64,000 nucleotides of DNA, taken from Dyella silvae. Its GTDB lineage: Bacteria > Pseudomonadota > Gammaproteobacteria > Xanthomonadales > Rhodanobacteraceae. The stretch lies in contig NZ_JAPJBQ010000001.1 of assembly GCF_026421305.1 (NCBI RefSeq), positions 310,001-374,000 of the forward strand, read 5' to 3'. The notes beneath the pieces are model-generated. The model ran no database searches and was not told the DNA's origin. It saw nothing but the letters and a program-made list of their open reading frames with translations. The first letter of the stretch is position 1, and every line of letters begins with the position of its first letter. Below are positions 1-64,000 of this stretch, one piece after another. The position numbers and the translations under genes are program-made.

Positions 1-1028
1 CCCGCGGCGTTGCGCGAAGACAGGCGCTCCTTGGTCTGGCCGGCGAACTGCGGATCCTGCAGCTTGGTGGAGAGCACGAAGGCAAGGCGCTCCCACACGT
101 CTTCTGGCGCCAGCTTCACGCCGCGCGGCAGCAGGTTGCGGAAATCGCAGAATTCGCGGATCGCATTGGTGAGGCCCGAACGCAGGCCGTTCACGTGCGT
201 GCCACCCTGCGCGGTGGGAATGAGGTTGACGTAACTTTCCTGCACCAGCTCGCCTTCGGGTACCCAGGCGAGCGCTACGTCGAGACCGTCGGCCTCGCGC
301 TGCACGTGGTGCACGAACAGCTCGGCCGGGATGGCTTCGGCGCCGGACAGCTCGTCGCGCAGGTAATCGCGCAGGCCGTCTTCGTAGTACCACTCGTTGA
401 CGTCGCCGGTGGCTTCGTCGACCAGCTTGACGTTGAGACCGGCGCAAAGCACGGCCTTGGCGCGCAGCAGGTGGCGCAGCTTGCCGAGCGAGATCTTCGG
501 CGAATCGAAGTACTTCGGATCGGCCCAGAAGCGCACGGTGGTGCCGGTCTTCTTTTTGGGTACGGTGCCGATCACTTCGAGTTCGCTGGCGCGGTCGCCA
601 TTCTCGAAGGCCATGCGGTATTCGTTGCCGTCACGGCGGATGGTGACTTCCACGCGGTTGGACAGCGCGTTCACCACCGACACACCCACGCCGTGCAGAC
701 CGCCGGAGAAGTTGTAGTTCTTGCCGGAGAATTTGCCACCCGCATGCAAGCGCGTGAGGATCAGCTCGACACCCGGCACGCCTTCTTCCGGATGGATGTC
801 CACCGGCATGCCGCGGCCGTCGTCAGTCACTTCGACCGAGCCGTCGGTGTGCACGATGACTTCCAAGGTCTTGGCGTGACCGGAGATGGCCTCGTCCACC
901 GAGTTGTCGATCACTTCCTGCGCCAGATGGTTCGGGCGGGAGGTGTCCGTGTACATGCCGGGGCGGCGCTTGACCGGATCAAGGCCAGAAAGGACTTCAA
1001 TGTCGGCGGCGTTGTAGCGACTGCTCAT
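1..1028 (-). CDS. parE: DNA topoisomerase IV subunit B, C-terminus cut by the window edge
   Basis: ATPase subunit of topoisomerase IV, which with ParC decatenates replicated chromosomes. Only the first 342 codons are present; the gene runs off base 1. The N-terminal GHKL ATPase is clear: EVIDNSVDEA at residues 38-47 (the Asn/Glu that bind ATP-Mg), DDGRGMP near 69-75, GGLHGVGVS near 107-115, and a QTKERL lysine loop near 332. The opening RPGMYTDTSRPNHLAQE is the ParE form; GyrB normally has RPGMYIG here, so gyrB is less likely. ATG at 1028 is the natural start, since the conserved N-terminus begins immediately. No defects are seen in the part visible. Confidence 0.93.
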   Translation of the reverse strand, partial: MSSRYNAADIEVLSGLDPVKRRPGMYTDTSRPNHLAQEVIDNSVDEAISGHAKTLEVIVHTDGSVEVTDDGRGMPVDIHPEEGVPGVELILTRLHAGGKFSGKNYNFSGGLHGVGVSVVNALSNRVEVTIRRDGNEYRMAFENGDRASELEVIGTVPKKKTGTTVRFWADPKYFDSPKISLGKLRHLLRAKAVLCAGLNVKLVDEATGDVNEWYYEDGLRDYLRDELSGAEAIPAELFVHHVQREADGLDVALAWVPEGELVQESYVNLIPTAQGGTHVNGLRSGLTNAIREFCDFRNLLPRGVKLAPEDVWERLAFVLSTKLQDPQFAGQTKERLSSRNAA

Positions 1029-1108
1029 GTGAGGGCGTTCAGCGTGGTTAAGCGGGGGAGGATGGGGGGACCGGGCGGGGCGGTCAAGCGTTTCCGGAAA
1101 CCCTTGCA

Positions 1109-1168
1109 GGAGCGCACTTGTGCGCGACCCGGAGCACCTGGCCGCCGATCGCGCACAAGTGCGCTCCT
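1109..1168. repeat. dispersed palindromic element (GGAGCGCAC type), complete pair
   Basis: Two perfectly complementary arms, AGGAGCGCACTTGTGCGCGA (1109-1128) and its reverse complement (1149-1168), flank a 20-nt loop. Related copies are at 18291-18370 and, as a half element, at 24202-24230. It lies between the 5' end of parE and the 3' end of the aminopeptidase gene, both on the minus strand, so it could also act as a transcript end or RNA stabiliser. Confidence 0.75.
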
Positions 1169-1183
1169 ATAAACAATAAAGCG

Positions 1184-2983
1184 TCAGAGCGGGGCGCAAT
1201 GCCGCTCCAGCCAGGCCAGGTCCGCGTCTTCCAGCAGGGGCGACAAGGCCGCTCGCACGGTGGCGTGGTAGTCGTCCAGCCAGGCGCGCTCTTCGGGGTT
1301 GAGCAGGCCCGGCTCCAGCGCGCGGCGGTCAAACGGGCACAGGGTCAGCGTCTCGAAGGCGTAGAACTCGCCAAACTCCGTTTTGTCCGCCTCGACCACC
1401 ACCGCCAGATTCTCATGGCGGATGCCGTGACGGCCCGGCTTGTACAGGCCTGGCTCGATCGAGGTGATCATGCCCGGCTCCAGTGACACCAGTGTGGCGC
1501 CCGAGGCGGGCGGGCGGATGCCGTGCGGGCCTTCATGCACATTAAGAAAGTAACCCACGCCGTGACCGGTGCCATGGCCGTAGTCCATGCCGCTGGCCCA
1601 CAGCGGGGCCCGGGCAAGGGCGTCGAGCTGCGGGCCGCTGGCGCCCTTGGGGAAGCGGGCCCGGCTGAGCGCGATCATGCCTTTCATCACCATGGTGGCG
1701 TCACGCCGCTGTTCGATGGTGGTTTCGCCGAGCGCGAGCACGCGCGTGATATCGGTAGTGCCGCCGAGATATTGCCCGCCGGAGTCAACCAGCAACAGGC
1801 CTTGTGGTTTCAGCGTGCTGTGCGCTTCCGGTGTGGCGCGATAGTGGGGCAGTGCACCGTTAGCCTGATAGCCGGCAATGGTGGAAAAGCTCTCGCCGAC
1901 AAAATTCGGTTGGGCCGCGCGCTCTTCGCGCAGTAGTGAGTCCACGTCCAGCTCGGTCTGCGTTACGCCGGCGGTGACGCGTTCTTCCAGACGCCGGAAC
2001 GCGCGCGCCAACGCCGCGCCGTCACGGCGCATCACGTCGCGGATGTGCTCCAGTTCCGCCTCGGTCTTGCGTGCCTTGAACAGCGTGGATGGATTCGCGG
2101 CATCAACGATCTGCGTTGAGGCAGGGATGGCCGAGGCGATGGCTACCACCACACGGCCACTGTCGAGCAGCAGGCGATCTTTCGCGCCGAGTTCGGAGAG
2201 CGCATCGGTAATGGTTGCGTAGTCGGCGATGCGCACCTGATCGGCCTGGAGTGCGCTCACCAGCGCATCGGTAAGCTTGCCGCGGCCGACAAACAGCGTG
2301 GCGTGGCCTTCCGCTTGCACCAGCAGATGGGCAAGAAACACCGGATTGCACTCGACATCGCTGCCGCGCAGGTTGGTCAGCCACGCAATGTCATCCAGGC
2401 TGGAGACCACATGGTGCGTGGCGCCCAGCTTGCGCATGGCCGTACGCAGCCGTCCCAGCTTCTCGCTGCGCGGCTGAGTGGCGTAGCGCTGCGGGTGTTC
2501 CACCACAGGGGCGGTGGGCAGGGGCGGGCGGTCCGGCCAGATCAGGGCAGGCAGGTCGAGATCGGTGCGCAGGTGAGCGCCGGTGCTTTCGAGGCGGCGC
2601 TCCAGCTGGCGTGCGGTAGCCACGGAAAGACTGTCGCCCGCCACGGCAAGCGTCTGTCCCGGCTGAAGATGGTGTTGCAACCACTCCATGTGCTCGGGAG
2701 CGTGCGCCACCCGCTGCTTCATCAGTTCTATGCCGGTTCCGGTGAGCTCGTGGGCGGCCTGCGCAAAGTAGCGCCCATCGGTCCACAGGCCGGCATGATC
2801 CTGGGTCACCACCAGCGTGCCGGCCGAGCCGGTAAAGCCGGACAGCCAGGTACGGGCCTGCCAATGGGGCGGCAAGTACTCGGAGAGGTGCGGATCAGCG
2901 GTGGGAATGAGGCAGGCGGCGATGCCGTGTTGCTGCATGGCATGACGCAGTGCGGCCAGTTTGACGGGCTTGGTGTGGTCCAT
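1184..2983 (-). CDS. aminopeptidase P family Xaa-Pro peptidase (M24B)
   Basis: Cytoplasmic dimetal peptidase expected to release N-terminal residues before proline. It has 599 residues, the long three-domain architecture (two creatinase-like N-terminal domains, a pita-bread M24 domain and a C-terminal M24_C extension), longer than E. coli PepP (about 440). Metal ligands are visible: two Asp in LLVDSGGQYLGGTTDIT (about 398 and 409), His in HGTGHGVG (about 473), Glu in TSIEPGLY (about 508) and Glu in RHENLAVV (about 522). An upstream in-frame ATG at 3037 exists, but MDHTKPVKL at 2983 matches where the family begins. It is transcribed divergently from cyoA across 216 bp. No signal peptide. Confidence 0.9.
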   Translation of the reverse strand: MDHTKPVKLAALRHAMQQHGIAACLIPTADPHLSEYLPPHWQARTWLSGFTGSAGTLVVTQDHAGLWTDGRYFAQAAHELTGTGIELMKQRVAHAPEHMEWLQHHLQPGQTLAVAGDSLSVATARQLERRLESTGAHLRTDLDLPALIWPDRPPLPTAPVVEHPQRYATQPRSEKLGRLRTAMRKLGATHHVVSSLDDIAWLTNLRGSDVECNPVFLAHLLVQAEGHATLFVGRGKLTDALVSALQADQVRIADYATITDALSELGAKDRLLLDSGRVVVAIASAIPASTQIVDAANPSTLFKARKTEAELEHIRDVMRRDGAALARAFRRLEERVTAGVTQTELDVDSLLREERAAQPNFVGESFSTIAGYQANGALPHYRATPEAHSTLKPQGLLLVDSGGQYLGGTTDITRVLALGETTIEQRRDATMVMKGMIALSRARFPKGASGPQLDALARAPLWASGMDYGHGTGHGVGYFLNVHEGPHGIRPPASGATLVSLEPGMITSIEPGLYKPGRHGIRHENLAVVVEADKTEFGEFYAFETLTLCPFDRRALEPGLLNPEERAWLDDYHATVRAALSPLLEDADLAWLERHCAPL

Positions 2984-3064
2984 CGGGGCATGGTAGCAGG
3001 GGCCGCGGACACCGAATTTTCTTTGGTTTTCGACCAAGGTCGACGGTCGAATGCGGGTGCACGC

Positions 3065-3080
3065 ACTTGCATTTGCAAGT
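3065..3080. promoter_or_regulatory. 16-bp inverted repeat upstream of cyoABCD
   Basis: ACTTGC-ATTT-GCAAGT is a perfect 6-4-6 palindrome about 120 bp before the cyoA start, in the gap between the divergent aminopeptidase and cyo genes. Its position and symmetry fit a regulator binding site. No matching regulator is nearby, so the role is a guess. Confidence 0.3.
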
Positions 3081-3199
3081 CAAGTCGCCGCACTGGTGTG
3101 CGCAGGATTTTGCTCCTGCGGCATTGTGTCTCAAGGATCTTCAAAGACGCGCGCAAATCGCTAGCATGCCGCGTCCCCACGCTGTGCCCCAGGTAGTCA

Positions 3200-4165
3200 G
3201 TGAATATGCATGCCCTCATTTCGCGCTTGCGCTACGCAAGCGTCGGCGTCGCTGTGCTTCTCAGCGGTTGCAATCTGGAAGTTCTCACGCCCAAGGGCGA
3301 TATCGGCGCCCAGGAAAAGTCGCTGATCCTGATCGCGCTGGGCCTGATGGCCATTGTGGCGATCCCCGTCATCGCGATGACGCTGTGGTTCCCCTGGCGC
3401 TACCGCTCCGGTAACAAGAAGGCCACCTACACGCCGAACTGGTCGCACTCGACCAAGATTGAGGTGGTGGTGTGGACCATCCCGGCCATCATCATCGTCA
3501 TCCTGGCGAGCATCACCTGGACCAGCTCGCATGCGCTGGATCCATATAAGCCGCTTGAGTCCGAGGCCAAGCCGGTGACGGTGCAGGTCGTGTCGATGGA
3601 CTGGAAGTGGCTGTTCGTCTATCCGGAATACGGCGTGGCCTCGGTGAACGAGCTGGCCTTCCCGACCGATCGCCCGGTGAATTTCCAGATCACCTCCGAC
3701 TCGGTGATGAATGCCTTCTTCATTCCGCAGCTGGGCAGCCAGATCTACGCCATGGCCGGCATGGAGACCAAGTTGCATCTGATCGCGCGTGAGCCGGGCA
3801 CCTATGAGGGCCTGTCGTCCAACTTCAGTGGCGAAGGCTTCTCGGATATGCACTTCAAGGCCATCGCCACCACCGAAGATGGCTTCAAGGACTGGATCGC
3901 CAAGGCCAAGGCCACGCCGCTCACGCTCGATGCCGACAGCTACAAGTCGCTGGCGCAGCCCAGCGAGAAGGCGCCGGTGGCTTACTACGGCACCGTGACG
4001 CCGGGCCTGTTCGCCAGCGTCGTCAACAAGCACATGGGCGAGATGTCTCATGAGGCTGCCAACCACGGCGAGATGCCGATGGAAGGCATGCAGATGGACA
4101 TGCACCACCACGAGGACGGGGACGCGGTGTCCTCGAACATCACCCCGGCCAAGGCAGAGAAGTAA
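3200..4165 (+). CDS. cyoA: cytochrome bo3 ubiquinol oxidase subunit II
   Basis: Membrane-anchored subunit II of the terminal quinol oxidase that reduces oxygen and pumps protons. The N-terminus is a lipoprotein signal ending LLSGC with the lipid-attached Cys at about residue 24, followed by two TM helices (about 40-62 and 90-112) and a periplasmic cupredoxin domain. The copper-A ligand motif of cytochrome c oxidases is absent: the site reads NFSGEGFSDMHFKA, the CyoA form, so the donor should be quinol. The C-terminal tail is rich in His and Met (MEGMQMDMHHHEDG), which is unusual and may bind metal. The start is GTG at 3200 or ATG at 3206. First gene of cyoABCD, 3 bp before cyoB. Confidence 0.94.
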   Translation: MNMHALISRLRYASVGVAVLLSGCNLEVLTPKGDIGAQEKSLILIALGLMAIVAIPVIAMTLWFPWRYRSGNKKATYTPNWSHSTKIEVVVWTIPAIIIVILASITWTSSHALDPYKPLESEAKPVTVQVVSMDWKWLFVYPEYGVASVNELAFPTDRPVNFQITSDSVMNAFFIPQLGSQIYAMAGMETKLHLIAREPGTYEGLSSNFSGEGFSDMHFKAIATTEDGFKDWIAKAKATPLTLDADSYKSLAQPSEKAPVAYYGTVTPGLFASVVNKHMGEMSHEAANHGEMPMEGMQMDMHHHEDGDAVSSNITPAKAEK

Positions 4166-4168
4166 GCC

Positions 4169-6193
4169 ATGTTTGGAAAGCTCACTCTTGACGCGATCCC
4201 GTATCACGAGCCGATCGTGATGGGCACGCTCGTCGCCGTCATTCTTGGCGGTCTGGCGATGCTCGCCGTCATCACCAAGTTCCGTCTATGGGGTTACCTG
4301 TGGAAGGAATGGTTCACCTCGGTGGACCATAAGAAGATCGGCATCATGTACATCATCGTGGCGCTGGTCATGCTGCTGCGTGGCTTCTCCGATGCCATCA
4401 TGATGCGCATGCAGCAAGCCATGGCCGCCGGTGAATCGGCCGGCTATTTGCCGCCGCATCACTTCGATCAGGTGTTCACCGCGCACGGTGTCATCATGAT
4501 TTTCTTCGTGGCCATGCCGTTCATCACGGGTCTGATGAACATGGTGGTGCCGCTGCAGATCGGCGCACGCGACGTGGCCTATCCGTTCCTGAACTCGCTC
4601 AGCTTCTGGCTGTTCATGTCGGGCGTGGTGCTGGTGATGGTGTCGCTGTTCGTCGGCGACTTCGCTGCAACCGGCTGGCTCGCTTATCCGCCGCTCTCGG
4701 GCATCAAGTACAGCCCAACAGTAGGTGTGGATTACTACATCTGGTCACTGCAGTTGTCTGGCCTGGGTACCACGCTGAGCGGCATCAACTTCATCGTCAC
4801 CATCATGAAGATGCGTGCCCCTGGCATGACGCTGATGAAGATGCCGGTGTTCACGTGGACCGCACTGGTCACCAACATCCTGATCGTGGCCGCGTTCCCG
4901 ATCCTGACGGTGACGCTGGCACTGCTCACGGCCGATCGCTATCTCGACATGCACTTCTTCACGAACGAGCTTGGCGGCAACGCCATGATGTACGTGAATA
5001 TGATCTGGATCTGGGGTCACCCGGAGGTCTACATCCTGATCCTGCCGTGCTTCGGCGCGTTCTCGGAAATCGTTGCCACGTTCTCCAAGAAGCCGTTGTT
5101 TGGCTACACGTCGATGGTGTATGCCACTTCGTGCATCGGCGTGCTCTCGTTCGTGGTGTGGCTGCACCACTTCTTCACCATGGGCTCGGGTGCCAACGTC
5201 AATGCCTTCTTCGGCATTACGACGATGATCATCTCAGTGCCCACCGGCGCAAAGCTGTTCAACTGGCTGTTCACCATGTATCGCGGTCGGGTGCAGTTCA
5301 CCGTGCCGATGCTGTGGACGGTGGGTTTCATGGTCACCTTTGTGATCGGCGGCGTCACCGGCGTGCTGTTGGCTGTGCCGGGTGCGGACTTCTTGCTGCA
5401 CAACAGCGTGTTCCTGATCGCGCACTTCCACAACGTGATCATTGGCGGCGTGGTGTTCGGCGTGTTCGCGGCTATCAACTACTGGTTCCCGAAGGCCTTC
5501 GGCTTCCGTCTCAATGAGTTCTGGGGCAAGGCTTCCTTCTGGTGCTGGCTGGTCGGCTTCTGGATGGCCTTTGCGCCGCTGTACGTGCTCGGCCTGAAGG
5601 GCATGACGCGTCGCATGAACCATTACGCCAATCCGGATTGGCAGCCGTTCCTGATCGTCGCCGCCCTAGGCGCCGCGGTGATCGCGCTGGGCATCTTCTG
5701 CACCCTCGTGCAGTTCTATGTCTCCATCCGTGACCGCAAGAAGCTCACCGATCCCAGCGGCGACCCGTGGGGTGGCCGCACCCTGGAGTGGGCGATCAGC
5801 TCGCCCGCGCCGTTCTACAACTTCGCCATCGTTCCCCAGATCAAAGAGCTGGACCAGTTCTGGGAAGACAAACAAAACGGAGTCGCTTACGTGCAACCTG
5901 CCAAGTACGAAGACATCCATATGCCCCGCAACACCGGCGTCGGTGTGGTCATGGGCGCGTTCGGTACGGTCCTGGGATTTGCCCTGGTGTGGCATATCTG
6001 GTGGCTGGCGGCCGTGGGCCTGCTGGGCATGATCGGTGCGTTCATCGTTCGCGCCTATGACCGTGACATCGATTACTGGGTGCCGGCGGCCGAGGTCGAG
6101 AAGATCGAGCGCTCGCGCCACGCGCAGCTCCAGCAGTTCCAGACCACGCAGGTGGCTCCGGTGGCCGCGCCGCAGCGTCAGAAGGTGGCGTAA
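4169..6193 (+). CDS. cyoB: cytochrome bo3 ubiquinol oxidase subunit I
   Basis: Catalytic haem-copper subunit I (674 residues, about 15 TM helices, the usual CyoB size). Haem and copper ligands are visible: His in [11 protein letters not shown] (low-spin haem, near 108), [15 protein letters not shown] (Cu-B His and cross-linked Tyr, near 287-291), WLHHFFTMG (two Cu-B His, near 332-333) and [10 protein letters not shown] (high-spin and low-spin haem His, near 420-422). It sits 3 bp after cyoA and 3 bp before cyoC, so the four genes are one operon. All key residues are intact. Confidence 0.97.
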
Positions 6194-6196
6194 CCC

Positions 6197-6835
6197 ATGA
6201 GCAGTGCAGCAGTTCGCGCCAGCCACGGCGCACACGACGACGTCCTCCACGGCGGGGGCGTCGATCACCATCACCACGACGATGGATCCAAGACCCTGCT
6301 GGGGTTCTGGATCTATCTGATGAGCGACTGCCTGATCTTCTCGGGCCTGTTCGCGACGTTTGCCGTGCTGGCTAACAGCACGGCGGGCGGTCCCACCGGC
6401 AAGGAATTGTTCGAGCTGCCGTACGTGCTCGGCGAGACCATGCTGCTGCTGATCTCGTCGGTCACTTTCGGCATGGCCATGCTCAACATGCATGCCGGCA
6501 AGAAGGGAGGTGTGGTGGCGTGGCTGGCGGTGACCTTCCTCTTCGGTGCCGGCTTCATCGGCATGGAAGTGTATGAGTTCGCCAAGCTCGTCCATGAAGG
6601 CGCCGGCCCGAGCACCAGTGCGTTCCTGTCCAGCTACTTCACGCTGGTGGGTACGCACGGCCTGCACGTCACCTGCGGCCTGATCTGGCTGGTCGTGATG
6701 ATGGACCAGATCCGCCGCTTCGGCCTGACCGATGCTACCCAGCGTCGCCTGTCGTGCCTGAGTCTGTTCTGGCACTTCCTGGACATCGTCTGGATCTGCG
6801 TCTTCACCTTTGTTTATCTGCGGGGGGCCATCTGA
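6197..6835 (+). CDS. cyoC: cytochrome bo3 ubiquinol oxidase subunit III
   Basis: Five-helix subunit III of the quinol oxidase (212 residues), non-catalytic and thought to stabilise subunit I. The first 30 residues hold a His-rich cytoplasmic stretch ([11 protein letters not shown]), followed by the standard helices starting at [19 protein letters not shown] and the family motif [13 protein letters not shown]. Its TGA stop overlaps the cyoD start by one base (TGATG), which indicates translational coupling. Confidence 0.95.
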
Positions 6836-7209
6836 TGTCCGGCAACCACCATTCCCACGACGCCCACCATGGCGCCGAGCATGCTGATCACGGCAGCACC
6901 AAGTCCTATGTCGTCGGCTTCGTGCTGTCGGTAGTGCTGACGCTGGCGTCCTTCGGTGTGGTCATGAGCGGCAAGGTTCCGCACGACCTGATGATGCCGG
7001 GCATCATCGTGTTCGGTGTGGCCCAGCTCATCGTCCAGCTGAAGTATTTCTTGCATATGGGTCTGTCGCCGTCCCAGCGCAGCAATTTCGCCATCATGCT
7101 GTTCACTCTGCTGATCCTGGCCATCGTGGTGGTCGGCTCGCTGTGGGTGATGCACAACATGAACGCGAACATGATGCATCCGACCTCCCAGATGATGCCG
7201 GTGGAGTAA
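6835..7209 (+). CDS. cyoD: cytochrome bo3 ubiquinol oxidase subunit IV
   Basis: Small three-helix subunit IV (124 residues, normal size), needed for assembly of the Cu-B site. The start is ATG at 6835, which overlaps the cyoC stop; a longer upstream reading would begin inside cyoC. The first 25 residues are again His-rich (NHHSHDAHHGAEHADH), a feature shared with the ends of CyoA and CyoC. Helices are at about 29-49, 55-75 and 88-108. Last gene of the operon: cyoE (haem O synthase) does not follow, and a strong terminator lies 21 bp downstream. Confidence 0.94.
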   Translation: MSGNHHSHDAHHGAEHADHGSTKSYVVGFVLSVVLTLASFGVVMSGKVPHDLMMPGIIVFGVAQLIVQLKYFLHMGLSPSQRSNFAIMLFTLLILAIVVVGSLWVMHNMNANMMHPTSQMMPVE

Positions 7210-7230
7210 GCCCAGTTCTGGGTTGGAGCG

Positions 7231-7262
7231 ACAAAGGCGCCTGCGGGCGCCTTTGTTTTTTC
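7231..7262 (+). terminator. intrinsic terminator of cyoABCD
   Basis: AAAGGCGCC-TGCG-GGCGCCTTT stem followed by GTTTTTT, starting 21 bp after the cyoD stop. Confidence 0.9.
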
Positions 7263-7309
7263 GGATCGGGGGCGGCGTCGCGGCGGCTTTGGACTTCGAT
7301 TCTCACGCT

Positions 7310-7337
7310 CGTCATTCCGGCCTACGCCGGAATGACG
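7310..7337. repeat. dispersed palindrome (CGTCATTCCGGC type)
   Basis: Perfect 12-bp arms CGTCATTCCGGC and GCCGGAATGACG around CTAC. The same family, in its CCCGG form, makes the long hairpin at 63783-63894. Located between the cyo terminator and pyrG. Confidence 0.7.
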
Positions 7338-7394
7338 GCGGGGGATAGGTGGGGTGCGCGGGAGCGGGCGACGGGCCTTCGCCAGGGCCCCTAA

Positions 7395-11392
<3,998 letters not shown>

Positions 11393-11411
11393 TAGGGAGC
11401 ACTGACCGCCC

Positions 11412-11735
11412 ATGGTGCGTTGGGTCGCCCTGATTCTGGTGCTGTTGTTGATCGCTCTGCAGATGAAACTGTGGAACGGCAACGGCGGCGTGCACGAGGT
11501 GGAAACCTTGCGCGCCGCCGTGAAGAAGCAGGGCGAAGACAACGACAAGCTGCAGCAGCGCAACCAGGCGCTGGGTGCGGATGTGGATGACCTCAAGCAT
11601 GGTGATCAGGCCGTCGAAGCGCGTGCGCGCGCCGAGCTTGGCCTGATCAAGCCGGGCGAGACGTTTTACCAGGTGGTCGAAAAGCCGGGCGCCAACCAGG
11701 CGCCCGCGCCGGCCGCGTCGACAGGCGGCCGCTGA
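11412..11735 (+). CDS. ftsB: cell division protein FtsB (septum formation initiator)
   Basis: Small bitopic division protein that forms the FtsQLB complex. 107 residues: a short cytoplasmic tip, one TM helix (residues 2-18, VRWVALILVLLLIALQM), then a periplasmic coiled coil from about 30 to 75 (heptads in EVETLRAAVKKQGEDNDKLQQ) and the family motif ARAELGLIKPGETFYQVV. The C-terminal Ala/Pro tail is poorly conserved. Placed between eno and ispD as in many gammaproteobacteria. Confidence 0.93.
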   Translation: MVRWVALILVLLLIALQMKLWNGNGGVHEVETLRAAVKKQGEDNDKLQQRNQALGADVDDLKHGDQAVEARARAELGLIKPGETFYQVVEKPGANQAPAPAASTGGR

Positions 11736-11737
11736 GC

Positions 11738-12427
11738 ATGGGGCCCCTGTGGTGTGTGGTGCCGGCAGCAGGGCGAGGCACGCGTGTCGGTGGTGATATC
11801 CCCAAGCAATACTTGCCGTTGGCCGGGCAGCCGTTGATCCTGCACACACTGGAACGGCTGGCGGCGCATCCGATGATTGCCGGCCTGATGGTGGTGCTCG
11901 GTGGCAAGGATGAGCATTGGCCCGCTGTGACGCAGCTGGGCGGCAAGCCTGTGTTGACGACGATCGGTGGTTCCGAGCGCTGCGACTCGGTGCTCGCCGG
12001 TCTGCGCGCACTCCCTGCTGATGTGACCGATGGCGCGTTCGTACTGGTGCATGACGCGGCGCGCCCTTGCGTGCGCGAAGCCGATATCAGCCGTCTGATC
12101 GAACAAGGTATTCCTGCGGGCGGTGGTTTGCTTGGCGCGCCGCTGCGCGACACGCTCAAGCGGGCGGGCGGTGACGGCCGCAGTCACGAAACCGAGCCGC
12201 GTGACCATCGCTGGCGAGCCTTTACGCCGCAGATGTTTCGCCGCGGCGAGCTTTCCGCCGCGCTGTTGGCCGCGTCCGTCGCGGGCATCACCGTGAGCGA
12301 CGAAGCGATGGCCATGGAACGTGCCGGATTTGCGCCGCTGCTCGTCGAAGGTGCGGAAGACAATATCAAGGTGACGACGGCCACCGATTTTGCGCTGGCC
12401 GAATTCCTGTTGCCACGAACAAAGTAA
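11738..12427 (+). CDS. ispD: 2-C-methyl-D-erythritol 4-phosphate cytidylyltransferase
   Basis: Transfers CMP to MEP in the non-mevalonate isoprenoid pathway. 229 residues. The nucleotide-binding N-terminus [22 protein letters not shown] (about 5-26) holds the Arg and Lys of the family; [11 protein letters not shown] (near 105-115) and the C-terminal [12 protein letters not shown] are further signatures. Starts 2 bp after the ftsB stop and ends 11 bp before ispF, whose product acts two steps later. Confidence 0.96.
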
Positions 12428-12438
12428 GGAGCATTCCC

Positions 12439-12915
12439 ATGATGCGTATCGGCCAGGGCTTCGATGTCCACACCTTCGGCGAAGGCGACCATGTGATGCT
12501 CGGCGGGGTGCGCGTACCGCACAGCCGCGGCCTGGTGGCGCACTCCGACGGTGACGTGGTCATCCACGCCTTGTGCGATGCCATCTTCGGCGCGTTGGCG
12601 CTGGGTGATATTGGCAGGCACTTTCCTCCGAGCCAGGAGCAGTGGCGCAACGCGAACAGCCGGATCTTTTTGCAGCACGCCGCCAAGCTGATGCGCGAGC
12701 AGGGTTATGCCTTGGGCAATGCGGACGTCACCGTAATCTGCGAAGCGCCCAAAGTGGGGCCGCATTCCCTGGCCATGCGCGAAGCGGTCGCCGAGGAGCT
12801 GGGTTGCGACATAGGCTGCATCAGCATCAAGGCCACCACCACGGAAAAGCTCGGCTTTACGGGGCGTGGCGAAGGCATCGCGGCACAGGCGTGCGTGTTG
12901 CTGGTGCTGGCGTAA
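12439..12915 (+). CDS. ispF: 2-C-methyl-D-erythritol 2,4-cyclodiphosphate synthase
   Basis: Cyclises CDP-ME-2-phosphate to MEcPP in isoprenoid synthesis. 158 residues, the usual trimer-forming size. Zinc ligands are in GFDVHTF (Asp and His, about 8-11) and [18 protein letters not shown] (His near 43); [10 protein letters not shown] and [19 protein letters not shown] are family motifs. Two consecutive ATGs (12439, 12442) are possible starts with a GGAG-like site just upstream. The bridging ispE is not here. Confidence 0.96.
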
Positions 12916-13015
12916 ACCGAAGCGTCGCATTCTCGAGCCCGCTACATCCGGGCTGATCTAATGGGCGCAAGCCCGTATTTCGATTTTCTGCAGCCGGTAT
13001 GGCCGGTGGAGTCTC

Positions 13016-14032
13016 ATGTCTGACCTTGAATTGCCTTATGCCTACGGCAACCCGCCGTTGACGGCCGTGTTGCGCAGCAGCCCGGAAGACTTTCAGGTGG
13101 AAGAGATCCTCGGCTACGACGCCGATGGCGAAGGCGAGCACGCGCTGCTCTGGGTGGAGAAGCGTGGCTCCAATACCGACTGGGTGGCGCGCGAGTTGGC
13201 GCGTTTCGCAGAAGTGCCGCCGTTGAACGTGGGCTACGCGGGGTTGAAGGATCGCCATGCAGTGACTCGACAGACGTTCTCCGTGCAGTTGGCAGGCAAA
13301 CCCGATCCGGATTGGTCCACCTTTCCCCATGCGGAAGTGAAGGTGCTCGCGGCCACGCGGCATAAACGCAAACTCAAGCGCGGTGCATTGCGTGGCAATC
13401 GTTTCGTGCTGGTTCTGCGCGACGTGGCTGGCGATCGAACCGTGGCCGAACAGGTGCTTCAGCAGATTGCGCAGCGCGGTGTGCCCAATTACTTCGGCGA
13501 GCAGCGCTTTGGTCGTGAAGGCGGCAACGTGGCACAGGCGAGAGCGATGTTCGCCGGCCGTCGCGTCGATCGCGACAAGCGCCATTTCCTGCTGTCTGCA
13601 GCACGCTCGCATATCTTCAACGCCGTGCTGGCAGCGCGTGTCGAACAGGGTGCATGGGACGCGCCGATGGAAGGCGAGATCTGGTCGCTTGCCGGTTCGC
13701 GCTCGTGGTTTGGTCCCGTGCCTTTCGATGCGACGTTGTCGGAGCGACTGGCGCGTGGCGACATTCATCCATCGGGACCGCTGTGGGGGCGTGGCGAAAC
13801 GCCAGCGGCAGCGGATGTGGCTGCGCTGGAGAATGCGATGGCTGCCGCCAATGCTGATCTGGCGGATGGGTTGGTGGCGGCGAAGATGGATCAGGAGCGT
13901 CGCGCGTTGCGCATGATTCCGCAGAATCTCGCCTGGCGATGGCTTGATGGCGATGCGCTGGAGCTGAGCTTTGAGTTGCCGGCGGGTGCTTACGCGACAA
14001 CGGTCGTCCGCGAGTTGGCGCGTACCAGCTAA
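13016..14032 (+). CDS. truD: tRNA pseudouridine(13) synthase TruD
   Basis: Makes pseudouridine 13 in tRNA-Glu. 338 residues. The catalytic Asp is in NVGYAGLKDRHAVTRQ (about 80), and VPNYFGEQRFGREGGN (about 157-172) and the C-terminal FELPAGAYATTVVREL are standard TruD signatures. Start ATG at 13016 follows a GGTGGAG site. In E. coli the order is ispD-ispF-truD-surE; here an Smr gene on the opposite strand separates truD from surE. Confidence 0.95.
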   Translation: MSDLELPYAYGNPPLTAVLRSSPEDFQVEEILGYDADGEGEHALLWVEKRGSNTDWVARELARFAEVPPLNVGYAGLKDRHAVTRQTFSVQLAGKPDPDWSTFPHAEVKVLAATRHKRKLKRGALRGNRFVLVLRDVAGDRTVAEQVLQQIAQRGVPNYFGEQRFGREGGNVAQARAMFAGRRVDRDKRHFLLSAARSHIFNAVLAARVEQGAWDAPMEGEIWSLAGSRSWFGPVPFDATLSERLARGDIHPSGPLWGRGETPAAADVAALENAMAAANADLADGLVAAKMDQERRALRMIPQNLAWRWLDGDALELSFELPAGAYATTVVRELARTS

Positions 14033-14046
14033 CGCGAGCTTCTACT

Positions 14047-14082
14047 CCCTCTCCCCTGAGGGGAGAGGGTTGGGGTGAGGGG
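14047..14082. repeat. dispersed repeat (CCCTCTCCCC hairpin) with tail
   Basis: CCCTCTCCCC-TGA-GGGGAGAGGG forms a perfect 10-bp stem, followed by TTGGGGTGAGGGG. The same element with its tail is present in the opposite orientation at 63918-63953. It sits between the convergent truD and smr genes. Confidence 0.7.
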
Positions 14083-14103
14083 CGGGTGCTCGCCCCGACG
14101 TTT

Positions 14104-14140
14104 CATAAGAACCGTCGCCCCGGCGCAGGCCGGGGCCCAG
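14104..14140. repeat. half copy of the CGCAGGCCGGG dispersed repeat
   Basis: The stretch around CGCCCCGGCGCAGGCCGGGGCCCAGTGAC is near-identical to the left arm of the long hairpin at 63783-63811. The partner arm is missing, so this is a single half element. Confidence 0.5.
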
Positions 14141-14244
14141 TGACATCAGTCTTCGGTTTTAGCGATACGGCTAGCGCGCCGCCTACGACGCGAAGCTAGT
14201 CCCTGTGGGACGCGGCGAACGCTCCTCTAAAAGGAGGAAAGCCC

Positions 14245-14790
14245 TCACCCCTTCAGCAACACCACCACCGCCCCGGTCCCCCCCTGCATCGGCCTCGCCG
14301 ACGCAAACGCCACCACATCATCACGCCGCCGCAACAGCCGATCGGTGAGCGCCTTGAGCACCGGGCCGGCAGCACGCGAACGCAACCCTTTGCCGTGCAC
14401 GATGCGTACGCAACGGAAGCCGCGCTCTTTGGCTTCTGCCAGAAAGTCAGCAATGGTCGCCTGCGCAGCCGCCGCATTCATCTGATGCAGGTCGATATCG
14501 TCCTGAATGCTGAATTGGCCGCGCTTGAGCTGCTTCAGTAACTTGGGCGGATAGCCGTCGCGCAGATAGCTCAGTTCCTCGCCGACTTCCATCAGCCCCG
14601 GGTCAAACGCCATGTCCAGCAATTCGCCGGGCACGGCAGCTTCGTCCGCCTCGAACATGTGGGCCTGTGGTTCGGGTTTCGGGGCGGCGGGCGCGGGTGC
14701 CACCGGGTCGATGCGGCGTACTTCACCGATCGCGTCGCGGAACAGGCGCGCGTCATCGTCAGTGACCTGGGCAGGTGGGCGATGTTTCAT
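14245..14790 (-). CDS. Smr domain protein (SmrA/YdaL type)
   Basis: Small MutS-related domain protein, a family of DNA or RNA endonucleases. 181 residues. The N-terminal half is a Pro/Ala-rich linker plus a conserved helical segment (ELSYLRDGYPPKLLKQLKRGQF), and the Smr domain runs from about 97 to the end: DDIDLHQM (the DLH motif, near 99-105), RIVHGKGLRS (HGKG near 133) and PMQGGTGAVVVLL. All three Smr motifs are intact. Convergent with truD. RNA versus DNA preference cannot be read from the sequence. Confidence 0.9.
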   Translation of the reverse strand: MKHRPPAQVTDDDARLFRDAIGEVRRIDPVAPAPAAPKPEPQAHMFEADEAAVPGELLDMAFDPGLMEVGEELSYLRDGYPPKLLKQLKRGQFSIQDDIDLHQMNAAAAQATIADFLAEAKERGFRCVRIVHGKGLRSRAAGPVLKALTDRLLRRRDDVVAFASARPMQGGTGAVVVLLKG

Positions 14791-15135
14791 GGCGGCATCC
14801 TACCCAACATCTATAACGTCGGTCTCATCCCTTTTGCGTGAGGGAGGCGAGTAAGAAGGTCAGCATCATCGGGTCTGGCGTGGTGGCGGGAACACTGGCC
14901 GGCGGGCGGTGTAGCACGTTCATCTGCGGCTGCGACGAGGCCGCCAGGGCCGTCGAACCCCTGTGCATGCGCGTGTGCATCCCCTTCCTTCTGCGGAATG
15001 ACTGGCCGCACGCCTTCACGGGGCTCCGCGCCCGTGTGAAACCATGCGCCTGCTCGGTTAGACTTCGGTATCTACAGGGCGCGCCAAGGGTTTACAGGGA
15101 CGGTGCGCCAGCCCCCCAGCTTTGTACGGATCATC
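14791..15135. other. 345-bp gap between divergent smr and surE
   Basis: No ORF with credible codon use or a ribosome site is seen on either strand. The gap must hold the promoters of both genes. I found no clear repeat, RNA gene or operator. Confidence 0.5.
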
Positions 15136-15927
15136 ATGCGAGTTCTGGTAAGCAACGACGATGGCGTGGATGCACCGGGCATTCGCGTGCTCGCCGAGCG
15201 TCTGGGTGCGGTCGGTCAGGTGACGGTGGTGGCACCGGACCGCGATCGTTCGGGCGCCAGCAATTCTTTGACGCTCGATGGGCCCATTCGCGCGCTGCGC
15301 ATGGACAACGGCTATTTCCGCGTCGCCGGTACCCCCACGGATTGCGTGCATCTGGCACTGGCCGGCATGCTCGACCACGAACCCGACATTGTCGTTTCCG
15401 GCATCAACAACTCGGCCAACCTCGGCGATGACGTGATTTATTCCGGCACCGTCTCGGCCGCCATGGAAGGGCGCTTTCTGGGGCTGCCCGCCATTGCGGT
15501 TTCGCTGGTCAGCAAGGACCACAAGGGCGAGCATTACGAGTCCGCCGCCAATGCCGTCCTGTTGCTGATGCGGCGCCTGCTGGTAGATCCGCTGCCGGCC
15601 GACACCATTCTCAACGTCAACGTGCCGGATCTGCCCTGGGACGCCATTCGCGGCTTTGAGGTCACTCGCCTGGGCAAGCGTCATCGCTCGTCGCCCGCCA
15701 TCAAACAGACCGATCCTCGCGGCAAGGAAATCTGGTGGATCGGTCCGGCCGGCGATGTGGACGATGCAGGCCCCGGCACCGACTTCAATGCCGTGCGCCG
15801 TGGCTATGTGTCCGTCACGCCCATCCATGTGGATCTGACCCGATTCCAGGCCTTGGAAAAAGTCAGCAGCTGGGTGGGCGCCATGAACGAGGGTGCAGGT
15901 AAGAATCCGGCGGGCGAGGCTGCGTGA
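15136..15927 (+). CDS. surE: 5'/3'-nucleotidase SurE
   Basis: Metal-dependent nucleoside monophosphate phosphatase linked to stationary-phase survival. 263 residues. Metal ligands: NDDG (Asp 8 and Asp 9), Ser in RSGASNSLT (near 39) and Asn in [19 protein letters not shown] (near 92-96). An upstream in-frame ATG (15103) would add 11 residues absent from the family, so ATG 15136 ([10 protein letters not shown]) is preferred. Ends 4 bp before pcm. Confidence 0.95.
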
Positions 15928-15931
15928 GGTG

Positions 15932-16612
15932 ATGAACGTGCATCCATTGCCACCATCCGCACTGAAAGGCGAGGGCATGACCTCGCAGCGCGCACGCGAC
16001 CGCCTTGCGACCAAGCTCAAGGAAGAAGGTATTCGCGACCAGCGTGTGATCGACATCATCCGCAACACGCCGCGCCACCATTTCATCGACCAGGCGCTGC
16101 ATTCGCGCGCCTACGAAAACACCGCCTTGCCGATCGGCCACGGCCAGACCATCTCCCAGCCGTGGGTGGTGGCGCGCATGACTGAGGCCTTGCTGGAATT
16201 CGGCGTACCGCAAAAGGTGCTGGAGATCGGCACCGGGTCGGGGTATCAGGCCGTGGTGCTTGCGCAGCTGGTGTCGCAGATCTACACCGTCGAACGTATC
16301 GAGGAGTTGCTGCGCCAGGCGCGCCGCCGCTTCCGCCAGCTGGGGCTCACCAACATTCGTTCGCGCCATGACGATGGCAAGCTCGGCTGGGCCGACGAGG
16401 CGCCGTTCGACGCCATCATTCTTACGGCCGCGGGCGACGCGATTCCTCACGCGATTCTCGATCAGCTGAGCCCGACGGGTGTACTGGTGGCTCCGGTGGG
16501 TTCGCCAAGCAATCAGATGCTGATCCGCATGCGTGGTGACGGGCAGGGCGATTTCATCCAGGAGGAACTGGCTGCCGTCAGTTTCGTGCCACTACTCGGC
16601 GGCATCGGTTGA
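15932..16612 (+). CDS. pcm: protein-L-isoaspartate O-methyltransferase
   Basis: Repairs isoaspartyl residues with S-adenosylmethionine. 226 residues, including a short N-terminal tail before [10 protein letters not shown], which is an alternative start at 15977. Family signatures: [14 protein letters not shown] (about 60-73), the SAM loop [18 protein letters not shown] (about 93-110) and [14 protein letters not shown] longer upstream reading would overlap surE by 35 bp and is not needed. The surE-pcm pairing is classical. Confidence 0.95.
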
Positions 16613-16643
16613 TGCGCCCCGCTTTTCAAGGAAATCGCTGAGC

Positions 16644-17252
16644 ATGCGTTTATTCGGACCGCTCTATGCGCGCGCACTGACGTGGGCGCGCAACCCCAAG
16701 GCTGTGTACTACCTGTGCGGTCTCAGCTTCATCGAGGCCTTTATTTTTCCCATCATGCCGGAAGTGATGCTGGCGCCGATGATGCTCGGCAAGCGTCACA
16801 AGGCGTTTTTCTACGCCAACCTCAGCCTGCTGTTCTCCCTGGCGGGCTCGCTGGTGGGTTATGCGCTGGGGCACTGGGCCTTCCACGCGCTCTCGCCCCT
16901 GCTCGACAGCCTGCATCTGCTTGCACCGATCGAGAAGGGCGTAGACAACCTGCGCATGCAGATGAACCAGCATTGGCTGGGCCTGATGGTGGTGCTCGCG
17001 CTGGCTGCACTGCAGCCGGTAGTGCCGATGAAATTCGTCACCTGGGCGGCGGGCATCGTGGGCGTGCCGATCATCCCGTTCCTGGTGTGCATCGCCGTGG
17101 GCCGCGGCAAGCGCGTGTGGCTGCTGGCGTTGTTCATCCGCGTGTTTGGTGAGCGTGCCGAACATCTCCTGCACAAGCACATCGAACGCATCGGCTGGGC
17201 GGCGCTGGTCCTGCTGGCCGCGCTGGCCGTGTGGTGGTTCCTGTCGCACTGA
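16644..17252 (+). CDS. YqaA family inner membrane protein (DedA/SNARE-associated superfamily)
   Basis: Polytopic membrane protein of 202 residues and unknown transport role. The N-terminal pair of half-helices with FIEAFIFPIMPEVMLAPMMLGKRHKAFFYA (about 25-54), a second hydrophobic segment with LVGYALGHWAF, the motif PVVPMKFVTWAAGIVGVP (about 128-145) and a last TM helix (about 180-200) fit YqaA. It lies between pcm and nlpD, an arrangement common in Xanthomonadales. The start at 16644 (MRLFGPLYARA) avoids overlap with pcm. Confidence 0.85.
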   Translation: MRLFGPLYARALTWARNPKAVYYLCGLSFIEAFIFPIMPEVMLAPMMLGKRHKAFFYANLSLLFSLAGSLVGYALGHWAFHALSPLLDSLHLLAPIEKGVDNLRMQMNQHWLGLMVVLALAALQPVVPMKFVTWAAGIVGVPIIPFLVCIAVGRGKRVWLLALFIRVFGERAEHLLHKHIERIGWAALVLLAALAVWWFLSH

Positions 17253-17329
17253 ACGCCGGCCGGCGGCTTACAAGGCCTGCCGGTGCGGTATGCATGAAAA
17301 TACTTCAGCGCCTCGTTATGCTGACCGCC

Positions 17330-18280
17330 ATGAATGGATATCTCCGGTCACTGATCCTGACCTCCGCGATCCTGCTGGCTGCCTGTGGCACCCAGCGATC
17401 CGTCGTTGTTGAACCCGCGGCGAGCAATTCGCCGCGCGTGGTTGCGCCTGCTGCGCGTCCCGCGCCAGGCGGCACTTATACGGTTGCCAAGGGTGACACG
17501 CTGTATTCGATCGCGTTCCGCAATGGCGTGGATTTCCGCGACCTGGCCAGCTGGAACCATATCGATTCGCCCTACACGATCTGGCCGGGGCAGCAGCTGC
17601 AGCTCGGGCCTGCCAATGGCAAGTCGCCCGTTGCGGCAGCTCATACGGCACCCGTGGTAGCGACGGCTGCCAAGCCATCGGCACCCGCGCACGCCACGGC
17701 CACTGCACCGGAAACCCCGCAGAGCTCCCCGGCTGCGGCTGCGGCAAGCTCAGCAACCGCGCCAGCACCAGCCCATTCGGCTGCACTGGCTCCGGCGGCC
17801 AGCACCACGCCAGTCGTTCCTGTGGCTGGCGCTGCAGCCGCGACGGCGAGCAACACGCCTCCACCCGCGCCAGCCACCCCGGCTGCACCGGGTGCCACCC
17901 GCAGCAATGGTGGCGTGAGCTGGCGTTGGCCGGCGGATGGCTCGCTGATCAAGCGCTTCCAGTCCGGTGATGCCATTCCGGGTATCGAGATTGCCGGCAA
18001 GACCGGCGATCCGGTGCGTGCCGCTGCCGATGGCGTCGTGGTGTACAGCGGCAATGGCCTGGTGGGCTATGGCGAGCTGGTCATCGTCAAGCACAACGAC
18101 AGCTACCTGTCGGCCTATGGCCACAACAGCAAGCGACTGGTGAAGGAAGGACAGCGGGTTACTGCCGGCCAGCAGATTGCCGAGATGGGTTCTACCGGCG
18201 CATCGCGCGACGAGTTGCAATTTCAGATCCGCAAAGACGGCAATCCGGTCGATCCGATGGGATATCTGCCTTCCCGCTGA
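17330..18280 (+). CDS. nlpD: NlpD-like lipoprotein, LysM plus degenerate M23 domain
   Basis: Outer-membrane lipoprotein that probably activates cell-wall amidases during division. Signal peptide ends ILLAACGT (lipid-attached Cys about residue 19). A LysM domain follows (YTVAKGDTLYSIAFRNGVDF, about 55-100), then a long Ala/Pro/Thr linker (about 110-205) and a C-terminal LytM/M23 domain. The M23 zinc ligands are missing: the first motif reads GIEIAG with no His/Asp pair, and the last reads LQFQIRKDG where active enzymes have LHFEIR. This matches NlpD/EnvC activators rather than hydrolases. Starts at 17294 or 17231 are possible in frame; 17330 gives the cleanest signal peptide. Confidence 0.87.
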   Translation: MNGYLRSLILTSAILLAACGTQRSVVVEPAASNSPRVVAPAARPAPGGTYTVAKGDTLYSIAFRNGVDFRDLASWNHIDSPYTIWPGQQLQLGPANGKSPVAAAHTAPVVATAAKPSAPAHATATAPETPQSSPAAAAASSATAPAPAHSAALAPAASTTPVVPVAGAAAATASNTPPPAPATPAAPGATRSNGGVSWRWPADGSLIKRFQSGDAIPGIEIAGKTGDPVRAAADGVVVYSGNGLVGYGELVIVKHNDSYLSAYGHNSKRLVKEGQRVTAGQQIAEMGSTGASRDELQFQIRKDGNPVDPMGYLPSR

Positions 18281-18290
18281 TACGGGCTCT

Positions 18291-18370
18291 GTAGGAGCGC
18301 GCCGTGTGCGCGACCAATCCGTAGAGAGGCAGATTGTTGTTCCGCAGTCGCGCACCGGGTGCGCTCCCAC
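18291..18370. repeat. dispersed palindromic element (GGAGCGC type)
   Basis: GTAGGAGCGCGCCGTGTGCG and the inverted, slightly diverged arm ending GTGCGCTCCCAC, about 40 nt apart; the same family as 1109-1168. It lies between convergent nlpD and the Mth938-like gene, where it could also end transcription. Confidence 0.65.
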
Positions 18371-18386
18371 AGTCAGCTTGCCGTTG

Positions 18387-18764
18387 TTATGGCGCCGGAA
18401 GAATAAACGCGGCCACCACACGCCGATTCTCACCGGCGAGCAAGTCGTAGGTGCGTGCCGCCGCTGCGTTATCCATCACTTCCACGCCAACGCCCTTGCG
18501 CAGCAAGCCGGCCAGGAAAGCGGGCGCCGGAAACACCTGGCGCTCCCCAGTGCCCAGCAAAACGACCTCAGGATTCAGCGCGAGGATCGCGTCGACATGG
18601 CCGGCGTCGAGCTCGCTCGATGCCGTAACAGGCCAGTTCTCAACGGCCCGTTCGGGCGAAAGCAGAAAGCTCGCGGTGAGTTCGCGATCGACAACCACGA
18701 TCGAGCGGGGGCCGACCCGGCGCACGAACAGATAGCTGCCGGGATGGTCGAGCGACAGATCCAT
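18387..18764 (-). CDS. Mth938-like domain protein (DUF498/NDUFAF3 family)
   Basis: 125-residue single-domain protein of the Mth938 fold; the bacterial role is unknown. Signatures: SYLFVRRVG near the start, ALNPEVVLLGTGERQVFP (about 62-79) and VGVEVMDNAAAARTYDLLAGENRRVVAAFI (about 91-120). Its ATG overlaps the yhbY stop by one base, so it is the second gene of a yhbY operon on the minus strand. Confidence 0.8.
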   Translation of the reverse strand: MDLSLDHPGSYLFVRRVGPRSIVVVDRELTASFLLSPERAVENWPVTASSELDAGHVDAILALNPEVVLLGTGERQVFPAPAFLAGLLRKGVGVEVMDNAAAARTYDLLAGENRRVVAAFILPAP

Positions 18765-19060
18765 TAGCGGGGCAGGGCGAGCTTCGGCTCGTCCTCGTTG
18801 CGGCGGAACAGCACCACGATGTGGCCAATCTGCTGCACGCTTTCCGACCGGGTACCCTCGGCGAGGTAATCAATCTGCTGCTGACGCTCGTCCTTGTCGC
18901 CGCCTGAAAGCTTCACCTTCACCAGTTCGTGGTGAGACAAAGCGAGGTCCAGCTCTTTGAGCACGGCCTCAGTGGCACCCTTGGCGCCAAGCAGGATGAC
19001 GGGGTGGAGATCATGGGCGAGGCTGCGCAAATAACGGCGCTGTGAAGGGGAAAGTGCCAT
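18764..19060 (-). CDS. yhbY: ribosome assembly RNA-binding protein YhbY (CRM domain)
   Basis: 98-residue CRS1-YhbY domain protein that binds 50S precursors. Motifs: [31 protein letters not shown] (about 3-33, with the GxxG-type loop LGAKG), then LIKVK-like LVKVKLSG and a C-terminal [21 protein letters not shown] at 19060 is the family start; a longer in-frame reading to 19096 would leave only 48 bp to the divergent rlmE start. Divergent yhbY and rlmE is the same arrangement as in E. coli (yhbY / rlmE-ftsH). Confidence 0.92.
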
Positions 19061-19144
19061 GCGTTCAGTCTCGGATTCGCTGCGATGGGACCGCAAAGGG
19101 TATCATGCGCGCTACTTCCCCCGTATCTGTGGCCGTTGCCGATC

Positions 19145-19795
19145 ATGTCTCGCAGCAAAAGCAGTTCCCGCTGGCTGCGGGAGCATTTCGATGATGTTTA
19201 TGTGAAAAAGGCCCAGGCCGAGGGTCTGCGGTCCCGTGCGGTCTTCAAGCTGGAGGAGCTGATCGACAAGGATCGGCTGCTCAAGCCCGGTATGCGGGTG
19301 GTGGACCTGGGTGCCGCCCCGGGCGGATGGTCGCAGCTGGTGCGTCAGCGCCTGGGCGACACCGGTACCGTGGTGGCCATGGACATTCTGCCCATGCAGG
19401 GCATTGGCGGAGTGGACTTTCTGCAGGGCGATTTTCGTGAAGAATCGGTCCTGCGCGAGTTGGAGAGCCGCCTGCATGGCCAGCAGGTCGATCTTGTGCT
19501 CTCTGATATGGCCCCCAATATGAGCGGTGTGGCCTTGGCCGATCAGATCCGTGCCATGGACCTGGCCGAGCTGGCGCTGGATTTCAGTCGCCAATGGCTT
19601 AAACCGGGCGGGTCTTTCCTGATCAAATTGTTCCAGGGAACCGGCTTTGACGAATACATACGTAGCTTGCGCGTGGACTTCACACGCGTGACCATGCGTA
19701 AACCAAAGGCCTCACGCGCACGTTCGCGGGAGGTGTATGCATTGGCCGTGGGGCGAAAGATCCACGGCGGGCAATCGGGCGAGAACCGTGCATGA
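19145..19795 (+). CDS. rlmE: 23S rRNA 2'-O-ribose U2552 methyltransferase
   Basis: RrmJ/FtsJ heat-shock methyltransferase acting on the 50S A-loop. 216 residues. Catalytic tetrad residues are visible: Lys in [10 protein letters not shown] (near 39), Asp in [10 protein letters not shown] (near 124), Lys in [10 protein letters not shown] (near 163) and Glu in SREVYALA (near 198). The SAM loop is [13 protein letters not shown]. Start ATG 19145 ([11 protein letters not shown]) is preferred over an in-frame ATG at 19085 that would overlap the divergent promoter region. Overlaps ftsH by 4 bp. Confidence 0.95.
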
Positions 19796-21750
19796 ATGAA
19801 ATGGCGAAAAACCTGCTGCTCTGGCTGATCATCGCAGTCGTACTGCTGACGGTGTTCCAGAGCTTCAATCCGCGCGGCGCATCCTCTTCGGATCTGCCCT
19901 ACAGCAGCTTCGTGCAGAGTGTGGACAACGGCAACGTGGCTTCGGCCAACATTAGTGCCGATCAGCCTGCCACCATCAGCGGCAAGCTGAAGGACGGCAA
20001 TGCGTTCCGCACCGTGGCCCCTGTGCTCGGCTGGTCCACCAACTCGGTGGTCAAGCAGATGCAGGACAAGGGCGTGGAAGTGCGCCAGGAGCCGTCCAAC
20101 AACGGGTTCTCGCTGCTGGGCCTGCTGCTCAACTGGTTGCCCATCATCCTGATCGTCGGCGTGTTCATTTGGTTTATGCGCCAGATGCAGGCCGGTGCGG
20201 GTGGTCGTGGCGCCATGAGCTTTGGCCGCTCGCGCGCCAAGCTGCAGGGCGAAGACCAGATCAAGGTCAACTTCAGCGATGTCGCCGGCTGCGACGAAGC
20301 CAAGGAAGAAGTGGGCGAGCTGGTCGAATTCCTGCGCGACCCGGGCAAGTTCCAGAAGCTGGGCGGCAAGATTCCCCGCGGCGTGCTGATGGTGGGCCCG
20401 CCGGGTACCGGTAAGACCCTGCTGGCCAAGGCCATCGCGGGCGAGGCCAAGGTGCCGTTCTTCTCGATCTCCGGTTCGGATTTCGTCGAGATGTTCGTCG
20501 GCGTCGGTGCCAGCCGCGTGCGCGACATGTTCGAGCAGGCCAAGAAGCACGCGCCGTGCATCATCTTCATCGACGAAATCGACGCAGTGGGCCGCCATCG
20601 TGGCGCCGGCCTCGGTGGCGGTCATGACGAGCGCGAGCAGACGCTCAACCAGTTGCTGGTGGAAATGGACGGTTTCGAAGGCACCGAAGGTGTCATCGTC
20701 ATCGCCGCCACCAACCGTCCTGACGTGCTCGACCCCGCGCTGCTGCGCCCGGGCCGTTTCGACCGTCAGGTGGTGGTGGGCCTGCCGGACGTGAAGGGCC
20801 GCGAGCAGATCCTCAAGGTGCACATGCGCCGCGTACCGACTGCGCCAGACGTCGATCCGATGACCATTGCGCGCGGTACGCCCGGCTTCTCCGGTGCGGA
20901 TCTCGCCAACCTGGTCAACGAGGCTGCCCTGTTCGCCGCGCGCGAGAATGCACGTGACGTGCGCATGAGCCACCTGGACAAGGCGCGCGACAAGATCCTG
21001 ATGGGTACCGAGCGCCGCTCGATGGCCATGAGCGAAGACGAGAAGAAGCTCACCGCCTATCACGAGGCCGGCCATGCCATCGTCGGTCGTCTGGTGCCGG
21101 AGCACGATCCCGTCTACAAGGTGACCATCATTCCGCGCGGTCGCGCGCTGGGTGTCACCATGTACTTGCCGGAAGGCGACAAGTACAGCATGAACCGCGT
21201 GGCGATCGAATCGCAGCTGTGCTCGCTGTATGGCGGCCGTGTCGCCGAAGCGTTGATCTTCGGCGAGGACAAGGTCACCACCGGTGCGTCGAACGACATC
21301 GAGCGTGCCACCAAGATGGCCCGCAACATGGCCACCAAGTGGGGCCTGTCCGACAAACTCGGCCCGATGACCTACGGCGAAGAAGAGGACGAGGTGTTCC
21401 TTGGCCGCGCCGTGACGCAGCACAAGAACGTCTCCAACGAAACCGCGCGCAAGATCGACGAAGAAGTGCGCGACATCCTGGATCGTGCCTATGCACGCAC
21501 CAAGCAGCTGCTCACCGACAACATCGACAAGCTGCACGTGATGGCCGATGCACTGCTGCAGTACGAAACCATCGACGCGCACCAGATCGAAGACATTATG
21601 AATGGCCGCGTTCCGGGTCCGCCGGCGGATTGGTCCAAGAACTCCAGCTCGGGTTCTACGCCGCCGCCTCCGCCGCCGCGTGGCGATGCGGGCGCCAAGG
21701 TCGGCGATCCGGCCACGCCGGCAACGCAGAGCCGTATCGCCGATCGTTGA
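19792..21750 (+). CDS. ftsH: ATP-dependent zinc metalloprotease FtsH
   Basis: Membrane-anchored AAA+ protease for quality control and regulated proteolysis (LpxC, sigma-32 in E. coli). 652 residues. Two TM helices (about 6-24 and 109-128), Walker A GPPGTGKT (about 202-209), Walker B IIFIDEID (about 259-266), second region of homology [21 protein letters not shown] and the zinc site HEAGHAIVG (about 424-432). The C-terminus is Pro/Gly-rich. Co-translated with rlmE through an ATGA overlap and followed 20 bp later by a terminator. Confidence 0.97.
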
Positions 21751-21769
21751 TCGCCGAAGCGAGAGACAA

Positions 21770-21799
21770 GAAAAAGGCGGCCATGTGCCGCCTTTTTTC
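21770..21799 (+). terminator. intrinsic terminator of rlmE-ftsH
   Basis: AAAAAGGCGGC-CATGT-GCCGCCTTTTTT hairpin with a T tract, 20 bp after the ftsH stop. Confidence 0.92.
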
Positions 21800-22035
21800 T
21801 TTGCAGGGCAGGGCACGCATCTTCCTTGGTCGGTGCACTTGTGCGCGCCCGCTACGCTGCGTGATCGAGAGGCACTTGCCCGTCAGAGCGTGTTGCCAGA
21901 TCTCAGCTGCAGTCGTTGCTTCACATATGTAAAGAAATTCACTCAAAGGTCTAGCCGAATGTGAAACAGATGGCTAAACTAGCGGGCTCGAGTGAAGTGC
22001 TTTCACCGCCGAACGTGAAGATTTTCAGACGGCGA

Positions 22036-22087
22036 TGAAAAAAATCTGAAAAAAAGTATTGACGCACCGCCCTCGAATCTGAATAAT
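22036..22087 (+). promoter_or_regulatory. sigma-70 promoter with UP-element-like A tracts for the tRNA operon
   Basis: The -35 box TTGACG (22059-22064), a 17-bp spacer and the -10 box AATAAT (22082-22087) precede the first tRNA by 62 bp. The 23 bp upstream of the -35 box are two runs of seven A's around TCTG, an UP-element-like feature typical of stable RNA promoters. The rest of the 399-bp gap after ftsH shows no gene. Confidence 0.75.
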
Positions 22088-22149
22088 TCCGCTTCTCGCT
22101 TCGGCGCTTTCCACTAAAATGGTTAAGCGACAAAGCAAAGGTTAAAAAC

Positions 22150-22226
22150 GCGCCCGTAGCTCAGTTGGATAGAGTACCAGGCTACGAACTTGGTGGTCGG
22201 GAGTTCGAATCTCTCCGGGCGCGCCA
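22150..22226 (+). tRNA. tRNA-Arg (anticodon ACG)
   Basis: Full cloverleaf: acceptor GCGCCCG/CGGGCGC, anticodon stem CCAGG/CTTGG around loop CTACGAA, T loop TTCGAAT, encoded CCA. The A34 should be edited to inosine. First gene of a five-tRNA operon. Confidence 0.97.
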
Positions 22227-22400
22227 TATACAGCAAAGTGTGATGTTTGCATCACGGTTTGCACCGCAAGGCAGTGAATCGCCAAACGGACCGGGCATAA
22301 GGTTTTAAGTTCGGTGTGCTTTGATACGGATTGACTAGGCTAGGCGTCACCCGTAGCATTTCAAAGCTTCAGCTCGCGAAAGCGGTTGAGGGTTCGAAAT

Positions 22401-22477
22401 CGGGGTATAGCTCAGCCTGGTAGAGCGCCAGCTTTGGGAGCTGGATGTCGTGGGTTCGAATCCCTCTGCCCCGACCA
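22401..22477 (+). tRNA. tRNA-Pro (anticodon TGG)
   Basis: Acceptor CGGGGTA/TGCCCCG, anticodon stem CCAGC/GCTGG with loop TTTGGGA, T loop TTCGAAT, encoded CCA. Lies 174 bp after tRNA-Arg; that spacer contains no recognisable RNA or ORF. Confidence 0.96.
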
Positions 22478-22504
22478 TGCAGATGCTATGCACAATGTGC
22501 ACAA

Positions 22505-22581
22505 GCGCCTGTAGCTCAACCGGATAGAGCATCGGCCTTCTAAGCCGACGGTTGCAGGTTCGATTCCTGTCGGGCGCGCCA
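22505..22581 (+). tRNA. tRNA-Arg (anticodon TCT)
   Basis: Acceptor GCGCCTG/CGGGCGC (one T-G wobble), anticodon stem TCGGC/GCCGA with loop CTTCTAA, T loop TTCGATT, encoded CCA. Reads AGA/AGG, rare codons in a genome of this GC content. Confidence 0.96.
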
Positions 22582-22594
22582 GTTCAAGTTTTGC

Positions 22595-22672
22595 GGTGGA
22601 TGTAGCTCAGCTGGTTAGAGCATCGGATTGTGATTCCGAGGGTCGTGGGTTCGAGTCCCATCTTCCACCCCA
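22595..22672 (+). tRNA. tRNA-His (anticodon GTG)
   Basis: Starts with the G-1 typical of tRNA-His (22595), then acceptor GTGGATG paired with CTTCCAC, discriminator C and encoded CCA. The anticodon stem is TCGGA/TCCGA with loop TTGTGAT. The sixth acceptor pair is T-T rather than a Watson-Crick pair; everything else is regular. Confidence 0.95.
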
Positions 22673-22702
22673 GTTGAGTAAGTAAGAAAAATTTAGTGTT
22701 TC

Positions 22703-22778
<76 letters not shown>

Positions 22779-22783
22779 ATCGG

Positions 22784-22819
22784 ACAGGCGCTTAGAGCAA
22801 TCTAAGCGCCTGTTTTTTT
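22784..22819 (+). terminator. intrinsic terminator of the tRNA operon
   Basis: ACAGGCGCTTAGA-GCAA-TCTAAGCGCCTGT stem (13 bp) followed by seven T's, 5 bp after tRNA-Lys. Confidence 0.95.
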
Positions 22820-23283
22820 GTGCCCCATAGAACGTTCCGGCTCACGTGGTTGCCTTGCGCCGGAGTCATGCATGTTTCGCCCTGCTCCGCAAAATATTGC
22901 GATCCGCCAGCCTTTGTGCAATGTTCTTGCGGAACTCGGGGGGGAATCTATGCTTTTTCAATTGCTGGCCAACGGCGCGGCAGTCGCGGCGGTCTTGCTG
23001 ATGGCGCACCGGTCTGCAGCCCGTCATGCCTCGCGCGACACGGGGCCTTCAAAGCGGAACTGATCGCTATCGCTTGAATGCCCACGGGGTGGCACGCGGC
23101 CATGGTGCCACTCACGACGTCGCCATCAAAAAGGGTGCACGTCGGACACATAGGCTAATGGCCATAGTGCCTTCGAGAATTTGCGCGCCCTACGGGACCG
23201 GGCGATAGTGCGTGATAACCCGCCGCGTCAATGTCGCGGCGTTGTTTTCGTGGCTGACAACGCATTCGCCGGGGGCCTGTCGC
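22820..23283. other. 464-bp stretch without a convincing gene
   Basis: The only candidate is a 37-codon frame starting at ATG 22950 behind a GGGGGG run (peptide begins MLFQLLANGAAVAAVLLM, which could be one TM helix). It has no recognisable relatives to me, so I leave it as a possibility only. The remainder should contain the promoter of the methyltransferase gene that follows. Confidence 0.4.
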
Positions 23284-24108
23284 ATGGAGATGTCACGTAC
23301 CGTTCAAGCCTTTGCCGTGCTGGCTTCGAGTTGGCCAGGTATTCGCGGCGTGATGCGTGCCAGTTACGAGCGACGCTTTCTCGCGCACGACTCGACCATG
23401 GAGAACCTTTACCGCGGCGTGTACGACAGCTTTGCCGAGGCGCAGGCGAGTATTCCGCCGGCGCGAGTGCAGGGCTACGACAACGCCGCGTCTGCTGCGT
23501 TCTATCGCGAGCGCACGCGCCGTGTGTTTCTCAATGACTACCCGATGATGTGGTGGCTGTCCCGCATGTTTGAGGCGGGTAGCGCATCGGTGTTCGATCT
23601 TGGTGGGCACATCGGCATTGCTTACTACGCGTATCAGCGCTATCTCCGCTATCCGGATCGCATCCGCTGGCAGGTGATGGATGTACCGGCCGTGATGCAA
23701 GCTGGCGCGGAATGGGCACAGAAGAACGACAACCTGCGGCGCCTGAGTTTTACTTCGCGGCGCGACGACGCCAGCGGCACCGACATTCTCTTCGCCGCAG
23801 GTTCGCTGCAATACCTCGATTACACGCTGGCGGACATGCTGCGCGGCCTGGAGCGGCTGCCGGGGCATCTGTTGCTGAACTCCGTGCCCATCCACATGAA
23901 TACCTCCTACTTCACCGTGCAGAACACGGGCGCCTCTTATTGCCCGTATCGGGTTACCGCTGAGCGCGAGTTTCTCGACAGCCTGAAAGCGCTGGGTTAC
24001 GTCATGCGCGACCGCTGGGAGAATACGGATCGCCGCTGCGATATCCCGTTCTATCCCTCGCACTCGCTCGATCGGTATTTCGGGTTTTACTTCAGCCGCG
24101 AGCAGTGA
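23284..24108 (+). CDS. TIGR04325-type putative methyltransferase
   Basis: 274-residue protein of a methyltransferase family often found in polysaccharide and O-antigen loci. The Rossmann SAM loop is ASVFDLGGHIGIAYYAY (about 100-116); further on are VMDVPAVMQAGAEWA (acidic residue after strand 2) and DILFAAGSLQYLDYTLADML (strand 4 region, about 160-180). The C-terminus GFYFSREQ is typical of the family. The substrate is unknown. The start may be ATG 23284 or 23290; a longer in-frame reading to 23212 has no better ribosome site. It probably belongs functionally with the polysaccharide genes from 25.6 kb on, but is separated from them by a minus-strand gene. Confidence 0.72.
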   Translation: MEMSRTVQAFAVLASSWPGIRGVMRASYERRFLAHDSTMENLYRGVYDSFAEAQASIPPARVQGYDNAASAAFYRERTRRVFLNDYPMMWWLSRMFEAGSASVFDLGGHIGIAYYAYQRYLRYPDRIRWQVMDVPAVMQAGAEWAQKNDNLRRLSFTSRRDDASGTDILFAAGSLQYLDYTLADMLRGLERLPGHLLLNSVPIHMNTSYFTVQNTGASYCPYRVTAEREFLDSLKALGYVMRDRWENTDRRCDIPFYPSHSLDRYFGFYFSREQ

Positions 24109-24201
24109 CGCGGCTGGAAATCGCTGACAAGGCGCAGGGCCACGTGCTCAGTTGATGCCGCGTCTGGCAACGGTCGGGACAGCAGCCAGACGACGCGCCG
24201 C

Positions 24202-24230
24202 GGTCGCGCATAAGTGTGCTCCTGCAATCC
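24202..24230. repeat. half copy of the GGAGCGCAC dispersed element
   Basis: GGTCGCGCATAAGTGTGCTCCTG matches one arm of the elements at 1109-1168 and 18291-18370; the second arm is not present. Confidence 0.5.
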
Positions 24231-24264
24231 GCTAGTTCCCGCGCGAGACCGTGCTGTTCGCGAC

Positions 24265-25266
24265 TCAGTAGGATCCTGGCGGTGCTTTATCGCCCATCCA
24301 GCCTTCGTCCGGGCGTCTGCCGGATTTCACGGCACGCGCGATTCGCACGCTGTTGCTCAGAAACTGCCGCATCGGACCCACCAGATGGCCCAGTGGCGCT
24401 TTGATCGCATCGGCCAGCGGCGACGTTCCCGGATAGCTCGGCCGCATATGCAACTTGTGGCGCAGGATGCGGTTGATCTGATGGATACGCGCCGCGCGTC
24501 GCGTTTCATTCGTGTAGAAGGTGATGCCGATGGACGCGGTAATGCCGTCGCCGGGCCTCGCCCAGTCGGTGTCGACGTGAGCCATATGCGGCGATGTGCT
24601 GGGAAAGTACACGCCGTCCCCGGGGCCGCTATCGAAATCATGCTTGCGCGCGCGATGTTCTTCCTTGAGGCGCACCTTCCGCAACGAACGATCGACGATG
24701 AAATCTTCGACCGCATCAGCGGTCACGGTGTCGCGGTCCGTCGGGTCCCACACGCTCAACGTCTTGCGGCCGTGCAATTGCAGCCAGAAGTTGTTCTCGC
24801 GATCGATATGGAAAGGCGTCACCGAGGGTGGGGCAGAGATAAAGATGAAACCCATGATGCCGTGAACACCGGATTGCTCGCGTTCGATCACCGGCCGCAC
24901 CGTACCCAGAATCTCGTCAAGCAATGCGCGATACCGTGCGATGTGTTGCACGTGATAGAGGGCTATCCATGAGCCCGGCTCTTCCATGCGTCGAAAGCAT
25001 TCTCTGATGCCGCGACCGTCAGGGTGCTCGCTTTCGTGGGCAAAGGGTGAGTGTTGTTCAAGGCCCGGCCGCACAAAGCGGCAATGCCCCAGTGGCGCCA
25101 GTTCCTCGGCCAGCTGCGCAAGCGCAGGCAGCTGCAGCAATGGATGCTTATGAAAGGTGTGGCGAAGTTGGCCGACTTTATGGGTGGAGAAATTGGCCGG
25201 ATCCACCGGCGCAACGTAATGCCGATCCGCGCCCGGCAAGGGCGCGGCGTGCGGGTTATCGCTCAT
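24265..25266 (-). CDS. cupin-like (JmjC-type) Fe(II)/2-oxoglutarate oxygenase-like protein
   Basis: 333 residues. The double-stranded beta-helix centre is visible: TPFHIDRENNFWLQLHGRKTLSVW (about 180-203) holds an HxD metal pair, and SPHMAHVDTDW (about 250-260) supplies the distal His. This is the 2-His-1-carboxylate facial triad of JmjC-like protein or small-molecule hydroxylases. N-terminal sequence FSTHKVGQLRHTFHKHPLLQLPALAQLAEEL is a conserved opening of these proteins. The start at 25266 (MSDNPHAAP) is preferred over a far longer in-frame reading. Substrate unknown; neighbours are polysaccharide genes. Confidence 0.72.
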   Translation of the reverse strand: MSDNPHAAPLPGADRHYVAPVDPANFSTHKVGQLRHTFHKHPLLQLPALAQLAEELAPLGHCRFVRPGLEQHSPFAHESEHPDGRGIRECFRRMEEPGSWIALYHVQHIARYRALLDEILGTVRPVIEREQSGVHGIMGFIFISAPPSVTPFHIDRENNFWLQLHGRKTLSVWDPTDRDTVTADAVEDFIVDRSLRKVRLKEEHRARKHDFDSGPGDGVYFPSTSPHMAHVDTDWARPGDGITASIGITFYTNETRRAARIHQINRILRHKLHMRPSYPGTSPLADAIKAPLGHLVGPMRQFLSNSVRIARAVKSGRRPDEGWMGDKAPPGSY

Positions 25267-25612
25267 GTTGAGTGCCCCTCCGCCAGGCGCGGTTTCGTGC
25301 TGATCGATCGTCGATGACCCATTGCGGCATCGCCATCGGCCAAACGGTCTAACCCCGGTCATGCGGGCGTGGGCCGGCTGTTTTCCATTGACGTTTCTCG
25401 TGCATGTCACTGCCGCTGCCCGGCGCTTCGGCTAGGCCTTCTGGTAGCCGAAGTCGGCGAGAGGGCCCGCAACAGTGGCGGCGGTGTTTGGCAGTGCCCC
25501 TCGTGCGCGCGTCCATGTGCGGCAAGGCATACGTCTTATGGCTTTGTCAAGTTTGTTTTTGCCGTGGATATACTTCGTCGTGACGTACATCACATTTTTT
25601 CAGGGGGCGGCC
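25267..25612. other. 346-bp divergent gap before the polysaccharide operon
   Basis: No gene seen. It contains the candidate promoter at 25544-25574 and presumably the opposite promoter for the cupin-like gene. Confidence 0.5.
25544..25574 (+). promoter_or_regulatory. candidate sigma-70 promoter of the polysaccharide operon
   Basis: TTGTCA at 25544-25549, then GATATACT with GATATA at 17 bp or TATACT at 19 bp. The first gene starts about 40 bp downstream, behind a CAGGGGG ribosome site. Spacing is not ideal for either reading. Confidence 0.4.
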
Positions 25613-26236
25613 ATGAAGAGTCTTCGTCAGCTACTCGTACTGTGCGTAGCGCTGCTGCTCGTGGCATGCGCTTCCAATCGCGGTTTGACGGAGGCACCCA
25701 AAGTCGACCCAAACGCTCAGGCGGTGACGACTTATCGCATCGGTGTTGATGACCAGCTGCAGATTACCGTTTGGCACAACCCTGATCTGAGCGTCACGGT
25801 ACCGGTACGGCCGGACGGCAAGATCACGGTGCCGTTGATTGGCGATGTCGTCGCGGGCGGCAAGACGCCTGAAGAAGTGGCAGGGGAAATCAAGGACAAG
25901 CTGCAGTCCTACATACGTGATCCGCAGGTGGCGGTGATCCTCACCGAACTGCGCAGTCACGAGTACTTGTCGCGTGTGCGTGTCACCGGTGCGGTGCGCT
26001 CGCCGATATCCATTCCGTATCGCCAGGGCATGACGGTGCTTGATGCCGTGCTCGCGGCAGGCGGAACGACGGAATTCGCTGCACCGGATCGCACCGAGCT
26101 TTATCGCAAAGGGGGCGATGGCGTCACCACGCCGTATGCGGTGCGGCTGGATCGAGTACTGCAGCAGGGGGACCTGGCGACCAATTATCCGGTCCAGCCG
26201 GGCGATGTGGTGACGGTGCCGTTGCGCGCGTTCTGA
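25613..26236 (+). CDS. polysaccharide export lipoprotein (Wza/GumB/EpsA family)
   Basis: Periplasmic/outer-membrane polysaccharide export protein, 207 residues. Signal peptide with lipobox LLLVAC (Cys near 18). A polysaccharide export (Poly_export) domain follows: YRIGVDDQLQITVWHNPDLSVTVPVRPDGKITVPLIGDVVAGGKTPEEV (about 41-90), then an SLBB-like segment with RVRVTGAVRSPISIPYRQGMTVLDAVLAAGG (about 122-152) and the closing VQPGDVVTVPLRAF. It is short, as in GumB or exosortase-linked EpsA, with only one SLBB. ATG 25613 gives the signal peptide directly; an in-frame extension upstream is not needed. First gene of the operon. Confidence 0.9.
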   Translation: MKSLRQLLVLCVALLLVACASNRGLTEAPKVDPNAQAVTTYRIGVDDQLQITVWHNPDLSVTVPVRPDGKITVPLIGDVVAGGKTPEEVAGEIKDKLQSYIRDPQVAVILTELRSHEYLSRVRVTGAVRSPISIPYRQGMTVLDAVLAAGGTTEFAAPDRTELYRKGGDGVTTPYAVRLDRVLQQGDLATNYPVQPGDVVTVPLRAF

Positions 26237-26276
26237 CGAATCGAATGGTCCAGGTAACACGGACGAGGGGGAGGCT

Positions 26277-27821
26277 ATGAGTGGGGAACTCACACCTTTT
26301 GCCAGCATGGTGCCAGCGCTGGTAAGCGAGGCGCGCCGCCAGCGCCTGACCATAGGGGTGATCTTTGCGCTCATCGCGTTGGCTGCGCTTGTCACCGGCA
26401 TGTTGTGGCCAAAGAAGTTCGAAGCTTCCACCACCATTCTGTCGCAGGAAAGCAGCATCATCTCGCCGCTGATGGAAGGTGCGGCGCAGGCCACGGCCAA
26501 CAAGAACCGCGCCAGCATGGCGCGCGACGTGATTTTCAGCCGCAAGGTGATGAGCGAGATTCTTGAGGCGGGCGGTTGGATGGCCACTCACCCTTCGCTT
26601 ATCGAGCAGGATCGCATCGTCGAAGGCATCAAGTCGCGCACCAAGGTGCAGATGGAGCGCGACAACCTCATCACCATCAGCTACTCAGATTCCGACGCGC
26701 GGCGCACCTACATTGTCACGCGCCAGCTCGCGCAGCTGTTCATCAGTGAAAGCCTGGCTTCCAAGCAACGCGAGAGTCGCGATGCCTACGATTTCATCAA
26801 CAGCCAGGTCGAGGCTTACCGCAAGAAACTCACGGATGCAGAAGGCAAGCTCAAGGCCTATCGTGACGCCAACGACGATGCACGGCCTGGCAGCGAGGCA
26901 GATACCAACGCCCGTATCAGCCAGCTGCGCAGCCAGATCGAAACGGCTCGCATGGATCTGATGGAGCGCCGCTCACAAGAAGGGTCACTGGCATCGCAAC
27001 TTTCCGGCGAGTCGGAAGTGAGCACCGTGCAGACGGTCAACGGCGTCTATGAGACCCAGATGGCCGATCTGCAGGCGCAGCTGGACAAACTGCTGCTGAC
27101 CTACACCGAGGAATACCCGGACGTCATCCGCATTCGTCATCAGATGCAGGATCTGCGTCAACAGATGGCGCAGGAAGATCAGCGCAAGGCAGCCTCACAG
27201 TTGTCGGGCACGCCGACCACGCTGGATAGCCATGTGCAGTTCAATCCCGCCTACCAGCAGATCAGGACGCAGCTCTCTACTACGCGCGCTTCTACCGCTG
27301 CCGCGGCGGCGCGGCTTTCCGCCAGTGAATCCATGCTTCAGACGGAATTGCAGCGCAGCGCGCGCATTGCCAACTCGGCGAACGTCGTGGCCGAGCTGAC
27401 GCGCGATTACAACGTCAATCGCGATGTCTATCAGGATCTGCTGAAGCGCCGCGAGAACGCACGCGTGTCGATGAACCTCGACGCGGAGCAGCGCGGACTT
27501 ACGTTCCTTATCCAGAATCCTGCGGTGTTGCCGCTGGTGCCGTCGGGCTTGCGGTTCATGCATTTCAGCCTGGCGGGCATCGCGCTGGCGCTGGCCGTGC
27601 CGATTGGGCTGCTGTTCGGTCTGGTGAAGCTTGATCCGCGTGTGCGCTCGGTTGAGCGCCTCGAGCAGACCACCGGCCTCGCCGTGCTCGCCTCCATTCC
27701 GTTCTATCCCACGCCGGAAGACCGCCATCGCGACCGCATGCACAACCTGATTCTGCTGCTGCTGATGGCAGGTATTGCTGCGGTTTACCTGGCCATGTTC
27801 TGGCTGAGGTTGAAGCAATGA
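26277..27821 (+). CDS. polysaccharide chain-length determinant (Wzz/GumC-like)
   Basis: Inner-membrane Wzz-domain protein (514 residues) that controls export and chain length with its partner kinase. TM1 is at about 25-45 and TM2 at about 427-447, with a second C-terminal hydrophobic segment at about 488-508. The large periplasmic part is mostly coiled coil (about 165-395; for example EAYRKKLTDAEGKLKAYRD). It resembles the chain-length determinants of exosortase-A (XrtA) loci, where kinase and Wzz parts are separate proteins. A strong ribosome site GGGGGAGG precedes ATG 26277. Its stop overlaps the next gene by 4 bp. Confidence 0.87.
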   Translation: MSGELTPFASMVPALVSEARRQRLTIGVIFALIALAALVTGMLWPKKFEASTTILSQESSIISPLMEGAAQATANKNRASMARDVIFSRKVMSEILEAGGWMATHPSLIEQDRIVEGIKSRTKVQMERDNLITISYSDSDARRTYIVTRQLAQLFISESLASKQRESRDAYDFINSQVEAYRKKLTDAEGKLKAYRDANDDARPGSEADTNARISQLRSQIETARMDLMERRSQEGSLASQLSGESEVSTVQTVNGVYETQMADLQAQLDKLLLTYTEEYPDVIRIRHQMQDLRQQMAQEDQRKAASQLSGTPTTLDSHVQFNPAYQQIRTQLSTTRASTAAAAARLSASESMLQTELQRSARIANSANVVAELTRDYNVNRDVYQDLLKRRENARVSMNLDAEQRGLTFLIQNPAVLPLVPSGLRFMHFSLAGIALALAVPIGLLFGLVKLDPRVRSVERLEQTTGLAVLASIPFYPTPEDRHRDRMHNLILLLLMAGIAAVYLAMFWLRLKQ

Positions 27822-28603
27822 ACATGAAAGACGAAAACGAACAGGGACCGTCTGACGCCTTCGAGAACGTGCTGGAAGAGGCGGCCCGAAGCCTTCAGCA
27901 GCGCAGCGCGCCAGGTCACTCCATCGCACGCATGGCCGAGCCTGGGCGTGAACTGGCGCCACTGCAGCTGGAAGAGCGGCGGCTGATCCATCGCGAAGAT
28001 TCCGTGCGGCGGCAGTCCGATGCCTTCCGCGAAATTCGCACCCGCTTGCTGAGCATTGCCGGACGCCAGAATTTCGTCACGCTGGTGGTATCGGTGAGCC
28101 CACGCTCGGGTGGCAGCTTCGTCACGCGCAATCTCGCTGCGGCCTTTGCCTTCGATGAGGCCAAGACCAGCCTGCTGATCGACTGCAATATGCGCTATCC
28201 CAGCCAGCACAAGGCGCTGGGTGTGGAGCCGTCGTCCGGTGGCCTTATCGATTTTCTGGAACAACCGTCGATGGGTATCGAGCCGGTGCTTTATCACACG
28301 GGCATCCCGAGACTGAGGCTGATTCCCGCCGGCCGGGCGCGCGAAAACAGCGGCGAGTATTTCTCCTCGTTCCGCATGAGCACCATGCTCGATTCGCTGC
28401 GCTGCCGTTATCCCGATCGGTATCTGTTCCTCGATGGCCCCGCCATCAAGGGCTCGCCCGACGCACGCATTCTTTCCGACCTTGCTGACTTCGTGGTGGT
28501 CGTCGCGGGATATGGGCGCGATACACCGGCGGCGATCAGTCAGGCCGTCACCAATTTCGACCCGGAGAAGATGGCCGGGGTGGTTTTCAACCACGTGCCC
28601 TGA
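27818..28603 (+). CDS. BY-kinase-like protein with a degenerate P-loop
   Basis: 261-residue cytoplasmic partner of the preceding Wzz protein, in the CpsD/CapB/Wzc kinase fold. Recognisable parts: DAFREIRTRLLSI (the usual helix before the P-loop, about 68-80), VSVSPRSGGSFVTRNLAAAFA (about 90-110), LLIDCNMRYP (Walker A' region) and RYLFLDGPAIKGSPDARIL (Walker B region). Walker A lacks the GK[ST] (active relatives read SPRPGEGKS), Walker A' has Cys where Asp is expected, and no Tyr-rich C-terminal tail is present (it ends FNHVP). It is therefore likely a pseudokinase that keeps a structural or switch role. Overlaps the preceding gene. Confidence 0.8.
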   Translation: MNMKDENEQGPSDAFENVLEEAARSLQQRSAPGHSIARMAEPGRELAPLQLEERRLIHREDSVRRQSDAFREIRTRLLSIAGRQNFVTLVVSVSPRSGGSFVTRNLAAAFAFDEAKTSLLIDCNMRYPSQHKALGVEPSSGGLIDFLEQPSMGIEPVLYHTGIPRLRLIPAGRARENSGEYFSSFRMSTMLDSLRCRYPDRYLFLDGPAIKGSPDARILSDLADFVVVVAGYGRDTPAAISQAVTNFDPEKMAGVVFNHVP

Positions 28604-28665
28604 GGGGCAGCCACGCACGTGACTGGAGCGATTCCTACTGCGTTACTCCCGAAGGAGAAAGGAAT

Positions 28666-30006
28666 ATGGCAGTACGCACAACACTCGCTCGTTCCGTCGC
28701 CGTGGCGCTTGCCGCCTGTTCGGGTAGCGCCTGGGCGGGTCAGTTCAACTGGTCGCTATACCTTACCGGGGAGCACGCCGACAACGCGGCGCTGACGACC
28801 ACCAATCCCATCAGCACCAATGTCATCGCGCCGGGCGCGACGTTCAGCTATCTGGAACAGGGCTCCACGTTCCAGGCCAACGTCGCCGGCAATGTGGAGT
28901 ATCGCGACTACTCCAGCAGTGCGTTTAGCAGCCAGACGCTGGCGCAGATCAATGGCCAGGCCAACTGGTCGGCGATTCCCCGGCGGCTGGATGTCAGTGT
29001 GCAGGATGCCGCCGGCGTCGCACCGGTGAACTCGCTGGCTTCGAATTCGCCAGGCAACCAGCAGCAAACCAACGTGCTCGCCATCGGACCTACGCTGCAT
29101 TTCAGGGTGGGCGAGGGTATGACCGGTGATGCGGAGCTGAAGTACATCAACAGCTACGCTTCCCGCGTGGATCAGTTCAATTCGTCACGTGGCGCAGGCG
29201 CGTTCCGTCTTTACCGCGACATCAGCCCCACCGATCAGATCTCGGGCAACCTGGAAGCCGAGCACGTTGACTTCGCCAGCACCACGGCAGGTTCCAACTA
29301 CACCAACTACGCGGCCTACGCGCGTTACACCAGCCGCCTCACTGCGCTGGATATTGACGCCTCGCTGGGCTGGACCAAGATCGACTTCACCCAAGGCGCC
29401 TCCCAAAACGGACCGCTGGCTCGCCTCACGCTCGGCTGGCGCATCTCGCCCAAAAACACGCTGACCGTTAATGGCGCCTATCAGTACTCCGACGCCGCGC
29501 AAGACATGCTTCAGCCCTCCAACATCAGTATCGGCGGCGAGTTGGTGCCGCTGGAGCCGGTGACCGATGCCATGGACGCCGCGCGCGGCGGTATCGGCGT
29601 GGGCAATGTCGTCATCAGTTCCGATGTGTTCAAGGAAAGGCAGATTGCCGCGACTTATACCTATCGCGACGAGCTCCTCACCGTTTCGGTGACGCCGTCC
29701 TACAGCAAGCTCAACTACATCAATTCCACCACCTTCGATCAGGTGAGCAAAGGCATCGGCTTCACCACCGATTACAAATTGACGCAGAACATGTCGATTT
29801 CGGCCTTCGGCGAGGCGGGCCGAACGCATTACGAGACGATCACCCGTCGTGACAAAACCTATCGCTACGGCGCTGGCTTCAACCACAAATTCGCGCCGCA
29901 CTGGAGCTGGAGCGCTACCTATGCGCGCACGATCCAGAGCAGTAACACGGCTGGTCAGTCGTATCACGCGAACGAGTACTTTCTGACCATGGTGTATACG
30001 CGATGA
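28666..30006 (+). CDS. outer-membrane beta-barrel of exosortase-type polysaccharide loci (TIGR03016-like)
   Basis: 446 residues with a Sec signal peptide (cleavage after GSAWA, about 25). The rest alternates short amphipathic strands of beta-barrel character, such as WSLYLTGEHADNAALTT and GNVEYRDYSSSAF, and ends in the aromatic stretch EYFLTMVYTR, a normal outer-membrane protein C-terminus. Size, the opening FNWSLYLTGEHADNA and the operon position after chain-length genes fit the PEP-CTERM/XrtA-associated outer-membrane family. Its role is presumably passage of polymer across the outer membrane. Ribosome site GAAGGAG upstream. Confidence 0.72.
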   Translation: MAVRTTLARSVAVALAACSGSAWAGQFNWSLYLTGEHADNAALTTTNPISTNVIAPGATFSYLEQGSTFQANVAGNVEYRDYSSSAFSSQTLAQINGQANWSAIPRRLDVSVQDAAGVAPVNSLASNSPGNQQQTNVLAIGPTLHFRVGEGMTGDAELKYINSYASRVDQFNSSRGAGAFRLYRDISPTDQISGNLEAEHVDFASTTAGSNYTNYAAYARYTSRLTALDIDASLGWTKIDFTQGASQNGPLARLTLGWRISPKNTLTVNGAYQYSDAAQDMLQPSNISIGGELVPLEPVTDAMDAARGGIGVGNVVISSDVFKERQIAATYTYRDELLTVSVTPSYSKLNYINSTTFDQVSKGIGFTTDYKLTQNMSISAFGEAGRTHYETITRRDKTYRYGAGFNHKFAPHWSWSATYARTIQSSNTAGQSYHANEYFLTMVYTR

Positions 30007-30788
30007 CGCGCGTCGATAACGAATTGCCGTTCTTCTTCGGGCACGACCACGAACTGTTCGGCATCCATCACGCAGCCTCCCATCCGGGCGGCCGCGCGGT
30101 GTTGTTATGTGCGCCACTGGGGCAGGACTACATCCGATGCCATCGGCTCTATCGGCAACTGGCCGTTGCCTTGGCGGCAGAAGGGCATTCGACACTTCGG
30201 TTTGATTATTACGGCTGTGGCGACTCGGCTGGCGATAGCGACGAGGTGGATTGGCATCGCTGTCTTGCCGATACCGTAGTCGCTGCCAACGAACTTCGCG
30301 CGCGCAGTGGCGCCGATCAGGTACTCGCGTTCGGTGCGCGGCTGGGTGGCAGCCTGGCGCTGGCAGCGGCGTCCGCCGCCAACTTTGACGACGTGGTGGT
30401 GTGGGACCCGATCATTGATGGCCAGGCCCATGCCGCGACGCTCGACGCGCTGCAGGACGCCATGCGTCAGGACACCAAGCGCTTCGTTCGCCCTCGCGCT
30501 TCGGAAGAGGCAGCCGGTCAGTGGCTGGGTTTTCCAGTAAACACGCTGCTGCGGCAACAGATCGCCGGGCTGCGTGCGGGATGGTCGGCGGTGCCGTCGC
30601 TGCTGCTGGATTCGTTGGCCTCTGCAAAAGCCAGCGACTGGCGAGAGCTCGCCATACGGGATGCGCATGTCGCGCCGATCGAGCCCGCGACGCCCTGGGA
30701 TGAGCTATCGCACCTGGAGACGGCCATTCTGTGCCATCCGCTGGTGCATGCCGTGGTTGCTCACTGGCGGGAGCACGCTTATGCGTGA
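30003..30788 (+). CDS. alpha/beta hydrolase-like protein (resembles exosortase-A-associated hydrolase 2)
   Basis: 261 residues, alpha/beta-hydrolase fold: strand AVLLCAPLGQDYIRCHRLYRQLAVALAAEGHSTLRFDYYGCGDSAGDSD (about 32-81) is the standard beginning. The nucleophile elbow reads LAFGARLGGSLAL (about 108-120), with Arg where GxSxG hydrolases have Ser. The family found in exosortase loci also lacks this Ser, as far as I recall. The catalytic role is therefore uncertain. Overlaps the barrel gene by 4 bp (ATGA) and the next gene by 8 bp. Confidence 0.72.
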   Translation: MTRVDNELPFFFGHDHELFGIHHAASHPGGRAVLLCAPLGQDYIRCHRLYRQLAVALAAEGHSTLRFDYYGCGDSAGDSDEVDWHRCLADTVVAANELRARSGADQVLAFGARLGGSLALAAASAANFDDVVVWDPIIDGQAHAATLDALQDAMRQDTKRFVRPRASEEAAGQWLGFPVNTLLRQQIAGLRAGWSAVPSLLLDSLASAKASDWRELAIRDAHVAPIEPATPWDELSHLETAILCHPLVHAVVAHWREHAYA

Positions 30789-31614
30789 ATCAGCCTTCCG
30801 TTTCGGTCGCGCGGGCCATCTCATTGGCATTGCCGGTGTGCCAGCATCGCCCTGCGACGCCGTGGGCGTGATCGTATTGAACGCGGGGCTGGTGCACCGG
30901 GTAGGGCCGTTCCGCATGCACGTGGATCTCACCCGGCGTCTCAATACCATCGGTTACCCCACGCTCCGCTTTGATCTTTCCACCATTGGCGACAGTGGCG
31001 CCACGGGCGAGTCGCAGACGCGCAACCAGCAAATCTGCGCCGACGTGGAGGACGCCATGGCCTTGCTGCATCAGCAGGCCGGGTGCCAGCGGTTTGTGCT
31101 GGTAGGGTTGTGCTCTGGTGCTGATAAGGCCCACACCGCCGCGCGAGACCCTCACAGCCACGAAAAGATCAGCGGAGCGGTTTTTCTTGATGGGTTCGCT
31201 TATCGCACGCTCGGCTTCAAGCTGCGTCATTACCTGCCTCGCGCGTTAGACCCGCGCCGCTGGTGGCGGCGGCTGGCGCGTCAGTTGAACGCAGGCGGCG
31301 TGCAAGAGAACCCGGTGTTTGCGGTCGCGCCACTTCCTCAGGACGTGGTGAGCGCCGACCTGACCAGCATGGTGAAGCGCGGACTGAAGCTGTGCTTCGT
31401 CTACACCGGCGGCATCAACATGTACTTCAACCATCAGCGCCAGTTTCGCGAGTGCTTCGGGCCGGTGATGGCTGATCCCGCGGTTTCTTCGCGCTATCTC
31501 GAAGCCATTGATCACACCTATGCGCTTACCGGCGACCGGCAACGGCTGGTCGACCACATTGACGGATGGCTTCGCCACAACTTCCCCATTGTTCACGCAG
31601 GTGCGTCGTCATGA
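30781..31614 (+). CDS. alpha/beta hydrolase (resembles exosortase-A-associated hydrolase 1)
   Basis: 277 residues. Opens with ESAFRFGRAGHLIGIAGVP and the core GVIVLNAGLVHRVGPFRMHVDLTRRLNTIGYPTLRFDLSTIGDSG (about 25-75). The nucleophile elbow is VLVGLCSGADKA (about 104-115): Cys occupies the GxSxG Ser position, as in the exosortase-A hydrolase 1 family, so it may be a Cys hydrolase or acyltransferase. The start is ATG 30781 inside the end of the preceding gene; a much longer in-frame reading would overlap it by 200 bp and is rejected. Its stop overlaps galE (ATGA). Confidence 0.72.
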   Translation: MRESAFRFGRAGHLIGIAGVPASPCDAVGVIVLNAGLVHRVGPFRMHVDLTRRLNTIGYPTLRFDLSTIGDSGATGESQTRNQQICADVEDAMALLHQQAGCQRFVLVGLCSGADKAHTAARDPHSHEKISGAVFLDGFAYRTLGFKLRHYLPRALDPRRWWRRLARQLNAGGVQENPVFAVAPLPQDVVSADLTSMVKRGLKLCFVYTGGINMYFNHQRQFRECFGPVMADPAVSSRYLEAIDHTYALTGDRQRLVDHIDGWLRHNFPIVHAGASS

Positions 31615-32615
31615 ATGGAGTGCTTGTCACCGGCGGAGCCGGATACATCGGTAGCCATGTCGTACAGCAGTTGGTTGAGCGCGGCGAACGCGTGGTAGTC
31701 ATCGACAATCTCTCATCGGGCTTCCCGGAAGCGGTACACGATGCCGAGTTGGTGGTGGGCAACGTGGGCGATCGCGCCTTGGTGTCGCGGGTATTGGCCC
31801 ATCACAAGGTGGATTCGGTGCTGCATTTCGCGGCCCACACGGTGGTGCCCGAATCGGTCACCGACCCGGTGAAGTACTACGGCAACAACACCTGCAATAC
31901 CTGCAATCTGCTGGCAGCCTCCACGGAAGCGGGGGTGAAGCACTTCATCTTCTCCTCCACCGCTGCCGTGTACGGCCTCACTGAGGGCGGCGTGGCCGAC
32001 GAAGACACGCCGACCAGCCCCATCAACCCGTACGGCATGTCCAAGCTGATGTCCGAGAACATGCTGCGCGACGTGAGCGCGGCCAGCGATCTCCGGCACG
32101 TGATTCTGCGTTACTTCAATGTGGCCGGCTGCGACCCCTCCGGGCGTATCGGTCACTCGGCGCCGCACGCCACGCTGCTGATCAAGGTGGCCTGCGAGCA
32201 CGCCGTAGGCAAGTGCGACAGCCTGTGCATCTACGGCACCGACTACAACACGCCCGATGGCACCGGCATTCGCGATTACATTCATGTGGAAGACCTGGCC
32301 ACCGCGCACCTGAGTGCGCTCGACCATCTTCGCCACGGTGGCAGCTCGCTCACCCTCAACTGCGGCTACGGCCACGGCTACAGTGTGCGCGAGGTGATTG
32401 ACGCCGTCACACGCGTGAGCGGCCGTCACCTCAACGTTATCGAACGGCCGCGCCGCACCGGCGATCTGGCCATGCTGATCGCACGCAGCAAACGGTTGCA
32501 AGACGTGCTTGATTGGCATCCGCGATATGACGATCTCGATTTCATCGTGCGCACCGCCTTTCTGTGGGAGCAGAAAATGGTGCAGCGTGCCGCCCATGTT
32601 GCCCGGGTTGCTTAA
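31611..32615 (+). CDS. galE: UDP-glucose 4-epimerase
   Basis: Interconverts UDP-glucose and UDP-galactose (or the N-acetyl forms) to supply sugars for the polymer. 334 residues. NAD-binding GGAGYIGSHV (about 7-16), catalytic Ser in FSSTAAVYG and Tyr-Lys in NPYGMSKLMSE (about 143-147), and GTGIRDYIHVEDLATAH (about 216-232). All active-site residues are intact. Start at 31611 overlaps the preceding stop; the gene is translationally coupled on both sides. Confidence 0.93.
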   Translation: MNGVLVTGGAGYIGSHVVQQLVERGERVVVIDNLSSGFPEAVHDAELVVGNVGDRALVSRVLAHHKVDSVLHFAAHTVVPESVTDPVKYYGNNTCNTCNLLAASTEAGVKHFIFSSTAAVYGLTEGGVADEDTPTSPINPYGMSKLMSENMLRDVSAASDLRHVILRYFNVAGCDPSGRIGHSAPHATLLIKVACEHAVGKCDSLCIYGTDYNTPDGTGIRDYIHVEDLATAHLSALDHLRHGGSSLTLNCGYGHGYSVREVIDAVTRVSGRHLNVIERPRRTGDLAMLIARSKRLQDVLDWHPRYDDLDFIVRTAFLWEQKMVQRAAHVARVA

Positions 32616-34323
32616 GGTGCCGCGCAGCTGGTGGCTGGGCGCCGCCGCGTTGTGTCTGCTCGCTGCCGCCGGTGTCAGTGCGGCGGCCCCGCACAAGGCC
32701 TCGCAGGGCGCATCAGGTTCCAGCAAGCCGTCATCGGAGGCCAGTGCGTCGGCGCCCGATGTACTGCCCGATCAACGCATCGTGTTGCACCGGAACGCCA
32801 GCAGCGGCTCGCCCGTGCTGGCATCGGTGGGCATACCGTTTCCGCCGGGCGTACTGACCGATCCACAACAGTTGCGCATCCTTGATGCCAAAGGCAACGA
32901 GGTGGCTGCCGCTGTACAGGTGATGCTGCGTTGGCACTTCAAAGACAACAGCATCCGCGCGGTGAGGGCACAATTTCATGCGCCACTGACCAGTGACGAA
33001 GAAACGTATTACTTCGCGATAGGCAAGCCACGCAAAGAGGAGATTGCGGGCTGGCCCTACGACGCGGGTCTGGTGGAAGGTCCGCAAGGTTTGCATGTGC
33101 CGGCGGTGCTGGGCACGTTGACGCCCGCATGGATGTCCGCCTCGTTGATCGCGGGGCCGCAACAGCCGGCAACGCCCGACGAAGCCTACGCCAAATACGT
33201 ATCCCGCCAGTTCGAGTGGGCACGCAAACTGCCGGTGGATGATTTCTCAGCCTGGCTGTTCGATCGCCCCTCGGCGCTCTTCAAGGCATATATCCGCACC
33301 GGGCGTTTCGACTATCTGCAAGCCGCGGACGTCAGCTACCGCTTCTACATGAAATACATCAAGCGCGACGGCATACCGGAAAGTCCCAGTTGCGGCGGCG
33401 GCTGGACCTTCAATGACAAGGTGTGCGACGTAAAGTACGTCTACATCGAGCCGATTCTGCTTTCGGTCGCACTCACCGGCAACGACGCCGACCACGATGC
33501 CGGCACCGTCAACAAGATGGTCACGCTCTGGGCCAACGGCGGCTGGAACAACAAGCCCGGCCCGTATATCCGCCCGCAGGAATACTTCACTGAGCGCCTC
33601 GCAGGTCTCGGCCTCATCGAAACCGTGGCCGCCTACGAGCTCACCGGCAACAAGCACTATCTGGCGATGGTCAACGACCGCCTGGGTTGGCTCTACGATC
33701 ACCAGCGCAACAACCCGGACAAGCTCGGCGATGACGGCTCCTGGCGCAACAGCTGGAACATTCACGAAGGCGACGACTGGAAACCCGAGACCGATGTGCG
33801 TGGTGCCTCGCCATGGATGAGCGAAAACATCGTCGATGGCCTCTGGCATGCCTGGCTGGTCACCGGCGACAAGCGCATTCCGGAGATGATCACCGGGTTC
33901 GGCCGCTACCTGGAAAAATACGGCTGGATCAGCGCCGATCTGCTGGTGCAGCCGCATGACTGGCGCAACGGGTGCTCCGGCGGCGGCGGCCAGATCGCCT
34001 GGTACTGGTCGTCATCGCACGCACCAGTGGAAGCCATCGAGAAAATCCAGAACTCCGAAGGGTGGTACAGCGACGGGCACAACGTGGAACTGGCACTGCC
34101 GGTGGCCGCTGCCTACTACTTCGAAACCGATCCGGCCCAGAGTGCTGCGCTCAAGCGCCGGCTAGACAAGCTTGCGTCGTCGTACAGCACATCATGCGCC
34201 GCCATTGACGACACCAAGCGCCGCTTCAACTGGAACAATCGCGGCAGTGCCGTGGTGCAGTGGCTGATTCGCCAGCCGCCCGGCAGCGGCGCCACCGCCG
34301 TCGCGCAGCGAGCGACGCCATGA
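32596..34323 (+). CDS. exported or membrane-anchored protein of unknown function, probable carbohydrate-active fold
   Basis: 575 residues. The N-terminus is a signal peptide or anchor (SWWLGAAALCLLAAAGVSAAAP, about 8-30), followed by a Ser/Ala linker. From about 58 to 140 lies a beta domain (RIVLHRNASSGSPVLASVGIPFPPGVL) that recalls the RIFT-barrel N-domains of some polysaccharide-active proteins. The remainder is helical repeats with aromatic-rich turns (YIRTGRFDYLQAADVSYRFYMKYIK; ERLAGLGLIETVAAYELTG), as in (alpha/alpha)-toroid lyases and hydrolases. I do not recognise the family and see no certain catalytic residues. Its ATG lies 20 bp inside galE. A role in trimming or modifying the exopolysaccharide is inferred from position. 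Confidence 0.6.
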   Translation: MLPGLLKVPRSWWLGAAALCLLAAAGVSAAAPHKASQGASGSSKPSSEASASAPDVLPDQRIVLHRNASSGSPVLASVGIPFPPGVLTDPQQLRILDAKGNEVAAAVQVMLRWHFKDNSIRAVRAQFHAPLTSDEETYYFAIGKPRKEEIAGWPYDAGLVEGPQGLHVPAVLGTLTPAWMSASLIAGPQQPATPDEAYAKYVSRQFEWARKLPVDDFSAWLFDRPSALFKAYIRTGRFDYLQAADVSYRFYMKYIKRDGIPESPSCGGGWTFNDKVCDVKYVYIEPILLSVALTGNDADHDAGTVNKMVTLWANGGWNNKPGPYIRPQEYFTERLAGLGLIETVAAYELTGNKHYLAMVNDRLGWLYDHQRNNPDKLGDDGSWRNSWNIHEGDDWKPETDVRGASPWMSENIVDGLWHAWLVTGDKRIPEMITGFGRYLEKYGWISADLLVQPHDWRNGCSGGGGQIAWYWSSSHAPVEAIEKIQNSEGWYSDGHNVELALPVAAAYYFETDPAQSAALKRRLDKLASSYSTSCAAIDDTKRRFNWNNRGSAVVQWLIRQPPGSGATAVAQRATP

Positions 34324-35879
34324 CGGCCGCGCGTCCCGCCAATCGCCGGCTGGATGTACTGCGCAGCATCACCATCGTGTCGGTATCGAGCTATATCGAG
34401 TTCGCGCTCGGCCTGTTCGTCAGCGTGTGGATTGCGCGCGCGCTCGGGCCCGCAGACTTCGGCCGTTATGCCTTCACCGTGTGGCTGTGCGGCTGGTTGA
34501 TCGTGTGCAGCAACCACGCGCTCACCACATCGTCCACAAAGTTCATTGCCGAGGCCGACGGGGCAGGCTCTACCGCTGTTGCATCGCATATCGCGTATCG
34601 CCTGAACCGGGTGCAGCACGTCAGCACGGCCACCGTCATGCTGCTGTTTCTGCTCGTGCTGCTGGTCGCGCGCCCCACCGAATGGCACGACGCACTGCTG
34701 CCGGCAGCGGCACTGGTGGTGGTCGCTACCGTCAGCAAGGCCAATTACGCCATGTGGGTGGCTATCGCCAAAGGGCAGGAGCGTTTCGAAACGGAAGCCA
34801 TAGCTACCGTGTTGGCAGGCATCATCGGGGTGGGGCTGGTGATCTCCGCCACGTTGGCCAATGCGGGGTTGCTGGCTTTCGTAGGCATCTTCACCATCTC
34901 ATGTCTGCTGCTCAACCTCATCAACCGCATCGCGTACCGGCACTACTGCCAGCCGTTTACCGACGGCCCGGTGCCGGACGATTTGCAGCGGCGCCTTACC
35001 CGGCACCTGAAACTGACGGCCACGCTGATCCTCATCATGTCGTTCAAGGCGGGCACCATCGAGGTGTTTCTGCTCAACACATTTGCAACGTCGACGGCCG
35101 TGGGTTTCTTCGCCATCGCCGGTACCTTGACCAAGGGCGCCGTGCAGCTGTTCTCGGTGGGCCTCACCACCACATTGCTGCCCTACATGGCCAAATCCTT
35201 CGGCGAGCGCGGGCATGCGCACACCGTGCACTTCCTTGGCGAGGCCACGCGATTCTATTGGGCCGTGGGGTTAATGATCGCCGGGCTCGGGCTGGTCACC
35301 ACGCCTGACATCGTCACGCTGATGTACGGGCATCGTTATGCCGATGCCATTCCCGCCATCGAGGCCATGCTGGTACTGGCAGGGCTGCTGTTGATTGGCA
35401 ACGGTATCGCCGCGTATCAAACCGTGGTGGACCGTCAGGACGATCGCATTCGCATCGCCGTGATTTCGCTTTGCCTCAATGCCGCGCTTGGCATCCTGCT
35501 CGTGCCCGCGTTGGGTCTGCTTGGCGCCGTGCTGACCTATGCCGCCACTCGTCTTTCCGAACTCGTGCTCTCCATCTTCTACCTGCGCAAAGCCACCACC
35601 GGCGGCTTGCCCGTGGCCGCCATGGCACGCCTGTTTGGCGTGGGCGCCGTTGCAACGGCGGTAGCGTGGGCGGTGACCGCGTCCATTCCCAGTCTGTGGG
35701 CCTTCCTGCTCGGCGGGGCGGTATTCGTGGGCATCTTCGTACCCGCCAGCGTGCTCGTGCGCTACTGGGGCGACGATGACTTCCGCCTGCTCGCTTCCAT
35801 CGCCAACCGTTTCGGCGCACCGGGGCGCATTGTCATGCGGGGGCTCAACAGTCTGCACGGCCAGGGAGCCAATACGTAG
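34320..35879 (+). CDS. polysaccharide flippase (Wzx/RfbX family)
   Basis: 519-residue membrane protein with about 12-14 TM helices, starting SVSSYIEFALGLFVSVWIARALGPADFGRYAFTVW (about 20-54), the characteristic opening of Wzx/MATE-type oligosaccharide flippases. It should move undecaprenyl-linked repeat units across the inner membrane. The start at 34320 overlaps the preceding stop (ATGA). A Wzx implies a Wzy-dependent route, yet no wzy candidate is in the window. Confidence 0.88.
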   Translation: MTAARPANRRLDVLRSITIVSVSSYIEFALGLFVSVWIARALGPADFGRYAFTVWLCGWLIVCSNHALTTSSTKFIAEADGAGSTAVASHIAYRLNRVQHVSTATVMLLFLLVLLVARPTEWHDALLPAAALVVVATVSKANYAMWVAIAKGQERFETEAIATVLAGIIGVGLVISATLANAGLLAFVGIFTISCLLLNLINRIAYRHYCQPFTDGPVPDDLQRRLTRHLKLTATLILIMSFKAGTIEVFLLNTFATSTAVGFFAIAGTLTKGAVQLFSVGLTTTLLPYMAKSFGERGHAHTVHFLGEATRFYWAVGLMIAGLGLVTTPDIVTLMYGHRYADAIPAIEAMLVLAGLLLIGNGIAAYQTVVDRQDDRIRIAVISLCLNAALGILLVPALGLLGAVLTYAATRLSELVLSIFYLRKATTGGLPVAAMARLFGVGAVATAVAWAVTASIPSLWAFLLGGAVFVGIFVPASVLVRYWGDDDFRLLASIANRFGAPGRIVMRGLNSLHGQGANT

Positions 35880-35881
35880 CC

Positions 35882-37036
35882 ATGATGCCGCCCGTATCGG
35901 AGAGCACCACCTGCGAAACCATCCAGAGCGAAGCCGCCTTGCGCGAGCTGCGCGACGAACTCGCGCGCGTGGCCGATCACCCCGGTGCCGCATCGGGCAT
36001 CGTGCAGCATCCCGACTGGTTGCTCTACGAACTGGAGTGGCGCGGCGACATCATGTCGCCGTACCTCATCGTCGTGCGCGATGGGCGAGGGCAGGTGATC
36101 GGTTACGCGCCCATGCTGGCCTACGTGCATCACGCGCGCGTGGCGCTGGGCAGTTATTACCTGCAGATCTATCGCGGCCGCGTACTGCGCTTGCTCGGCT
36201 CTGGCGTGGTCGCTGCGGAAGCGCATCGCGGACTGGTGGAACGGCAAGTGGCAACCGCGCTGCTGCACGACCGCCGGGCCCGCGTCATCCGCATCCAGGA
36301 AACCAGCTTGCCCAACCCGCTGGCCTACACCATGTCGATGGGCGCCCATCGCTTCTCCCTCGTGCAATCCAACATGCTCGACCAGTTGAACTGGAGCATC
36401 TACCCGCAACCCTCACTGGCCGACTACCTCGCCAGCCTCGGCTCAAAGAAACGCAACGACCTCTCGCGCCGCTTGCGCAATGTCTACAAGAAGCTCGGTG
36501 ATCAGGCACAACTGCGTATCTTCGACACGCCCGAAAGCGTCGATGAATACGGCGCACTGATGAACCAGATCTACGCCCGCAGCTGGCACGCCGACGACAT
36601 GCCCATCGACTGGCAAACACCAGCACGCCTGACGCTGTTCCGCAAACTCGCACAAGATGGCCGCCTGATCGGCCACATGCTCATGCTCGGCGCCCGCCCC
36701 ATTGCCTACGTCCACGGCTACCGCCTCGCCGGCCGCTACCTGCTCGACGACACCGGCTACGACGAGGAATTCAGCTCGCTCGGCGTCGGCTCATCGCTGA
36801 TCTTTCAGGCCGTGCAAGACGTGATGACACGCTTCCCCGGCGAAACCATCGACTTCGGTTATGGCGATAACCAGTACAAGCGCGTGCTGGCGAACCGGCA
36901 GACGCCGTGTGGTTCGCTTTATCTGGTGCGGGGCAGCGTGCCGCGTGCGAGGTTTGGGGTAATAGCGCCGCTGCGAAGCATTTACCGCAGCTTGCATGGG
37001 ATGAGGCGGCGGGAGCAGGTCGAGGGGGCGGGTTAA
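35882..37036 (+). CDS. GNAT-fold acyltransferase of the FemAB/CelD(BcsL) type
   Basis: 384 residues with a double GNAT architecture. The middle segment SLADYLASLGSKKRNDLSRRLRNVYKKLG (about 178-206) is the conserved basic helix of the CelD/BcsL family, and the C-terminal GNAT domain includes RLIGHMLMLGARPIAYVHGYRLAGRYLLDDTGYDEEFSSLGVGSSLIFQAVQD (about 260-312) ending in DFGYGDNQYKRVLA. It probably N- or O-acylates a sugar of the polymer; FemAB-like genes are usual in exosortase-type loci. Last gene of the operon, 2 bp after the flippase gene. Confidence 0.75.
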   Translation: MMPPVSESTTCETIQSEAALRELRDELARVADHPGAASGIVQHPDWLLYELEWRGDIMSPYLIVVRDGRGQVIGYAPMLAYVHHARVALGSYYLQIYRGRVLRLLGSGVVAAEAHRGLVERQVATALLHDRRARVIRIQETSLPNPLAYTMSMGAHRFSLVQSNMLDQLNWSIYPQPSLADYLASLGSKKRNDLSRRLRNVYKKLGDQAQLRIFDTPESVDEYGALMNQIYARSWHADDMPIDWQTPARLTLFRKLAQDGRLIGHMLMLGARPIAYVHGYRLAGRYLLDDTGYDEEFSSLGVGSSLIFQAVQDVMTRFPGETIDFGYGDNQYKRVLANRQTPCGSLYLVRGSVPRARFGVIAPLRSIYRSLHGMRRREQVEGAG

Positions 37037-37246
37037 GCCGAGCAAGGGAGGGCGCCTGCGATGCCCTCGGAACTCCAGGAGCCGACTGGAGTGTTGACCG
37101 GCAAATCGGTGGTCGTCAGGATTGCGAAGTATTACTTCTTTCACCCGGGGATAGGTCTGCTATAAGGGCCGGCAGAGGGAACGCCCATTTGGCCGTGGGC
37201 AATGGAACATGACGTATTGCACACTGATGTGCCGCGGGGGAAGTCT

Positions 37247-38452
37247 ATGGATGTCCGTTCGCATCGTCGATTCGGCGATGCTTTGTATCAGTTGATCAGC
37301 AGCGCGTTGGTAGTTGTACTGCTCTGCGCTATCTGCCTAACTCCTGGAAACGTTCACGCTCAGTCCTACAGCGACCGCATGGCGTTGTGTCAATCGGATG
37401 AGACGGCGCACCCGACAGATGGCATTAACTATCGCTGGATTCCGTGCTTTGGCGCCAAGGCGTCTAACGGCTCCAACTACGTGTTCGAGTACTACGAGGC
37501 TCGGCCCGGTTCAGGCCCTTGGTCATCACCGATCAACATGAATGCGTGGCTGTACCTTGGCCCCATACCGGGCAAGGCCACAGGAAGCGGCTGCACCTGT
37601 GAAGGTGGCAAGGGAACACCTGGCGGGGAGACGGCCGGTCAAAATGCGTCCGCGCCTGCTGGCGGAAACCCCGTCATGGTTAAGGACCCGATCAACGCTT
37701 TTACCGGCAACAAGTACCAGCAGCAGGATGACTTCAACGGCGGCCCCTGGCTAACGCTTCGCCGCTTCTACAACAGCGACGCAGCCGTAGCTTCGACCGC
37801 CATGGGAGCTCATTGGCGGCACAGCTTCGACCAGACGATGCAAATTCAAGGCGGTAGTCCGGCAACGGTCATTACGCTGTATCGCCCGGATGGCCGGCAG
37901 GAAGTTTTTACCCGCCTCACTGCGCAATGGACGGGGGATGCCGACAATCCCGATGTGCTTGTCGAAAACGACAACGCACTGGGCGCGCCGATGAACTACA
38001 CCGTCTACATCGCCGCGTTGCACATCTATGAAACCTACAGCCCCAGCGGTCTGTTGCAATCTGCCGTGGACGAGACGGGGCGCGGTATCACGTTGACCTA
38101 CAGCACCGGGTCAACACCAACAACCATTGCACCGACGGCTGGTTTGCTGTTGAACGTCACCGAGTCGAATGGGCGCCAGCTTAACTTCACCTATGACACC
38201 AACGGCTATGTCCAGCAGATCGTGCTCCCCGATGGCGGTGCACTGACCTACAGCCACGATACCCTGCATAACCTCCAGTCCGTGCAGTATCCGGATGGCA
38301 AGACACGGCAGTATGTCTACAACGAGGTGGCGCAAACAGGCGGCACTAACCTTCCCAACGCGATGACTGGCATCGTCGATGAGACGGGCAGCCGATTCGA
38401 AAGCACGACATACGACAGCAGCGGCCGCGCGACCTCTGCCCCATCGCGCTGA
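37247..38452 (+). pseudogene. Rhs/YD-repeat protein, 5' part only (truncated)
   Basis: 401 codons of a secreted Rhs-type protein: signal peptide ending NVHAQS (about 40), a ~100-residue N-terminal region with Cys pairs (GSGCTCEGG), then the DUF6531-like segment KDPINAFTGNKYQQQDDFNGGPWLTLRRFYNS (about 147-178) and the first YD/RHS repeats (RGITLTYSTG, QLNFTYDTNGYVQQI, DGGALTYSHD). Full-length relatives exceed 1000 residues with a C-terminal toxin or variable tip. Here the reading ends 15 bp after TTYDSSGRATS, where the sequence switches to a LysR gene. The ribosome site GGGGGAAG before ATG 37247 supports this start. Probably a remnant. Confidence 0.75.
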
Positions 38453-39051
38453 TGGGTGCGGGAGTCGCCGAGATGATCGCGAAGTATCTTCAGGAGAACC
38501 CTCAGGTTCGCGTCCTGGTGGACGCCACCAGCCGTCGTGTCGATCTCATCGAGGAAGGGTTGGATGTCGCCATACGCGTTCGCGTGCCGCCGTTGGAGGA
38601 CACGGAACTGGCCGTAAGGCCGCTGAGCGTGTCGGCCAGGATTCTGGTCGCGAGCCCCGCGCTGTTCCAGCGCGACCACGTGCCAGACACGATCGAAGCC
38701 CTGACGGAGTGGCCGACGCTGTCGATGTCCAGCAACGGCGAAAAGGTCGTCTGGAACCTGCTCGATGCCGAGGGCAAGACCAGTACCTTGACCCATCAGC
38801 CACGCATGGCCACCGATGATCTCGCCAGCTTGCGCGTGGCAGCACTGCAGGGCCTGGGCGTGGCCTTATTGCCCAGAGAGCTCATCGACGCGGACATCAA
38901 AGCGGGTTGGTTGACTCATCTTCTTCCCCACTTGTCCACGACACCGGGACTGATACACGCTGTCTTCCCTTCCCGACGAGGGATGGTGCCCGCCGTGCGC
39001 AAGTTGCTGGATGCTCTGGTGGAAGGGTTCGAGAAGATGCACGGTCAGTGA
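38431..39051 (+). pseudogene. LysR-type regulator fragment lacking the HTH domain
   Basis: In-frame sequence from DLCPIALMGAG to the stop encodes a LysR substrate-binding domain: VRVLVDATSRRVDLIEEGLDVAIRV, VRPLSVSARILVASPALF, DDLASLRVAALQGLGVALLPRELI and GMVPAVRKLLDALVEGF. About 95-100 N-terminal residues with the winged helix are missing; upstream is the truncated Rhs gene. An ATG at 38452 could still give a 199-residue product, but with no DNA-binding part. The LysR lies next to hydrolase genes it probably once controlled. Confidence 0.8.
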
Positions 39052-39117
39052 CGCGTTATCCATGATCTGGGGCTACGGAGACCTGCTTCCACGTCGGGCA
39101 TGCCGCTCTCCCATGCC

Positions 39118-39759
39118 TCAGGCCGCGAGCTTCGCCACCATTTCTTCCGTCGAGACGACGGCGCTCGCGTAGGCTGGCACATTGAACTTGAGCGAGGCGT
39201 CCATCTCAGCCTGACTGAAGCTTCCGATCGCGTCTTTCACAAGGGTGACTTCGTAGCCAAGCTCTGCCGCGTATCGAACGGTGGACTCGATGCAGGTGTT
39301 GGCGCGCAGACCGATGACGATCACCTTGCGAACCCCGTGTTTCTTGAGCTGAAAATCAAGATCCGTGTTGGCGAAGCCGCTTGACAGCCAATGTTCCTGC
39401 GCGACAACGTCGCCGGGTTTGGGTGCAAAGTCCGGATGAAACGTACCGCCCCAGGTGCCGTCGGCGAAAACGTGATTCCGCGCGGTCGCCGCGCCGATCG
39501 GCGGAATGGTCTTCCAATGGGAATGTTGATCGGATTCGCGCCACCGATGATGCGGGGCGATAAAGATGGGGATACCGCGATCACGGGCGACGGCCAGGAC
39601 TTGCTTCATATGTTCGACGACGTTGAATGCCTCAAGCGTCGCACGGCATAACGGATAGAGCTTGCCACCCTCGGAGAGGAAGTCGTTGTAGGGATCAACA
39701 ATAAGCAATCCCGTCAGCTCGGGTTCGTAGGTCAGGTGGGGCTCTTGTGCGTCGGTCAT
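39118..39759 (-). CDS. isochorismatase-like cysteine hydrolase
   Basis: 213-residue cytoplasmic hydrolase of the isochorismatase/nicotinamidase fold. The catalytic Asp is in GLLIVDPYNDF (about 22), a Lys should lie in the central region, and the nucleophile Cys is in GLRANTCIESTVRYAAELGYEV (about 155). The substrate is unknown; likely an amide or a C-N compound. Next to a LysR fragment and two other hydrolases, all on the minus strand, which suggests a small catabolic or detoxification set. Confidence 0.83.
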   Translation of the reverse strand: MTDAQEPHLTYEPELTGLLIVDPYNDFLSEGGKLYPLCRATLEAFNVVEHMKQVLAVARDRGIPIFIAPHHRWRESDQHSHWKTIPPIGAATARNHVFADGTWGGTFHPDFAPKPGDVVAQEHWLSSGFANTDLDFQLKKHGVRKVIVIGLRANTCIESTVRYAAELGYEVTLVKDAIGSFSQAEMDASLKFNVPAYASAVVSTEEMVAKLAA

Positions 39760-39945
39760 TTCAATACCCTCAACGCATCGTTTTTCGTGTCGGTGTCACT
39801 GACAAATTCATCGTTGGTCGCGTGCGATCGATCAGGTCGTCATGTTGCCAAACGCCGCGCGACGGCTAAGCGAAGTGCCCGGATTCGGCCAGGCCGAGCA
39901 TCTCCCGCCGTCGGCGGCGCACCCTTTCCACGTCGCGACTTTGTA

Positions 39946-40731
39946 TCAGCGACTGGCCGTGGCCGACGCGGCCGACGCGGCCGATGTGGCCGCCTTCTCA
40001 ATCAACTCGACGGTTTCATGGGGATGCGAGATATAGGCGACGTGGCTGGCCTTTACTTCGACGGTGGTGGCATTGGCACGTTTGGCCATCCTGCGCTCGT
40101 TGTCTGGATTGATTGACCGGTCTTCCGTGGCCACCATGTACCAGCTTGGTTTGGTCTTCCATGCCGGGTTGGTGATCTTCCCGGTGAATGAGTCTTTGGA
40201 GATCGGCACCTGCGACTGTGCCATGAGCTTGGCCATGGCTGGCGGAACGTCGGCGGCAAAGTCGGCGGCAAAGTGCGCCTGATCGATAAAGAAGTTGCCC
40301 AAGCTGTCCGGATGGATGGCCGTGGTGGCCGGCGGAATGACTTGCTCGATCGACCCAGCGCTCTCGCCAACATCCGGCGCGAAGGCGGCGATGTAGACGA
40401 GCGCGACGGCCTTCGGATCGTTGCCAGCCTCGGTGATGATGGACCCTCCGTAGCTATGGCCGACGAGAACGACAGGTCCGTCCATCGCCGCGATGGCCGC
40501 CTTCGTGTACTTCACATCATCCGCATAGGACGTCTCGGGCGGTTGCACGATGGACACCGTGTAACCGTCCTTCTCGAGCGACTTCGCCACGGCCGCCCAG
40601 CCGGAGCCATCGGCGAAGGCACCGTGGACCAGGACGACATTCTTGATGTGCGCCTGAGCTGGCGTGACAGAGCCGGCCGTGCCGCATACCAGCGCGGCGG
40701 CGAGTGCAGCAACCAAAGAGAGCCTTTTCAT
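39946..40731 (-). CDS. exported alpha/beta hydrolase
   Basis: 261 residues. A Sec signal peptide (MKRLSLVAALAAALVCG, cleavage after PAQA, about 27) is followed by an alpha/beta hydrolase: NVVLVHGAFADGSGWAAVAKSLEKDGY (about 30-56), nucleophile Ser in VLVGHSYGGSII (about 98), and late His in VKASHVAYISHPHET (about 240). It resembles RutD/MenH/esterase-type proteins used for xenobiotic esters. The C-terminus is an Ala-rich tail encoded by a GC repeat. The start at 40731 is fixed by the signal peptide; a longer in-frame reading is spurious. Confidence 0.83.
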   Translation of the reverse strand: MKRLSLVAALAAALVCGTAGSVTPAQAHIKNVVLVHGAFADGSGWAAVAKSLEKDGYTVSIVQPPETSYADDVKYTKAAIAAMDGPVVLVGHSYGGSIITEAGNDPKAVALVYIAAFAPDVGESAGSIEQVIPPATTAIHPDSLGNFFIDQAHFAADFAADVPPAMAKLMAQSQVPISKDSFTGKITNPAWKTKPSWYMVATEDRSINPDNERRMAKRANATTVEVKASHVAYISHPHETVELIEKAATSAASAASATASR

Positions 40732-40814
40732 GATGTTTCTCCCGTGTATGTGCAGCGAACTGTCTGGATGATTCGTCGACGCCGGATCTAGCTCGCGGCA
40801 ACGCCGCTTCCGGG

Positions 40815-41519
40815 TCAGGTGGCCTGCAGTTGATGGCGCAGGAACGCTTGTGTCCTGCCGTTCGCCAAGGTGGCGGCGGCTGGGTCGTAATGCGTACCGG
40901 TGTGGCGGGCGAATGCGTGATAACAACCGGGGTAGGTGAAGATCTCGACGTTGCGATGCGTTTCGAACGCATCTTTGATGAGCTTCTGCGCGTCCTTGGA
41001 GACGTACTCATCTTCTTCGCCCACATGCATGATCATGGGCGCCGTAACGTCACCTGCTTCGTCTAAAAAGCGCTCAGTCTGTCCACCGTAGTACCAGGCG
41101 GCCGCATCCACGTCCGTGCGCGCCACACTGAGGTAGGCCATCAGCCCACCAAGGCAGAAGCCCATGACGCCGGTTTTTCCGGTGCTGCTTTCCAGCTTTC
41201 GCGCGACGGAGATAACCGCAGCGATGTCACGCACGCCGCGGTCAAAATCATAGTGCTCATACAGGGCCAAACCCTTCTTCCATTCCTCACTGCTCCAGGC
41301 GTTGAGGTCGAGCCCCGGCGCGTCGCGCCAAAACAGCTCCGGTGCAATGGCGATAAAGCCCACCCTGGCAAGTTCTTCGCAGGTCGCACGCAGGTCCGCG
41401 TTAACGCCGAAAATCTCCTGCAATACGATGACGACCGGCGCCGGAAGCTGAGTGGGATAGGCGACAAATGCATTGAGCGTGCCATCCGTGACCGGAACCT
41501 GGATTGAAGTGGTGTTCAT
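40815..41519 (-). CDS. dienelactone hydrolase family protein
   Basis: 234-residue cytoplasmic hydrolase. Opening VVIVLQEIFGVNADLRATCEELARVGF (about 28-54) includes the family Glu; the nucleophile Cys is in GVMGFCLGGLMAYL (about 118), Asp lies near HVGEEDEYVS, and His in YPGCYHAFARH (about 199). All of the Cys-Asp-His triad is in place. It begins 168 bp from the divergent tetR gene, with a palindrome between them, so it is a plausible TetR target. Confidence 0.88.
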   Translation of the reverse strand: MNTTSIQVPVTDGTLNAFVAYPTQLPAPVVIVLQEIFGVNADLRATCEELARVGFIAIAPELFWRDAPGLDLNAWSSEEWKKGLALYEHYDFDRGVRDIAAVISVARKLESSTGKTGVMGFCLGGLMAYLSVARTDVDAAAWYYGGQTERFLDEAGDVTAPMIMHVGEEDEYVSKDAQKLIKDAFETHRNVEIFTYPGCYHAFARHTGTHYDPAAATLANGRTQAFLRHQLQAT

Positions 41520-41619
41520 CGCCGGCCTCCCAGAGATTGGATGCCGTCATGAAGCTCCTTCAGGCCGGACGAAACCATGTCCTGGATGGCAAGGGACTAC
41601 TTTCCAAAAGGCAAGTTTG

Positions 41620-41635
41620 GTAAACGACGGTTTAC
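41620..41635. promoter_or_regulatory. candidate TetR operator between dienelactone hydrolase and tetR
   Basis: GTAAAC-GACG-GTTTAC is a perfect 6-4-6 palindrome. A TATGAT box (41638-41643) that could serve tetR begins 2 bp after it, so binding would block transcription. Position in a divergent tetR-target gap is the usual one for autoregulation. Confidence 0.5.
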
Positions 41636-41687
41636 TATATGATCGCTAGCCAATGGACCGGTTAAACGTCCAAAGCGGATTACAGCG

Positions 41688-42293
41688 ATGCGTTATCCGG
41701 CGAAACAGAAGCAAGAGACACGAGCTCGTTTGCTGGCTGCAGCGTCTATGCAGTTCAAGAAGAAGGGCTACGTAGCTACGACGATCGATGAACTGATGCA
41801 GGCGATCGGATTGACAGGAGGTGCGTTCTACGCGCACTTCGATTCGAAAGACGCCATCTTTGCCGAACTCATCGAGAAAGACTTGGCATGGTCGCGGCAG
41901 TTGCTTGGTGCGCAAACGGCGGAAAGCCGAGAGCAGTGGGTGACTCGGGTACTTGATACTTACCTGAGCGTCGCACACGTGCGCAATCCGGAATTAGGTT
42001 GCGCGATTCCCGCGCTGGCGGAGGACGTTGCACGAGCCACCCCCAAAGTGCGGCGCGCATTTGAAACATCCTTGCTCACGCTGCATCAGCAATGGACACC
42101 CCGCTTCGGCAGTTCAGATTTGGCGTGGTCCGTTTTGTGCCAGCTCGTCGGGGCGATTGTCGTGACGCGCGCCATGGACTCCAAGGACGTGATCGAATCG
42201 GTCATCCAGGCCAACAAAGACCAGATTCGTCGGGTTGCTCTCCCTCGATCGAGAGCAGGCAAAAGCCGACCGGAACGAGGTGAGGCGCCATGA
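41688..42293 (+). CDS. TetR/AcrR family regulator
   Basis: 201 residues. N-terminal HTH: TRARLLAAASMQFKKKGYVATTIDELMQAIGLTGGAFYAHFDSKDAIFAELIEKDL (about 11-66), typical TetR. The C-terminal ligand domain has ELGCAIPALAEDVARATPKVRRAFE, as in TetR_C regulators of the NemR/AcrR kind that respond to electrophiles or aromatics. It overlaps the next gene by 4 bp (ATGA), so both are one transcript. It likely represses the divergent dienelactone hydrolase. Confidence 0.88.
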   Translation: MRYPAKQKQETRARLLAAASMQFKKKGYVATTIDELMQAIGLTGGAFYAHFDSKDAIFAELIEKDLAWSRQLLGAQTAESREQWVTRVLDTYLSVAHVRNPELGCAIPALAEDVARATPKVRRAFETSLLTLHQQWTPRFGSSDLAWSVLCQLVGAIVVTRAMDSKDVIESVIQANKDQIRRVALPRSRAGKSRPERGEAP

Positions 42294-44056
42294 ACAAGCT
42301 GCCGCAGTTGACCCGACGAGAACAGGATGTACTGGGAGTGCTGTGCGAACCGCTTAACCACGGAGGCGCCTTTGTCGAGCCAGCCTCCATACGGCAGATC
42401 GCCGACGCCCTCGGTGTTAGTGATGCTGCGGTGAAGCAGCACCTAATCCATCTGTACGACAAGTTCGGCATTTTTGAGGGCGAAGCGCGGCGGCGTGTTC
42501 GCCTCGCCAACCTGGCCTTCGGTGCTGGTGCAGGTCGCTGTGCGCGCGACGTTCCTACACCCGAGGGACCGGCCGCTGAGCACTTGATGGCGGGTCGGGC
42601 GGCAGCAAGGGCACGAAATTGGCCCCGAGCCTTCGAGCTGTTGAGCCTGGCCGATCAATCTGGCATGGCACTGTCACCGGAAGATCTTGAGGCCTTGGGC
42701 GAAGCCGCGATGATCACGTCGCGTCACGACAGATCCGTGGAGGCACGGCAACGCGCGCACGCGATCTATGTGCGCGATGGCGAGGTGCTCCGCGCCGCGA
42801 TGGTCGAACTTGCCCTGGTCTTCAACTACGCCGGCCGACTCGATTTTGTCCAGGCGTCGGCTTGGTTCTCCAAAGCCGCACGCGGCTTGGCTGATGTTCA
42901 GCCGGAACGCGCGCACGGTTACCTGGCCGTGACCGAGGCACTGTTCAAGCTAGGTGGAGGTGATGTTGACGGGGCGCTGGCACTGGCACGCCAGGCACAC
43001 GCCGTGGGCGACCAGTTCGGCGACGCGGATTTGCAGGCCCTGGGGCTCGCGTTCCAGGGACAGGCGCTTGCACAGATGGGCCAGATGGACCAGGCAGCGC
43101 CGTTGCTGGATGAGGCGATGGCCAGTGCCACGTGCGGTGAACTGGGGCCGCTGGCCACGGGCCTCGTTTATTGTCGGACCCTGTGCGCCTGCCTGGATGC
43201 GTTCGATTACTGCCGCGCCCGCGAGTGGACGAAGGTTATCGATCGCGCGGCGGAAGACCACTGCATGAGTGGATTCTCGGGAGACTGTCGTGCGCATCGA
43301 GCGTCGATTTTCTCGCTTCGTGGCGATTGGGTGGATGCGGAACGCGAAGCCGAGATCGCGTGTGCGGAGAAAGAAAGAATCGATCTAAGCCACAGTGCGA
43401 TCGCAAACTATGAAGTGGGAATGATTCGACTGCGACGCGGCGACCTGGAGGAAGCCTCTGCTCGGTTCCAACGTGTGCATGAGCTCGGCGTCAGCCCACA
43501 ACCGGGTCTCGCGCTTCTGCTCGTGGAACGAGATGAGCGAGACGCGGCGACGGCGTCCATTCGCACGGCCGTCGAAGAGACGCCGCCGAACAGCCTGCGT
43601 CGTGCCCGTCTTCTGATGGCTCAAGTGGAGATCGCTGCCTTGGTTGGCAATGCGGCCTTGGCGCAGGCCGCCGCGTACGACCTAAATCGTATTGTGTCGA
43701 GCCAGTCCAGTTTTGCACTGAAAGCATTCGCGAAAGGTGCAACCGGCATCGCTGCGTTGACTGACGGCGATGCGGCGGCGGCTCTGGGACCGCTGAGGGA
43801 AGCCTGTCAGCTCTGGCTACGTGCTAGCGCACCCTACGAAGCAGCTCGAATCCGAATGCATTTGGCTTCAGCACTGTGCAAGCTGGATGACGAGGCATCA
43901 GCCGGTCTTGAGCTTGATGCAGCGCGCGCCGTTTTCGAGCGACTCGATGCATCCCCGGACATCGCTCGTGCAATGGCCGCCAAGGAGCGATCCCGAAAGG
44001 GGTTTTCCGAGTATGGGAAGCAAACTGGCCATAACCCGCTCCCTCAAAGGAAATGA
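42290..44056 (+). CDS. HTH plus tetratricopeptide-repeat regulator
   Basis: 588 residues. An N-terminal winged-helix or LuxR-like domain (LTRREQDVLGVLCEP... SIRQIADALGVSDAAVKQHLIHLYDKFGI, about 7-62) is followed by about 500 residues of helical TPR-like repeats (for example LRRGDLEEASARFQRVHELG and DGDAAAALGPLREACQLWLRASAPYEAARIRMHLA). No NTPase or catalytic motif is visible between them. Such proteins are seen in MalT/LuxR-like or adenylate-cyclase-like regulators. It is co-translated with the TetR, which suggests joint control. Function unknown. Confidence 0.65.
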   Translation: MNKLPQLTRREQDVLGVLCEPLNHGGAFVEPASIRQIADALGVSDAAVKQHLIHLYDKFGIFEGEARRRVRLANLAFGAGAGRCARDVPTPEGPAAEHLMAGRAAARARNWPRAFELLSLADQSGMALSPEDLEALGEAAMITSRHDRSVEARQRAHAIYVRDGEVLRAAMVELALVFNYAGRLDFVQASAWFSKAARGLADVQPERAHGYLAVTEALFKLGGGDVDGALALARQAHAVGDQFGDADLQALGLAFQGQALAQMGQMDQAAPLLDEAMASATCGELGPLATGLVYCRTLCACLDAFDYCRAREWTKVIDRAAEDHCMSGFSGDCRAHRASIFSLRGDWVDAEREAEIACAEKERIDLSHSAIANYEVGMIRLRRGDLEEASARFQRVHELGVSPQPGLALLLVERDERDAATASIRTAVEETPPNSLRRARLLMAQVEIAALVGNAALAQAAAYDLNRIVSSQSSFALKAFAKGATGIAALTDGDAAAALGPLREACQLWLRASAPYEAARIRMHLASALCKLDDEASAGLELDAARAVFERLDASPDIARAMAAKERSRKGFSEYGKQTGHNPLPQRK

Positions 44057-44381
44057 GGCAAGGAGCGCGCGCACCGATCGCTTTTTTGGAGCAGGGTGCT
44101 ATGCCCGTTTTATCCGGGGTAGGACAGGAGTGCTCGCCTTAGGATCATGCGAAGTATCGGTGTTCCGAAAGTGCGCCGCCCGGATCGATCCGCTCCGTTC
44201 GCGGCGACGATCAGGAGCGTTCGCGAGATCCGACGTACTTGAAAAGGAGGATCATCTGGATTTGATCCGTGTAATTGACTGAGCGACCCGGCGGAACAAA
44301 AGAGGCCCACACTCGCGTGCGGGCCTCTGACTAGTGAGCCATGAGAGGCGCTTGGCATCGACCTTCGTCAATCACGTGAGA
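44057..44381. other. 325-bp convergent gap
   Basis: No gene with credible codon use. It contains the minus-strand terminator at 44297-44328. Confidence 0.5.
44297..44328 (-). terminator. terminator of the SnoaL gene
   Basis: Read on the minus strand: AGAGGCCCGCACG...TGTGGGCCTCT followed by TTTTG. It lies 53 bp after the stop of the gene at 44382. Confidence 0.7.
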
Positions 44382-44849
44382 TCAAGCATCACCGTGTTGG
44401 CCGGCCGCCCCGATAAGACCAAGCTGAGTGAGAGCCGTCACGCCGTCGTCGAGGCCAAGTTCCTCCACGATCTTGCCGTCAATGACTTTCAGCACCGTGG
44501 TGCCCGTGAAATGCATTTTGCGACCGGTTGCGGCAGGCAGACCGCCAACGAGAAAGTCGTTGAAGGCTGGCCCCGTGTGGGTGCCGCCGCCTTCCCATTG
44601 GCCGACGACATAGTCGCCCTCGGCAATCAGATCGGTCGTACCCCAGAAGTTGAGGTCGGGAAACGCTGCACGGAAATCCCTCATGAACGCCTTGATGTCG
44701 GCGTGTCCGCGGCGCGGCTCGTGCATTGAGTACCTGAGCAACATGTCTGGTGAGGCGATGTCATCGATGACCGCCAGGTTGACATTCTTGCCCCAGAATT
44801 CAGTGAACCAGCGAGCGACGATCGCCTTGTTGTTCTCTTCATTGCCCAT
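44382..44849 (-). CDS. SnoaL-like ester cyclase/NTF2-fold protein
   Basis: 155 residues, one NTF2-like cone domain. NKAIVARWFTEFWGKNVNLAVIDDIASPDMLLRYSMHEPRRGHADIKAFMRDFRAAFPDLNFW (about 6-68) is the usual SnoaL opening, and KMHFTGTTVLKVIDGKIVEELGLDDGVTALTQLGLI (about 110-145) its end. Possible roles run from polyketide cyclisation to stress-response housekeeping; the sequence does not decide. The spacer to the next gene (237 bp) looks empty apart from promoters. Confidence 0.8.
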   Translation of the reverse strand: MGNEENNKAIVARWFTEFWGKNVNLAVIDDIASPDMLLRYSMHEPRRGHADIKAFMRDFRAAFPDLNFWGTTDLIAEGDYVVGQWEGGGTHTGPAFNDFLVGGLPAATGRKMHFTGTTVLKVIDGKIVEELGLDDGVTALTQLGLIGAAGQHGDA

Positions 44850-45086
44850 CGGAGTGACTCCTGAACTTAGGTGGGATGGCCATCGAAGTCAGTCGATGAC
44901 CTGGGCGAAAGACTAGGCAGCCGGCGCGCGTACGACACTCCGATTCTTGCGCTCGACTCAAACAACCTCTCATCGCGCGCAGGGTTGCTGTAAAGGGGCA
45001 GCAGTCTTCGATGGACGGCAATGCCCCTGCGCGCGCAGTGGAGGTTTGGCCTGGGTGTACAATTTCCTCGTTCCAGGAAGGTCAGC

Positions 45087-46061
45087 ATGAAGCGCCGACA
45101 GTTCCTCCATGCGGTTGCAGGCGGCACCATCATGGCGTCGTTGTTTCCCGGTGCGCTCCTCAGCCAGGAATTTGGCAATGCCCGTGATGTTTATAAGGCA
45201 TTGCAAGGCCCGCCTGATCTAAAGATGACCGTCAATGGCGGCGACATCTTTGTGACGTTCGCCGGCGATTTATCCGAGCCGCAGCGAAAAAAATTTGTCG
45301 CATGGATTCAGCGGTCCGCGGTGGCCGTTTCGACCTATTTCGGCCGCTTCCCGGTCGACCGCGTTGGTTTGCTTCTCGTCCCAAACGCAAGCGATCGCAT
45401 TGGTCCGGCAACGACCTATGGCTTCGATAGTTCAGCCATTAGCGTCCATGTTGGCCGAGAGGTCAGCTATGAGCTGCTTCAGAGCGACTGGATGCTTGTC
45501 CACGAGATGGTTCACCTTGCCTTGCCGAATGTGCCGAGACGAAGTGACTGGCTGCTCGAAGGAAACGCCACCTATGTCGAACCCGTGGCGCGCGCTCAGG
45601 CCCGCCAGGTTCCGCCACAGGAAGTATGGCGATGGGCGGTCGAAGACATGTCCAAAGGACAGCCCGGTCCCGACGACCAGGGTCTTGATCACACCCATAC
45701 ATGGGGCCGAACTTACTGGGGCGGCGCCATGTATTGGTTAATGGCGGAGATCAACATTTACGAGGAGAGTGGAGGGCGCCACATGCTCAGGGATGCGCTA
45801 CGCGCGATCAATCGGGCCTGCGGCGGCAACACGGCGTTCTGGAGCGTGGAGCGCGTAACTGCCGTCGGTGACGCGGCGGTTGGCGTCAACGCATTGGCTG
45901 CGTTGTATGACGCGATGAAGGATCGTCCCACTCACGTGGACCTTGCCGGCGCTTTAAAGCGATTGGGTGTCTCAGAGGTCGGCGGAGCTATTCGGTTCGA
46001 CGACAGCGCTCCGCTAGCCGCTCTTCGACGCTCGATTACCGCCGGGTCGCAGGATGGTTGA
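45087..46061 (+). CDS. exported HExxH zinc peptidase-like protein (gluzincin type)
   Basis: 324 residues. The N-terminus MKRRQFLHAVAGG is a twin-Arg-like signal (RRQFL), followed by a hydrophobic stretch ending in GALLS (about 29). The zinc site HEMVHLALP (about 141) and a downstream Glu in DWLLEGNATYVEPVA (about 160) give the HExxH...E order of gluzincins such as M1 and M61 relatives. The rest contains WGRTYWGGAMYWLMAEINIYEESGG. The in-frame upstream ATG (45021) would add residues before the twin-Arg signal and is less likely. Substrate unknown. Confidence 0.7.
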   Translation: MKRRQFLHAVAGGTIMASLFPGALLSQEFGNARDVYKALQGPPDLKMTVNGGDIFVTFAGDLSEPQRKKFVAWIQRSAVAVSTYFGRFPVDRVGLLLVPNASDRIGPATTYGFDSSAISVHVGREVSYELLQSDWMLVHEMVHLALPNVPRRSDWLLEGNATYVEPVARAQARQVPPQEVWRWAVEDMSKGQPGPDDQGLDHTHTWGRTYWGGAMYWLMAEINIYEESGGRHMLRDALRAINRACGGNTAFWSVERVTAVGDAAVGVNALAALYDAMKDRPTHVDLAGALKRLGVSEVGGAIRFDDSAPLAALRRSITAGSQDG

Positions 46062-46280
46062 TGGCTGGACATTTTGGTTAGCCAATTCTGAGCAGGGCGA
46101 CTAGGGCAAGTTATCAGGGGTAGGGTTACGACCTGATGCATCGATGCCGCAGTGTGTCGCCGAGGCGCTCAGTCGAGCGCACACGCACGCGCTTCTCTAA
46201 AGAAATCCTCCGGGGTGCCGATATCCCTCGGTTAGGGAGCGAGTGCGCTTGGTATTCAGCAACGAGGGAAGGAGAAGAAA

Positions 46281-46574
46281 ATGGCATTGGTTTATTGCAG
46301 GGAATGCGGCAAGCAGGTATCGGAAAGCGCGATCACTTGCCCGGGCTGTGGCGCATCGAATGGCAAGCGTGGCACGAAGAGTCACATCGCTGCCGGCATT
46401 CTGGCGCTGCTCCTCGGCGGCCTTGGGGTCCACAAGTTCTATCTGGGACGCCCCGGCCAGGGCATTCTCTACATCCTCTTCTGCTGGACGTTTATCCCCT
46501 CGTTTGTCGCCATGATCGAAGGGATCATCTATCTCTGCACCAGTGAGCAGAATTTCCAGGCCAAGTACGGCTAA
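46281..46574 (+). CDS. TM2 domain protein with N-terminal zinc ribbon
   Basis: 97 residues. A zinc ribbon CRECGKQVSESAITCPGCG (about 6-24; CxxC...CxxC) precedes a TM2 domain: two TM helices (IAAGILALLLGGLGVHKFYLGRPGQGILYILFC, about 36-68, with the hallmark GxHxFYLG). It is a small membrane protein of unknown function. Ribosome site GAAGGAGAA upstream supports ATG 46281. Confidence 0.85.
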   Translation: MALVYCRECGKQVSESAITCPGCGASNGKRGTKSHIAAGILALLLGGLGVHKFYLGRPGQGILYILFCWTFIPSFVAMIEGIIYLCTSEQNFQAKYG

Positions 46575-46883
46575 TTGACTGGCTTCGTTTGACACTGTCA
46601 CGGAGTTCGCGTCGTGCCGACGCGACTCCTTGTGTCACCGATGCTGGATCCAAGCGCCTGTAGCGCAGAAAAGACATGTTGCAGGGTGCAGCGGATTCCA
46701 CTTTACCCTCAGCGCCAGCGGGCACGCGATTCAGAACGCTTTCGGCGCGGCTATCGAACTCAGCTCGCCTGCCGAGTTGGGTCGACAGAAGCGGGCTGTC
46801 CTCTTGACGCGGCAATAAATTCCGAAAGTGCACTCTGACCCGGGTTTTGGTACCGCAAAGAAACCCGCGTAACTGCGGGTTTC
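46575..46883. other. 309-bp convergent gap
   Basis: No convincing gene on either strand. Its right end holds the hairpin at 46858-46884, which serves the minus-strand gene that follows. Confidence 0.45.
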
Positions 46884-46884
46884 T
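46858..46884 (-). terminator. hairpin at the end of the unknown gene 46884-47459
   Basis: AAGAAACCCGC-AGTTAC-GCGGGTTTCTT on the minus strand, beginning at the last bases of the stop codon. The stem ends in T-rich sequence, which suits an intrinsic terminator. Confidence 0.65.
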
Positions 46885-47459
46885 TATTTGCTCGAAGCAT
46901 CCAAAGACTCTTCAGGGTAACCCCGGACAACTTTCGTCAACAGCAACCCTGAGTGTTGGAATTGGCGGTCATCTTCCGGAGTCTTATCTTTACTCATGGC
47001 TTGGTAGTAGATGCCAAGAGCCTCCCATCCTTTCTGGCCAGCGTTGTAGAGCTCAGCGTTTGATGCATCTCCGTAGCGCTTGAGTTCCGCAAATGCCTTT
47101 TTGTGGTCGTTGAACAAGACTGTGCCTTGTGCAATTCCGACTCCGCCCCACCATACATGCGCCTTGTGTTGATCTTGCATGCCACGGGACAATCGGTCGG
47201 CGGCACCGAGGATAAAGTAGAGGTACCGAAGCTTCTGTTGGTCGTCGTCAAACTCGACGACATCTTTGCCTGTCGTCAGCATCAGATGCTGAAGGTTCAG
47301 GAAGTTCTGAAAGTGCCCATTGAAGAACGCAAACTCCGAATCATTTTCTTTGTCGAAGTTCACGCGCCTTGTTTTATTGAGTAGCCGATAAAGAATACCC
47401 ACGCCTGGATCCCATTCCATTGCTCGAAGCGACGGGGTCACCGTCGTTGCGGTTGACAT
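46884..47459 (-). CDS. hypothetical protein
   Basis: 191 residues, not recognised. It is soluble with no signal or TM segment. Sequence is rich in charged and aromatic residues (KTRRVNFDKENDSEFAFFNGHF; KAHVWWGGVGIAQGTVLF). The base composition is lower in GC than the housekeeping genes nearby, which hints at transfer. Its terminator hairpin and a normal start (ATG 47459) support a real gene. The neighbours are also unknowns, so no function follows. Confidence 0.6.
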   Translation of the reverse strand: MSTATTVTPSLRAMEWDPGVGILYRLLNKTRRVNFDKENDSEFAFFNGHFQNFLNLQHLMLTTGKDVVEFDDDQQKLRYLYFILGAADRLSRGMQDQHKAHVWWGGVGIAQGTVLFNDHKKAFAELKRYGDASNAELYNAGQKGWEALGIYYQAMSKDKTPEDDRQFQHSGLLLTKVVRGYPEESLDASSK

Positions 47460-47539
47460 CGTGATTGACTGAAATGCGCCTAGGGCGCCGCTTTCCTGCG
47501 CAACTCATTGCCCCCCACTGCTTGTGAGGAACTGTGGCT

Positions 47540-47845
47540 TTATGGCCTCGTGGCATTCCACGCGACGATGCGCAAGCTGAGCACGATGTCGCTCAGCGCG
47601 TAAAACGCAACGCCAAAGATCAGGCTGCTCAAGATGATGGCGATGCCCGGGAGGGAGTTCTTCTCTTCTGCAATTGCCATGATTCCTCCGAGGGCGCCGA
47701 GACCAGCGACGGCAAACCCGACGAACTTCAGAAAGTGGGGCAATTCCCGACTCATGCGTGGTCGGTGCGTGGGTTGTGGTTGTGCCACCGGTGCTGCGGA
47801 TGGCTTGGCGGGAAGCCGGGGTGGCGTGGTGGTTTGTTCGGACAT
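47540..47845 (-). CDS. small membrane protein, hypothetical
   Basis: 101 residues. After a Pro-rich cytoplasmic tail (TTTPPRLPAKPSAAPVAQPQP, about 4-24) come two hydrophobic helices (FLKFVGFAVAGLGALGGIMAIA and LPGIAIILSSLIFGVAFYALSDIVL). MSEQTTTPP at 47845 follows a GGGGAAAAC-like ribosome site; a 10-residue in-frame extension is possible. Not recognised. Confidence 0.6.
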   Translation of the reverse strand: MSEQTTTPPRLPAKPSAAPVAQPQPTHRPRMSRELPHFLKFVGFAVAGLGALGGIMAIAEEKNSLPGIAIILSSLIFGVAFYALSDIVLSLRIVAWNATRP

Positions 47846-47897
47846 GGTTTTCCCCTGTGGTGAATTGCTCCCCATCCTGCAGAGCAGTGGGCTTAAT

Positions 47898-48353
47898 TCA
47901 AATGCCCAACTGGCGATAAAAGTCGCCGTTCTTTTGTTCCATCTGCTCGTGGTGTTCCATCAGGCAGTCCATCGCCACCGACAACAGTTGATGGTCGACA
48001 TGGTGGAACGGGTAGCGATGACCGTTCTCTTCCACCTCGCGCAAAATGGTCGCCAGGACGAACAGCAACGCGTAGCGTTTGGATTCACTGTCCGGGCCGG
48101 GTGTGTTCTCTTCTATGGACAGCCCCGTTGCACTGACAAAGGCTGCGATGGCGATCTTGTGGGGCTTGGGGCCCGAACGACCTTCCATCACGTCGGGCGT
48201 TTGTGCCCACACGGCTGCGACCAGATGGTTCGCATAACTGGTGGTGGGAAACTCGAGGAGCCCGTGCTTTTTCTGGTGGTCCAACAGTTCCTGGATAATC
48301 GTGGCGGCCTGTGCTTTCCGCCACATCGTGGTGATACCCATGGTGCGTCCCAT
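47898..48353 (-). CDS. hypothetical protein, His/Glu-rich C-terminus
   Basis: 151 residues, mostly helical, no signal or TM segment. Distinctive segment: EENGHRYPFHHVDHQLLSVAMDCLMEHHEQMEQK near the C-terminus. The start is uncertain: MGRTMGITTM at 48353 or MGITTMW at 48341; a longer frame to 48518 is unlikely. Downstream of the SRAP gene on the same strand with 121 bp between them. Not recognised. Confidence 0.5.
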   Translation of the reverse strand: MGRTMGITTMWRKAQAATIIQELLDHQKKHGLLEFPTTSYANHLVAAVWAQTPDVMEGRSGPKPHKIAIAAFVSATGLSIEENTPGPDSESKRYALLFVLATILREVEENGHRYPFHHVDHQLLSVAMDCLMEHHEQMEQKNGDFYRQLGI

Positions 48354-48474
48354 GCTTGTGGCGCACCCCCTGGCACGCCCCGGCGCATCATCGCAAAAAC
48401 TTGCGACACGGGGAAGCAGAGAGGTCCGCGGCCTTTTTGGTTTCAGGCCCTGCAGTGCTGAACTCGCTGGAGCG

Positions 48475-49443
48475 CTAGGCCGCCAGCTTGTGCGCGTAAT
48501 ACGGTCGCGCCCGGTCATCCAGAATGGCGTACTGCGCTTCCAGATTACTCGGATCAGGACTGAGCCATGGATCGATGTGCTCTGGCTTGATGGGAATAAT
48601 GCAGCGGTCGTGACCTGCTTCGATCACTTCGGGCGGCGGCTCGTCGGTGATGGCGGCAAAGGAGAACAGGTCGGTGCCGTGGTCACCATGTGGTGACATG
48701 TTCCATAAGCAAGCGACGAGCATTTCTTGCGGCGGCTGCGGATCGAATTCGAGGATGACGTTTTCTTCTTCCTCGCCGGGGCGGAGCTCTCTGCCTTCCA
48801 TCTTGTGTCGGGAGACGTTCTCGTAGAACTTCGTCACGATCATGATGCCGTGATGGTGGCCAAAGAGCTTGCCCCATGTCTCTTCGAGCTTGTCGCGTCG
48901 CGCGTTATAGGTGCCCGGATATTTTCGCTCGAGCTTTTCGTCCCAGCCGGGCAGGCGGCATTGGTAGCGCATGGGGACCACGATGCGCTGGCCGTCTTTC
49001 TCGATCATCACCGGGGCATAGCTGCCCGGGTAGATGCGCGAGTCGTCAGGTTCTGGCTCGCGGCGTAAGAGGTCGTCGAGGTTGCGCTCGGCGGCTTTGA
49101 TTTTCTTCTTGGCTATGCGCTGGTCTTCGGCGGCTTTCTTGGTGGGCTTGGGGCTGGCCAGTACGGCTTCGGCCTTGGCGAGCCGTTCGGTTTGGGCGGC
49201 ATGCTCAGCCTTGAGTTTCTCCTCAAGTTCGCGATCGCCCTCAGCGACTATCTTGGCGAGTTCAAATCCTTCCTCGCCGTGAGGTTTGCGGAATGCCTCG
49301 CGCATGGCCTTGGGAATCTTGGTCCAGCCGCCGTCTTTGCGCTTCTCCCAGAACAGCTCAACGAATCGTTTGAGGCTGATGATGGCGCCGTACGTACGGA
49401 CGAACTTGTCGTAGTCGGCTTCGATCTGAGCGGAGTAGCACAT
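48475..49443 (-). CDS. divergent SRAP (HMCES/YedK-like) abasic-site crosslinking protein
   Basis: SRAP proteins form a covalent link to abasic sites in single-stranded DNA through Cys2. Here M1-C2 (MCYSAQ) is present, as are the Asn of TYNARRDKLEETW (about 192-204) and the His of AGHDRCIIPIKPEHID (about 278-293), the positions of the family's catalytic Asn/Glu and His. At 322 residues it is longer than YedK (about 220): residues about 60-130 form a charged coiled-coil insertion (ELEEKLKAEHAAQTERLAKAEAVL). The protein is thus an unusual SRAP branch. The ATG is immediately followed by the Cys, which fixes the start. Confidence 0.82.
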   Translation of the reverse strand: MCYSAQIEADYDKFVRTYGAIISLKRFVELFWEKRKDGGWTKIPKAMREAFRKPHGEEGFELAKIVAEGDRELEEKLKAEHAAQTERLAKAEAVLASPKPTKKAAEDQRIAKKKIKAAERNLDDLLRREPEPDDSRIYPGSYAPVMIEKDGQRIVVPMRYQCRLPGWDEKLERKYPGTYNARRDKLEETWGKLFGHHHGIMIVTKFYENVSRHKMEGRELRPGEEEENVILEFDPQPPQEMLVACLWNMSPHGDHGTDLFSFAAITDEPPPEVIEAGHDRCIIPIKPEHIDPWLSPDPSNLEAQYAILDDRARPYYAHKLAA

Positions 49444-49690
49444 GGCACGACCCCTGACGCGGGGACGGTGCCCCGTGAAATCGCAGCATACTCTCCAGCT
49501 AGATCGCCCGGCGTCATTACCTGCGGCTGGTATCCGAAAAAGGGGGCAGGGCGCTTGTTCTTATCCTTGGAAAAAGCGCCCTGACTTACGACACCCGCAC
49601 CGTTGTTCGGATGGAACAGGTATGCAGTTCAGCTGTCACTAGCGTCCATGGCTGATATGGATCGAAGCGTCAGAGTGGCGCTGCCGCCAA

Positions 49691-50083
49691 CTAGAACCCC
49701 GTAGCGACGTCAATGATGACTCCGTTGGATATCAACGTGAGATAGAACTGACCGCCTTCGGCGCGCACCCAGCGATAACCAGGCTCAGGGCGACGCAGGT
49801 GATAGCGATCATAGTCCGTTACGTAGTACTCGCGTCCGTAGTATTGGTCCGGCAGGCGATCACCTTTCTTGTACCAGCCCTTGTGCTCGCCATTGTCGTG
49901 GCGCCCTTCGTCCTTTGGGTTGTGACCGTGGTCGTCGCGATCTGCATGCTTGTCGTAGCCGTGGTCGTCGCGATCTCCATGCTTGTCGTAGCCATGGTCG
50001 TGCTCATCTTGCGGCGAGGCTACGGTCAGTCCACTGCTGGCAAGCAAGACTGCCGCGATGGCAAAGGAAAGAAAGCGTTTCAT
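49691..50083 (-). CDS. RcnB-family periplasmic protein with a His/Asp repeat
   Basis: 130 residues. Sec signal MKRFLSFAIAAVLLASSGLTVAS (cleavage about 23). A repeated metal-binding-like segment follows, units HGYDKHGDRDD and HGYDKHADRDD (about 31-52), then GHNPKDEGRHDN. The C-terminal RcnB domain is GDRLPDQYYGREYYVTDYDRYHLRRPEPGYRWVRAEGGQFYLTLISNGVIIDV. RcnB affects nickel/cobalt efflux in E. coli; the His-rich repeat fits metal handling. Ribosome site AAGGAGG precedes the ATG. Confidence 0.87.
   Translation of the reverse strand: MKRFLSFAIAAVLLASSGLTVASPQDEHDHGYDKHGDRDDHGYDKHADRDDHGHNPKDEGRHDNGEHKGWYKKGDRLPDQYYGREYYVTDYDRYHLRRPEPGYRWVRAEGGQFYLTLISNGVIIDVATGF
49931..49996. repeat. 33-bp tandem repeat inside the RcnB-like gene
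   Basis: Two nearly identical 33-bp units (49931-49963 and 49964-49996), encoding HGYDKH(A/G)DRDD. An in-frame number change would lengthen or shorten the metal-binding segment. Confidence 0.85.
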
Positions 50084-50530
50084 ATGGCCTCCTTACTTTG
50101 AGGTGGAACATTTCATGGGCGTCGCAAGGTACTTGCGAAGTTCCTGCCCAAACGCCCACGACCCGGAGGAACAACATGGCACAAAAACACGTGCCCGCGC
50201 CGGTGTTCAAGGCGGGCATTTAGGAACGAGAAAGTGTGTTTCTGTTCAGGTCGGCGCGCGTTATGGCGGCTTGGCCGCGGTGGGGAAGGGGTGCTTGGGT
50301 CCATGAGGATAAGCATGGGAGATCACGCCAAGGACACGATGGTTCACAGGAGATGGCTAAGGTTTCTTACGGTCAGTCCTTTGCCAGTCACTGTCATGTA
50401 TTCATTTCGCCGCCGCACGTCACCTTTCCATCAGCAAAAAAAAGCCCGGAGTCATCCGGGCTTTTTTGTGCGCTTGCTCTGGTGAAGCGATAACTGCATC
50501 ACCGGAGTAAGTCTAAATCGATCCCTGGAT
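50084..50530. other. 447-bp gap between the RcnB gene and the borosin-like cluster
   Basis: Contains a 15-codon frame at 50176-50223 behind a strong GGAGGAAC ribosome site (peptide MAQKHVPAPVFKAGI), of unknown meaning, and the bidirectional terminator at 50437-50467. Two plus-strand frames of about 83 codons (50234-50485 and 50236-50493) overlap in different registers and do not look real. Confidence 0.4.
50437..50467 (-). terminator. terminator of the borosin-like cluster
   Basis: AAAAAAGCCCGGA-GTCA-TCCGGGCTTTTTT hairpin, with a nine-T run on the minus-strand side and six T's on the plus-strand side. It lies 64 bp after the minus-strand precursor gene. Confidence 0.85.
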
Positions 50531-50749
50531 TCAGAGCATGATCGGGAACGTCTGAGAACTTTGCGTCACGTGGTCAAGCCTGTAGTCAAACTCTTTCTTC
50601 AGGTGGGCCGAATCGCCCGTCGCGGCGGCAGCAGTCAATGCGTGCGACGCCTTTGCGCGCTCAAGAACAGCAGCCAGTGCGTCAGCGGTTGCATGACGCA
50701 GCGAGGCATCGCGGCCGATCGCTTCCAGCAGTTCAATGGTGTCAGCCAT
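50531..50749 (-). CDS. putative split-borosin precursor peptide A1
   Basis: 72-residue peptide. Residues 3-54 form a helical leader, DTIELLEAIGRDASLRHATADALAAVLERAKASHALTAAAATGDSAHLKKEF in three pieces: IELLEAIGRDASL (5-17), ALAAVLERA (24-32) and AATGDSAHLKKEF (42-54). This resembles the borosin-binding domain of SonA-type precursors (hydrophobic pairs, GxDAxL, then TGDxxxLK), from memory of the family. The C-terminal tail RLDHVTQSSQTFPIML (57-72) would be the core to be N-methylated. A paralogue of the leader is in the gene at 51826. Ribosome site AAGGAG precedes ATG 50749. Last gene of the cluster. Confidence 0.65.
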   Translation of the reverse strand: MADTIELLEAIGRDASLRHATADALAAVLERAKASHALTAAAATGDSAHLKKEFDYRLDHVTQSSQTFPIML

Positions 50750-50862
50750 TTACATCTCCTTGTGTGCTTGTTCGTGGATGGATTGAGCGTCTCGCACTCG
50801 GCGCTTGACGCCGCCGTTACATAACACAGGCGCTTGTCGATTCGCCTGTGCCTCGGCTTCGC

Positions 50863-51699
50863 TTACGCCGGAACGGGAGCTTTGTAGATTTTGTCCAGCG
50901 CTTCGACTTGCCGGATGAAATCTTCGTCGCGCTCCACGGCCTTGGCCGGCGGCAGCACTACCGTCTCTTCGGGGGTCATGGGCGTCGTTGGCAGGTCGCG
51001 AAGCGCAACCTTCCTGATTCGTGGCCTTTCTACTGGAAGCGTCGCCGCACGGTAGATGGTGACCTGATGCTCCAGCGGATAATCCCGGCTTAGCCGGTCG
51101 ACCAGCAGTTGCCGATACGCTGCGGGCGCGTCGGATCGGGAGACGGACGGGATGCCTAACATGGCGACTTGCCACAAGACCAAATGGGCCGTTGGATCCA
51201 CCTGTCGCTTGCAGAGGACAAACTGGTTGACTTCGAAGTGCTGGCAGCCGTGGCTGCCGGGGTCGATGCCGAGGTCGGCGTAGAGGCAGTCTTCCGCGGA
51301 TATGCCCGGCTCCATGTGTGCCTGGTAGCCTTCCGCGCGCGCCACCTCGATCACCTTGTGGGGAGACCATGCGAAGACACCGGGATGCCCGTAAAACACG
51401 CCGCATACTTTCTTGCCTGCGCGGACCTCGGCCATCATGAGGTCAACCCACTCCTGATAGGTGTCCGAGCGTGGCTTTCCTTCACCGTAATAGGGTTGAA
51501 GGCTGCGAACATCGCCGTGCATTCGCTGAAGCCACTTCTCCACCACCGCATCGGATACGCCGGCAAACACGACATCGGCCTGCTCGATATGACTGCGTGC
51601 CAGTGGTGTCAGGTGGGAGCCCAGCGTCATGCCCAGACCGACGCAGGCGATGCTGCCCCGGGCGTTTCCTTCCGATGGAATCGACAAGCTCGCGACCAT
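50863..51699 (-). CDS. split-borosin alpha-N-methyltransferase (OphMA/SonM type)
   Basis: 278-residue tetrapyrrole-methylase-fold enzyme that should add S-adenosylmethionine-derived methyl groups to backbone amides of a separate precursor. Motifs: GSIACVGLGMTLGSHLTPLARSHIEQADVVF (15-45), LQPYYGEGKPRSDTYQEWVDLMM (67-89) with Tyr70/Tyr71, Arg77 and Tyr81 at the places of the OphMA catalytic Tyr/Arg set, the SAM loop FYGHPGVFAW (102-111), and EPGISAEDCLYADLGIDPGSHGCQHFEVNQFVL. The last matches the borosin branch rather than cobalamin or sirohaem methylases. The clasp and fused core of fungal OphMA are absent, so the substrate is in trans. The start at 51699 has AGGGG upstream; longer frames are less likely. 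Confidence 0.85.
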   Translation of the reverse strand: MVASLSIPSEGNARGSIACVGLGMTLGSHLTPLARSHIEQADVVFAGVSDAVVEKWLQRMHGDVRSLQPYYGEGKPRSDTYQEWVDLMMAEVRAGKKVCGVFYGHPGVFAWSPHKVIEVARAEGYQAHMEPGISAEDCLYADLGIDPGSHGCQHFEVNQFVLCKRQVDPTAHLVLWQVAMLGIPSVSRSDAPAAYRQLLVDRLSRDYPLEHQVTIYRAATLPVERPRIRKVALRDLPTTPMTPEETVVLPPAKAVERDEDFIRQVEALDKIYKAPVPA

Positions 51700-51767
51700 G
51701 CACTTCCCCTGGATGAATGGAGCGCAGAGGATGCCGGTAGCCATGCCTTGCTGGCAATATGGCTGAG

Positions 51768-51803
51768 ATGACCGGGCCAGGCGATTCAACGTGGCCCGGT
51801 CAT
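51768..51803. promoter_or_regulatory. 12-bp hairpin between precursor A2 and methyltransferase genes
   Basis: ATGACCGGGCCA and TGGCCCGGTCAT form a perfect stem with a 12-nt loop in the 126-bp spacer. There is no T tract on the minus strand, so it may be an attenuator or a 3'-end stabiliser rather than a full terminator. Confidence 0.5.
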
Positions 51804-51825
51804 TAACACGATGGCTTTCCCTGCG

Positions 51826-52239
51826 TCAGGTCTGGACGCAGCAGAACGCCGGATCAACCTGCGGTGCCAACGGTCCCTGGCGAAGGAGTTGCTCCGACAG
51901 CCTGGTGCTATCTCCGCTCATCACGGCGTGGGTCAGCGCGCTTGAGGCATTTGCGCGTTCCAGCATGTGAACCAGTTCCGTGGCCGTCGCGTAGCGCAGT
52001 GATGCATTGCTGCCAATAGCTTCCAGCAGGTCGATGCTATCGGCCGATTCGGAGGCGGTGCCTTGGCGGCTATCGCGGGAAGGGGCAACTTGCTGACCCT
52101 CTGCCATGGGTATCACGATCCTGTCTGGAGCCGCCGCCCCGAAGGCATGGTCCGCACTGTAGTGAGCGGACGCGGCCGCATCCGAAGCAACAATGGCCAG
52201 TACCGCGGCGGCGAGCGTGTTCACCGATGTTCGTTTCAT
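51826..52239 (-). CDS. putative split-borosin precursor A2 with an N-terminal signal peptide
   Basis: 137 residues. N-terminus MKRTSVNTLAAAVLAIVASDAAASA is a Sec signal with cleavage expected after about residue 25. A low-complexity linker follows (26-66). Residues 67-118 are clearly homologous to the leader of A1: DSIDLLEAIGSNASLRYATATELVHMLERANASSAL and AVMSGDSTRLSEQL. The tail LRQGPLAPQVDPAFCCVQT (119-137) is unrelated to the A1 tail and carries a Cys pair. It is either an exported precursor, an exported immunity or carrier protein, or a paralogue not modified by the methyltransferase. ATG 52239 has GGAG upstream. First gene of the cluster. Confidence 0.6.
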   Translation of the reverse strand: MKRTSVNTLAAAVLAIVASDAAASAHYSADHAFGAAAPDRIVIPMAEGQQVAPSRDSRQGTASESADSIDLLEAIGSNASLRYATATELVHMLERANASSALTHAVMSGDSTRLSEQLLRQGPLAPQVDPAFCCVQT

Positions 52240-52264
52240 AGAAAACTCCGTGTGGTGAAAGCCC

Positions 52265-52294
52265 AGTCTATGGCCATCCCGAAAAGGGTGCCAA
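52265..52294 (-). promoter_or_regulatory. candidate sigma-70 promoter of the borosin-like cluster
   Basis: On the minus strand: TTGGCA (52294-52289), 18-bp spacer, TAGACT (52270-52265). Transcription would begin about 20 nt before ATG 52239, leaving a short leader with the GGAG site. Confidence 0.5.
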
Positions 52295-52399
52295 TGCCTG
52301 AGGATGCCGCGTTGAGAGTGTCCCGGATTTTCCGCCACGCTTAGGGGCAGGCCGGAGACCAACCAGGTGTCTGTACCTGAGTGCGATTGCGTAGCGCCA

Positions 52400-53446
52400 T
52401 CACTTGCTGTTGGTATCTGCAGTCGCGCGAGTGCGGTAGAGCAGCAGATGATTCGTTCCTGATTCGGATAACCAGAGTTCCCCCGCGCGCCCCATCATCT
52501 GGCGAACGTTTGCGTGTTCGCGTGGCAGCGTCATCACGTCGAAATGTTCGGTGCGCGGGTCGAAGCGCACCAGCGCATTGGCGCTCCATTCGCTGAGCCA
52601 GACTACGTCCTTGTCGTCGACGAATATGGCGTAGGCGTGAGGGTTGTTGCCTGGTAGCGTCCACTCGCGCCATTGATGTTTCGCAGGGTCGAACATGCCG
52701 ACCTTGCCGGCGGTCCATTCGCTGATCCATACGCGACCCTTCGAGTCGGACCACGCGCGACGCGCGCCCTGATTCGGTGTGGGAGGTTCAATGACTTGTG
52801 CAGCGCCGCTCGCCGGGTCGATGCGGCCGAGGTAGTTGCCCGCCAGTGATGCGTAATACACGCTCCCATCAGGCGTGACGCAGATGCCATAAGGTCCGCG
52901 TCCACGTGGCGCATCGAAAACGCGCATGTGCGTGCTCGCCGGATCGAGCTCGCCATAGATGCCGTTCTGTCCGGTGAACCAGACGTGCCCATGCTTGTCG
53001 AAGACGGCCGTGTTGAGATTGGCGTCCTTTCGATCCTTCGGTAGTGGAAAGCGCGTGACGGCTAGTGTTTTTGAGTCGACGCGCACGATTGCGTTAAGGC
53101 CGCCATCGGTGATCCAGGCCGCGCGATCCGGGCCGACGATCACGCCGTGTGGTGCAGATCCTTCGCCAAGCGGAATCCAGTCGGCTTTGCCATCACGCGG
53201 GTTTAGCCGTCCCACTGCGCCGCGGGCTTGCGCGGTGTACCAGACGGTGCCATCAGGAGAAGGTGCGACATCGTGCGGCGCTGCGCCTGCAGGGACCGCG
53301 AACGTCTCGAAACTCGGAGATGTGGTCTGCCCGTGGCCCGTGATGGGCAGGGTGCTCGATAGCGCCAACGCAAATAGCATGGCGAGTGGGGTGCCGAGCT
53401 TGCTCTTGGCTGGTGCGCCAAGTCTCGTACTTACGATTTTCGGCAT
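52400..53446 (-). CDS. exported beta-propeller, virginiamycin B lyase-like (Vgb family)
   Basis: 348 residues. Sec signal (LAMLFALALSSTLPITGHGQ, about 19-38), then repeated propeller blades with the Vgb pattern: FAVPAGAAPHDVAPSPDGTVWYTAQARGAVGRLNPRDG, APHGVIVGPDRAAWITDGGLNAIVRVD and GPYGICVTPDGSVYYASLAGNYLGRIDP. Vgb lyases keep a His near HGxxxxxDGxxWFTE-like turns; here the turns vary and lyase activity is not certain. GCGGGAGGC is the ribosome site before ATG 53446. Same strand as the borosin-like cluster, 160 bp upstream, but the cluster has its own promoter. Confidence 0.78.
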   Translation of the reverse strand: MPKIVSTRLGAPAKSKLGTPLAMLFALALSSTLPITGHGQTTSPSFETFAVPAGAAPHDVAPSPDGTVWYTAQARGAVGRLNPRDGKADWIPLGEGSAPHGVIVGPDRAAWITDGGLNAIVRVDSKTLAVTRFPLPKDRKDANLNTAVFDKHGHVWFTGQNGIYGELDPASTHMRVFDAPRGRGPYGICVTPDGSVYYASLAGNYLGRIDPASGAAQVIEPPTPNQGARRAWSDSKGRVWISEWTAGKVGMFDPAKHQWREWTLPGNNPHAYAIFVDDKDVVWLSEWSANALVRFDPRTEHFDVMTLPREHANVRQMMGRAGELWLSESGTNHLLLYRTRATADTNSK

Positions 53447-53659
53447 GGCCGCCTCCCGCTCAGGATGAGGTTCAAAAGGCTGCAAGCCGCCACATTGTGG
53501 CACCGATCCAGAGTCTCGGGAGAGGTTTCGGCATCATGTGACGCTGCCGTAGCGCATGCCCTAATCAGAGATGCGCCGCTGCGTCCATGATCTATTTCCT
53601 TGCTCGCGGAGCAAGGCATTCGCAGCATGCAGCGATTCGAACACTTGGGGAGTCAGCGC

Positions 53660-53929
53660 ATGGCTGTGGTGGTAGGCAAGTTTCTGGTGGATGCGGCGGC
53701 GAGTGAAGGTGAATCCCACGGTGCACGGACCTGGCTCGGTGCCTGGAGTCTTCATGCTTGTGCGGAAGATGATGGGTCCAACTGGCGTCTGGTTGAGCGC
53801 GGGCAAACAACGCATGGGTTTCCGTCGCCTTCGGCGGCGTGCGCCGCGGCTGAGCAACTGGGCGTCGAATATGCGCATCGCTTGCAGAACGAGGGCGAGC
53901 TTAAGGCGAGCCCTCGGCCGCGGCGGTAG
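53660..53929 (+). CDS. hypothetical protein
   Basis: 89 residues, soluble, not recognised. Begins MAVVVGKFLVDAAASEGES and contains GRTxLGxW-like ARTWLGAWSLHACAEDDGSNWRLVERGQTTHGFPSPSAACAAAEQLGVEYAHRL, a pattern that looks like a small alpha/beta domain. GGGGAG lies 7 bp before ATG 53660 and decides this start over ATGs at 53600 and 53627. Convergent with the GIY-YIG gene. Confidence 0.5.
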   Translation: MAVVVGKFLVDAAASEGESHGARTWLGAWSLHACAEDDGSNWRLVERGQTTHGFPSPSAACAAAEQLGVEYAHRLQNEGELKASPRPRR

Positions 53930-53949
53930 TCGGGCACACCTGACTACCG
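53924..53949. terminator. inverted repeat between convergent genes
   Basis: CGGTAGTC and GACTACCG, 10 nt apart, at the 3' ends of the hypothetical and GIY-YIG genes. No T tract follows on either strand, so its role in termination is uncertain. Confidence 0.35.
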
Positions 53950-53963
53950 ACGTTGCTCGTTAA

Positions 53964-54314
53964 CTAGAGATACGACGTCGTTGACCCAGGTGGCACGTGT
54001 ACGCGCCAGATCGCCAGTAGCCGGGCCAGCTCCGCCTTGTAGTCGAAGTCGGGCTCAGGGCGTTGTTCGACGTTTTCCAGCACCTCAAACGCAAAGTTGG
54101 CTTCGCCATGGACGCGCCAATCGTCCATCAATGCTTTGTTGCGGTGAGTGCCGAGCTTCAGTTCGGTGCGGTGACGGTTGATTGACCCCGGCAGGTTCGT
54201 GCTTTGCTCTACAAGCACGCGTCCAGTGACCAGGTTTCTGATCGCATAGATGCCCATCGGTGGATGCGTCATCTTGTAATTCTGTGTGAGCGCCTTGCGT
54301 CTTGCGCGCTCCAT
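53964..54314 (-). CDS. GIY-YIG domain protein with a degenerate first motif
   Basis: 116 residues. The GIY-YIG core is MGIYAIRNLVTGRVLVEQSTNLPGSINRHRTELKLGTHRNKALMDDWRVHGEANFAFEVLE, in order: GIY (about 20-22), catalytic Arg in NRHRTEL and Glu in FEVLE. The second half of the signature, normally YIGQS, reads LVEQS, so the second Tyr is missing and nuclease activity is doubtful. Starts at ATG 54314, overlapping the DUF2239 stop by 4 bp. Third gene of a three-gene operon. Confidence 0.75.
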   Translation of the reverse strand: MERARRKALTQNYKMTHPPMGIYAIRNLVTGRVLVEQSTNLPGSINRHRTELKLGTHRNKALMDDWRVHGEANFAFEVLENVEQRPEPDFDYKAELARLLAIWRVHVPPGSTTSYL

Positions 54315-54712
54315 CACACCGCTCCTTCGGCAGCGCAGTTGGTCCATACCGAATGCATGAGATCGCCAATGTGCTTCTGGACGGGGATGGGCCATGACGT
54401 CATCTGCCGCTGCAGTTCTTCAGCGTCGTCGGCGAACAACGCACGTACCGCTTCTTCAAAGTGCGGGCGATCACCCGCCATGTCGCGCATGTACAAGTAG
54501 CAGGTTTCCTTGACCTGGGCCGCGCGGTATCGGCCATCCGTATCCCGGCTAGCCAGCTCCACCAACAGGCGCAGGCTTGCACCGGCGCTTCGCGGCTGTG
54601 CATCAAGCCACGCCCAGTGGCGGGGGAGCAGGCGCACGCTTCGCTCGGTATGCAGCGCAGCGCGCGAATCATGCTTGCTGAGTGCATCCGTCATCGACGA
54701 ATTTTTATTCAT
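54314..54712 (-). CDS. DUF2239 family protein
   Basis: 132 residues. Family pattern RLLPRHWAWLDAQPRSAGASLRLLVELASRDTDGRYRAAQVKETCYLYMRDMAGDRPHFEEAVRALFADDAEELQRQMTSWPIPVQKHI (about 26-114), a helical domain of unknown function commonly found with small nuclease genes. ATG 54712 overlaps the DUF1330-like gene; ATG 54694 is an alternative. Confidence 0.75.
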   Translation of the reverse strand: MNKNSSMTDALSKHDSRAALHTERSVRLLPRHWAWLDAQPRSAGASLRLLVELASRDTDGRYRAAQVKETCYLYMRDMAGDRPHFEEAVRALFADDAEELQRQMTSWPIPVQKHIGDLMHSVWTNCAAEGAV

Positions 54713-55149
54713 GGCGCAGTGATGTCCGTAAGAGGTAGCAGGCGCGAATCTTCGATAGCCGCTGTGCGATGACCCAGGCCCGCCAGATAGCCCTGATGCG
54801 AAGCGAAGCTCAGAAACGATTCAACGCTGCACTGCCGGATAAGCATGGCCATGTCCCAGCGTTCGTCAGCGGGCCCGATAAGCAGCGGCCCACCTCTGCC
54901 GAGATAGTCGATGCTGCCGCCTGATTCGCACAGAAACGGCAACGTGTGCGCGATATAGCGCTGAAAAGCTTGCTCCCCGGTGATGGGGGACGAAGGCGCC
55001 AGTTCGGGTGCGGCCGAATAATCGGCGATAGCGCGAAAACGCAGCAGATTGAGCATGACGACGTTGCCCGCGAGCTGCCGCATGACGAAGGCGCGTCCGG
55101 CCGCCTCAGTCGGCGCCAGATAGCGGGATACAGATTCAGAGAGCGTCAT
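54709..55149 (-). CDS. DUF1330/EthD-like protein
   Basis: 146 residues of the dimeric alpha/beta-barrel (ferredoxin-like) superfamily: NVVMLNLLRFRAIADYS (about 26-42), EQAFQRYIAHTLPFLCESGGSIDYLGRGGPLLIGPADERWDMAMLIRQCSVESFLSFASHQGYLAGLGHRTAAIEDSRLLPL (about 57-138) with the typical RWD and FxxxxSHxGY elements. First gene of the operon with DUF2239 and GIY-YIG. Biochemical role unknown. Confidence 0.72.
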   Translation of the reverse strand: MTLSESVSRYLAPTEAAGRAFVMRQLAGNVVMLNLLRFRAIADYSAAPELAPSSPITGEQAFQRYIAHTLPFLCESGGSIDYLGRGGPLLIGPADERWDMAMLIRQCSVESFLSFASHQGYLAGLGHRTAAIEDSRLLPLTDITAP

Positions 55150-55446
55150 ACCAACGGATCCTTGTGCCTGGCCCGGCACGAGGGGTGCCGGCGATGGCTG
55201 GCAAATATACCCGGGTAAATTTGCTGCCGTCAATAACACCCGGGTAAAACGGCGCGTTTGGTGGGGCGTCGCATTCCGATGGTGTCGGGTGCCGGCTCAA
55301 TGAATTCGCGTCGCTTGTAGGGTCGCCACTGACGAACAGCACTGTGACGCCCGGCGTGTGGTCATGATCATCTGTTCGATAGGGATCTTTCAGCCGATTC
55401 CTGGAAGCCTTTAAAAACGCCTTTTCACAGGTGCATCGGAGGGGAA

Positions 55447-55998
55447 ATGGACGACCGGCAGTTTTTGCGCGTTCGCAGCGCAGCGACGGCATGCGTAGCC
55501 GTAGCCGAATGGGTCTTTCTCACCTGGCAGCACTTTCACGGCGGGGTTCCCAGCCATCACCTTCTTGCTCGCGCCGATTTGCCGGCCATTTCAAACTGGT
55601 GGGGCGGTTTGGTGCTCCCGTTGATGACCTGGTTTCTGGTGGGCCGCGTCCATCGGCGCCTTGCGTCGCAAGCCGGTTCGTCGATGCGACATGCCCTGAG
55701 TGGTTTCATCGCTGCGTTGTGCTTTGGCGTGCTGCTTTCCGTGTTCTTTACGCTTGGCAACGAACAGGTCACCGGCGCCATGTTCGAATCGCTATTTCTG
55801 ATCGCGCTTGTTGTTCCCATCTATCGCGCTGAATACCTGATGGGCTTCGTGCTGGGCATGGCCTATACGTTTGGTGGCGTACTGCCGAGCATCATTGGGT
55901 CTGTCATGGCGCTGATCACCATGGTGATCTATCGCTATATCCGGGCAGGGCTGTTGCGCGTCGGCAGAATGTTCGTCGGGATGGCGAAGAGAGCCTGA
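55447..55998 (+). CDS. integral membrane protein, hypothetical
   Basis: 183 residues with four or five TM helices (about 11-30, 45-66, 82-106, 113-128, 131-155) and no catalytic motif I recognise. The C-terminus is basic (RAGLLRVGRMFVGMAKRA), so it probably lies inside. GGAGGGG precedes ATG 55447. Neighbours on either side face away from it. Confidence 0.65.
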   Translation: MDDRQFLRVRSAATACVAVAEWVFLTWQHFHGGVPSHHLLARADLPAISNWWGGLVLPLMTWFLVGRVHRRLASQAGSSMRHALSGFIAALCFGVLLSVFFTLGNEQVTGAMFESLFLIALVVPIYRAEYLMGFVLGMAYTFGGVLPSIIGSVMALITMVIYRYIRAGLLRVGRMFVGMAKRA

Positions 55999-56105
55999 AG
56001 CCTGCGGACTGGCCGCTATCGCCGGTATGCCGTTGGCGCAGCACGCAGCGGCAAGTGCCGCCCGATCACAAACCGGGCGGCATACGCATCTTTGGAATCT
56101 CTCTT

Positions 56106-57026
56106 TTAGCCGTCCGTGGCGCAAACGTTGTCGTGGTGAGTGATCGAGGCAAGTCGGGTGGTCAGTCGCTTCTGCAAGTTGTGGGCAAAGCGTTCTGCTG
56201 CTTCAGGCCAGGCGCCCAGGTGCAGGAAGGGTTCGATCATCTCCAGTTCCATCAACAGGAAGCGGCCCTGGGAGATCACGCCGTCTACGCGCGCATAGGC
56301 AACGTCGGTGTGGCCCAGCGCCGCTACGGCGGAGAGGGCTCGTTTCGCGCTTGCTATCAGCGCCGCGTCAGGGACGATGATCTCGGCGGTGCCACCAAAA
56401 TCGGACTGCACGCGGTAATCGCCTGCCGCTGGACGTTTGATCACTGCGTGACTGTACTCACCGTCGAAAAACAGCAGGGACCATTCGCCCTCGCTGAGGA
56501 CTTCAGGCACGAAGGGTTGCACTAGGTACTCAAATTCCTTCGGCAGTTGCGCAATGGCGTGATCAAAAGCCGCGTCACCGACGACGCCGCGCGCCGTATG
56601 CCAAGCCGTGCCGCTAATCGTCGGCTTGATAACGACTTCTTGCCCGGGCGTCATGGCGAGCGATTGCTGCAGATTCTGCGCTGATGCAATTTGCGTGGGG
56701 ATTATGTCGATGCCCAGCGCCGCCAGTTCGGGCAGATAGCGCTTGTCGCTGTTCCACCGCAACAGGTCTTTAGGGTTGATGGTCGGAATGGGCAAGTGTT
56801 CCAACCATTGGCTGAAAGCCGCGTAGTGCTTGAAGTAATCCCAGGTTGAGCGCATCAGCACCGCGTCAAACTGCGACCAGTTCACGCCAGGGTCGTTCCA
56901 GACGCAGGCCACTGTCTCGATACCAAGGCGTTGCAGGGTGGCCGCCAGATGAGCGTCATCCGGGTGTATGCCTGGAACGATCGCGGATGTAGCGATAGCA
57001 AGACGATGAGTAACAGCGTTAGACAT
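56106..57026 (-). CDS. ATP-grasp domain protein (RimK/DcsG-like)
   Basis: 306 residues. Pre-ATP-grasp domain about 1-100 (HRLAIATSAIVPGIHPDDAHLAATLQRLGIETVACVWNDPGVNWSQFDAVLMRSTWDYFKHYAAFSQWLE), then the ATP-grasp with KPTISGTAWHTARG (about 148-160, ATP-binding Lys), EWSLLFFDGEYSHAVIKRP (about 188-206) and RFLLMELEMIEPFLHLG (about 262-280, metal ligands Glu and Glu). It resembles cycloserine-pathway DcsG-like ligases, but no partner gene of that pathway is present. Substrate unknown. ATG 57026 follows GGAGGT. Confidence 0.75.
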   Translation of the reverse strand: MSNAVTHRLAIATSAIVPGIHPDDAHLAATLQRLGIETVACVWNDPGVNWSQFDAVLMRSTWDYFKHYAAFSQWLEHLPIPTINPKDLLRWNSDKRYLPELAALGIDIIPTQIASAQNLQQSLAMTPGQEVVIKPTISGTAWHTARGVVGDAAFDHAIAQLPKEFEYLVQPFVPEVLSEGEWSLLFFDGEYSHAVIKRPAAGDYRVQSDFGGTAEIIVPDAALIASAKRALSAVAALGHTDVAYARVDGVISQGRFLLMELEMIEPFLHLGAWPEAAERFAHNLQKRLTTRLASITHHDNVCATDG

Positions 57027-57437
57027 GGCAAAACCTCCATCAATGGAGGGCGCCCTTGTCTGATAGATCGGAACTGAGCGTGGCGGATCATCTCCGTCGC
57101 AGCACCCCTCAGCTCCGATTGCGCGACAGTGAGTTTGCGCGCAACGGTTAGGCATTGAATGGACAATGCCCAATTAGTCTCACTGACTTCGCTGTGCTCC
57201 GTCAACGTTCGCTGCCTGCCGAAGGCGGATATGCCGGCGAGAAGAGGCAGGCTCGCATTGATGCCGTTCCCGACAGCGAACAACAGCTTTGGCCCTGAAA
57301 AAAGTGGCCATTGGGCATCGGTCGACGGTGCGGGTGTGGCGCTAAAGCGTCTATGCCATGATGCTGGCCACGGCTTGAAGGCGAGCGGGCGGTTAGCCAG
57401 GTTTCGCGATCAGGCACGGGCCACACTCGGGGTGGGC

Positions 57438-57956
57438 ATGAGCCGAACGCTGCTCGCGTTGATGGTGCCGGAAGCTGAGCCTGTGGTCGGCAGCTTTCGC
57501 GATCAGTACGACCCTTCCGCCAGGCGTGGTCTGGGCGCTCATATCACGCTTATCTATCCTTTTCTGGACAGCCAGTGGTTGTCGCCCCAGGTGCTGGCCA
57601 GGCTGCGCGATGTGATTGCAGGCGTGCCGGCGCCGATGTTTCGCCTGATCGAGGTGCGCACGTTCCCCTCGGTGGTGTGGCTGGCGCCGGAGCCAGCGAA
57701 GCACATCATGGTGCTGGCGGATGCGCTCGTGGCGGCGTTTCCCGATCACCCCAAGGGCGGTGGTGCGTTTCCCGATTTCGTGCCGCACCTTACGGCAGCG
57801 CGTGGCGTGCATCACGAGAAAGAGGCGGTGGTGAATGAGCTGGGCGTGAGGCTGGCCGATTACGGTCCGGTGTATTGCTGGTGTGAAAACGTGACCCTGC
57901 TGGTGAGCGAAGATCGCCGCTGGAGGGTTCTCGCGCAGTTTCCGCTGCTGCACTGA
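57438..57956 (+). CDS. 2H phosphoesterase superfamily protein (LigT/2'-5' RNA ligase-like)
   Basis: 172 residues. Two HxT motifs: HITLIYPF (about 35-42) and HLTAARGV (about 115-122), the hallmark of 2H phosphoesterases that act on cyclic phosphates or 2'-5' linkages. Other segments: SRTLLALMVPEAEPVVGSFRDQYDP. The start ATG 57438 has GGGGTGGG upstream. It is not adjacent to RNA-repair partners such as RtcB, so the substrate is unknown. Confidence 0.8.
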   Translation: MSRTLLALMVPEAEPVVGSFRDQYDPSARRGLGAHITLIYPFLDSQWLSPQVLARLRDVIAGVPAPMFRLIEVRTFPSVVWLAPEPAKHIMVLADALVAAFPDHPKGGGAFPDFVPHLTAARGVHHEKEAVVNELGVRLADYGPVYCWCENVTLLVSEDRRWRVLAQFPLLH

Positions 57957-58171
57957 GCGGCTGGCACCCGTCGCCATCGTATGGGCTCGACGTGGCGTGC
58001 TCTGCGCTGATATTTGCCGCGCAGTAGCGGTAAAACAGGGCTGGTGGCCCGGTTGGCACGGTCCTTGATTCCCTGGTCTCAGACCAACAGCCTTTTGGCT
58101 TCCCCAATTCCTTGCATATACAGCACCGCAACTTATTGAGCGCGGTGCCGGGTAAGGCCGTGCCTGAAAAC

Positions 58172-58192
58172 TAGAAGGGGGCACCTTCTATG
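58172..58192 (+). promoter_or_regulatory. hairpin over the ribosome site and start of the small gene 58190
   Basis: TAGAAGG-GGGCA-CCTTCTA is a perfect 7-bp stem (58172-58178 with 58184-58190). It contains the AAGGGGG ribosome site and the A of the start codon, so it could hold the ribosome site closed until unfolded. A second hairpin, GCACCGC/GCGGTGC, is 24 bp upstream (58123-58148). Confidence 0.4.
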
Positions 58193-58426
58193 GATATGAA
58201 CTTCACACTGATCGACGAACAAGGGCAGCCCATCGAGGTTTTCTGCGAAGTATTTGAGCGGGGCGAGGGTGTGTACTGGCGCGCCTGGCTGTATGGGTTC
58301 GCCAGCCTGCTGGACACGATGGAAGGGCGCGCCCCGATCGACGCGGCCATTCCTGGCCAGATCCAGGCGGAAATCATGATACGGGGTATCAGAGCCTCCA
58401 CGCCGGCTGACCCCACGCGGCATTAA
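58190..58426 (+). CDS. small hypothetical protein
   Basis: 78 residues, acidic, no signal or TM segment: begins MDMNFTLIDEQGQPIEVFCEVFERGEGVYWRAWLYGFASLL. A strong ribosome site (AAGGGGG) precedes ATG 58190 but is paired in a hairpin. Not recognised. The 233 bp before it hold the two hairpins and nothing else seen. Confidence 0.55.
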   Translation: MDMNFTLIDEQGQPIEVFCEVFERGEGVYWRAWLYGFASLLDTMEGRAPIDAAIPGQIQAEIMIRGIRASTPADPTRH

Positions 58427-58527
58427 GTGACCCATCGAGTGAGGCGTTGATCACGAAGCAGCGGGTGGGCCTGATTCGGGCGACAGCCGTTCGCAGTGCC
58501 GGCGGGCTATCACGGGGATCAGTTGCA

Positions 58528-58557
58528 AGCCGGTCCTTGGCAGAGGGCCGGCTTTTT
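58528..58557 (+). terminator. intrinsic terminator upstream of kup
   Basis: AAGCCGG...CCGGCTTTTTT hairpin 102 bp after the small gene at 58190; a candidate terminator for it. Confidence 0.75.
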
Positions 58558-58710
58558 TGTGCTTGCGTTGACCTTTCTAGGCATAGCATCCACCGTTGGG
58601 CGAGTGATAGATGCCAGCGCAAGACCGGCGTGACCGGCTTGAGCGGGGATTGTCATCACACAACGGTACCCTGCCTGCCATTCCACCCTTAGTCGTCCAA
58701 CAGGTGCTTC

Positions 58711-60588
58711 GTGACACAGGTATCCGAAGAGCAACCGTGGAAGAAGCCCACCACGCTTCTGGCCGCTGTGGGCGCGCTGGGCGTGGTATTTGGCGATATC
58801 GGTACCAGCCCGCTGTACACGTTCAAGACGGTGCTGGACCTGACGGGTGGCAACAACGCCCCGACGATTCTTGGCGTGATTTCCCTGCTGATATGGACGC
58901 TGATCATCGTCACGACGGTGAAGTACGCCGGTTTCGCCATGCGCATCGACAACGATGGCGAGGGCGGCATTCTCGCGTTGATGGCCCTGCTTGGCGTGAA
59001 GCGGCACAAGCGCCCGTTGATTGTGGCGACGGGGTTGTTTGGCGCGGCATTGATCTATGGGGATGGTGCGATTACACCGGCGATTTCGGTGTTGTCGGCA
59101 TTGGAAGGGCTGGACATTGCCGCACCGGAACTGAAGCACTACGTGCTGCCACTCACGGTGATCATTCTGTTGGGGCTGTTTGCGCTGCAGCCGATAGGTA
59201 CGGCGAAGATTGGTCGCACGTTTGGCCCGATCATGGCGCTGTGGTTTTTGACCATGGCTGTGCTGGGCGTATGGGGCGTGGTGCGCCATCCATCGATTCT
59301 GTGGGCACTCAATCCCTATTACGGGCTGAGCTATCTCTTTCACAGCGGCGGCAGTGGTTTTCTGGTGCTTGGTGGCGTCTTTCTGTGCGTTACCGGCGCG
59401 GAAGCGTTGTATGCGGATATGGGGCATTTCGGTGCCGGTCCCATCAAGCTGGCGTGGTCGACGCTGGTGTTTCCCAGTCTGGTGCTCAATTACGCGGGGC
59501 AGGGCGCCATCGTGCTGGAAGGCGCACCGACGGAGGGAAACATTTTCTATCGTCTGTGCCCGGCGTCGCTCACTTTGCCACTGATCATTCTTTCCACTAT
59601 CGCCACCATCATTGCCAGCCAGTCGATCATCACCGGCGCGTTCTCCATGACGCGGCAGGCGATCCAGTTGGGATGGATGCCGCGCCTGAAAATCCAGCAG
59701 ACATCGAGCGAAGGCTACGGGCAAATCTATGTAGGAGCCGTCAACTGGGCGCTGATGGTGGTGACGATTGGTCTGGCGCTGGGCTTCAGGAAATCGGACA
59801 ACCTGGCCGGAGCGTACGGCATCGCTGTATCAGCGACCATGCTGATGACGACGGCACTGCTGTTCATTGCCATGCGCGAGATCTGGAAATGGAACATCGT
59901 GGCTTGCGCTTTCGTTGCCAGCCTTTTCTTTATCGTCGACGCATCATTCTTCGCATCGAACATGATGAAGTTGCTCGAGGGCGGTTACGTGCCATTGCTG
60001 CTCGCGGGTCTGGTTTATCTGGTGATGTTTGTGTGGCACAAGGGCATCACGGCCGTGGCGATGCGGTTGGGCGAGAACCCGGTTCCCGTCGATGCCTTTT
60101 TCAAAGAGATGGCTAATGAAGGCGTGGCGCGCGTGCCTGGCACCGCTGTGTTTCTCACGCGGGCTAAAGCCACCACTCCGCCGGTGATGATGTGGTATGT
60201 CAAACATAGCCGCGCCTTGCACGAACGCGTGCTGGCAGTGACGCTGGATGTAGCGTCGATTCCGTATATCCCGGTGCAGAAGCGCCTCACGATGACGGAG
60301 GTGTGCCCGAATTACTGGGCGATCACGGCGTGTTACGGCTTCATGCAGCGGCCTGATCTTCCGGCGCTGATGTCGCAGATCGTTTCGCACGGCTGCTCCA
60401 TGGACTCCAACGAGCTCACCTATTTCATCGGCATGGAGAAGATCATGCCGCGCAATGATCGACGTGGTTTGCCGCGTTGGCTCTCGAAATTTTTTGCCGT
60501 GCTGCTGCGTAACAGCGCGCGGGTGACCGACTATCTCCACGTGCCGCCTGAGCAGGTGGTGGATATCGGCAGGCAGGTGTCGATCTAG
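58711..60588 (+). CDS. kup: Kup family potassium uptake transporter
   Basis: Constitutive low-affinity K+/H+ symporter of the inner membrane. 625 residues: 12 TM helices over about the first 440 residues, starting LLAAVGALGVVFGDIGTSPLYTFK (about 16-39, with the signature GDIGTSPLYT), and a C-terminal cytoplasmic domain. Family motifs include GDGAITPAISVLSALEGL and NYAGQGAIVLEG. The start is GTG 58711; no ATG fits better. Followed by a terminator. Confidence 0.95.
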   Translation: MTQVSEEQPWKKPTTLLAAVGALGVVFGDIGTSPLYTFKTVLDLTGGNNAPTILGVISLLIWTLIIVTTVKYAGFAMRIDNDGEGGILALMALLGVKRHKRPLIVATGLFGAALIYGDGAITPAISVLSALEGLDIAAPELKHYVLPLTVIILLGLFALQPIGTAKIGRTFGPIMALWFLTMAVLGVWGVVRHPSILWALNPYYGLSYLFHSGGSGFLVLGGVFLCVTGAEALYADMGHFGAGPIKLAWSTLVFPSLVLNYAGQGAIVLEGAPTEGNIFYRLCPASLTLPLIILSTIATIIASQSIITGAFSMTRQAIQLGWMPRLKIQQTSSEGYGQIYVGAVNWALMVVTIGLALGFRKSDNLAGAYGIAVSATMLMTTALLFIAMREIWKWNIVACAFVASLFFIVDASFFASNMMKLLEGGYVPLLLAGLVYLVMFVWHKGITAVAMRLGENPVPVDAFFKEMANEGVARVPGTAVFLTRAKATTPPVMMWYVKHSRALHERVLAVTLDVASIPYIPVQKRLTMTEVCPNYWAITACYGFMQRPDLPALMSQIVSHGCSMDSNELTYFIGMEKIMPRNDRRGLPRWLSKFFAVLLRNSARVTDYLHVPPEQVVDIGRQVSI

Positions 60589-60602
60589 GGATGCGCTGAC
60601 AA

Positions 60603-60631
60603 AGAAAACCCCGCACCAGGCGGGGTTTTCT
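60603..60631. terminator. bidirectional terminator after kup
   Basis: AGAAAACCCCGC-ACCAG-GCGGGGTTTTCT stem, 15 bp after the kup stop and 3 bp before the end of the minus-strand gene at 60634; it can serve both. Confidence 0.8.
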
Positions 60632-60633
60632 GG

Positions 60634-60810
60634 TCAGGCCGGTTCCGCAAGGGTGGCCTGGAGGCGATGTTGGTAGGTAACCTCGGTTTCCTGATACAGG
60701 CCGGACCATGGGTCCAGCACGTAACCTTCAATGGGGTCCGGTGATACGCGGCGGGTGTCGATGGGCTGTTGCTCGCTGGCAATTGGCGCATTCAGGGTCA
60801 TGGGATCCAT
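60634..60810 (-). CDS. small hypothetical protein
   Basis: 58 residues, soluble and Pro-rich: begins MDPMTLNAPIASEQQPIDT and contains DPIEGYVLDPWSGLYQETEVTYQHRLQATL. AGGAG lies 5 bp before ATG 60810, which decides this start over a longer frame. Not recognised. The 232 bp to the next gene look empty. Confidence 0.5.
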   Translation of the reverse strand: MDPMTLNAPIASEQQPIDTRRVSPDPIEGYVLDPWSGLYQETEVTYQHRLQATLAEPA

Positions 60811-61042
60811 AGGCACTCCTCTTTCTTGTCGCGGGGAGATCAGACTATCCATTCGCCTGTTCGCGAGCAGTTAAAGCGATAGTCTGTTTTGGAGAACGCA
60901 AAACTTATGACCGGAAGCACTGAGATTTCTTTTACGGTTCGATGACGCCGCAGCGCGCCTGCGTGTAGCGCCAGAGTATTTCGAGATTGTGACGCTGGCG
61001 TGCGACAATGCGGATCCCACATCGCTCAGAGCCCATCCCGCG

Positions 61043-61324
61043 ATGGCCATACAGAAAGACGCCTATCGTCAGTTCCAGGAAGAACTGGCTGCCTTGGACA
61101 AGGAGAACGAGCGCCGTCGCCAGCAAGCCGATGAGCCCCCTGCGCAACGCGCCAAGCGGGAGTTTCTGGAGTTGCGCCAACGCTATGGCCTGAGCGTCGC
61201 GGACGTGGTTGCTTTTTTCCCTGAAGAAGAGGGCATTGCCTACCTGCAGGGTTTGATTGCGGCGGCGGAAGCCAAGCCACCCGTAACGCGCAAGCGTCGT
61301 ACCAAGGGTTCAACGGAAGAGTGA
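61043..61324 (+). CDS. small helical protein, possibly nucleoid-associated
   Basis: 93 residues. N-terminal coiled coil (AYRQFQEELAALDKENERRRQQADE, about 6-30), then REFLELRQRYGLSVADVVAFFPEEEGIAYLQGLIAAAEA and a basic tail KPPVTRKRRTKGSTEE. The coil plus basic tail recalls H-NS-like or other DNA-associated small proteins, but I see no firm family match. The start is uncertain (ATG 61043; ATG 60989 is an in-frame alternative). Confidence 0.5.
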   Translation: MAIQKDAYRQFQEELAALDKENERRRQQADEPPAQRAKREFLELRQRYGLSVADVVAFFPEEEGIAYLQGLIAAAEAKPPVTRKRRTKGSTEE

Positions 61325-61397
61325 CGTGAACTCGCCGTGACGTGTCCGTAACGCGGGTTTTGCGATACAGATGGCTGTCGACTCCGGGAGGCTTGCC

Positions 61398-61790
61398 ATG
61401 ATCGAACAGATCGCAGGATTTCCACCGGGCGCGCTGGGTTTTCGCGCCAGCGGTCAGGTAACGGCGGCAGATTACGAGCGCGTGCTGGTGCCCGATATCG
61501 AAGCGGCGTTTGCGGTGAATCGTAAGCTGCGCCTGCTGTATCAGATCGGCGAGGACTTCACCGGCTTCGACCCGGGAGCCATGTGGGACGATGCCATGCT
61601 GGGTTTTCGCCACTTCAGCGGATGGGACCGGGTAGCGCTGGTGACCGACGTGCAGTGGCTGCGCATCGCGGCGCTGGCCATGGGTTTTGCGGTGCCGGCA
61701 CAGTTCAAGTTGTTCCGCAACGCAGAGCTGGATACGGCCATGGACTGGATCAGCGAGCCGCGGCCGGAAAGTGAGGAAGGGAACAAATGA
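61398..61790 (+). CDS. STAS/SpoIIAA-like protein
   Basis: 130 residues of the SpoIIAA-like family: GALGFRASGQVTAADYERVLVPDIEAAFAVNRKLRLLYQIGEDFTGFDPGAMWDDAMLGFRHFSGWDRVALVTDVQWLRIAALAMGFAVPAQFKLFRNAELDTAMDWI (about 10-118). GGGAGG precedes ATG 61398. The family is widespread and its function is not settled. The gene ends 51 bp before the asnB leader ORF. Confidence 0.78.
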   Translation: MIEQIAGFPPGALGFRASGQVTAADYERVLVPDIEAAFAVNRKLRLLYQIGEDFTGFDPGAMWDDAMLGFRHFSGWDRVALVTDVQWLRIAALAMGFAVPAQFKLFRNAELDTAMDWISEPRPESEEGNK

Positions 61791-61841
61791 AACTTTTCGC
61801 AGTACTTGTCAGCGAACGCGGCATGTGTTGAAGTCGACGCC

Positions 61842-61970
61842 ATGTCCCGTCTTTACGCCCGCTTCGTTGCCATGACCGCTGCTGCTGCAGCGGCCGGTGA
61901 GCACGCGCGCGTGCTGAACAACAATAACGCCAATAATAATACCCGCATCCACGGGTGGGCCGGCGTGTAA
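61842..61970 (+). CDS. Asn-rich leader peptide of asnB
   Basis: 42-codon ORF. Residues 26-33 read NNNNANNN, seven Asn codons (AAC AAC AAT AAC, then GCC, then AAT AAT AAT), just where an attenuator should sense charged tRNA-Asn. A possible weak ribosome site GAAG is 8 bp before ATG 61842; ATG 61872 is an alternative start. Codons run on to TAA at 61968-61970. The peptide itself has no other recognisable role. The upstream stretch (61791-61841) must hold the promoter, but I see no clear boxes. See the regulatory feature at 61941-62030. Confidence 0.75.
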   Translation: MSRLYARFVAMTAAAAAAGEHARVLNNNNANNNTRIHGWAGV

Positions 61971-62030
61971 GCAGTATTTCCAGACATACACACGCAAAAA
62001 GGCCCGCTCATCGCGGGCCTTTTTGTTTTT
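61941..62030 (+). promoter_or_regulatory. asparagine attenuator of asnB
   Basis: Three alternative pairings are seen. 1:2 is ACCCG (61941-61945) with CGGGT (61952-61956). 2:3 is GTGGGCC (61955-61961) with GGCCCGC (62001-62007), seven pairs including one G-T. 3:4 is the terminator AAAAAGGCCCGC (61996-62007) with GCGGGCCTTTTT (62013-62024). A ribosome stalled on the Asn codons (61917-61940) would cover the 5' strand of 1:2 and free region 2 to pair with region 3, preventing termination; a ribosome at the stop codon would cover region 2 and allow the terminator. This is the trp-type logic applied to asparagine. Confidence 0.7.
61996..62030 (+). terminator. conditional terminator before asnB
   Basis: AAAAAGGCCCGC-TCATC-GCGGGCCTTTTT stem followed by GTTTTT. 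It lies 36 bp before the asnB ATG; it is the 3:4 hairpin of the attenuator. Confidence 0.9.
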
Positions 62031-62066
62031 CTGCCATGCGAAAAACAAACCAAGGAATCCCAGGCC

Positions 62067-63740
62067 ATGTGTTCCATCTTCGGCATGTTCGACCTGCAGC
62101 CAGGCGATGACCTGGCGGCGTTACGCCAGCAGGCGCTGGAGCTCTCGCAGCGCCAGCGTCATCGCGGACCCGACTGGAGTGGCGTGTTCGTCGATGCCGG
62201 CGTGATTCTGGTGCACGAGCGGCTGGCCATTGTCGACCCTGCCAGCGGCGCGCAACCGCTGCGCTCGCGCGATGGTGCGCTCGCGCTGGCGGTAAACGGC
62301 GAGATCTACAACCACCGTGAACTGCGTTCGGCCAGTGATTACGACTTCACCACCGGATCAGATTGCGAGGTGATCAACTCCCTGTATCGCGAAGGGCACG
62401 CGCCTGCTGACTGGGTTTCGCAGCTCAATGGCATTTTTGCTTTCGCGCTGTGGGATGCCGACGCTGCGCGTTACGTGATTGCGCGAGACCCCATTGGGGT
62501 ATGCCCACTGTATTGGGGGCACGACAGTGAAGGGCGCTTGTGCGTGGCATCGGAAATGAAGGCGCTGGTTGGGGTGTGTGCTGACGTGGCGCCGTTTCCG
62601 CCAGGTCATGTGTATGACAGCACCGATGGCGAACTACGCCGCTACTACCACAAGCCGTGGCGCGACTATGCGCAAACGAAGGGGCATGACGTTTCACCTG
62701 ATGCGCTACGGGAGGCCTTTGAGCAGGCGGTGCATCGTCAGTTGATGACCGATGTGCCTTATGGCGTGCTGCTTTCGGGTGGGCTGGACTCCTCCCTGGT
62801 GGCTGCCTGCGCCGCGCGTTTTGCACGCCATCGAGTGGAGGATGACGACAAGGCCGAGGCCTGGTGGCCACGCCTGCACTCGTTTGCGATTGGCCTGGAA
62901 GGCTCGCCCGACCTGGCCGCGGCACAAGTGGCGGCGGATGCGCTGGGTACGGTGCATCACGGTTTCGTGTACACCTTCTGGGAGGGGCTGGACGCGTTGC
63001 CCGAAGTCATTCGTCATATCGAAACGTACGACGTCACCACCATTCGCGCATCCACGCCGATGTATCTGCTGGCCCGGCGCATCAAGGCGATGGGCGTGAA
63101 GATGGTGCTGTCGGGCGAGGGATCGGATGAAATCTTCGGTGGTTATCTCTACTTTCACAAAGCGCCGTCGGCGGAAGCGTTTCACGAAGAGACCGTGCGC
63201 AAGCTGGATGCGTTGCACAGCTACGACTGCCTGCGTGCCAACAAGTCGATGATGGCCTGGGGCGTGGAAGCGCGCGTGCCTTTCCTCGATCTGGCGTTTC
63301 TGGATGTGGCCATGGGTATGGACGCGCGCCACAAGATGGCGGGGCAGGGGCGCATCGAAAAGGCGGTGCTGCGCGAGGCATTTCAGGGCGCCTTGCCGGA
63401 CGCCATCCTGTGGCGGCAGAAGGAGCAGTTCAGCGATGGTGTGGGTTACGGGTGGATCGATGGCCTGAAGGAGCATGCCGAGCAGGCGGTGAGCGATCGC
63501 GAGTTCGCCGCCGCGGCTACGCGGTTTCCGCACAACCCGCCCGCCACCAAGGAGGCGTATCTGTACCGGCGTATTTTCGAGCGTTTCTACCCGGGGCAGG
63601 CGTGCGCGGCGACGGTGCCGGGTGGCAAGTCGATTGCGTGTTCGTCGCCGGCCGCGCTGGCATGGGATCCGGCGTTTGCCGCGGCGGCGGATCCGTCGGG
63701 GCGGGCGGTGAAGGGGGTGCATCAGCAGGCGTTGGCGTAG
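62067..63740 (+). CDS. asnB: asparagine synthetase B (glutamine-hydrolysing)
   Basis: Makes asparagine from aspartate, glutamine and ATP. 557 residues, the size of E. coli AsnB (554). N-terminal glutaminase: nucleophile Cys2 (MCSIFGMFD), RGPDWSG (about 33-39) and VNGEIYNHRELR (about 74-85). C-terminal ATP-pyrophosphatase domain: PP-loop LLSGGLDSSLVAA (about 234-246) and VLSGEGSDEIFGGYLYF (about 347-363). All key residues are present. The upstream leader and terminator predict control by asparagine supply. Confidence 0.96.
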   Translation: MCSIFGMFDLQPGDDLAALRQQALELSQRQRHRGPDWSGVFVDAGVILVHERLAIVDPASGAQPLRSRDGALALAVNGEIYNHRELRSASDYDFTTGSDCEVINSLYREGHAPADWVSQLNGIFAFALWDADAARYVIARDPIGVCPLYWGHDSEGRLCVASEMKALVGVCADVAPFPPGHVYDSTDGELRRYYHKPWRDYAQTKGHDVSPDALREAFEQAVHRQLMTDVPYGVLLSGGLDSSLVAACAARFARHRVEDDDKAEAWWPRLHSFAIGLEGSPDLAAAQVAADALGTVHHGFVYTFWEGLDALPEVIRHIETYDVTTIRASTPMYLLARRIKAMGVKMVLSGEGSDEIFGGYLYFHKAPSAEAFHEETVRKLDALHSYDCLRANKSMMAWGVEARVPFLDLAFLDVAMGMDARHKMAGQGRIEKAVLREAFQGALPDAILWRQKEQFSDGVGYGWIDGLKEHAEQAVSDREFAAAATRFPHNPPATKEAYLYRRIFERFYPGQACAATVPGGKSIACSSPAALAWDPAFAAAADPSGRAVKGVHQQALA

Positions 63741-63782
63741 CTGAAGCGGTAGCGATTGAGGCGCACCTCTCATATACCCTCG

Positions 63783-63894
63783 CCGTCATCCCGGCGCAGG
63801 CCGGGATCCAGTGACTGGTGCGCTGGAGCTTGGCGCGTGGTTCGCTTTGCTGTTCACTGAGGAGGCTGGATCCCGGCCTACGCCGGGATGACGG
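63783..63894. repeat. long palindromic repeat (CCGTCATCCCGGC type)
   Basis: Two 29-bp arms (63783-63811 and 63866-63894), complementary with one mismatch, around a 54-nt centre. Related to the palindromes at 7310-7337 and 14104-14140. Lies downstream of asnB. Confidence 0.8.
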
Positions 63895-63917
63895 TAGAAA
63901 GGGTGTCGCAAGATTGA

Positions 63918-63953
63918 CCCCTCACCCCAGCCCTCTCCCCGGAGGGGAGAGGG
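63918..63953. repeat. dispersed repeat (CCCTCTCCCC hairpin), second copy
   Basis: CCCCTCACCCCAG tail followed by the CCCTCTCCCC-GGA-GGGGAGAGGG hairpin (63931-63953), the same element as 14047-14082 in opposite orientation. Confidence 0.75.
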
Positions 63954-64000
63954 AGCAGTGCCGGGCCGCCGCACCCTTCGTTAGCCCCGCTCTGTTAACA

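Follow-up and report, generated by a model that had tools for sequence, protein, structure and literature searches.

Between positions 50437 and 52239 of a 64,000-nucleotide stretch of the Dyella silvae genome (hereafter the window, whose numbering we use throughout), a methyltransferase gene lies between two small genes, and the question raised by this locus is whether the three make a split borosin, as an initial annotation proposed, and what the resulting peptides would do. The three genes do lie on one strand in the arrangement that had been described. In transcription order on the minus strand they are the gene for a 137-aa precursor-like protein (51826..52239, with GGAG six bases upstream of its ATG), the gene for a 278-aa methyltransferase (50863..51699, starting at an ATG with AGGGGAAG ahead of it) and the gene for a 72-aa precursor (50531..50749, with AAGGAG before its ATG), followed by a hairpin terminator. 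These are three separate ORFs, each with its own ribosome site, and the enzyme and the precursors are separate genes. The intrinsic terminator proposed at 50437..50467 on the minus strand is well founded, with a strong stem flanked by A and T runs and, for the 101-base stretch 50430-50530, a folding z of -5.1 against shuffles; it is absent from the list of a consensus scanner. The proposed promoter at 52294-52265 is a 9-of-12 match of a kind expected 0.8 times in shuffled sequence and found once; it is therefore at chance level and provides no evidence for a promoter. A perfect 12-bp inverted repeat (51768..51803; z -3.15 in the folding of 51700-51828) lies in the gap that separates the genes for the 137-aa protein and the methyltransferase. 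It has a single site in the genome even when up to 3 mismatches are allowed, and we thus rejected the idea that it is a dispersed element. It is possibly an attenuator or an mRNA-stabilising hairpin, and it may set the level of precursor above that of enzyme.

The best solved relatives of the enzyme are SonM of Shewanella (PDB 7LTC; 242.8 bits, E 5.8e-71, 47% identity to the searched part of SonM) and then the OphMA-type enzymes (165-178 bits). The OphMA/SonM-type motifs and residue numbers first assigned to it hold: Y71, R77 and Y81 align with Y58, R67 and Y71 of SonM, in which the mutations Y58F, R67K and Y71F lower kcat 15-, 43- and 84-fold, respectively (PMC8429565). The initial annotation had named a grouping with tetrapyrrole methylases as the outcome that would speak against its reading, and no such grouping was found. 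No NCBIfam tetrapyrrole model gives more than 20.9 bits, where the cut-offs range from 163 to 400, and the YabN model scores 47.9 bits against a cut-off of 525; with every cut-off missed by far and SonM and OphMA as the best matches, we rejected a tetrapyrrole methylase identity. By these alignments, the enzyme is a borosin-type alpha-N-methyltransferase with its catalytic residues kept.

Over a stretch of 52 residues the two small proteins are 59.6% identical (E 3e-13), after which their tails differ, which bears out the common domain with differing C-terminal ends that had been noted. The 72-aa protein has 135 homologues at E <= 0.001, and Pfam gave only weak, scattered matches under cut-off for the precursors. 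SonA was not found by a search with either window precursor alone, nor by profile A1, built from 26 near relatives; it was found by profile A2, which comprises 27 sequences (5 window-like ones including the 72-aa protein, and 22 from another class of precursors in the order, MSNVIDFLERMGQDAQLRHA...) and retrieves the PDB chains of SonA with an E of 9.2e-6, gapless over residues 1-59. Through this bridging profile, the binding domain of the window precursors is recognizable as homologous to that of SonA. Among 90 different window-class precursors, A15, R18 and L29 are invariant; L8, I11 and G12 are invariant as well, in part by construction, because the set was chosen by a pattern requiring L8, I11 and G or A at position 12. 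Entropy lies between 1.6 and 3.6 bits at positions 56-72 and between 0 and 3.7 bits in the binding domain. The same 90 sequences share a loose core pattern (P62 in 60, Q63 in 59, Q66 in 49), and the class occurs in a short shape that ends soon past this pattern and a long shape with an acidic tail; both window proteins have the short shape, with tails ending in ...HVTQSSQTFPIML (72-aa protein) and ...LAPQVDPAFCCVQT (137-aa protein). The core of SonA spans residues 62-71, with methylation at 63 and 65 (PMC8429565). Because SonA (a chain of 71) and the 72-aa protein are of essentially the same length, residues 62-72 of the latter fall at the SonA core position, and this register suggests a predicted core at about residues 62-72, matching residues 126-137 of the 137-aa protein.

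The locus thus resembles the type IV split borosin SonM/SonA of Shewanella oneidensis (PDB 7LTC; PMC8429565) in having a separate methyltransferase and small precursor, the same catalytic residues, and a precursor of about equal length with a homologous binding domain. It differs in that two precursors flank the enzyme, one of which has 137 residues and a signal-like start, and in the sequences of the tails; the small precursor of about 75 residues described for both type IV pathways (PMC8429565) fits the 72-aa protein but not the 137-aa protein. The fused fungal borosins OphMA, dbOphMA and MroMA have a homologous methyltransferase, but in them enzyme and core are one protein, whereas the window has separate genes. 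Enzyme family, binding domain and precursor neighbours agree in supporting the split borosin reading at the level of sequence, at which this is a new split borosin locus in Dyella silvae (Rhodanobacteraceae).

The 137-aa protein is divided into signal-peptide-like residues 1-25, a linker (about 26-64), a SonA-like binding domain (about 65-117) and the tail. Judged from hydropathy and sequence features, residues 1-25 resemble a Sec signal, with a basic start, the stretch TLAAAVLAIVA (mean hydropathy 2.6) and ASA before HYS. Codon-position GC does not decide whether this start is real, the values being 0.68/0.59/0.67 for residues 1-66, 0.64/0.50/0.69 for the rest of the gene and 0.66/0.46/0.63 for the untranslated sequence before the gene, from which the start is not told apart. 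The protein is matched in 126 of 233 genomes of the family. Among the matches listed, most alignments begin within the binding domain or shortly ahead of it; the few extending further upstream are weak, several of them crossing stop codons. Among the ORFs of 134 loci, nothing matches residues 1-66 significantly, and a protein search returned only itself and P0122, encoded on a 632-bp contig. The starts of the two proteins are similar by eye, that of P0122 being less signal-like, and P0122 would be the sole remote relative found for this part of the protein.

What the peptides might do is suggested by the relatives of this locus. An enzyme relative at E <= 1e-15 is present in 162 of the 233 genomes of the family. 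In our sample, the best 80 of 142 confirmed named loci, a precursor-like ORF lies on the enzyme's strand in 78 (the other two, L093 and L115, end at the enzyme), and a cyclase of about 600 aa follows the precursor in 73, made up of 66 that match at 500 bits or more, 6 truncated where the contig stops and 1 split over two frames (L110). The cyclase is absent from complete surroundings at L055, L056, L057 and L082, and the contigs of L080, L093 and L115 end too early to show it. Pfam identified GGDEF in all four cyclases tested (2e-37 to 3e-40) and TPR_14 over its cut-off in two of them (4e-7 and 2e-5), with a third just short (3e-4) and the fourth giving a marginal TPR match (0.01); the motif reads GGEEF in each of the 80 different cyclases compared. 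Of 107 cyclase ORFs scoring 600 bits or more, a set in which some genes are present twice, 105 have a single hydrophobic span ahead of the GGDEF domain and 49 have an N-terminal hydrophobic stretch that exceeds the set threshold, and further starts inspected resemble signals by eye; together these features make a periplasmic TPR region likely. Membrane diguanylate cyclases with a TPR input are a general class, which the cyclases of the relatives resemble in their signal-like start, TPR region, single membrane span and GGEEF domain, and from which they differ in that their subfamily is tied to borosin precursors.

Across the 233 genomes, both genes occur in 157, the enzyme only in 5 (all of one genus, with distant enzymes), the cyclase only in 1 and neither in 70, with the cyclase counted at E <= 1e-70 and five candidates scored per genome (Fisher p 3e-52, without kinship correction). 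Of the 60 top-scoring cyclase matches in the family, 58 have an enzyme gene no more than 4 kb away (median gap, 452 bases), and the remaining two (L159 and L187) each have a precursor ORF just before them. The four weaker or separate cyclases that were checked (L185, L186, L188 and L189) are all solitary, which counts against the explanation proposed below. Precursor-cyclase pairs are duplicated as units in L119, L092 and L162, the last combining a single enzyme with three such pairs plus two extra cyclases; other duplicated layouts are MpDpD or MpDMpD. Arrays of precursor ORFs precede one cyclase in L155 (12 ORFs, one of them without its first half) and L156 (7 ORFs). A search with SonM of 369 genomes of the class gave 7 matching genomes outside the family. 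At L177, a TPR hybrid kinase and a TPR-GGDEF protein adjoin the enzyme together with a SonA-like small protein, and at L178 a TPR hybrid kinase does so, accompanied by a 67-aa ORF whose likeness to SonA is judged by eye only. No cyclase of the TPR-GGDEF subfamily was seen beside the enzyme at L179-L183, where the neighbours were not run through Pfam; L182 has a GGDEF-type match about 6 kb from the enzyme. We found no literature combining 'borosin' and 'diguanylate', though the two main surveys may already describe the link to the cyclase or the precursor arrays.

Distance correlations were computed for 80 enzyme-precursor-cyclase sets (of 83), with permutations that ignore kinship. The core correlates with the TPR region after enzyme, GGDEF and binding-domain distances are removed (r 0.22, p 0.0005), but not with the GGDEF domain (r -0.001, p 0.51). 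Within the two precursor classes, the values for core and TPR region are 0.32 (p 0.0005, 44 sets) and 0.17 (p 0.0065, 36 sets), and those for core and GGDEF are 0.10 (p 0.08) and -0.05 (p 0.75). The core also correlates with the binding domain (r 0.22) and with the enzyme (r 0.175, p 0.0025; within classes -0.02, p 0.56, and 0.24, p 0.001), and its correlation with the enzyme counts against a receptor-specific reading. Binding domain and TPR region are correlated at 0.44 over all sets and at 0.33 and 0.37 within classes, and their covariation, like that of the core, goes beyond what enzyme and GGDEF account for. Neighbouring genes share a recombination history, so that linkage can mimic covariation, and the TPR part, being longer and more divergent than GGDEF, tracks that history better. 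The covariation therefore fits a ligand and its receptor and is no proof of them.

The window itself has no cyclase of the TPR-GGDEF subfamily beside a precursor. Its enzyme forms a clade (support 99) with those of L055-L057, from two Dyella species and [Pseudomonas] boreopolis, and in a quick tree of 88 rows this clade nests inside cyclase-bearing relatives. Because the four-member clade is so placed, loss of the cyclase is the simplest reading; nevertheless, the lack of an adjoining cyclase in the window and its three nearest relatives counts against a signalling role. When ORFs of 110 aa or longer are compared (E <= 1e-6), enzyme and precursor are all that the window, L055 and L057 have in common; this comparison in effect excludes L056, whose enzyme frame was displaced by an overlapping ORF. 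By eye, the ORF adjoining the L057 precursor resembles a phage-type integrase. The same genome carries a second, canonical locus (L035) with enzyme, two precursors and a cyclase. This cyclase is the genome's only match at E 1e-70 among five candidates scored and reaches 753 bits to the family profile over nearly its whole length; Pfam reports GGDEF in it and no TPR repeats.

The explanation that we consider probable is a split borosin locus with an exported 137-aa precursor, derived from a cyclase operon in which the peptide would be read by the TPR sensor. By analogy with SonM and SonA, the methyltransferase would dock on the helical binding domain of each small protein and, going by the SonA register, methylate backbone amides in both C-terminal tails. 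The N-terminal signal would send the 137-aa precursor through the inner membrane, so that at least one product would reach the periplasm. The locus probably derives from an operon of methyltransferase, precursor and cyclase, the last with a periplasmic TPR region and GGEEF, in which the methylated peptide is probably the ligand of the TPR sensor and tunes c-di-GMP; more speculatively, the cyclase-less window locus would target other sensors, or other cells, in trans. One could extend this to the order as a whole, whose split borosins would be exported N-methylated ligands read by TPR sensors that make c-di-GMP (or, at two distant loci, by TPR histidine kinases), with the window as a sensor-less spin-off broadcasting to these sensors, or interfering with them, by means of its own export signal. 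We offer this extension tentatively and would not be surprised to see it fail. Against periplasmic sensing, the other precursors examined have no such signal-like start.

Alternatively, the peptides could be ordinary bioactive natural products, for example against competitors, with the cyclase a regulator of their production or a passenger, sensing nothing, and dispensed with in the window. This is a serious contender that falls somewhat short of an even chance. The clade of the window has enzyme and precursor without a cyclase, the known borosins whose activity has been studied are bioactive fungal peptides (PMC8429565), and the 12 and 7 precursors before one cyclase resemble a product library more than one ligand per receptor. 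However, precursor-cyclase pairs persist without an adjoining enzyme (L159 and L187) and multiply as units (L162), and it is the sensor region of the cyclase, rather than the catalytic domain, with which both core and binding domain covary, all of which speaks against this alternative.

Two further doubts concern the parts of the locus rather than its purpose. The 137-aa protein, which is nearly a singleton, might not be a substrate; its duplicated binding domain could serve as a decoy or regulator or be decaying, with the signal-like start a chance frame. The isolated binding domain of SonA inhibits SonM with a Ki of 3.9 uM (PMC8429565), the codon-position GC is uninformative on this start, and a methionine just before the binding domain of P0122 makes a shorter start possible in that protein. 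In the window, however, there is no start codon at that place, a good ribosome site precedes the first ATG, the basic start and hydrophobic stretch are followed by ASA ahead of a likely cleavage point, and the tail retains the P-Q found at positions 62-63 of other cores, so we regard a non-substrate as unlikely. As for the enzyme, its match to PF00590, a family covering both groups, would also suit a tetrapyrrole-type methylase with no relation to borosins; given its scores far under every tetrapyrrole cut-off, SonM and OphMA as best matches, and the precursor-like ORFs in 78 of the best 80 of 142 named loci, such an identity is extremely improbable.

In the literature examined, we found no stated role for bacterial borosins. 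That a similar gene set stands directly before a membrane sensor predicted to synthesize c-di-GMP in most of the relatives examined suggests that such peptides may act as signals. If its start is as it appears, the 137-aa protein would represent a naturally occurring borosin precursor carrying its own export signal, and L155 and L156, with 12 and 7 precursors next to one enzyme, would offer ready-made collections of substrates for the engineering of N-methylated peptides. Of most interest, though outside the window, is the tie between precursor and cyclase: because precursors are tied to membrane c-di-GMP synthases across the order, and the pairing is family-wide, a function of such borosins becomes testable, namely backbone-N-methylated peptide signalling.

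The array at locus L155 (5090-9985; genome G111) consists of a methyltransferase, 12 precursor ORFs and then the cyclase, and that at L156 (3846-7082; genome G119) has the same order with 7 precursor ORFs; in both, diverse tails (e.g., …PQVIQSYS, …PQISQSFFDRP and …PQATQSFCSSELS) are joined to almost invariant binding domains. The final precursor ORF of each array, after which the cyclase comes, is long and acidic, and one L155 precursor is identical to P0087, a protein record of Luteibacter rhizovicinus DSM 16549. The L126 precursor (7328-7777), whose tail carries about four copies of the unit GGDKDEEEIRxxA, is possibly a single protein with several cores. At L116, L118, L121, L131 and L133, the precursor tail is a Lys/Pro/Ala repeat run (KKAPAKKKPAKK...) resembling a histone-H1 tail.

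A second precursor class (MSNVIDFLERMGQDAQLRHA...), found at L098-L109, L158 and similar loci, frequently has a Cys-Cys with hydrophobic residues C-terminal to the binding domain (e.g., NLCCLMLPAKE and FCCLINPAK), together with acidic tails; a Cys pair is likewise present in the tail of the 137-aa protein of the window (FCCVQT).

The window locus is flanked upstream by a Vgb-lyase-like beta-propeller gene (52400-53503; PF24684, 114.8 bits) and downstream by a gene for an RcnB-like small protein (49691-50083; PF11776, 69.4 bits), and a SRAP-type protein gene lies at 48475-49443 (PF02586, 49 bits). At two distant SonM-like loci, L177 (5788-11793) and L178 (7796-12131), the enzyme is adjoined by membrane TPR sensors, namely hybrid histidine kinases and one TPR-GGDEF protein. 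At L057, one of the three nearest relatives of the window locus, an ORF judged by eye to be integrase-like (7202-8473) immediately follows the precursor, and because of this adjacency the borosin cassette may be mobile.
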